A DNA stretch of 33,365 bases from contig JAPPNO010000133.1 of NCBI GenBank assembly GCA_028873845.1, positions 1 to 33,365 on the forward strand, read 5' to 3'. The translations under genes were made by a program, and so were the position numbers. Within the stretch, counting starts at the first letter, position 1, and every line of letters starts with the position of its first letter. Of the stretch, positions 1 to 33,365 are shown piece by piece. Under the pieces are notes generated by a model that saw nothing but the letters and a program-made list of their open reading frames with translations, made no database searches and was not told where the DNA came from. Source of the DNA: Gemmatimonadota bacterium (GTDB taxonomy: Bacteria; Gemmatimonadota; Gemmatimonadetes; Longimicrobiales; Gaopeijiaceae).

Positions 1-39
1 GTAAGCTGAGCGATCACAACGACATGTGAATCCGAATGC

Positions 40-816
40 TCATGTCGCGTAGGCGTCACGGTAGATGCGCCACAGCGCCTTGTCGTCGAGGTCGCGGTTG
101 AGGAAGACGTGGCAGGTGGCGAGGACGCCGCGCACCATTTCGGCGGCGGTGGCGGAGAAGTGGACGGGGGCGCCGAGCACGGCCCGGATCTCGGCCAGGT
201 GGCGGTGTCCGGTGGGCTTGTAGGACCGCATCGCGCCGCTCCGCTCGGGGTGGTGGCTGCCGGGGGTGGACCGGTTGCCGGCCTCGCTCGAGCCGACCTT
301 GACCTCGATCACCGCCGAGTCGGCGACGCCCGCGCGGTAGAGGGGACGGAGCGCGAGGATGGAGGCGGTGGCGTTGCAGCCCGCGCAGGCCACGAGGTCG
401 GCGCCGGCGAGGGCGGCCCGGTTGAGTTCGGCGATTCCGTACGTGAAACGGGGGAGGAGGTCGGGGCGGGGATGGGGACGGCCGTAGAAGCGCTCGTATT
501 GGGCGGGGTCGTCGAGGCGGAAGTCGGCGCCGAGGTCGATGATGCGGGGGGCGATCCGGCTGAGGTCGTCGAAGCGGCGTGAGGACTCGCCGTGAGGGAG
601 GCAGAGGAAGAGGACGTCGGACTCGGTGAGTTCATCGAGCGTGTGGAAGCGGAGGCGCGTGAGGGTGCGGAGGTTGGGGTGGGCGCGGTGGGCGTACTTG
701 CCGGCAAGGCGCTCGGAGGTGATCTGGTGGACCTCGGCGTCGGGGTGGGCGAGGAGGAGGCGCAGGAGTTCGCCGCCGGCGTACCCGGAGGCGCCCGCGA
801 TGGAGACGCGGATCAT
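40..816 (-). CDS. lysY: LysY/ArgC-type [LysW]-acyl-phosphate reductase, C-terminally truncated
   Basis: NADPH-dependent reductase of the ArgC/LysY family. It reduces the acyl phosphate made on the LysW-bound substrate (aminoadipate for lysine, glutamate for arginine) to the semialdehyde. Seen: N-terminal Rossmann motif GASGYAGGE (residues 8-16), catalytic Cys147 in [10 protein letters not shown], the GSSEAG stretch typical of the LysY branch (176-180), and a conserved GHRHLAEI (203-210). The ATG at 816 overlaps the lysX stop (ATGA), so the two are translationally coupled. Only 258 residues are present, against about 340 usual. The frame stops right after RIYRDAYAT, where family members continue with a GEPFVR-like segment and about 90 more residues. 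The last 40 bases of the window look compositionally different, so this is either a contig-end artefact or a truly broken gene. Lysine versus arginine specificity cannot be read from the sequence. Confidence 0.85.
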
Positions 817-1649
817 GCGGCCGCCCGCTCCACGAACGCCACGATGCGCTCGGGAATGTCGACGCCCGTCACATCGATGCTGTTGCGGAACTCCATCGTG
901 TAGTTCACCTCGTTCACGAGGAGGCCGTCGGCGCTCTCGAAGAGGTCGACCGCGAGGACCCCGCCGCCGACCGCGGCCGCCGCGCGCAGCGACAGGTCGG
1001 CGAGCTCGGGGGTGACGGGGCAGTTGCCGGCGAGGCCGCCCCGCGCCGTGTTGGTGATCCAGTGCTCCGACGTGCGATGGATCGCGGCCACGCACTCATC
1101 GCCCACCACGAAGCTGCGGATGTCGCGGCCGCCCTTCGCCACGTACTTCTGCACGAAGAAGATCGAGTGGTGGTAGCTGCCCAGGATGGACTTGTGCTCG
1201 AGCACCGTCTCGGCCGCGTCCCGGTCGTTGATCTTCGACAGCAGGCGTCCCCACGAACCCACCGCCGGCTTGAGCACCACCGGATAGCCCAGCTCCTCGA
1301 TCGCGTCCAGCGCGGACTCCGGCGTGAACGCGACCCGCGCATCGGGCTGCGGCACGCTCTCTTCGGCCAGCGAGGCCGCCGTGAGGATCTTGTCGCCGCA
1401 GCGGCGCGATACCTCGTACGCGTTGACGCACGGCGTCCCCGCCCCCTCGAAGAGCCTGAGCGCGTGCATGGCCCGCGAGTGGTTGATGGAGCGTTCCAGC
1501 ACCACATCCACCTCGGGCCGCGCACGGAAGTCGAAGACGAGCCGGCGGTCGTCCAGGAAGACGAGTTCGATGCCGGGGCGCCGCCGCAGTTCCGCGATGA
1601 GGAGCTTCTCATCCTTCCTGATCAGCGAATGAAGAAAGCCGACCCTCAT
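813..1649 (-). CDS. lysX: LysX-type ATP-grasp ligase joining LysW to alpha-aminoadipate or glutamate
   Basis: ATP-grasp ligase of the LysX/ArgX/RimK family. It forms an amide between the C-terminal glutamate of LysW and the amino group of alpha-aminoadipate (lysine route) or glutamate (arginine route), which protects the amine during synthesis. The 278-residue length is normal. Visible ATP-grasp parts are Lys87 in [19 protein letters not shown] (124-135), [17 protein letters not shown] (164-180), WITNTARGG (197-205) and the metal-binding end VDLFE then [13 protein letters not shown] (245-257). The NTARGG and NEVN-TMEF segments resemble Thermus LysX as I remember it, which favours a LysX-like protein. 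ATG at 1649 overlaps the lysW stop by 4 bases, and its own stop overlaps the lysY start. Confidence 0.92.
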
Positions 1650-1810
1650 TCACCCCAATCCTCTTCCGCGTCGGGGGCCTCGCCGAGGGTAAGGGGATCC
1701 AGCGCCAGGATCTCCAGTTCGACACCGCACTCGGCGCACTCGAACAGCTCGCTCTCGACGGGGTCGGCCGGGAGTTCGGCCTCGCCGCCGCATACCGGAC
1801 ATTCACACAT
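1646..1810 (-). CDS. lysW: LysW amino-group carrier protein
   Basis: A 54-residue acidic carrier protein. It carries intermediates of lysine and/or arginine biosynthesis on the gamma-carboxylate of its C-terminal glutamate. Seen: a zinc ribbon built from C4-x2-C7 and C25-x2-C28, a strongly acidic body, and the diagnostic C-terminal motif EDWGE (residues 50-54). Start chosen at the ATG at 1810 because a strong GGAGGA lies just upstream and the protein then begins MCECPVCGG, as family members do; the frame stays open further upstream without a better start. It heads the lysW-lysX-lysY run with 4-base overlaps, 110 bases after the nagB-like gene. The symbol is firm; the end product of the pathway is not. 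Confidence 0.95.
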
Positions 1811-1815
1811 GTTCG

Positions 1816-1823
1816 TTCCTCCT
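1816..1823 (-). promoter_or_regulatory. Shine-Dalgarno site of lysW
   Basis: Minus-strand AAGGAGGA lies about 5-6 bases before the ATG at 1810. It decides the start of this small gene over in-frame upstream codons. No convincing promoter is visible in the 110-base gap up to 1920, although this is the likely place for one. Confidence 0.7.
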
Positions 1824-1920
1824 TCTTTGGCTGTTACCGGAGTCCGGGCGATTGGTGCCGAAAGTTCCCTGTTCCATCGGCACGTGTTGTATCCGCGCAA
1901 GCAGCCGGAAGATTACTTCC

Positions 1921-3861
1921 TCAGGCCGGCCCGTCCGACAGCGACGAGGTGGGGATTTCGCGCGCTTCGACCCGCCGCCCCTCGCGCAGCGTGACGTACG
2001 CCTCCATGGCTCGGTAGGCCGGCAGCCCCAGCGACGCCAGGAAATCGGCGGTCCCCCGGTTCCGGTCCACCACGCGCTGCCAGAATTCGCGCGCGTCCGG
2101 CCCCGGGAAGGGCGCGGAGTCCTTCTGCGACTCGTGCTTGAAGATCGCCTGCACCTTGCCGCGCATCTCGTGTTCCGACAGGGGCACCAGCACGGTCGCT
2201 TCGTTCACGCTCCACTCCTGCCAGGCTCCACGGTAGAGCCAGAGCCAGGGCGGGTCGCCGCCGTACCGCTCCAGTGCCCGTTCCACCGTCTGCAGGCACA
2301 TGCGGTGGGTGCCGTGCGGATCCGACAGGTCGCCGGCGGCGAAGACCATCGACGGCCTCACCTCTTCCAGAAGCTCGTGCACGATTGCAACGTCCGCCTC
2401 GGTCACCGGATTCTTGCGGACCTTGCCCGTCTGGTAGAAGGGCAGGTTGAGGAAGCGGGCGCGGTCGGCGGAAAGCCCCAGCGACTCGATCCCCGCGCAC
2501 GCCTCGCTCTCGCGGATGATGCGTTTCAGATGCTGTACGACCTCGGGATCCACATCGCCGGGCTCCTTGCGCGCCAGGCCCTCCTCCACCGACCTCAACA
2601 CGGTTTCCAGGGCCTCGCGGTTCCCCACATCGATCACCCCGGCCGCGCGCCTCATGAAGTCCAGGTACCGGCGCACCTCGTGATCGAATACGGCGATGTT
2701 GCCCGAGGTCTGGTACGCGACCGTCACGTCGTTGCAGTTCTCGGCGAGCTTGCGCAGGAGGCCGCCCATCGAGATCACGTCGTCGTCGGGGTGCGGCGAG
2801 AAGACGAGCATCCTGCGGCCGCGCGGGAGACGGCTCTTGCCGCGGATCTTGGCGATCAGCGCGTTGAAGACCTGTCCGTTGAGCGGCTCCGCCGACCCGT
2901 GACGCGACACCAGCGACCCGAGGTGGTGCTCGCGGTAGTCGTCCGTGGCCAGGTGCAGGATCGGCTTGCCGGTGCGGCGGCTGAGCCAGATGACGGCTTC
3001 GTTCTCCCAGTGCGGCGTCCACTCCACGTCGCCGACCAGCCACGGCGTGCGGATGCGGGTGAGCGCGGCGGCGGCGGCGGGGTCGAGGTAGACGGTGGCG
3101 GCGGGGTGCTGCTGCAGGAAGGTGGCCGCGACATCGGCGTGGACTTCGCCCTCGACGGCCCGCTGCACGATCTCGGCCTTGTGCTCGCCGGTCGCCAGCA
3201 GCACCACCTCGCGCGCGTCCAGGATGGTCGCCACCCCCATCGTGATCGCTCGGGCGGGCACGTTCTCCTCGCCGAAGAAGTCGCCGGCGGCGTCCCCGCG
3301 GGTGACGGTGTCGAGGTAGAGGCAGCGGGTGCGCGATTCGCGTCCCGAACCCGGTTCGTTGAAGCCGATGTGGCCGCTGCGCCCGATGCCGAGGAGTTGC
3401 AGATCGATTCCGCCCGCGTCGCGGATGCGGCGTTCGTAGTCGAGGCAGTGCGCCTCCACGTCGGTTTCGTCCAGGTCGCCGCAGGGGATGTGGCGGTGGG
3501 CGGGGGCGATGTTGACGTGGTCGAAGAGGTGTTCCCGCATGTAGCGGTGGTAGCTGTGAAGGCTGCCGGGCCGCATGGGGAAGTACTCGTCGAGGTTGAA
3601 GGTGACGACGTTGGCGAAGTCGAGGCCCTCGTCGCGGTGCATGCGGATGAGTTCGCGGTAGACGCCTACGGGCGTGGAACCGGTGGCGAGGCCGAGCACG
3701 GCGGTGCGGCCCTCGGCGGCGCGGTCGCGAATGAGGCGCGCGATGCGGCCGGCGACTTCGGCGGCGATGCTGTCGTGGTCGTCGAGGACGCGAACGGCGA
3801 TCCGCTCGCGCCGGGTCAGGTCGGCGGTGGGCATGGGGGTGGGGTGGGCGGGCCTCCCCAT
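1921..3861 (-). CDS. nagB: Glucosamine-6-phosphate deaminase fused to a PIG-L/LmbE deacetylase domain
   Basis: Two-domain protein of about 646 residues. The N-terminal half (about 20-275) is a NagB-type isomerase/deaminase that converts glucosamine-6-phosphate to fructose-6-phosphate and ammonia: phosphate loop LATGSTPVGVYREL (58-71), Asp91 in FNLDEYFPM, and GRSGHIGFNEPGS (160-172). In E. coli NagB the triad is Asp141-His143-Glu148. Here His164 and Glu169 are kept but the Asp position is Ser162. The C-terminal half (about 350-645) is a PIG-L/LmbE zinc deacetylase with SPHPDDD (355-361) and GDLSDPHGTH (510-519). Similar fusions are known from Bacteroidetes. I infer that the second domain acts on an N-acetylated amino sugar, perhaps the step before deamination. 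The start is uncertain: TTG 3864, ATG 3861 or ATG 3834. It lies 7 bases after the M16 protease stop, so co-transcription is likely. Confidence 0.88.
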   Translation of the reverse strand: MGRPAHPTPMPTADLTRRERIAVRVLDDHDSIAAEVAGRIARLIRDRAAEGRTAVLGLATGSTPVGVYRELIRMHRDEGLDFANVVTFNLDEYFPMRPGSLHSYHRYMREHLFDHVNIAPAHRHIPCGDLDETDVEAHCLDYERRIRDAGGIDLQLLGIGRSGHIGFNEPGSGRESRTRCLYLDTVTRGDAAGDFFGEENVPARAITMGVATILDAREVVLLATGEHKAEIVQRAVEGEVHADVAATFLQQHPAATVYLDPAAAAALTRIRTPWLVGDVEWTPHWENEAVIWLSRRTGKPILHLATDDYREHHLGSLVSRHGSAEPLNGQVFNALIAKIRGKSRLPRGRRMLVFSPHPDDDVISMGGLLRKLAENCNDVTVAYQTSGNIAVFDHEVRRYLDFMRRAAGVIDVGNREALETVLRSVEEGLARKEPGDVDPEVVQHLKRIIRESEACAGIESLGLSADRARFLNLPFYQTGKVRKNPVTEADVAIVHELLEEVRPSMVFAAGDLSDPHGTHRMCLQTVERALERYGGDPPWLWLYRGAWQEWSVNEATVLVPLSEHEMRGKVQAIFKHESQKDSAPFPGPDAREFWQRVVDRNRGTADFLASLGLPAYRAMEAYVTLREGRRVEAREIPTSSLSDGPA

Positions 3862-3868
3862 CAAGGCG

Positions 3869-6757
3869 TTACGGGATCTTCCTCTCCGGCAGCAGCACGA
3901 ACTTGGCGTACTGGTCCAGCCGCAGATAGCGCATGGCGGCCTGTTTCACCTGCTCGGCGGTCCAGCTCTCGATCCGGTCGTACGACGGGATCCTGCGGAT
4001 GTCCATCCCGGCTTGTTCGTACGCTCTGAGCTGGCCGTGCCAATAGCCGTTCTGTTCCAGGTTGGTCTCCTTGGAGCGCCGGTCGGTCTCGCGCACCTTG
4101 GCGACCGTCTCCGGGTCCGGCCCTTCGGTCTTCAGACGCTCGATCTCGTCGAAGACGACCGCAGCCAGCTCTTCGGCGCGCTCGGGGTCGGAACCGAACT
4201 GGACGGTGATCTGGTACTCCTCGTCGGGCCGGTACGAAAGAGACGACGAAACGCCCACGCCGTAGGTGCCGCCCAGATCTTCGCGGAGCGACTCGCGCAA
4301 CTCGATGCGGAGAATGCTCGCCATCGCCGTGAGCGTCGTCGATTCCTCGATGGAATACTCGGCGTCGCCGGCAAAGATGATCTGCGTCTGGCTCTGCGGC
4401 TCCAGTCCCTTGTGTATGACCTTCTCAATCACCCCGGCGGGGGGATCGATCCCGTGGTCCACCCACATCTCCTCGCGGCCGAGGTTGGGCAGCCCGCCCA
4501 GCCAGGTCTCGACCAGCGGCCGGATGCCGTCAATATCGAAGGCTCCCACGAAGTAGAAGGAGAAATCCGACGCGTCCGCGAAGCGGTCCCGGTAGAAGTC
4601 CATTGCCACATCGAGATCCGCATTCTGTACCGCCTCCAGTACCTGGGCCATGGAGCCCCCGGCCCGCGGGTGTCCCTGGCTCATGGTGCTCGCCACGGTA
4701 TCCAGCATGACGAACTGGGGCATGGCGCCCATGTTGGCCATCGCGGCCATCTGCGTCTTGAAGGCCGCGAATGCGTCCTCGTCCTTTCTGGGAGCCGTGA
4801 AATACAGGTAGATGAGCTGAAACGCCGTCTCCAGGTCCTGCGGGGACGCCCGGCCGCCGATCCCCTCGGTGAGCTGTCCGATCGATGGTGACACCGAGGC
4901 CTGCTTCCCGGTCAGCTTGTTGCGCAAATCGATCTGGCCGAACTCCCCGACACCCCCCTGCCCCACCGCCTGGATCGCGATCTCCGCATCCATGAAGGTC
5001 TCGTCGGATGCCAGCGAAGTCCCCCCGGGGCTCGTGGCCGAGAAGAGGACCTCGTCGTCCTTGAAGTCGGTGGGTTTCAGCACGACCCGCACGCCGTTCT
5101 CGAGCTCCCAGATCGTGACGCCGATCTCGTCCACCGCCTCTTCCGAGACCACCGGAGAACCCCCGGGGACCTCGGCGACCAGCGGCGCTTCGACCTCGGT
5201 GAACTCGTACGCCGCGATCTCGGTCCCCGCGACCGCCGCGAAGACGGCATTCATCTCCTCCTCGGTCGGCACCTCGTTGCCCTCCTTCTCGGGTCCCGAG
5301 ACGAGGATCACCCGGCCCTCTTCCTGCATCCACTCGTGTCCCACCGCATTGACCTCCTCGAGGGTGATCCCGGGGAGCAGGGCGTCCACCAGCTGCTTTT
5401 CCACTTCGACGGCGGGATACGGAGTGCCCCGCAGGAAGACGTTGATGTAGCGGCTGGCGAGCGATCCCGACTCCCGGTTGGCCACCTCGGCCAGCCTGCT
5501 TTCGTAGCTCCTGGCAAGCGCGGTCTTCTGTCTCGCCAGCTCACCGGCGGTGAAACCGTGGCGTGCGACCCGTTCCGCTTCGGTGAGGACGGTCTCGATT
5601 CCCCGCAGGAAGCCGTTGTCGGCGACGTTGGCGGACAGTTGGGCCGCGTTCATATTGCGCGAGAACCCTCCGCTCAGGCCGACCCCGGCGCCGAGGAACG
5701 GCGGGTCCGCCTGCAACGTCAACTCGGACAGCCTGCGGCTGATCATGCCGCCGTACAGCGACCGGACGCGGGCGCTGCGGAAGTCACCCACGGTCCCCTG
5801 CGAATTCATAGGCCGCTTGTACATCACCTGGACCTGGTTGAACGGCAACTCCGGGTCGGTGGTGATCGAGATGAGCGGACCGTGGTCGATCGGGACTTCC
5901 GCTTCGGTCCTGGGACGCGGATCGGCCGGGTTCTGCAACTCGCCGAACCGCTCCCGGATCGTCGCCTCGATCGCGGTGGGGTCGAAGTCGCCCACGGCGA
6001 TGATGGCCATCAGGTCCGGCCGGTACCAGTCTTCGTAGAAGCTCCGCAGCCGTTCCGCGGGCGCGGTGCGGAGGATTTCGGGATCCCCGATCGGGAGCCG
6101 GTCGGCGTAGTGCGATCCGTGCAGCATGAACGGAAACTGCTGGTCCTGGATCCGCGCCTGGCCCCCGCGCCGTCCGCGCCACTCCTCGATCACGACTCCG
6201 CGCTCCTTGTCGACCTCTTCCGGATCGAACTGGACTGCGCTCGCCCAGTCCACCAGGATCTGGAAGGCGGTGGAGAGCACCTCCGGGTCGTCCATCGGGA
6301 CCTGCAGCATGTACACGGTCTCGTCGAAGCTGGTGTAGGCGTTGATGTCGGGCCCGAAGCGCATCCCGATCGACTCGAGGTAGTTCACCAGCGCCTGCTT
6401 CTCGAAGTTCTCCGTGCCGTTGAAGGCCATGTGCTCGACGAAGTGCGCCAGTCCGAGCTGGTCGTCGTCCTCCAGGATCGAACCCGCGTTGACCACGAGG
6501 CGCAGTTCGGCCCGGTTTTCCGGCTGGTCGTTCTGGTGGATGAAGAAGGTGAGCCCGTTGTCGAGCGTGCCGGTGACGACGGCGGGGTCGGGCGGGATGG
6601 GGGCGTCCATGGGGGCCTGGGCCGAGACGTCGGCAGTGCACAGCAGTACGGCGGCCGCGGCCAGCGTGAACAGCCCGCCCACTCCGGCGCCGACCGCTTC
6701 CTCTCGGCAGGCTGCACGGAACATGGGCACGGAGGCCGGAAAACGCGTGTCAAACAT
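3869..6757 (-). CDS. Secreted M16-family zinc metalloprotease, tandem-domain
   Basis: A 962-residue M16 (pitrilysin/insulinase-like) peptidase. The inverted zinc motif HFVEH is at 105-109, followed by MAFNGTENF, and the distal Glu ligand lies in the VVIEEWRGRRGG region (around 185). A second M16 half from about 480 onward lacks the motif, as in family members where both halves form a clamp around the peptide. The N-terminus has a hydrophobic stretch ending in VSAQA (about 27-48), a signal peptide, so the protein acts in the periplasm or outer envelope. Start ATG 6757 was chosen because AAAGGA lies about 8 bases upstream and it gives a proper signal peptide; in-frame codons further up to 6856 lack both. 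The 7-base gap to the NagB fusion suggests a joint transcript for peptide and amino-sugar salvage, which is inference. Confidence 0.9.
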   Translation of the reverse strand: MFDTRFPASVPMFRAACREEAVGAGVGGLFTLAAAAVLLCTADVSAQAPMDAPIPPDPAVVTGTLDNGLTFFIHQNDQPENRAELRLVVNAGSILEDDDQLGLAHFVEHMAFNGTENFEKQALVNYLESIGMRFGPDINAYTSFDETVYMLQVPMDDPEVLSTAFQILVDWASAVQFDPEEVDKERGVVIEEWRGRRGGQARIQDQQFPFMLHGSHYADRLPIGDPEILRTAPAERLRSFYEDWYRPDLMAIIAVGDFDPTAIEATIRERFGELQNPADPRPRTEAEVPIDHGPLISITTDPELPFNQVQVMYKRPMNSQGTVGDFRSARVRSLYGGMISRRLSELTLQADPPFLGAGVGLSGGFSRNMNAAQLSANVADNGFLRGIETVLTEAERVARHGFTAGELARQKTALARSYESRLAEVANRESGSLASRYINVFLRGTPYPAVEVEKQLVDALLPGITLEEVNAVGHEWMQEEGRVILVSGPEKEGNEVPTEEEMNAVFAAVAGTEIAAYEFTEVEAPLVAEVPGGSPVVSEEAVDEIGVTIWELENGVRVVLKPTDFKDDEVLFSATSPGGTSLASDETFMDAEIAIQAVGQGGVGEFGQIDLRNKLTGKQASVSPSIGQLTEGIGGRASPQDLETAFQLIYLYFTAPRKDEDAFAAFKTQMAAMANMGAMPQFVMLDTVASTMSQGHPRAGGSMAQVLEAVQNADLDVAMDFYRDRFADASDFSFYFVGAFDIDGIRPLVETWLGGLPNLGREEMWVDHGIDPPAGVIEKVIHKGLEPQSQTQIIFAGDAEYSIEESTTLTAMASILRIELRESLREDLGGTYGVGVSSSLSYRPDEEYQITVQFGSDPERAEELAAVVFDEIERLKTEGPDPETVAKVRETDRRSKETNLEQNGYWHGQLRAYEQAGMDIRRIPSYDRIESWTAEQVKQAAMRYLRLDQYAKFVLLPERKIP

Positions 6758-6873
6758 GAGTGTCCTTTCTGCGACGGGATTCGCTTGTCGACGGTCGGGA
6801 CGGACCGGGTACGGGAAGCGCGCAGGCCAGACCGTGGGTACGCGCTGACACCCCATTTATTGCGAGCACGGTG

Positions 6874-6903
6874 ATGATAACTTCACCCACCCTGACTTTG
6901 CAC
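6874..6903 (-). promoter_or_regulatory. Possible sigma70-like promoter for the M16 gene
   Basis: In the 205-base gap before the M16 gene, the minus strand carries TATCAT (6879-6874), about 17 bases after a poor -35 match TGCAAA. The neighbourhood is less GC-rich than the genes around it. The -35 matches only 3 of 6 positions, so this is a weak call. Confidence 0.25.
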
Positions 6904-6928
6904 CCCGCGCCGGCGGTTCGCGGAATCA

Positions 6929-6945
6929 CCCGCCCGGACGGCGGG
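6929..6945 (-). terminator. GC-rich hairpin after radC
   Basis: Plus strand cccgcc (6929-6934) and ggcggg (6940-6945) form a 6-bp stem with a 5-base loop, starting 18 bases after the radC stop. No T-run follows, so it is at best a weak intrinsic terminator or a 3' end stabiliser closing the wbpA-like to radC run. Confidence 0.3.
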
Positions 6946-6962
6946 GCGGCCAACCACCTGCC

Positions 6963-7714
6963 TCAACCCCCCGCCCCCCGCAGACACCCCCTTCCCGCCA
7001 GCGACGAAAAACCGCCCCCCGCCACGATGATGTGGTCCAGCACGGGTATCCCGATCTGGTCTCCCGCCTCGCACAACTGGCGCGTCACCTTCAGGTCTTC
7101 GGCGGAGGGCTCGGGATTCCCGGAAGGGTGGTTGTGCACCAGGATGAGTGCGGCGGCCCGCAGAACGATGGCGTCGCGGAAGACCTCGCGCGGATGAATC
7201 AGGGACGCGTCCAGGATCCCCTTCGTGACCTGGCGCTGGCAGATCGGAACGTTCTGGGAGTTCAGGAGAAGAATGTGAAACTCCTCGTGGGCGAGGTGGT
7301 CCAGGGTCGGAGCAAAGATGTCGTGCACATCGGCCGGGCCGGTGATCGGATCCTCGAGACCCGGGCGTGCCGAGCCCACTCGCCGGCCGAGCTCGATCGC
7401 CGCCACGATTCTCGAAGCCATCGCGGGACCGATCCCCTGTATCTCCACCAGGCGTCCGGGATCCATCTGTGCGAGGTCGTGAAGTTGGCCGCCCGAGAGG
7501 CCGAGCACCCGTTCGGCAAGCGCGCGCGCCGAAATCGACCCGCTGCCGGAGCCGATCACGAGCGCGAGCAGCTCGTGCTCCGAGAGCGGGCCGGGCCCGA
7601 AGCGCTGCAGTCTCTCCCGTGGACGGGCTTCCGGTGGATGGGTGGGGAGCGCCACTCCTCCGGGCAGCTCGCCGGTCCCTGCGTCCACGCGGAATCCGAC
7701 CACGGGCCCGGCCG

Positions 7715-7736
<22 letters not shown>
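6963..7736 (-). CDS. radC: RadC/YsxA-family JAB1/MPN (JAMM) domain protein
   Basis: A 257-residue RadC-family protein. The N-terminal UPF0758 domain begins at RPRERLQRFGPGPLSEHELL (38-57). A helix-hairpin-helix VEIQGIGPAMASRIV lies at 97-111. The C-terminal JAMM metal site HNHPSGNPEPSAED (201-214) has the H-x-H-x7-S-x2-D pattern. The family was once linked to DNA repair, but its real role is unsettled; a metal-dependent hydrolase is implied by the motif. The ATG at 7736 lies inside the last codons of secA (22-base overlap) and has GGAAG about 8 bases upstream. The roughly 35 residues before the conserved RPRERL are longer than usual, so an internal GTG start is possible. Confidence 0.88.
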
Positions 7737-11035
<3,299 letters not shown>

Positions 11036-11083
11036 GCTGCCGTCCGGACCTCCCCCTGGCAGGGGCGATCCGCCTCTCCGTGC

Positions 11084-11701
11084 CTACCGTCCTCGCCGCC
11101 CCCGCGGGCGGGAGGACCGGTACAGTCGTTCGCTTTCAATAATGGACAAAACGTGGGTCGCCACCATGGTGGAAACGGCCTTTCTGCCGGCAACCCGTCT
11201 CCGGACCTCCGATGACGAGATGTCGACCGGCGTCACCGGGACGAACCGAACTCCGCCTGGAACATCGCTTCCGGGCGGCCCCGCCGCGATGCCCCGGTCG
11301 AACGCCACAAGTTGCGCCATCCTTCGAATCGCGCCGGGGTCCTTCCAGGAGGCGAACCCGGCGAGCAGGTCCGCGCCGAGGATCAGGAACAGCGACCACG
11401 TGGGGTGCGCCGACCTGAGCTGCCGCAGGGTGTCCACCGTGTACGAGACCCCGTCCCGCTCCAGCTCCAGGTCGCACAACTCGAAGCCGGGGTGATCCGC
11501 GATCGCGGCGGCCACCATCCGTCGGCGGAGCATGGCGGGCGTGATCGGCCGGCCCTGCTTGTGGGGCGGGACTGCGGCGGGCACCCACAGCAGACGATCC
11601 AGCTCGAGCGCCTCCATGACCTCCGCGGCCACGATCGAATGGCCCCGGTGAGGCGGATCGAAGGTGCCGCCGAAGACCCCTACCCGCTGCCTGCCGGCCA
11701 T
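11084..11701 (-). CDS. nadD: Nicotinate-nucleotide adenylyltransferase
   Basis: Transfers AMP from ATP to nicotinate mononucleotide, the step before NAD synthetase. The 205-residue protein shows the nucleotidyltransferase motif GVFGGTFDPPHRGH (8-21), WVPAAVPPHK for substrate binding, and the C-terminal ISSSEVRRRV that completes the ATP site. The ATG at 11701 lies 22 bases inside the 3' end of the BamD-like gene, so the two are coupled. The Arg-rich tail after the catalytic domain is variable and of no known role. Confidence 0.94.
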   Translation of the reverse strand: MAGRQRVGVFGGTFDPPHRGHSIVAAEVMEALELDRLLWVPAAVPPHKQGRPITPAMLRRRMVAAAIADHPGFELCDLELERDGVSYTVDTLRQLRSAHPTWSLFLILGADLLAGFASWKDPGAIRRMAQLVAFDRGIAAGPPGSDVPGGVRFVPVTPVDISSSEVRRRVAGRKAVSTMVATHVLSIIESERLYRSSRPRGRRGR

Positions 11702-12693
11702 GGCGGCGGCGACCGCTGGCGGGGCGGCGCACGGCTCATGACGACCGAGACCGTGTCGCCGCGGGCGGCTTGCCCGAGCACCCTGGCCTCGGGAGAATCG
11801 GGATAGCCCTCCAGGAGCCGGGTCCGGGCATCGTCACGCTGGTCGTCCCACCCCCACTCCTCGTAGATCTCGATGAGGAGGGCCAGGGCCCGCGGCGCGG
11901 CGTCGGTGTCCGGGTATTCGTCAAGCAACTGGTTGAAGACGATATCGGCCGACTCGTAGAGGTCGTTCCGGAAGTAGTACTGGCCGATGCCGAACGCCTT
12001 CTGACCCAGCTTGTTCCTCATTTCCCGCGTCACCATCAGCGCGGAGTCCCCCACCGGGGTCCCCTGGAAGTCGCTGGCCACGTTCCGGCAGGTGTTGTGC
12101 GCGCTGATCGTGGACTGCTGATCCCTCTGCGGGTGGGGAGACAGCGCCGCATGGGAACGACACAGCCCCATCCACGCGTCACGCGCACGCTGGTGGTCCG
12201 GGTAGACCTGCACGATGCGGGTGAACTCGGACACGGCGCTCACATACTGCTCGTCCTCGTAGAATGCGCGAGCCAGGTAGTAGCGCGCCTCCACGGCCTG
12301 GTCAAAGAGCGGGAAGGCGAGAACGAGCCGCTCGAACGCGCGCCGCGCCTCGCCCCAATCACCCGCGTCGAAGGCCCTCTGCCCATGCTCGTAGAGTTGA
12401 GCCTCCGTCCAGCCGGAGTAAGGTGGTGCTGACGAACAGGCGGCTCCGAGGAGGCTTACGAGCAGCCCGTGGACAAGGCCGCGCGCGCACCGAGAGTGGC
12501 GAGGCGCCGGGCTGGCAAGGCGCGACGAAGGGGGAATAGCAGCGCTAATCGCCCGAGGAGAAACGCCGAGCGGAGCGTCCAGCGCGGATGCATTCGCCGC
12601 TCGAATGCCGCGGGGATCCTGTTCGCGTGGAGGGCGCCGCTTCTCCCTCCCGCGGGTTGCCGGCGCGTTCGCGACTACCGGACGGTTCAGCAC
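11680..12693 (-). CDS. bamD: BamD-like outer-membrane assembly lipoprotein with TPR repeats
   Basis: TPR lipoprotein resembling BamD/ComL, a subunit of the outer-membrane beta-barrel assembly machine. Seen: hydrophobic segment LLVSLLGAAC with a lipobox-type Cys at residue 86, then TPR-like repeats (for example AQLYEHGQRAFDAGDWGEAR, then AVEARYYLARAFYEDEQY), and a conserved middle with GQYYFRNDLYESADIVFNQL and EYPDTDAAPRALALLIEIY. The only usable in-frame start is GTG 12693, which overlaps the upstream stop and has GGAGG 7 bases before it. That places about 85 Arg/Pro/Ala-rich residues ahead of the signal-like segment. No ATG, GTG or TTG lies nearer. The mature start is therefore unclear. Function in BAM is inferred from repeats and lipobox. 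Confidence 0.75.
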   Translation of the reverse strand: MLNRPVVANAPATRGREKRRPPREQDPRGIRAANASALDAPLGVSPRAISAAIPPSSRLASPAPRHSRCARGLVHGLLVSLLGAACSSAPPYSGWTEAQLYEHGQRAFDAGDWGEARRAFERLVLAFPLFDQAVEARYYLARAFYEDEQYVSAVSEFTRIVQVYPDHQRARDAWMGLCRSHAALSPHPQRDQQSTISAHNTCRNVASDFQGTPVGDSALMVTREMRNKLGQKAFGIGQYYFRNDLYESADIVFNQLLDEYPDTDAAPRALALLIEIYEEWGWDDQRDDARTRLLEGYPDSPEARVLGQAARGDTVSVVMSRAPPRQRSPPPWPAGSG

Positions 12694-13628
12694 TCTCCCG
12701 CCTCCACCTGGCCGAACCGGATTTCGTCGATACGATCCTGGGCCCGCAGCACCAGGGCCCGCGGTCCCGCGGCCCCCGCGCCGGCCACGGCCCGATAGGA
12801 CTTCAGCGCGGCCGCACAGTCCCCCATTTCGGCCAGAATCTCGGCCTTTTCGAAGTGGGCCTGCGGGATGAGGGCCCTCGGTTCGTTCAATTCCAGAACC
12901 GCATCGAGGTACTCCATGGCCTCCAGGTACGCTCCCTGCGCCCTGCGTTCGCCGGCGAGGCGGAAGGAGCAGTTGCCCAGGTTCAGCCGGATCTCGGCGG
13001 TGCGGCGCGGTGCCAGTTGCCCGAATTCGTCGTAGTACACCAGCGCGCTCTCACAGTCCCCGATCTCCTCGTGCGCCAGCGCCGTCTCCAAAACGACATC
13101 GGGATCGTCGCGGTGGCGCTGGAGGGCCCGCAGATAGAATGCTCCGGCGCGACCGTACTCACCCGCCCGGCTGTAGTGCCGCGCCAGGGGCAGGGCCAAC
13201 TCCTCCACGAGAATGCCTGAACGGAAGTGGAGCGCCGCCTCCATCGCGGAAGCGGCGCCGTAGCTGTCGCCGTGCTGGTACTCACGCTTGGCCAGTGCCA
13301 CGAAGTCGGAGACGGCCTGATCCGTGTGAACGCTGTCTTCCCGGGCTGCCTCGTCGTACAGGGCCCGGGCTTCGTCCACGCGGCCCAGGACCACGTACGC
13401 ATGTGCCGCGCGCACGAGGCCCTCCGTGCCCGGATCCTCGCGCAACAGCGAGAGGCGGTACTCGGCAAGCGCCTCCTCGTAGTCGCCGCGCGCAAAGGCA
13501 CGGTCCCCGCGCAGCCGCGCGGTCTCATCCGCCGGGTCGCTGCCACATGCGGCGGCGCACAGCGGAAGTATCGTCGCGAACATCGCGCGCATTCGTATCG
13601 ATCGATGCGATCCGGGCCCTGTCTTCAT
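12687..13628 (-). CDS. TPR-repeat lipoprotein of unknown function
   Basis: A 313-residue protein with a short N-terminal hydrophobic segment ending in the lipobox-like LCAAAC (Cys about 28), followed by tetratricopeptide-like helical repeats. Examples are ADETARLRGDRAFARGDYEE, VRAAHAYVVLGRVDEARALY and AHFEKAEILAEMGDCAAALK. The repeats fill nearly the whole mature protein, so it is probably a periplasmic scaffold anchored to a membrane. Start ATG 13628 lies 7 bases after the decarboxylase stop; ATG 13646 and ATG 13592 are alternatives. It overlaps the BamD-like gene by 7 bases, which suggests work in the same envelope process. I do not recognise a specific family. Confidence 0.75.
   Translation of the reverse strand: MKTGPGSHRSIRMRAMFATILPLCAAACGSDPADETARLRGDRAFARGDYEEALAEYRLSLLREDPGTEGLVRAAHAYVVLGRVDEARALYDEAAREDSVHTDQAVSDFVALAKREYQHGDSYGAASAMEAALHFRSGILVEELALPLARHYSRAGEYGRAGAFYLRALQRHRDDPDVVLETALAHEEIGDCESALVYYDEFGQLAPRRTAEIRLNLGNCSFRLAGERRAQGAYLEAMEYLDAVLELNEPRALIPQAHFEKAEILAEMGDCAAALKSYRAVAGAGAAGPRALVLRAQDRIDEIRFGQVEAGEC
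12701..12705 (-). promoter_or_regulatory. Shine-Dalgarno supporting the GTG start of the BamD-like gene
   Basis: Minus-strand GGAGG lies 7 bases before GTG 12693, inside the last codons of the preceding TPR gene. It supports translational coupling at the GTGCTGA overlap even though the predicted signal peptide lies far downstream. Confidence 0.5.
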
Positions 13629-13635
13629 ACCCTGT

Positions 13636-14580
13636 TCAGTCTTCATGCAAGTCGACGACCCCCCTGAAGTAAGGGATCGTCTTTCTGACGCCCTCGCGCA
13701 ACCCGATGGTTGGCCTCCACCCGAGTTCCCGGCGCGCGACGGTGATATCCGGGCAGCGCACGACTGGATCGTCGGGCGGTAGCGGCAGGAACACGGGAGC
13801 GGCCTTGCTGCCCGTCTCCTGGCCGACGATGACGGCCAGATCCAGGATCGTGAATTCGCCCGGGTTGCCGATGTTGACCGGATCGACACGCTCCGAACGA
13901 AAGAGCCGCACGATGCCCTCGACCTGGTCGTCCACATGGCAGAAGGATCGGGTCTGCTCACCGGTGCCGTAGATCGTCATGGACTGACCGCGCAGCCCCT
14001 GCACGATGAAGTTGGAGACGACCCGCCCGTCCGAGGGCCGCATGCGGGCACCGTAGGTGTTGAAGATTCTCACAATTCGCGTCTCCAGCGAGTGAGCCCT
14101 GTGGTAGGCCATGGTCATCGCCTCGGCGTACCGTTTCGCTTCGTCGTATACACTTCTCGGCCCCACGGGATTCACGTTCCCCCAGTAGTCTTCGGTCTGC
14201 GGGTGGACCTTGGGGTCTCCGTAGACCTCGGAGGTCGAGGCGAGCAGGAAGCGGGCGCCGTGCCGGCGGGCGACGCCCAGGGCGTGGTGCGTACCGAGTC
14301 CCCCCACCTTGAGCGTCTGGATCGGAAGCGCCGTGTAGTCGACGGGGCTGGCGGGAGACGCGAAGTGCAGGACACCGTCCACCTTCGGCTCCACGACGAG
14401 CGGGGTGGAGATGTCGTGCTCGATCAGCTCGAAACGGGGCTCCCGCTCGAGGTGCTCCAGGTTGTTCCGGGAGCCGGTAACGAGGTTGTCGACCCCGATC
14501 ACCTCGCATCCGTCCGCCAGAAAGCGGTCCACGAGGTGGGATCCGAGAAAACCCGCCGCGCCGGTGATCAGGATACGCAC
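13636..14580 (-). CDS. uxs: UDP-glucuronate decarboxylase (UDP-xylose synthase), SDR family
   Basis: Extended short-chain dehydrogenase that uses bound NAD to decarboxylate UDP-glucuronate to UDP-xylose. Seen: GAAGFLG (7-13), [10 protein letters not shown] (73-82), a hallmark of UXS proteins, [10 protein letters not shown] (114-123), [19 protein letters not shown] with the catalytic Tyr145 and Lys149, and IGNPGEFTI near the C-terminus. The 314-residue length matches the family. Start GTG 14580 gives a protein opening [11 protein letters not shown] and has GGGAG about 6 bases upstream; it overlaps the upstream dehydrogenase by 13 bases. Its substrate is the product of that neighbour, so the two form a short pathway. 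A dTDP-glucose dehydratase is less likely given the ASPASP motif. Confidence 0.9.
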
Positions 14581-15908
14581 GGGCTGCTCCCGGGCCTCGG
14601 GATCACCGCACGGCGCCCGACCGAATAGTACTCGAACCCGAGCGCGCGCATGGCCCGGGGCGAATAGAGATTGCGGCCGTCCAGGATCACCGCCCGGGCA
14701 AGCAGCGTCCGCATCCGGGCGAAGTCGGGGTGGCGGTACGGGTGCCACTCCGTATGGATGAAAAGGGCATCCGCACCCTCAAGGGCATCGTAGTTGTGCT
14801 CGCGGTACTCGATGGCGTCGCCGAGAATGCGCCGGGCCTCGCCGGCCGCAGCGGGGTCGTGTGCGACGACCCTCGCGCCCCGCTCCAGCAGGGCGCGAAT
14901 CGTGACCAGGCTGGGAGCCTCGCGCATGTCGTCGGTGTTCGGCTTGAACGCCAGGCCCCACACCGCAAAGGTGCGGCCCCGCAGGTCCTCGCCGAACCGC
15001 TCGACCGCCAACTTCACCAGAAGACGTTTCTGGCGCTCGTTGACCTGCTCCACCGAATCCAGGATGGACGCGTCCAGCTCCAGTTCCCTCATGGTCGAGG
15101 CCAGGGCCCTGACGTCCTTGGGAAAGCACGAACCCCCGTACCCGACCCCGGGAAACAGGTACGTCGGGCCGATGCGGCGATCCGAACCGATGCCGTGGCG
15201 CACCTGGTCCACGTCGGCGCCCGTGCGTTCGCACAGCCGCCCGATCGCGTTCATGAAGCTGATGCGCGTGGCCAGCATGGCATTCGCCGCGTACTTGGTG
15301 ATCTCGGCCGAGGCGACGTCCATCACCTGAATCTCGTTCCCGGTTCGCACGAAGGGTGCGTAGAGGTCGCGCAACACCCGGGCCGGCCCGGGGTCGTCGA
15401 CCCCCAGCACCACGCGGTCGGGCTTCTGGAAATCGCTCACCGCGGCCCCCTCCCGGAGGAACTCGGGATTGGAGCACACATGCACCGGGTGATCCGTCTC
15501 GGCTTCGATCGCCGCACGCACCCGCCGCGCGGTCCCCACCGGCACGGTGCTCTTCGTGATCACGATGCGTTCGGCGTCCATGGCGCGCCCGATTTCGCGC
15601 GCGGCGGCGAGCACGTACTGCAGATCGGCGGATCCGTCGTCTCCCGGCGGCGTCCCCACCGCGATGAAGACGATGCGCGATGCGCGCACGGCCCCCGACA
15701 CGTCCGTCGTGAACCTCAGCCGTCCCTCGGCGAGGTTGCGCGACACGAGCGCGCCCAACCCCGGCTCGAAGATCGGGACTTCACCCCGCTTGAGGGTCTC
15801 GACGCGCTCCTTCAGTATGTCCACGCAGATGACGTCATTCCCCGTCTCCGCCAGACAGGCGCCGGTCGTCAGCCCCACGTAGCCGCTCCCCAGTATCGCG
15901 ATCTTCAT
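14568..15908 (-). CDS. ugd: UDP-glucose 6-dehydrogenase
   Basis: NAD-dependent two-step oxidation of UDP-glucose to UDP-glucuronate. The 446-residue protein has the N-terminal Rossmann motif [14 protein letters not shown] (7-20), [12 protein letters not shown] (120-131), [11 protein letters not shown] (146-156), the catalytic Cys261 in [12 protein letters not shown], and the C-terminal NAD/UDP domain with [17 protein letters not shown]. It starts 10 bases after the preceding dehydrogenase and feeds the decarboxylase that follows. Together they point to uronate- or pentose-containing surface polysaccharide. Confidence 0.95.
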
Positions 15909-15918
15909 CGGCGCGTGG

Positions 15919-17247
15919 TCACCCCTTCACGATCCACCGCTGCGGGTGGACGGCGCGCTGGGCGGCCGCCACCGACGCCGTCGCGTTGCGCGCGTCCACC
16001 ACCACGTGCGAGAGGGAAACGATCCGGGCCATGTCGAAGCAGGAGTGGTCGGTGACGATCACCGTCGCGTCGATTCCCTGCAGCAGCCCGCCGGTGAGAC
16101 GGGCGGACGTGAGCGTGCGGCCGTCCCTGGTGCCCCAGGCCGGCACATGGGGGTCATGGTACAGCACCTCGGCGCCGTCGCGCTCCAGGTGCTCCAGGAT
16201 GTCCATTGCGGGTGACTCCCGCACGTCTCCCACGTTCTTCTTGTAGGCCACTCCGAGCAGCATGATCCTCGAGCCCTTGACCGGCTTCCCCACCCCGTTC
16301 AGCGCCTCCCTTACCTTGCCGGCCACAAAGGTCGGCATCTCGGCATTGATCTCGGAGGCCATGTCGATGAGGCGGGTGCGGTAGTCCATCTTCCGCATCT
16401 TCCAGGACAGGTAGTGGGGATCCACGGGAAGGCAGTGCCCGCCGAGCCCGGGACCCGGCGTGAACTTCATGAACCCGAAGGGCTTCGTGTCGGCGGCCTC
16501 GATCACCTCCCAGATGTTCAGTCCGAGCCGGTCGGCAATCAGGGCCATTTCGTTGGCGAGACCGATGTTGACCGCCCGGAAGGCGTTCTCGAGGATCTTG
16601 GTGAGCTCCGCGGCCTCCGCGGAGGAAACGGGGACCATGCGTTCCACGAAACGCGAGTAGAACGCGGTGCCCGCCTCCGTGCATTCGGGTGTCACGCCCC
16701 CGATGATCTTCGGTGTGTTGCCGGTCTTCCAGACTTCGTTGCCGGGATCCACCCGTTCCGGTGAAAAGCAGAGAAAGAAGTCCTTCCCGACCTCCAGACC
16801 GCTTCGGGCCAGAATCGGGAGCACCACCTCGCGCGTCGTGCCCGGGTACGTCGTCGACTCCAGGACCACGAGCTGCCCTTCGGCCAGAGCGGCACCCACC
16901 GCCTCGGCGGCGGCCAGGACGTGCGAGATGTCCGGATCGCGGGTCGTGGAGAGCGGAGTGGGCACACAGATCGCGACCGCATCACAGTCATTCAGCCGCG
17001 ACATGTCGGTCGTGGCCGCCAGCAGGGCACTCCCGACGAGACCGCCCACCGCGTCGTCGGACAGGTCCTGGATGTGGCTGCGCCCCGCGTTGACCCCGTC
17101 CACGACGCGCGGGTCCACGTCGAAGCCGAGCACACCGATTCCGTTCCGGGCCGCTTCGACCCCGAGCGGCAACCCGACGTAGCCCAGCCCGACCACACCG
17201 AGCGTGGCGTCGCCGGAGCGAATCCTCGACAGCCTGGACTTGCTCAC
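15919..17247 (-). CDS. Nucleotide-sugar dehydrogenase, WbpA/TviB-like (UDP-HexNAc 6-dehydrogenase)
   Basis: A 442-residue member of the UDP-glucose/GDP-mannose dehydrogenase superfamily, distinct from the ugd next to it. Seen: VVGLGYVGLPLG (18-29), ESTTYPGTT (130-138), SPERVDPGN (162-170), and the catalytic Cys272 in GLGGHCLPVDPHYL, the form found in UDP-GlcNAc/UDP-ManNAc dehydrogenases rather than the GGSCFPKD of ugd. VAYKKNVGDVRESP marks the C-terminal domain. The likely product is a UDP-N-acetylhexosaminuronate for capsule or O-antigen. GTG start at 17247. It heads the run that continues to radC; the exact hexosamine is not decidable here. Confidence 0.88.
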   Translation of the reverse strand: MSKSRLSRIRSGDATLGVVGLGYVGLPLGVEAARNGIGVLGFDVDPRVVDGVNAGRSHIQDLSDDAVGGLVGSALLAATTDMSRLNDCDAVAICVPTPLSTTRDPDISHVLAAAEAVGAALAEGQLVVLESTTYPGTTREVVLPILARSGLEVGKDFFLCFSPERVDPGNEVWKTGNTPKIIGGVTPECTEAGTAFYSRFVERMVPVSSAEAAELTKILENAFRAVNIGLANEMALIADRLGLNIWEVIEAADTKPFGFMKFTPGPGLGGHCLPVDPHYLSWKMRKMDYRTRLIDMASEINAEMPTFVAGKVREALNGVGKPVKGSRIMLLGVAYKKNVGDVRESPAMDILEHLERDGAEVLYHDPHVPAWGTRDGRTLTSARLTGGLLQGIDATVIVTDHSCFDMARIVSLSHVVVDARNATASVAAAQRAVHPQRWIVKG

Positions 17248-17314
17248 GCCGTTACACCCTGCGGATCCTCACGGCGCCTGGCCGGGGCACACGGCGTCAA
17301 CATCCGGTGAGAAA

Positions 17315-17336
17315 CCCGGGCGACCTCGTCCCCGGG
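17315..17336 (-). terminator. CCCGGG inverted-repeat hairpin between the ribosomal and sugar-nucleotide blocks
   Basis: The hexamers at 17315-17320 and 17331-17336 pair fully; with one bulged base, three more pairs form (22-24 with 28-30) around a 3-base loop. On the minus strand the stem is followed by TTTCT. It lies 82 bases after the unrecognised gene and 67 before the wbpA-like gene, a likely transcript boundary. The T-run is short, so strength is uncertain. Confidence 0.4.
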
Positions 17337-17380
17337 CATGGCTGGGGGTAGAGTGCCGTCCGTGCAGGACGCGGGTGTGA

Positions 17381-17393
17381 CGTCAGACTGACG
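17381..17393. repeat. 13-bp perfect odd palindrome in the intergenic gap
   Basis: The sequence CGTCAGACTGACG (6 bp mirrored around one central base) lies 25 bases after the stop of the unrecognised membrane protein. It could be a small hairpin adding to the downstream terminator-like stem or an operator. Nothing else in the 171-base gap 17248-17418 is recognisable. Confidence 0.45.
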
Positions 17394-17418
17394 AGGCGCC
17401 TGCGATTTCCGCCACCGG

Positions 17419-18027
17419 CTAGCCTCCGTTGCCCTCGTCGGAGCCGGATTCATCGGCCTCGCCGGGCTCGGAAGGCTCCGGCAACTGGATAAAGGTGACT
17501 TCGATGAAGTTCTCGGCGAATTCGGCCAGCGTCCTGTCCACCTCGACCCGGAAGGCGCCCGCGGCGTCCCAGGCGTCCAGAATCGAATCGTTCATCGCGA
17601 CGACGGTTCCGGTCACGGTCACAACCATGTCGTCGGCGACCGAAACCAGGGTATCGGCGACCAGGGAGTCGGACAGATGCAGGAGATAGGCCGTTCCGTT
17701 GGCGTCCACCAGGTTGGTCCAGAACGAGTGATGCCCGAGTAGGGAGGTGACGGTGAGGTCCTCCAGGCTGACCACCTGTCCCACGTATCCGGCGGGTCCC
17801 GCCGAGAACGCATCGAAGGCGACTACGTTCTCCAGGGCGACCACCGGGGCCACCACCTCGACCTCCGTCGGCTCGGCGGTCACGGAAAGCCAGTACATGA
17901 AGCCCGCGACCATCAGGAAGCTCAATACCATCAGCGGTGCACCGAGTTTGGCGGCCCCCGCCCGGGACTTCAACGTTGCCATTCTGCCGTACCCCTGTCC
18001 TTGTCGAGTGTCGTGCTCCGAGGCCAC
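17419..18027 (-). CDS. Unrecognised single-pass membrane-anchored protein after rplQ
   Basis: About 202 residues, not assigned to a family. One transmembrane segment near the N-terminus (APLMVLSFLMVAGFMYWLSV) is followed by a soluble domain of about 130 residues rich in Val, Asp and Thr. That domain's beta-type pattern (GQVVSLEDLTVTSLLGHHSF, then MVVTVTGTVVAMNDS) recalls an OB-fold, which is inference only. The C-terminal tail PEPSEPGEADESGSDEGN is acidic and disordered. Most of the protein should face the periplasm. GTG 18027 has GAGGGAGG 5 bases upstream; ATG 17982 (187 residues) is a fair alternative with AGGGG upstream. It begins 29 bases after rplQ, so it is probably carried on the ribosomal transcript. 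Confidence 0.7.
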   Translation of the reverse strand: MASEHDTRQGQGYGRMATLKSRAGAAKLGAPLMVLSFLMVAGFMYWLSVTAEPTEVEVVAPVVALENVVAFDAFSAGPAGYVGQVVSLEDLTVTSLLGHHSFWTNLVDANGTAYLLHLSDSLVADTLVSVADDMVVTVTGTVVAMNDSILDAWDAAGAFRVEVDRTLAEFAENFIEVTFIQLPEPSEPGEADESGSDEGNGG

Positions 18028-18032
18028 CCCAG

Positions 18033-18040
18033 CCTCCCTC
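18033..18040 (-). promoter_or_regulatory. Shine-Dalgarno deciding the GTG start of the unrecognised gene
   Basis: Minus-strand GAGGGAGG ends 5 bases before GTG 18027, a better site than that before ATG 17982. It supports translation of a 15-residue N-terminal segment ahead of MATLKSRAG. Confidence 0.5.
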
Positions 18041-18056
18041 TCAGAGCCGGATTCTA

Positions 18057-18407
18057 TCACACCAACTCGATGAGCGCCATGTCGGCCGCATCGCCCTGGC
18101 GGTTGCCGAGCTTCAATATGCGCGTGTATCCCCCTGCGCGGGCGGCGTATCGGGGTCCGATATCGTCGAACAGTTTGCCGAGTATCTCCCGGTCCGCGAT
18201 TCGCCGCGCGGCGAGGCGGCGTGCGTGCAGATCCCCGCGTCTGGCCAGCGTGATCAGGCGTTCGGCGTACGGTCTCAACTCCTTGGCCCGGGCCGTCGTC
18301 GTGGTGATCCGCTCGTGCCGGAAGAGCGACGTGGCCATGTTCCTGAGCATCGCCCTCCGGTGACTCGGAGATCGCGAGAGGCCTCTCCCCTTCTTGCGGT
18401 GACGCAT
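18057..18407 (-). CDS. rplQ: Large ribosomal subunit protein bL17
   Basis: Ribosomal protein near the exit tunnel. The 116-residue length is typical. The N-terminus [20 protein letters not shown], followed by [32 protein letters not shown], is the conserved L17 signature. It follows rpoA by 45 bases, the standard end of the alpha block. ATG start at 18407. Confidence 0.97.
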
Positions 18408-18452
18408 GGTTCTCGTTTCCTCGGTTTTCCGCTGCTAGCAGTCCAGGGGCCG

Positions 18453-19496
18453 CTATTCCTCCACCTCGGCGGCGGCCCCCTCCTTGACGAAGAACAGTTG
18501 CCCGCCTTCGCCCCGCTCCATCTTCATTCCGAAGTGGAGTCCGTGCTCGTCCAGGATGCCGTAGAGCTCGGCGAGCGACTTCTTCCCGAAGTTGTTGATC
18601 CTGAGCAAGTCCTCCTCGGTCCTGACGATGAGGTCGCCCAGGGTGTGGATGGACTTCAGCTGAAGCGCGTTGCGGGAGCGCACACTGATCTCGGCCACGG
18701 CGTCGATCGGCTTTTCCATGAGCGCCACGGCCTCTTCGGGCACCGGAGCAAGCTCGCGAACCTGCGCTTCGGGAAGGCCGCCCTCGGCGAAGTAGAGCAT
18801 GTACCGCAGGTGGCAGCGCACGAGTTCGGCGGCATAGCGGACCGCACTCACGGGTGCCACCGACCCGTCCGTCTCGACCCGGATGGTGAGCCGGTCGAAG
18901 TCGGTACGCTGTCCCACCCTCGTCTCCTCTACGGTGAAGTTGGCGCGCAGGACCGGATTGTAGATCGCGTCGATGCGCACCAGGTCCACCGGGGCGCCCG
19001 GCGGCAGCGGCTGCTGGTCGGCCAACACGAAGCCACGCCCCTTGTTCACGTGGAGCTCGATATGCACCTCGCGATCGTCCGCCAAGGTCAGCAGGTGGTG
19101 GTTCGGGTCGTGGATCGTCACCGACGCGGGACCCCGGATCCTCCTGGCGGTGACCGGGCCCTTCTTCTTCACGTGGACTTCCAGAACCGCCTCGTCGATG
19201 TCGTCGTCGAGAGACACCACGAGCGACTTCAGGTTCTGAATCACCTGGTGGACATCTTCGACCACGGACGAAATCGTCTGGTGTTCATGCACCACCCCCT
19301 CGATCCGGAAGGCCCGCACGGCGGCCCCCTGAAGCGACGACAGCAGGACCCGCCGCACCGCGTTGCCCAGGGTGTGGCCGTAGCCTCGCTCCAGCGGCTC
19401 GAGGACGAAATCTGCGGAGCGGCCGTCCGCCGACTCCTCGGCGATCTCGATACGTTCGGGAAGCACGAGACCTGTAAGATCAATCTCAAGATTCAC
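18453..19496 (-). CDS. rpoA: RNA polymerase alpha subunit
   Basis: Alpha subunit that nucleates core polymerase assembly and contacts activators and UP elements. Length is 347 residues. The N-terminal dimerisation domain contains ERGYGHTLGNAVRRVLLSSL (56-75 region) and GAAVRAFRIEGVVHEH. The C-terminal domain carries RSRNALQLKSIHTLGDL and NNFGKKSLAELYGIL, the helix-hairpin-helix DNA-binding region. The start is GTG 19496, preceded by AAAAAGGGGG. It lies between rpsD and rplQ, the normal order. A 76-base gap upstream shows no clear promoter. Confidence 0.97.
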   Translation of the reverse strand: MNLEIDLTGLVLPERIEIAEESADGRSADFVLEPLERGYGHTLGNAVRRVLLSSLQGAAVRAFRIEGVVHEHQTISSVVEDVHQVIQNLKSLVVSLDDDIDEAVLEVHVKKKGPVTARRIRGPASVTIHDPNHHLLTLADDREVHIELHVNKGRGFVLADQQPLPPGAPVDLVRIDAIYNPVLRANFTVEETRVGQRTDFDRLTIRVETDGSVAPVSAVRYAAELVRCHLRYMLYFAEGGLPEAQVRELAPVPEEAVALMEKPIDAVAEISVRSRNALQLKSIHTLGDLIVRTEEDLLRINNFGKKSLAELYGILDEHGLHFGMKMERGEGGQLFFVKEGAAAEVEE

Positions 19497-19572
19497 GCTC
19501 GGTATTCCCCCTTTTTGCTTGCATCCGTCGGGACCCGCGAGGCCGGCTGGACCAACGGCCGCCGATTGCGGA

Positions 19573-20208
19573 TCACTTGGAGTAGAGTTCGACGATCAAC
19601 TGTTCCTGCGCAGCCAGCGGAATATCCCCCCGCACCGGCTGCCTGATGACCCTGCCCACGCGTTTGCCCTCGTCGAGGGCCAGCCAGTCCAGCAGCTGCG
19701 GCCGGGTACGCGCACCCAGGCTCGCCTCGACCAGTTCCAGGTCCCGCGAACCCTCCCGCAAGGCGACTTCATTTCCCGCGGACAAACGGTAGCTCGGCAC
19801 ATCGACGACCGAACCGTTCACCTCGACGTGCCGGTGCCGCACCAGTTGGCGGGCCTGGCGGCGGCTGACCGCGAGACCCATGCGGAAGACCACGTTGTCC
19901 AGCCGGCTCTCCAGCGCGACGATGAGATTCTCGCCGGTCACGCCGGGGCGCCCCGCCGCGTACTCGAAGAGGTTGCGGAACTGCTTCTCGTGCAGCCCGT
20001 AGATGCGCTTGACCTTCTGCTTCTCGCGAAGCTGCACGGCATAGTCGGACTGCTTGCGGCGGCGGACGGAGGCCGGGCCGTGGTGGCCGGGCGGATACTG
20101 CCGTCTCTCGACGGGACACTTCTCGGTGTAGCACTTCGCGCCCTTCAGGAAGAGCTTCTGCCCTTCCCTGCGGCAACGCTTGCAGACCGGACCGGTATAT
20201 CGAGCCAT
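19573..20208 (-). CDS. rpsD: Small ribosomal subunit protein uS4, zinc-binding form
   Basis: Primary 16S rRNA binder and, in several bacteria, translational regulator of its operon. It has 211 residues. The N-terminus has Cys9, Cys12, Cys26 and Cys31 in a zinc-ribbon arrangement (the C+ form). The S4 RNA-binding domain SRRQARQLVRHRHVEVNG follows, and the C-terminus is IPLAAQEQLIVELYSK. It sits 17 bases after rpsK. Confidence 0.97.
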   Translation of the reverse strand: MARYTGPVCKRCRREGQKLFLKGAKCYTEKCPVERRQYPPGHHGPASVRRRKQSDYAVQLREKQKVKRIYGLHEKQFRNLFEYAAGRPGVTGENLIVALESRLDNVVFRMGLAVSRRQARQLVRHRHVEVNGSVVDVPSYRLSAGNEVALREGSRDLELVEASLGARTRPQLLDWLALDEGKRVGRVIRQPVRGDIPLAAQEQLIVELYSK

Positions 20209-20225
20209 CGGTGGAGTTCAGCTCC

Positions 20226-20618
20226 TCAGACGCGGCGTTTCTTGGGTGGGCGGCAGCCGTTGTGCGGCAGGGGTGTCACGTCGTGGATCGATTCGATCGT
20301 GAGCCCGGCCGCGGAGAGCGCCTGGATGGCGGATTCCCGGCCCGATCCCGGACCCTGTACGCGGACAACGACCTTGCGAACGCCCATCGCCACCGCGTCG
20401 CGTCCCGCCTGTTCGGCGGCCATGGTGGCGGCAAAGGGCGTCGACTTCTTGGAGCCCTTGAATCCCGCCGTTCCCGCGGACGCCCAGACCAGGACGTTGC
20501 CCGCCTGGTCGGCGATGGTGATGAGCGTGTTGTTGAAGGTGGCCTTGATGTGAGCGACGCCCTCGGCCGCGACCACCTTCTTCGTCTTTTTCGTCCTGCC
20601 GGATCTGGGCGTTGCCAA
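20226..20618 (-). CDS. rpsK: Small ribosomal subunit protein uS11, TTG start
   Basis: Platform protein of the 30S subunit. Conserved segments [27 protein letters not shown] and the C-terminus [16 protein letters not shown] are all present. I place the start at TTG 20618: it has GAAGGAAGG 6 bases upstream and gives 130 residues beginning [14 protein letters not shown], matching the usual S11 length. The alternative GTG 20639 would place that Shine-Dalgarno inside the gene and add 7 residues not seen in the family. Confidence 0.95.
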
Positions 20619-20624
20619 CCGCTG

Positions 20625-20633
20625 CCTTCCTTC
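20625..20633 (-). promoter_or_regulatory. Shine-Dalgarno deciding the TTG start of rpsK
   Basis: Minus-strand GAAGGAAGG lies 6 bases before TTG 20618. It is the only good ribosome-binding site near the expected S11 N-terminus. Confidence 0.65.
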
Positions 20634-20688
20634 GGGCACAAGTCCCCGTTGCGTGAATCCGTTGCGAGAGGTTCCGTTCAGCCGGGCG

Positions 20689-21069
20689 CTACTTCTTGGG
20701 CGCCTTCTTCTTGCCCGCGATGGCCCGTCTCGGGCCCTTCTTGGTGCGGGCGTTGGTATGGGTTCGCTGCCCCCGAACCGGCAGCCCCCTTCGGTGCCGG
20801 AGTCCCCGGTAACAGCCGATGTCCATGAGCCGCTTGATGTTCATGGACACCTCGGTTCGAAGAGCACCCTCGACCTTGTAGTTCTGCTCGATCTCGCGGC
20901 GAAGGCGGCTGGCGTCCTCGTCGCTCAGTTCGTGGGTGCGGAGCTCCGGACTGATCCCCGTAGCCTCCAGGATCTTCCTCGAGGAGGTGCGGCCGACGCC
21001 GTACACGTACGTGAGCGCCACCTCGATCCGCTTCGCCCTGGGGAGGTCGATGCCTGCGATGCGTGCCAT
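20689..21069 (-). CDS. rpsM: Small ribosomal subunit protein uS13
   Basis: Head protein of the 30S subunit that contacts the P-site tRNA and forms bridges to the 50S. It has 126 residues. It opens [20 protein letters not shown] and contains the helix-turn segment [17 protein letters not shown] and the signature [21 protein letters not shown]. It ends in a basic tail GKKKAPKK. It starts 7 bases after rpmJ. Confidence 0.97.
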
Positions 21070-21076
21070 TGCCGCC

Positions 21077-21193
21077 TCAGCCCTGCCGCTGCTTGTGCCG
21101 CGGATTCCGGCTGCAGATGATCCGCACGACGCCCTTGCGACGGACGACGCGGCAATACTCGCACATCGGCTTGACGCTGGTTCGAACCTTCAC
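21077..21193 (-). CDS. rpmJ: Large ribosomal subunit protein bL36, zinc-binding form
   Basis: A 38-residue zinc protein of the 50S subunit. It begins [14 protein letters not shown] and ends NPRHKQRQG; the metal ligands are Cys11, Cys14, Cys27 and His33 (C+ form). The start is GTG 21193 with AAAGGGGAG about 9 bases upstream. It lies between map and rpsM, where infA would normally come just before it; here an 82-base gap stands instead. Confidence 0.95.
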
Positions 21194-21275
21194 GCCGAAG
21201 CTCCCCTTTCGTTCATGTCTCTGCCTGACCGGGCCCCAGCCCCTTCCTTCGGGGCACAGCTTAAAAGGATAACCA
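21194..21275 (-). other. 82-base gap between map and rpmJ without infA
   Basis: This gap contains an AT-richer stretch (GGTTATCCTTTTAAGC on the minus strand), then a stem GCCCC-GAAGGAA-GGGGC. It could hold a promoter followed by a leader hairpin for the alpha block, but no -35 match is convincing. A 28-codon open frame running into the rpmJ start has no ribosome-binding site and no likeness to IF-1. Confidence 0.4.
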
Positions 21276-22127
21276 TTACGATTGCGGGACGGTAGCCCCG
21301 GTGCCGGCCCTCTCCGGAGCACCCCGCCCCGTCGCCATCGCCGCGCGGTCCCAGATGGCACCGCCCGTCAGGATCCGCGGCCCCGTTTCCGTGACCGCGA
21401 CGGTGTGCTCGAAATGGGCCGACAACGACCCGTCGAGGCTGGTGACCGTCCAGCGGTCGCTCAGCGTACGGATCTCGGCGGTGCCCACCGCCAGCATGGG
21501 CTCGATCGCGAGGACCATCCCCGGCTGGAGCGGAACCCCGAAGCCTGCCCGGCCGATGTTCGAGACCTGGGGCTCCTCGTGAATCGCCCGTCCGATCCCA
21601 TGACCCACCAGATCGCGGATGATCGCATAGCCGCTCGGGCGCACCGTCTCGACCACCGCCGCACCGATGTCTCCGACGTGCCGGCCCGCAACGGCCGCCG
21701 CCACCGCCGCGTCCAGCGCCCGGCGGGTGACCTGCAGGAGGCCGGCCGCCTCGGGACCGATCTCGCCCACCGGAAAGGTGAAGGCCGAGTCCGCGCACCA
21801 CCCGCCCTGCTTCACGCCCACGTCGATGGACACGATGTCGCCGGCGCGCAGGCTCCGCGAGGAAGGGATGCCGTGCACGACCTCCTCGTTGATGCTGATG
21901 CACGCACTCCCCGGAAACCCGTAAAGGCCCTTGAAGGCCGGTACCGCCCCTTCGTGGGAGCGCACGAAGCCGTCGACGAAGCGGTCCAGCGCCGCCGTCG
22001 GGACCCCGGGGGCGATCCGCGGTTCCATTTCGGCGAAAAGCGCGGCGATGATGCGGCCGCAGCGCTCCATCGCCCGGATCTCGTCCGCGGACTTGAGGTG
22101 GATCAGAGGACGCCGCCTGTTGACCAT
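21276..22127 (-). CDS. map: Methionine aminopeptidase, type I
   Basis: Removes the N-terminal methionine from nascent proteins. It has 283 residues. All five metal ligands are in place: Asp102 (SIDVGV), Asp113 (WCADSAF), His176 (VGHGIGR), Glu209 (LAIEPM) and Glu240 (HFEHTV), each offset by 5 from the E. coli numbering. The C-terminus has an extra Ala/Gly/Arg-rich tail of about 30 residues (from [10 protein letters not shown]) of unknown role. The ATG at 22127 overlaps the adk stop by one base (TGATG). Confidence 0.96.
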
Positions 22128-22831
22128 CAGCCGCGTGCGCGAGAGGGCGTTGCAGGCACGGATCCCCGCTCCCCGACCGCCGTGCGCAACGACGCGTACA
22201 CCTGCTCGATATCGCCTTCGCCGTCCACGCGGGCCAGGAGTCCCTTCGCCCGGTAGTACCCGACGAGCGGGGCGGTGGCCTCCCGGTACACGGCGAGCCT
22301 TGTGCGCACCGTTTCGGGGTGATCGTCGGCGCGGTGGATGAGGGCCTCGCCGGTCTCGTCGCAGAATCCGTCCCTGCGGGGAGGATCGAAATGGATGTTG
22401 TAGACCCGGCCGCCGGGCGAGGAACGCCTCCCGGATATGCGCTTGACCAGCACTTCCTCGGCAGCTTCGAGCAGACAGACGCGGTCGACACCGCGACCCG
22501 CTTCGGCCAGAACATCGTCCAGCGCTTCGGCCTGGGGTACGGTGCGCGGGAACCCGTCGAACACGACCCCCCGGTCCGCCGGCATCGCCGCGAGGTGCTC
22601 CCGCACGAGGTCGACGATCACGTCGTCGGGAACCAGTCGGCCCGCGTCCATGTACCTCCGGGCCTCGAGTCCGAGCGGCGTTCCCGCCGTGAGCGCCGCC
22701 CGCAACAGGTCTCCCGTCGAGACGTGCGCCCAGCCGAGGTCGCGCCCGAGCCGTACGCCCTGCGTGCCCTTGCCAACCCCGGGGGACCCCAGCAGGACGA
22801 CGACCCTGCCCCCGCCATTCGTTCCGCTCAT
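22127..22831 (-). CDS. adk: Adenylate kinase
   Basis: Interconverts ATP and AMP with two ADP. It has 234 residues. The P-loop GSPGVGKGTQ is at 15-24, followed by HVSTGDLLR and FDGFPRT. The LID segment GRRSSPGGRVYNIHFDPPRR has the long form without the four-Cys zinc site, with NIHFDPP as in non-zinc bacterial enzymes. The C-terminal tail after VGER is short and variable. Placed between secY and map as usual. Confidence 0.96.
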   Translation of the reverse strand: MSGTNGGGRVVVLLGSPGVGKGTQGVRLGRDLGWAHVSTGDLLRAALTAGTPLGLEARRYMDAGRLVPDDVIVDLVREHLAAMPADRGVVFDGFPRTVPQAEALDDVLAEAGRGVDRVCLLEAAEEVLVKRISGRRSSPGGRVYNIHFDPPRRDGFCDETGEALIHRADDHPETVRTRLAVYREATAPLVGYYRAKGLLARVDGEGDIEQVYASLRTAVGERGSVPATPSRARG

Positions 22832-22838
22832 CGGCGTC

Positions 22839-24152
22839 CTACATGTAGCGCCCGCGCCCGCGCATCTTCACCCGTCCCTTCTTCATGAAGCCGTCGTAGC
22901 GGCGAAGCAGGAGATCCTGCTGGGCCTGCTGCACGGTGTCGAGTCCCACCCCGACCACGATCAGGAGGCTGGTGCCGCCGAAGAGGAAGGTCTGGACGTT
23001 GAAGATGTCGAGGATCCAGAAGGGCATGAGCGCAATGACCGCCAGGTAGATGGACCCCGGAAGGGTGACGCGGGTGAGGATCCGGTCGATGTACTCCGCG
23101 GTGCGCGCGCCGGGCTTCACGCCCGGGATGAAGGCGCCCTGCTTCTTGAGGTTCTCCGCCAGGTCCACCGGGTTGAAGATGATGGCCGTGTAGAAATACG
23201 CGAAGAAGATGATGAGCGCCGCATAGGTGATGGTGTAGGGCCAGCTTCCCTGCTGGAAGATGTCGGACAGCTCCGTGAATATCCCGATCGAGCTGAAGGC
23301 CGCGATCGTCCCGGGCACCACGATGAAGGACTGGGCGAAGATGATCGGCATCACCCCCGCGGAGTTCACGCGCAGCGGGATGAAGCTCTTCTGACCCTCC
23401 CTGATCCGGCCACGCCCCACGACCTTCCTGGGAATCTGAATGGGGATCTTGCGGGCGGCCATCGTCATGGCGACGACACCGGCCGTGATTCCCACGATCA
23501 CCGCGAGCAGCGCGATGAGCGCGGGGAGGCCGATTTCGCCGGTGGCCACGCTTTCCCAGGTGCGGCCCGCGGCGGCCGGGAATCCCTGGATGATCGAGAA
23601 GAAGATCATGAGCGACATGCCGTTGCCGAGGCCGCGCTCGGTGATCTGCTCACCCATCCACATGATGAAAACACCACCGACGGTGAGCACCACCACGGTC
23701 GTGAAGGCGAAACCGAGACCGGGATTGTTCACCGCGCCGGGCAGGTTCTGCAGGAAGGAGGCGTAGGCGTAGGCCTGGACGACGCAGAGCAGGACGGTCG
23801 TGTAGCGCGTCCACTGGGTGAGCTTCTTCCGGCCTTCCTCGCCCTCTTTCTGCAGCTTTTCGACCGTAGGGAAGACCGCGGCCAGAAGCTGAAACATGAT
23901 GCTTGCCGATATGTACGGCATAATCCCGAGCGCGAAGATCGTCGCCCGGCTGAGCCCCTGGCCCACGAACATGTCGTAGACGCCGAGGAAGGTGTTGTCG
24001 AAGTTCGCCGTGAATGCCTGGAGCGCCCCGACGTCGATCCCCGGTACGGTGATGTGCGACCCGACCCGGTAGATGAACATCATGAGGAGCGTGAAGAGGA
24101 TTTTCTTCTTCAGCTCCGGGGCCCGGAAGAGATTCGGGATCGGATTAGCCAT
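22839..24152 (-). CDS. secY: Protein translocase channel subunit SecY
   Basis: Main channel of the Sec translocon in the inner membrane. The 437 residues show about ten hydrophobic segments. Signature stretches are GIMPYISASIMFQLL, WMGEQITERGLGNGMSL and IPLRVNSAGVMPIIFA (cytosolic loop and plug-proximal regions). The basic tail GRVKMRGRGRYM is on the cytosolic side. Follows rplO by 27 bases. Its motor SecA is encoded about 12 kb downstream. Confidence 0.97.
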   Translation of the reverse strand: MANPIPNLFRAPELKKKILFTLLMMFIYRVGSHITVPGIDVGALQAFTANFDNTFLGVYDMFVGQGLSRATIFALGIMPYISASIMFQLLAAVFPTVEKLQKEGEEGRKKLTQWTRYTTVLLCVVQAYAYASFLQNLPGAVNNPGLGFAFTTVVVLTVGGVFIMWMGEQITERGLGNGMSLMIFFSIIQGFPAAAGRTWESVATGEIGLPALIALLAVIVGITAGVVAMTMAARKIPIQIPRKVVGRGRIREGQKSFIPLRVNSAGVMPIIFAQSFIVVPGTIAAFSSIGIFTELSDIFQQGSWPYTITYAALIIFFAYFYTAIIFNPVDLAENLKKQGAFIPGVKPGARTAEYIDRILTRVTLPGSIYLAVIALMPFWILDIFNVQTFLFGGTSLLIVVGVGLDTVQQAQQDLLLRRYDGFMKKGRVKMRGRGRYM

Positions 24153-24179
24153 CGTCGGACACCCCCCCGTTCAATCGCA

Positions 24180-24641
24180 CTATTCGTGGCCCCCGTCCCG
24201 CAGGGGAAGGACGGTCACCGAGCCGCCCGCGGCCTCGATCTTCCGCCGCGCCGTCGCGGACAGACCGTGCACCGAACAGTTGACGGGCCCTTCGACTTCT
24301 CCGGTGCCGAGGATCTTGACCGGACGCCGGAGCGACCGGATCAGACCGGCCGCCCGGAGCGATTCGGGCGTAGCGTCACCATCCACGATGTGCAGATCGC
24401 CCACGTTCACGACCTGGTACTCCACACGGTTGCGGTTCTTGAAACCGCGCTTCGGGATGCGGCGCTGCAGCGGCATCTGCCCACCCTCGAACCAGGCGGG
24501 GACTCCGCCGCCGGAACGCGAGTTCTGGCCCTTTTCGCCCCTGCCGGACGTCTTGCCCTTGCCCGAGCCGGGGCCGCGCCCGACCCGTTTCCGGTTGCGG
24601 CGGGCGCCCTTGGGGGCGCGCAGGTTGTGCAGTTCGATCAT
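24180..24641 (-). CDS. rplO: Large ribosomal subunit protein uL15
   Basis: Late-assembly 50S protein. It has 153 residues. The glycine/arginine-rich N-terminus GARRNRKRVGRGPGSGKGKT and the segment GGQMPLQRRIPKRGFKN are diagnostic. It begins 3 bases after rpmD and precedes secY. Confidence 0.97.
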   Translation of the reverse strand: MIELHNLRAPKGARRNRKRVGRGPGSGKGKTSGRGEKGQNSRSGGGVPAWFEGGQMPLQRRIPKRGFKNRNRVEYQVVNVGDLHIVDGDATPESLRAAGLIRSLRRPVKILGTGEVEGPVNCSVHGLSATARRKIEAAGGSVTVLPLRDGGHE

Positions 24642-24644
24642 TGC

Positions 24645-24830
24645 TCAGTTCACCTCCGTGACCTCTACGAGATAGTCCACCTTGGCGATCATTCCCCGGA
24701 TCGCGGGCGTGTCGTCGTGCTCCACGGAATGCTGGTGACGCCGTATTCCGAGCGCCTTCAGGGTGCGGCGCTGGACCTTCTGGCGCCCCAAGGCGCTGCG
24801 CACCTGGGTAATCCTGATCCGGTCAGCCAC
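24645..24830 (-). CDS. rpmD: Large ribosomal subunit protein uL30
   Basis: Small 50S protein. The core [13 protein letters not shown], then [24 protein letters not shown] and VDYLVEV, is typical. I prefer the GTG start at 24830, which gives 61 residues (family about 60), has GGAG about 8 bases upstream, and overlaps the rpsE stop as GTGGCTGA. ATG 24851 would add MNSEWED, which is read out of frame inside the conserved end of rpsE and is probably not family sequence. Confidence 0.93.
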
Positions 24831-25341
24831 GTCTTCCCACTCCGAGTTCATCGACGCTGATCCCCCGTTCGGCGGCCACATCGTACGCGGTAACCAGGTT
24901 CTCCAGCCCCTGCAGGGTCGCACGGACCACGTTGATCGGGTTGTTGGTTCCCAGGCTCTTGGTCAGCACATCGGTGATCCCCGCGGCCTCCATGACCGCC
25001 CGCACCGGCCCACCGGCGATGACGCCCGTTCCCGGCGCGGCCGGCCGCATGAGCACCCGCCCGGCACCCCAGCGCCCGACGATCTCGTGGGGTATCGTGC
25101 CGCGCACGACCGGAATCTCGACCATGTTGTGGCGCGCCTGTTCGAAGGCCTTGCGGATCGCCTCCGCGACCTCGTTCGCCTTGGCGTGCGCGATGCCCAA
25201 GCGACCGGACTGGTTGCCCACCGCGACCAGCGCCGTGAACGAGAATCGGCGGCCGCCCTTGACCACCTTCGCCACGCGATTGATGTGGATCAGGTTCTCT
25301 ACCTGTTCCGCGCCCTCCGGCGGTCCCTTGTCCCTGGCCAT
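24823..25341 (-). CDS. rpsE: Small ribosomal subunit protein uS5
   Basis: 30S protein involved in decoding accuracy and mRNA unwinding. It has 172 residues. The double-stranded RNA-binding domain [20 protein letters not shown] is followed by [20 protein letters not shown] and the conserved [21 protein letters not shown] 25341 overlaps the rplR stop (TGATG). The frame remains open upstream but reads rplR out of frame. Confidence 0.97.
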
Positions 25342-25733
25342 CAGAAGACCAACCCTCCCGCCCGCGCGCCTTCCGCGAACGCCTTGACTCGTCCGTGATA
25401 ACGGAAGCCCCCGCGGTCGAAGACGACGGAGGTGACTCCCCGGTCCCGCGCCCGCTCCGCGAGCAGCTTCCCGGCCGCCCTGGCGGCTTCCACCTTGCGA
25501 TTGCCTTCGCCGACCTCGCCGCCCCTCAACTCGGGCGCCAGCGTCGAGAGGCCGACCAGGGTACGGCGGCCGTCGTCGTCGACCAGCTGGCCCTCGATGT
25601 TCCTGAGCGACCGGTACACGACCAGACGCGGCCGCTCGGAGGTGCCGTGCACCCTCTTGCGAATACGGGTATGGCGCCGCCGACGCTGGAGCTGGCGGCT
25701 CTTCCTCAGTTTGCTGGGTTTGATCCTGGTCAT
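25341..25733 (-). CDS. rplR: Large ribosomal subunit protein uL18
   Basis: 5S rRNA-binding protein. It has 130 residues. The basic N-terminus is followed by [20 protein letters not shown] and [18 protein letters not shown], and the C-terminal [20 protein letters not shown] is the standard ending. ATGA overlap with the upstream rplF. Confidence 0.97.
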
Positions 25734-26278
25734 GATGCGGCCGTCTTGCCGGCCTTCCGCCGGACGTGTTCACCTCTGTATCTCACACCCTTGCCCTTGT
25801 ATGGCTCCGGGGGACGAAACGCGCGAATTACCGCGGCCGTGTGGCCCACCTGCTGCTTGTCGGCGCCGCTGACGACGATCGTCGTCTGGTTCGGCACCTC
25901 GAAGGTAATCCCTTTCGGCGCGGGGTACTCGATCGGGTGCGAGAACCCCAGGCTGAGCCGAAGCCCGGTGCCCTGGGCCTGGGCCCGGTATCCCACGCCG
26001 ACGATCTCGAGGGTCTTGCTGAAGCCCTGGCTGACCCCCTCCACGATGTTGGCCACCAGCGACCGGGTGAGGCCGTGCAGTGCCCGGTTTTCCTTCTGGT
26101 CGTCCGGGCGGGTGACCACGAGGGTCTTCCCGCCGTCGGCGTCCCAGTCCACCACGATGGGCGCGCGCACCTGCAATTCCAGTTCGCCCCGGGGACCCTT
26201 CGCCGAGAACCGCTGACCCTTCAGCGTTACGGTCACCCCTTCGGGAATCTCGACCGGTTGCTTGCCGACTCGTGACAT
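25730..26278 (-). CDS. rplF: Large ribosomal subunit protein uL6
   Basis: 50S protein at the base of the L7/L12 stalk. It has 182 residues. It opens [20 protein letters not shown] and the signature [19 protein letters not shown], followed by AGKTAAS, is at the C-terminus. Two repeated beta domains are expected from the family. It starts 9 bases after rpsH. Confidence 0.97.
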
Positions 26279-26287
26279 GGTGACCTC

Positions 26288-26680
26288 CTACCAGACCACC
26301 GCGAGGACCTCGCCGCCGACCCGCGCCTGCCGGGCGCTTCGGTCGGAGAGGAGGCCCTTCGACGTGGAGAGCACGGCCATTCCCAGACCGTTGCGGATGC
26401 GCGGGATCTCGTCGACCCCGACGTACCGGCGCCAGCCAGGGCGCGAAACGCGCTCGATGCGGCGGATCACGTGTCTGCCCTCGTAGTACTTCAGGTACAC
26501 GCGGACAATGCCGTGCCGGCCGTCGTTGAGCACCTTGTAGTCGTGGACGTAGGCGTTCTCCTTGAGGAGCCGCGCCACCTCGACCTTGAGTTTGGACAGC
26601 GGCACGTCGGCCCAGCGGTGTCCCGCGCTGCCGGCGTTCCGGATCCGGGTGAGCATGTCCGCGATGGGATCGGTCATCAT
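26288..26680 (-). CDS. rpsH: Small ribosomal subunit protein uS8
   Basis: Early 16S rRNA binder; in E. coli it represses the spc operon by binding mRNA near rplE. It has 130 residues, opening MTDPIADMLTRIRNA (after one extra Met) and ending with GLGMAVLSTSKGLLSD and GGEVLAVVW. It lies only 22 bases after rplE; rpsN, normally between them, is absent. Confidence 0.97.
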   Translation of the reverse strand: MMTDPIADMLTRIRNAGSAGHRWADVPLSKLKVEVARLLKENAYVHDYKVLNDGRHGIVRVYLKYYEGRHVIRRIERVSRPGWRRYVGVDEIPRIRNGLGMAVLSTSKGLLSDRSARQARVGGEVLAVVW

Positions 26681-26702
26681 GTTCGGTTCGTGTCCTTCGG
26701 TT

Positions 26703-27341
26703 TCATGAGTTGGTGGCCCCGATGATCACCGGAACTTCGCCCCGGAAGGGGAAGCCGAGCTGCCGCAGGAGAGCGTACGCCTGGTCGTCCTTGTCGGTCG
26801 ACGTGACCACGGTCACATCCATGCCGTGGATCTGTCTGACCTTGTCGTAGTCGACCTCCGGGAAGATGATCTGCTCCCTGACGCCCACGGTGTAGTTGCC
26901 CCGCCCGTCGAAGGAGCGCGTGTTGAGGCCCCGGAAGTCGCGGATTCGCGGGACCGCCACCGAGATGAACCGGTCGAGGAACTCCCACATTCCGCGCCGG
27001 CGCAGCGTGACCGTCGCGCCGACCGGCATCCCCTCCCTGAGCCGGAAGTTGGAGATGGACCGCCGGGCCCGCGTGATGACGGCCTTCTGGCCCGTGATCA
27101 CGGCCAGCTCGCCGGCGACCGACTCCATGAGCTTCCGGTCGCGGCTGCCTTCTCCGACACCGACGTTCAGCGTCACCTTGACCACATCCGGGATCTGATG
27201 GGGATTCGAGAAGCCGAACTGCTCCTTCAGCTCGGGCCGCGCGACATCCCTGTAGTGGGTCAGCAGGCGGGGTTCGATCGCGACGGGCGACCTGCTGCCG
27301 GCCGGCCCACCGTTGCGCTTCGCCGACTTTCGGGGGGTCAT
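26703..27341 (-). CDS. rplE: Large ribosomal subunit protein uL5
   Basis: 5S rRNA-binding protein that contacts the P-site tRNA and S13. It has 212 residues, with an N-terminal extension of about 25 basic residues before the usual LLTHYRDVARPELKEQFG. The conserved VTLNVGVGEG, ITGQKAVITRARRSISNFRL and IIFPEVDYDK are present. ATG 27341 overlaps the rplX stop (ATGA), which fixes the start; longer upstream frame reads rplX out of frame. Confidence 0.96.
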   Translation of the reverse strand: MTPRKSAKRNGGPAGSRSPVAIEPRLLTHYRDVARPELKEQFGFSNPHQIPDVVKVTLNVGVGEGSRDRKLMESVAGELAVITGQKAVITRARRSISNFRLREGMPVGATVTLRRRGMWEFLDRFISVAVPRIRDFRGLNTRSFDGRGNYTVGVREQIIFPEVDYDKVRQIHGMDVTVVTSTDKDDQAYALLRQLGFPFRGEVPVIIGATNS

Positions 27342-27676
27342 GGCTGGTTCCTCGGTATCGGGTTGCCGCTCTTCACCGCGATGCGCTCCTTGAGGCCGTC
27401 CGGCTCGACCCGAATCCGGATGCGGCTCGCCTCGTCGCTGGCGGGGTCGATGAGCATGACGTTGGAGATGTGGATCGGCCCCTCGGAGGTGATGATCCCG
27501 CCTTCGGGGTTGGCCTGGGTGGGCCGCGTGTGGCGCTTGCGCATGTTGACCCCCTGAATCACAACCCGGTCCGCCTTGCGGTGCACCCTCAGCACGGTGC
27601 CCTCGGCGTCGCGATGGTTGCCGCGGATCACCCGGACCCGGTCGCCCTTCACGATTCTGCTGGCGCTTCGAGCCAT
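27338..27676 (-). CDS. rplX: Large ribosomal subunit protein uL24
   Basis: Assembly initiator of the 50S subunit. It has 112 residues. The KOW motif is in IVKGDRVRVIRGNHRDAEG (8-26), followed by VQ-type GVNMRKRHTRPTQANPEGGI. It starts 2 bases after rplN and overlaps rplE by 4. Confidence 0.97.
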   Translation of the reverse strand: MARSASRIVKGDRVRVIRGNHRDAEGTVLRVHRKADRVVIQGVNMRKRHTRPTQANPEGGIITSEGPIHISNVMLIDPASDEASRIRIRVEPDGLKERIAVKSGNPIPRNQP

Positions 27677-27678
27677 GA

Positions 27679-28047
27679 CTAGAGCACCTCCGGAGCCAGA
27701 GAGACAATTCTCATATAGCGCTTTTCGCGGAGTTCACGTCCCACGGGCCCGAAGATGCGCGTTCCCCGCGGCTCCTTCTGGGCGTTGATGAGCACGGCCG
27801 CGTTGTCGTCGAAGCGGATGTAGGTGCCGTCCCGGCGACGCATCTCCTTGGCCGTGCGCACGACCACCGCCTCCATGACCTCGCCCCGCTTCACCGGAGC
27901 GTTGGGGACCGCGTCCTTGATGGTGACTACGACCCTGTCGCCGATCCGGGCGTAGCGCCGCCGCGATCCGCCGAGCACACGGATGCAGAGCGCCCGCTTG
28001 GCGCCCGTGTTGTCGGCGATCTTCAGCATCGATTCCTGTTGGATCAT
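27679..28047 (-). CDS. rplN: Large ribosomal subunit protein uL14
   Basis: 50S interface protein. It is 122 residues, the universal length. It opens [18 protein letters not shown] and has the signature of L14 in [30 protein letters not shown] and [15 protein letters not shown]. Follows rpsQ by 30 bases. Confidence 0.98.
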
Positions 28048-28077
28048 CGGATCTTCTCGTCTTCTGCCGGGCGGGCG

Positions 28078-28371
28078 TCAGTCGGGCCGCTCGATCAGTT
28101 CGACCACGCGCCACCGCTTCGTCTTCGAAAGGGGCCGGGTCTCCATGATCGAGACCGCATCGCCCACGCGGTACTCGTTCGCCTCGTCGTGCGCGTGGTA
28201 CTTCTTCGTGCGCTTGACCTGCTTTCCGTAGAGAGGATGGGCAAACCGGCGCTCCACCATGACGGTGACCGTCTTGTCGGCCCGGTCCCCCACCACGACT
28301 CCCGTGCGGACCTTGCGCCCCCTGCGCTCGCTGCTCGCTGTCACCGCCGTCTCCTTTGCACCGTCGCTCAT
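28078..28371 (-). CDS. rpsQ: Small ribosomal subunit protein uS17
   Basis: 16S rRNA-binding OB-fold protein. It has 97 residues, with an N-terminal extension of about 17 residues before [19 protein letters not shown]. The conserved [20 protein letters not shown] and [19 protein letters not shown] follow. Overlaps the rpmC stop by 4 bases. Confidence 0.97.
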
Positions 28372-28580
28372 GATTCACCACCTGGCTCGGCGGTCGTCTC
28401 CCGCTCGTGCAGAATCGTCTTGATGCGGGCGATGTCGCGCCTGATCTCCCGTCGCAGCCGCGGGTTTTCGAGCTGCATGACCGCGCTGCGGAAGCGGAGG
28501 CGGAACTGCTCCAGCTTGAGCTCGCCGAGCCGGTGCTCCAGCTCCGCGTCCTCCAGCTCCCTGACTTCCTCTGCCTTCAC
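28368..28580 (-). CDS. rpmC: Large ribosomal subunit protein uL29
   Basis: Helical hairpin protein beside the exit tunnel and part of the binding site for signal recognition particle and trigger factor. It has 70 residues. It opens [20 protein letters not shown] and contains [28 protein letters not shown] in two halves of the L29 pattern. The start is GTG 28580 with GAGGGAG about 8 bases upstream. Confidence 0.96.
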
Positions 28581-28616
28581 TGTATTCGCTCCCTCGTGGT
28601 TCCTTGAGTCATCCGC

Positions 28617-29033
28617 CTACAGCTGGGTTTCCCGCTCTACGAAACGAGTCTTCACGGGCAGCTTGAAGGAGGCCAGCTGCATGGCCCGCCGGGCTGTCTC
28701 GGCGTCGACGCCTTCCAGCTCGAACATCATGCGGCCGGGCTTCACCACCGCGACCCACTCCTCGGGGTTGCCCTTCCCTTTCCCCATGCGGGTCTCGGCC
28801 GGCTTCTTCGTAACGGGTTTGTCCGGGAAGATCCGGATCCACACCTTCCCGCCCCTCCTCACGTGGCGGGTGATCGCCACGCGGGCCGACTCGATCTGGC
28901 GGTTGGTGATCCAGCTCGCCTCGAGCGCCTGCAGGCCGTACTGGCCGAAGGACACCCTGTTCCCCCGGTAGGCCTTGCCGCGCATCTTCCCCTTGTGGGT
29001 CTTCCTGCGCCGTATCCGCTTTGGTGCCAGCAT
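28617..29033 (-). CDS. rplP: Large ribosomal subunit protein uL16
   Basis: 50S protein near the A-site tRNA elbow, needed late in assembly. It has 138 residues. It opens [20 protein letters not shown] and contains [42 protein letters not shown] and a conserved Arg in that loop. It ends 36 bases before rpmC. Confidence 0.97.
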
Positions 29034-29048
29034 ATTCCGATGTCCTCC

Positions 29049-29714
29049 TCAGGAGCCCGGCCCGGCCGAGTACGTGCGGCCGAAGCGATCCTCGATCACT
29101 TCACCCTTGAAGATCCAGCACTTCACTCCGACCACTCCGTACGTCGTGCGGGCATCCACATGCGCATAGTCGATCCGGGCGCGCAGGGTGTGCAGGGGCA
29201 CGCGACCCTCGTTGTATCCCTCCCTGCGCGCAATCTCCGCCCCGCCCAGCCGGCCCGCGCACTGGATGCGGATCCCCTCGGCGCCGGCGCGCATGGCCGA
29301 CTGGACCGCGCGCTTCATGGCACGCCGGTACGAGATGCGCTGCCGGATCTGGTGTGCGACGTTGTCGGCGACCAGGCGAGCGTTCATCTCGGGGCGCTTG
29401 ATCTCCTCGACATTCACGGACACTTCGCTGTTCGTAAGGACGGCCAGTTCGTCGCGCAGCTTGTCCACCTCCGCGCCGCGCTTGCCGATCACGACGCCGG
29501 GGCGTGCGGTGTGCAGTGTGACGACCAGCTTCGACGGCTTGCGCGCGATCTCCACGGTGGCCAGCGCAGCGTGGTGCAGCCGGCGGTGGAGATAGGTGCG
29601 AATGACCTGGTCTTCCTTCAGGAGCTTGGGCAGATCCCGCTCCGCGTACCATCTGGAATGCCAGTCCGAGACGATTCCGAGCCGGAATCCGTGGGGGTGG
29701 GTTTTCTGGCCCAT
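29049..29714 (-). CDS. rpsC: Small ribosomal subunit protein uS3
   Basis: 30S protein at the mRNA entry tunnel. It has 221 residues. It opens [20 protein letters not shown]. The KH domain carries [18 protein letters not shown], and the C-terminal domain has [17 protein letters not shown] and [10 protein letters not shown]. Follows rplV by 3 bases with a GGAGGA site inside the end of rplV. Confidence 0.98.
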
Positions 29715-29717
29715 CCG

Positions 29718-30083
29718 CTAGTTCTCCTCCGTTGAAACGACCACGGTGATATGGCTCGTTCTTCGGCGCCGCGGGGTCGCCCGACCCATCGCGCCCGCTC
29801 TCCACCGCTTCAGAACGCGTCCCTCGTCGACGAAGATACGGCTGATCACGAGTTCGTCGATGTCCACGGAGTCCCCTTCCAGATCCGCCTTCTCCCGGGC
29901 GTTGGCAACGGCCGACCGCAGCGTCTTGCCCATGGGGATGGCGGCCGCCTTCTTCGAGAACTGCAGCACGGAAATGGCCTCGTTTACCGATCGTCCCCGG
30001 ATCTGGTCGGCAACCAGCCGGACCTTGCGGGGGCTCATCCTGATCTCCTTTGCGATCGCGCGCGCTTCCATGGCGAACTCCAT
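29718..30083 (-). CDS. rplV: Large ribosomal subunit protein uL22
   Basis: 50S protein whose loop lines the exit tunnel. The family pattern AIAKEIRMSPRKVRLVADQI, then GRSVNEAISVLQFSKK, VANARE and the C-terminal RTSHITVVVS is clear. Start ATG 30083 (121 residues) overlaps the rpsS stop as TGATG. ATG 30071, four codons later, gives the N-terminus MEARAIAKEIR that matches the family best, but its ribosome-binding site would be 14 bases away. Confidence 0.96.
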   Translation of the reverse strand: MEFAMEARAIAKEIRMSPRKVRLVADQIRGRSVNEAISVLQFSKKAAAIPMGKTLRSAVANAREKADLEGDSVDIDELVISRIFVDEGRVLKRWRAGAMGRATPRRRRTSHITVVVSTEEN

Positions 30084-30367
30084 CACCTCCTCGCCCGCTT
30101 GTCGGCCAGCTTGCCGCCGTGTCCGCGGAAGAGCCGGGTGGGCGAGAACTCGCCGAGCTTGTGGCCCACCATGTTCTCGCTGATGTACACGGGGATGAAC
30201 TTGTTGCCGTTGTGGACCGCGATGGTGTGCCCGACGAATTCCGGTGAAATGGTCGAGGCGCGGGACCAGGTCCTGATCACCGATCTCTCGCTGCGCGCGT
30301 TCATCAGCTCCACCTTGCGGAGCAGCTTCTCGTCGATGAACGGCCCCTTCTTGACGCTTCGCGGCAT
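30083..30367 (-). CDS. rpsS: Small ribosomal subunit protein uS19
   Basis: 30S head protein that works with S13. It has 94 residues. It opens [20 protein letters not shown] and has the signature [20 protein letters not shown] followed by [20 protein letters not shown]. Standard position between rplB and rplV. Confidence 0.98.
30086..30092 (-). promoter_or_regulatory. Strong Shine-Dalgarno before rplV
   Basis: Minus-strand GAGGAGG followed by TGAT forms near-complete pairing with the 16S rRNA 3' end. Its first GAGG is 5 bases from ATG 30083 but the whole site is far from ATG 30071, which is why I chose 30083. Confidence 0.6.
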
Positions 30368-30396
30368 GGTCTATCCGGTCTCCGTATGGCCCGTGG

Positions 30397-31236
30397 TCAG
30401 CGCGTTGCCTTGCCGCGCTTGCGCCCACGGACGATGAACTTGTTCGACAGCTTCTTCTTCTTGCGGGTCTTCCTGCCCTCGGGCTTCCCCCAGGGCGTTA
30501 CCGGCGGCCGTCCACCCGACGCCTTGCCCTCGCCCCCGCCCAGGGGATGGTCGACCGGGTTCATGGCCACGCCCCTGACCTTGGGACGGCGTCCACGCCA
30601 ACGGCTCGCGCCCGCCTTGCCCAGCGACTGGAGGCTGTGGTCCACGTTGCCGACCTGGCCCACGGTCGCGAGGCATCGCCGGTGGATTCTGCGAACCTCG
30701 GTGGAGGGGAGGCGCAGCGTGACGTAGTCGCCCTCCCTGGCGACGATCTGCACACCCGCTCCCGCGGATCGCGCCATCTGTCCACCCTTGCCCGGCTTCA
30801 TCTCCACGTTGTGAACGGTGGTGCCGAGCGGAATCCGGTCGAGCGGCAACGCGTTGCCCGGCCGGATGTCCGCGTCGGGACCCGACGAGATCACGTCGCC
30901 GACTCCCATTCCGCGCACGTAGAGGATGTAGCGCTTTTCGCCGTCCTCGTAGTGGACCAGCGCGATGAGCGCGGAGCGGTTGGGGTCGTATTCGATCTCG
31001 GCGATCCGTCCCTTCACGCCGTGCTTGTTCCGCCTGAAGTCCACCTTGCGGTAGCGCCGCTTGTTGCCGCCGCCCCGCCTGCGCACGGTAATCCGGCCGT
31101 GGTGGTTGCGGCCGCCGGAGCGCTTCAGGGGCTCGGTCAGCGACTTCTCGGGGCCCTTGCGGGTCACCGCTTCGCGCGCTGTAATCGACCGGAAGCGGGT
31201 TCCGGGCGTCACGGGTTTGAATTTCTTCAGCGCCAT
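30397..31236 (-). CDS. rplB: Large ribosomal subunit protein uL2
   Basis: 50S protein essential for peptidyl transfer and subunit joining. It has 279 residues. Seen: [40 protein letters not shown] and the near-active-site [20 protein letters not shown] with the conserved His. The basic tail [15 protein letters not shown] closes it. Starts 4 bases after rplW. Confidence 0.98.
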
Positions 31237-31240
31237 CGGA

Positions 31241-31549
31241 TCAACCCATCTCGTACAGTTCGATTTCGTCGCCCTGGACCAGCTGCACCACCGCCTTCTT
31301 GTAGGACGAGGTGCGGCCCAGCTCCCAGTTCTTCACCATCCGGCCCAGCAGTGCTCGCTTGGCCTTCCCCGGATACCGCATGGTGCGGACATCCGTCACC
31401 TTGACGTCCCAGAGCGCCTCGACCGCGCGGGCGATCTCGTGCTTGTTGGCGCGCTCGTTCACGATGAAGGTGTAGAGACTCTCCTCCATCTGACCCGTGG
31501 TCTTCTCGGTGACGACCGGGGCCACGATCACGTCGTAGGCTTCGCGCAT
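31241..31549 (-). CDS. rplW: Large ribosomal subunit protein uL23
   Basis: 50S exit-site protein that docks trigger factor and signal recognition particle. It has 102 residues. [20 protein letters not shown], then [20 protein letters not shown] and [17 protein letters not shown], fit L23. Start overlaps the rplD stop by one base. Confidence 0.97.
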
Positions 31550-32247
31550 CAGGATTCCTCCCCGCCCGCTTCGGACGCGGGCTCGGGCTCACGCTGCAGC
31601 GGACGTCGCTTTGCACGCTCCTCCTTCACGGGAGCGTCGCCCAACCCCTCGAGCGCAGCCTCCTCGATGACCAGCGTCCCGGACCACACCACGTCGTAGG
31701 GCGACTCGGTGCCGAAGGGCAGGACCCGCACCCCGGGAAGGTTGCGTCCCGACAGGTAGAGCTCGCGGTTCACGCCGTGGGTCAGGAAGAGGACCTTGCC
31801 GGGCTGGTCGAGCTTGCCGAGCAGTTCGGTCAGATCGCGCGTTCTGGGCGCCTCGAAGTCGAAGCCTTCGATGACGGCCACCCGTCCCGCTTCCGCCCGG
31901 CTGTTGAAGGCCGACGTGCGAGCCAGGGCGCGGATGCGCTTCGGGAGTCTCTGAGTCCAGGAGCGGGGCTGCGGGGGAAACGCCCTGCCACCGCCTCTCC
32001 ACTGGACGGCGCGTATGGTGCCCTGGCGGGCCCGCCCCGTGCCCTTCTGGCGCCACGGTTTGCGGCTGCCGCCCCTGACCGCGCTGCGGTTCTTCTTCGA
32101 GGCGCTCCCCTGGCGCTGGTTCGCCAGGTAGGCGGTGACCGCCTGGTGGAGCGCACCCTCGTGGATCACGCCGTTGAAGAGCGAACCCGGGAGCGTCACC
32201 TCCGACCCGGCGGAACCGTCCGTCTTGAAGTAGGGAGCCTGGTACAT
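31549..32247 (-). CDS. rplD: Large ribosomal subunit protein uL4 with charged C-terminal tail
   Basis: 50S tunnel protein; in E. coli it represses the S10 operon through its mRNA leader. It has 232 residues. The extended loop GSASKKNRSAVRGGSRKPWR followed by QKGTGRARQGTIRAVQWRGGGRAF is diagnostic. After the normal end (about residue 205, SGTLVIEEAALEGL) there is an extra charged tail of about 25 residues (EERAKRRPLQREPEPASEAG) of unknown role. I see no S10-type leader upstream in this window. Confidence 0.97.
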   Translation of the reverse strand: MYQAPYFKTDGSAGSEVTLPGSLFNGVIHEGALHQAVTAYLANQRQGSASKKNRSAVRGGSRKPWRQKGTGRARQGTIRAVQWRGGGRAFPPQPRSWTQRLPKRIRALARTSAFNSRAEAGRVAVIEGFDFEAPRTRDLTELLGKLDQPGKVLFLTHGVNRELYLSGRNLPGVRVLPFGTESPYDVVWSGTLVIEEAALEGLGDAPVKEERAKRRPLQREPEPASEAGGEES

Positions 32248-32251
32248 TGGA

Positions 32252-32869
32252 TTATGCCCGAATCAGGACGTAGCTGTTCCTGCTGCCTGGAACCCCTCCG
32301 CCGATGAAGAGCAGGTTCCGCTCCGAATCGATCCGCACCACCTCCAGGTTGCGGATCGTCCTTCTCTTTCCGCCCATGCGACCGGGGAGCTTCTTCCCCT
32401 TGATCACGCGGGACGGGTCGGTGCCCGGACCCATCGAGCCCGGGTTGCGGGACATCGGGTGGCCGTGCGAAGCAGGCCTTCCGCTGAATCCGTGCCGCTT
32501 CACGACACCCTGGAATCCGCGGCCCTTGGAAACCCCGGTCACCTTCACCTTCTGGCCTGCCTCGAACAGCTCGACCGTCAACTGCTGGCCGGGTTCGTAG
32601 GCGCCCCCCGCCTCGGGCGCGAATTCGCGCAGGAGACGGGGTGCCGCGTCCAGACCGGCCTGGGCGGCGTGGCCGAGTTCGGCCCTGGCTGAACGCTTGT
32701 GCTTCCGCTCGCCGAACCCGACCTGGACCGCTTCGTAGCCGTCGGTGTCCCGGCTCTTGACCTGGACCACGGTACAGGGTCCGGCCTCCACCACCGTCAC
32801 GGGGACGGACCGCCCCTCGTCCGTGAAGACCCGCGTCATTCCGATCTTCCTGCCGATCAATCCTGGCAT
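32252..32869 (-). CDS. rplC: Large ribosomal subunit protein uL3
   Basis: Early assembly 50S protein reaching the peptidyl transferase centre. It has 205 residues. It opens MPGLIGRKIGMTRVFTDEGR and has the signature KGRGFQGVVKRHGFSGRPAS, then HGHPMSRNPGSMGPGTDPSR and GKKLPGRMGGKRRT. Starts 3 bases after rpsJ. Confidence 0.98.
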   Translation of the reverse strand: MPGLIGRKIGMTRVFTDEGRSVPVTVVEAGPCTVVQVKSRDTDGYEAVQVGFGERKHKRSARAELGHAAQAGLDAAPRLLREFAPEAGGAYEPGQQLTVELFEAGQKVKVTGVSKGRGFQGVVKRHGFSGRPASHGHPMSRNPGSMGPGTDPSRVIKGKKLPGRMGGKRRTIRNLEVVRIDSERNLLFIGGGVPGSRNSYVLIRA

Positions 32870-32872
32870 CGC

Positions 32873-33247
32873 TCAGTCCACCTTGATCTCGACGTCCACG
32901 CCGGCCGGAAGATCGAGCTTGGTCAGCGCGTCGATGGTCTGTGGGCGGCTCTCGACGATATCGATGAGGCGCTTGTGGGTCCTGAGCTCGAACTGCTCCC
33001 GGCTCTTCTTGTCGATGTGCGGCGAACGCAGCACGGTCCACCTCTGGCGCCTCGTGGGCAGGGGGATGGGTCCGCGGATCGTGGCGCCCGTCTTCTGCGC
33101 GGTGCGCACGATGTCGGCGGCCGTCTGGTCCACCACCCAGTGGTCGAAGGCCTTGAGACGGATCCGGATCCGGTTGCTCATACCCTTGGTTGCCGACCCC
33201 TGCCGTGCCTTTGCCGGCGGGGGCCCCGTGCCGCGTGTCTGTGCCAT
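32873..33247 (-). CDS. rpsJ: Small ribosomal subunit protein uS10
   Basis: 30S head protein, also the NusB partner in antitermination. The core [20 protein letters not shown], then [20 protein letters not shown] and [16 protein letters not shown], is clear. ATG 33247 gives 124 residues with a 22-residue Gly/Pro/Ala/Lys-rich extension; it has GAGGG about 10 bases upstream. ATG 33181 gives the usual 102-residue protein ([10 protein letters not shown]) but its AAGGG sits only 1 base away. I keep the longer form with reserve. Confidence 0.95.
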
Positions 33248-33261
33248 GTTCCCGTATCCCT

Positions 33262-33365
33262 CTACTCAATGATGGAGGTGACGACGCCGGCGCCCACGGT
33301 TCGGCCGCCCTCCCGGATCGCGAAGCGAAGCTCCTCGTCCATCGCGATCGGCGTGATCAGCTCCA
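33262..33365 (-). CDS. tuf: Elongation factor Tu, C-terminal end only
   Basis: The last 34 codons of EF-Tu, cut by the window edge. The visible end reads [20 protein letters not shown], then [13 protein letters not shown] and TAG stop; the [15 protein letters not shown] stretch is invariant in domain III of EF-Tu. It ends 14 bases before rpsJ, the standard order at the end of the str block. Confidence 0.95.

Follow-up and report, generated by a model that had tools for sequence, protein, structure and literature searches.

What is the function of a protein that joins a glucosamine-6-phosphate (GlcN-6-P) deaminase domain (NagB) to a PIG-L de-N-acetylase domain, and does a serine in its deaminase half alter the chemistry? 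These questions are raised by a gene in the window, the 33,365-nucleotide stretch of Gemmatimonadota DNA analyzed here. An earlier note on this DNA had described a NagB/PIG-L fusion in which Ser162 occupies the position of E. coli Asp141, the equivalents Asp91, His164, and Glu169 are retained, and the zinc deacetylase motifs SPHPDDD and DPHGTH are intact. Translation and alignment confirmed the fusion, the serine, and the three retained residues, and both metal motifs were present in the translation. The note named no strand; the gene is encoded on the minus strand, and the plus strand at 1921-3861 contains only a spurious open frame. The reading frame begins with ATG at 3861 and its stop codon ends at 1921, and a TTG at 3864, one codon upstream, is also a possible start. 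The features, numbered from the ATG, are as follows.

1921..3861, minus strand: NagB/PIG-L fusion gene, 646 aa (NF002557, 884.8 bits; Pfam; AlphaFold2 model)
3058..3801, minus strand: NagB domain, residues 21-268 (VIA-align to 2bkv, Z 38.1)
3349..3384, minus strand: NagB active-site motif GRSGHIGFNEPG, residues 160-171 (translation and alignments)
3376..3378, minus strand: Ser162 codon, at the E. coli Asp141 position (translation and alignment)
2821..3054, minus strand: helical interdomain connector, residues 270-347 (within NF002557; AlphaFold2 model)
1960..2820, minus strand: PIG-L/LmbE de-N-acetylase domain, residues 348-634 (PF02585; BshB 6p2t, Z 23.1; Dac 3wl4, Z 21.3)
2779..2799, minus strand: zinc/catalytic motif SPHPDDD, residues 355-361 (H357, D359, and D360 invariant in 80/80 fusions)
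2305..2322, minus strand: second metal-site motif DPHGTH, residues 514-519 (D514, H516, and H519 invariant in 80/80 fusions)

The inspected motifs are D91, G160-R161-S162-G163-H164, E169, S355PHPDDD361, and D514PHGTH519. Pfam placed Glucosamine_iso (PF01182, E 3.9e-25) first and PIG-L (PF02585, E 1.4e-17, 64.9 bits against a cut-off of 28.2) second. The NagB model TIGR00502 scored 247.5 bits (cut-off 236.9), with the equivalents of its Asp72, His143, and Glu148 all present as D91, H164, and E169, and the H-x-D-D plus distal His pattern of PIG-L was present as H357, D359, D360, and H519. No match to the NagA model TIGR00221 was found in an NCBIfam profile scan of the protein. The full-length match was to NF002557 (884.8 bits against a curated cut-off of 384; E 2.9e-266; model positions 20-650 of 653). 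Judged by this match, the window gene is a member of an already catalogued family, NF002557/PRK02122.1, 'glucosamine-6-phosphate deaminase-like protein', which has the same two-domain layout and from which nothing in its sequence sets the window protein apart. The family name assigns no function to the PIG-L half. In the open-licence literature, we found no paper naming PRK02122 and no assignment of function to the PIG-L half of a NagB-PIG-L fusion; the available portions of PMC5583593 and PMC9812318 contain no mention of such a fusion.

An AlphaFold2 model of the fusion, built from a 66-sequence alignment, had a pLDDT of 90.5 and a pTM of 0.85. In this model, the predicted NagB half was closest among PDB entries to B. 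subtilis NagB (2bkv; Z 38.1, 1.1 A over 242 residues, 42% identity), with the human and E. coli enzymes about equally near (E. coli 1dea, Z 37.7). It shares with NagB (TIGR00502; 2bkv, 1dea) the fold, the D91/H164/E169 equivalents, and the phosphate loop but differs by the serine at the Asp141 place, the fused deacetylase, and the connector. The modeled PIG-L half was nearest in fold to BshB (6p2t, Z 23.1), followed by diacetylchitobiose deacetylase (Z ~21), and a profile built from this half alone ranked diacetylchitobiose deacetylases first among solved chains. Its fold and metal motifs are common to the PIG-L/LmbE de-N-acetylases BshB, diacetylchitobiose deacetylase, and MshB, but it is only 15-22% identical to the solved structures and its expected substrate is phosphorylated. 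The family also has conserved stretches of its own, YRGAWQEW and SQKDxAxFPGxDxREFW, that set it apart from other PIG-L/LmbE proteins. Assignment as a bacillithiol deacetylase was rejected, the scores against BshB1 and BshB2 (TIGR04001/TIGR04000) being 25.1/26.1 bits, far below the cut-offs of 182.5/195.25.

The residue at the E. coli Asp141 position was then compared between fusions and stand-alone NagBs, an alignment that the earlier note had proposed. All 31 same-phylum sequences (30 fusions plus the window) had Ser or Thr. In an alignment of 80 full-length fusions, consisting of the window and 79 of 80 loci whose record titles name Gemmatimonadota, Bacteroidota, Planctomycetota, and Ignavibacteria, the position was Thr in 67, Ser in 9, Arg in 2, Asn in 1, and a gap in 1. 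Across all 126 rows of type I fusions (a second type is described below), Thr was found in 103, Ser in 15, and Asn in 4, with 4 unreadable or degraded. Among 52 stand-alone NagB rows, by contrast, 32 had Asn (including L171, a broken fusion) and 19 had Asp, one was unread, and none had Ser or Thr. B. subtilis NagB (2bkv, entitled 'Structure and kinetics of a monomeric glucosamine-6-phosphate deaminase') has Asn at this position, within the sequence GRNGH. In a quick tree with many unresolved forks, covering 112 of 183 rows (55 of the 126 type I fusions), the fusions formed one group except for three stand-alone rows within it (L167, L168, and L171). L171 (L171:2-883) is a NagB-like frame with Asn at the Asp141 place; because its frame, lying at a contig end, is interrupted at the start of the fusion connector, it is probably a broken fusion gene and was rejected as a stand-alone NagB, although it is still counted among the 32 Asn rows and in the tree.

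Since 118/126 fusions have Ser or Thr and none of the readable stand-alone NagBs do, this residue is, on the evidence of the alignments, a mark of the type I fusion clade. The Arg-Ser/Thr-Gly-His form that the earlier note ascribed to Bacteroidetes fusions is real and, as the note suggested, delimits a subfamily. The claim that a triad Asp has been lost is not supported by the comparison, because stand-alone NagBs, including that of B. subtilis, have Asn more often than Asp. Judging from these rows, NagBs usually have either Asp, the E. coli/human-type state, or Asn at this position; Asp141 is no invariant of the family and should not be taken as a universal catalytic residue. By analogy with Asn in B. 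subtilis NagB, Ser162 most likely leaves the deaminase working. A change to another sugar phosphate, pH, or allosteric behavior would fit the confinement of Ser/Thr to the fusion clade, but the prevalence of Asn in stand-alone NagBs, the occurrence of Asn in some fusions, and the retention of the other inspected catalytic residues in nearly all of them make altered chemistry very improbable, and we rejected it.

Regarding the protein as a whole, we consider it likely that the fusion is a cytoplasmic bifunctional enzyme, a GlcNAc-6-P deacetylase and GlcN-6-P deaminase that replaces NagA in amino-sugar salvage, chiefly from recycled peptidoglycan; its substrate, both activities, its location, and the hand-over between domains are what we infer. 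GlcNAc-6-P would be supplied from MurNAc-6-P via MurQ and from GlcNAc via a BadF/NagK-type kinase. The PIG-L domain would then remove the acetyl group from GlcNAc-6-P in place of NagA, and the NagB domain would convert the resulting GlcN-6-P, possibly handed over between the domains, into fructose-6-P and ammonia, the overall products being fructose-6-P, ammonia, and acetate. The proposed deacetylation is the same reaction as that of NagA (TIGR00221), which has an amidohydrolase fold unrelated to the PIG-L fold. The nearest solved PIG-L relatives (diacetylchitobiose deacetylase, BshB, and Dac) act on GlcNAc units, which is consistent with this role.

A NagA replacement had also been proposed in the earlier note, with a search of the genome for nagA. 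In the window's own genome (96.5% complete), the fusion gene was the single PF01182 match, and a TIGR00221 search found no convincing NagA, the best of nine weak matches having an E of 5.5e-6 and none exceeding the cut-off. In a sample of 200 Gemmatimonadota genomes, the fusion exceeded the cut-off in 125, all among 194 genomes of the same class, and NagA exceeded its cut-off in 0/200. NagA-like matches better than 1e-25 were confined to 6 genomes of another class, which had a stand-alone NagB (280-293 bits) and lacked both the fusion and a real MurQ; none occurred in the other 194. This pattern is a class-level swap, which kinship alone could partly account for. The Bacteroidota sample (148 genomes, with no taxonomy below phylum level) is more telling on the missing NagA. 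Of its 56 genomes with the fusion, 43 had no convincing NagA and 13 had one, compared with NagA in 8/12 genomes with a stand-alone NagB only (Fisher p 0.006, uncorrected for kinship). The coexistence of a NagA-like gene with the fusion in these 13/56 genomes, and in 11/49 of the genomes behind the wider loci (E < 1e-50), counts against the bifunctional enzyme.

MurQ converts MurNAc-6-P to GlcNAc-6-P. It was present in all 181 fusion genomes of both samples (125 Gemmatimonadota and 56 Bacteroidota). In Bacteroidota, it was found in 56/56 genomes with the fusion versus 49/92 without (p 1.2e-11, uncorrected for kinship). In the 194-genome Gemmatimonadota class, all 8 genomes lacking MurQ also lacked the fusion (Fisher p 1.9e-4, uncorrected for kinship); in this tally, G191, with a partial match (E 3.8e-39), was scored absent and is one of the 8, and G059 and G136, just below the cut-off (E about 1e-81 to 1e-84), were scored present. 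The window's own genome contained MurQ (E 3.6e-103, contig 130) and one BadF-family (NagK-type) kinase (E 6.7e-26, contig 38), neither of them linked to the fusion. A search for AnmK in this genome did not find it, which counts against the proposed salvage role. The lack of a convincing NagA, the presence of MurQ and the kinase family, and the co-occurrence of MurQ with the fusion together lend strong but indirect support to a bifunctional NagA replacement; the part of the earlier note that tied altered chemistry to the serine fails, as described above. MurQ also occurred without NagA or a type I fusion in 39/148 Bacteroidota genomes (8 with the second fusion type, 31 with no fusion of either type) and without the fusion or NagA in 61/194 Gemmatimonadota genomes; another route must therefore exist.

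Such genomes may harbor some other deacetylase, and nearly all genomes searched had amidohydrolases that match the NagA model weakly. These observations would suit a protein that is a GlcN-6-P deaminase only, with a regulatory or structural PIG-L half and an unrelated amidohydrolase acting on GlcNAc-6-P. A structural role needs no intact metal site, but H357, D359, D360, D514, H516, and H519 were invariant in all 80 full-length fusions and thus more constant than the deaminase residues, so we regard this alternative as quite improbable. The deaminase motif His was lost in L069, L079, and L096 (with a deletion in the first two; L096 also lost Asp91), and in L063 the deaminase motif was degraded and a stand-alone NagB adjoined the gene. 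The PIG-L residues were intact in all four, and no convincing NagA was found in searches of the L063, L069, and L079 genomes. Invariant PIG-L residues alongside occasional loss of deaminase residues count in favor of the bifunctional assignment.

The gene neighborhoods of the fusion were examined in 79 loci with 586 genes called, in which ~0.15 copies of any single-copy gene would be expected; the calls came from a simple codon-usage script that misses genes, and most loci are from few lineages. Near the fusion were MurQ in 8 loci, a BadF/NagK kinase in 10, an SSF sodium symporter in 13, and AmpG in 5, and these salvage neighbors also support the bifunctional assignment. The kinase was on the strand of the fusion in 9/10 loci, and these nine run in the order fusion, symporter, kinase. 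In 9 loci, the symporter that precedes the kinase has its start 6-42 nt past the fusion, and in 1 it overlaps the fusion. For the kinase of L041, the nearest model was NagK NF046058, at 104 bits, below the cut-off of 370. In the window, the neighbors of the fusion (M16 peptidase, LysX-like, and ArgC) include no salvage genes, which counts against the assignment.

The M16-type peptidase gene of the window (3869-6856, minus strand) ends 4-7 nt before the fusion start, and the same gene lies ahead of the fusion in L037 and L040. Downstream of the fusion, a LysX-like ATP-grasp ligase gene (328 bits, cut-off 275.6) and ArgC lie next to each other (40-1649, minus strand). A link to lysine/arginine synthesis was rejected: LysX follows the fusion in 3/7 near relatives (L037, L038, and L040) but is no recurrent neighbor in other lineages.

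The closest solved PIG-L relatives, diacetylchitobiose deacetylase and BshB, act on unphosphorylated sugars, and archaeal chitin breakdown proceeds by deacetylation of an unphosphorylated sugar and separate phosphorylation. On this precedent, the PIG-L half could act on free GlcNAc, diacetylchitobiose, an anhydro-muropeptide, or a GlcNAc conjugate, with NagB finishing the route after a separate phosphorylation. We consider this unlikely, as the fusion co-occurs with MurQ, the enzyme that yields GlcNAc-6-P, and lies near a NagK-family kinase, and its joining to a 6-phosphate enzyme suggests a common phosphorylated intermediate. GlcNAc-6-P thus remains the preferred candidate substrate. Deletion of nagB (Fjoh_4557) in F. 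johnsoniae left growth on chitin unaffected, and attempts to express its product failed; in the sections of that report available to us, three further nagB-like genes were counted and a NagA was predicted (PMC5127042). If Fjoh_4557 is a fusion gene, this result counts against the bifunctional enzyme.

If the bifunctional assignment holds, a phylum-wide pathway gap would be filled, with genomes that have MurQ but seemingly no NagA reaching fructose-6-P via one protein. A large family whose present name says no more than 'deaminase-like' would gain a substrate and a pathway. The assignment would also correct metabolic models in which such genomes are scored NagA-negative and provide a defined test case of an unrelated deacetylase fold taking over the NagA reaction.

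A second type of NagB-PIG-L fusion, of ~790 residues, was found in Bacteroidota and Planctomycetota.

L126:6289-8622: second-type fusion
L127:7416-9791: second-type fusion
L128:9426-11780: second-type fusion
L129:11337-13715: second-type fusion
L204:6144-8519: second-type fusion
L205:4575-6941: second-type fusion

The three that were scanned scored 205-227 bits on NF002557, below the cut-off of 384. This type has the domain order of type I, is homologous to it over both halves, and keeps the equivalents of H357, D359, D360, and H519. It differs from the window fusion in keeping Asp141, in having Val/Ile for Glu148, and in lacking the Arg172 equivalent. In nine aligned proteins (L132 is cut off), Asp141 and His143 were kept and Val/Ile replaced Glu148 in all, and none had Arg at 172; HxDD was kept in 9/9 and the distal His (519) in the 8/8 that reach it, and His at 516 was not kept. 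A stand-alone NagB was directly beside the fusion in L127 and L204 and one gene away in L128. The L126 fusion has MurQ on one side and an L-Ala-D/L-Glu epimerase-like gene on the other, and an amidase-like gene is near the fusion in L129 and L205. All four Bacteroidota genomes with a stand-alone NagB but no NagA carried a second-type fusion.

On balance, we lean slightly toward a broader reading, in which the PIG-L family gave a non-orthologous NagA replacement across Gemmatimonadota, Bacteroidota, Planctomycetota, and their relatives, in the form of a fused peptidoglycan-salvage enzyme of two types. In the second type and a few first-type members, the fused deaminase would have decayed and a neighboring NagB taken over; the deacetylase half would therefore be the indispensable part.

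In L128, an ADP-forming acetyl-CoA ligase-like gene (L128:6970-9090, minus strand; PF13607, PF13549) lies between the stand-alone NagB and the second-type fusion, and its product could use acetate released by the deacetylase. A DUF4954/DUF6819 protein gene adjoins the stand-alone NagB in L127 (L127:4441-6423) and L128 (L128:4078-6063); GH94 and GH18 genes were further noted in L127. Elsewhere in the window (13636-17247, minus strand), an NAD-dependent sugar epimerase/decarboxylase-like gene and two nucleotide-sugar dehydrogenase-like genes, as read from their translations, lie in a row.
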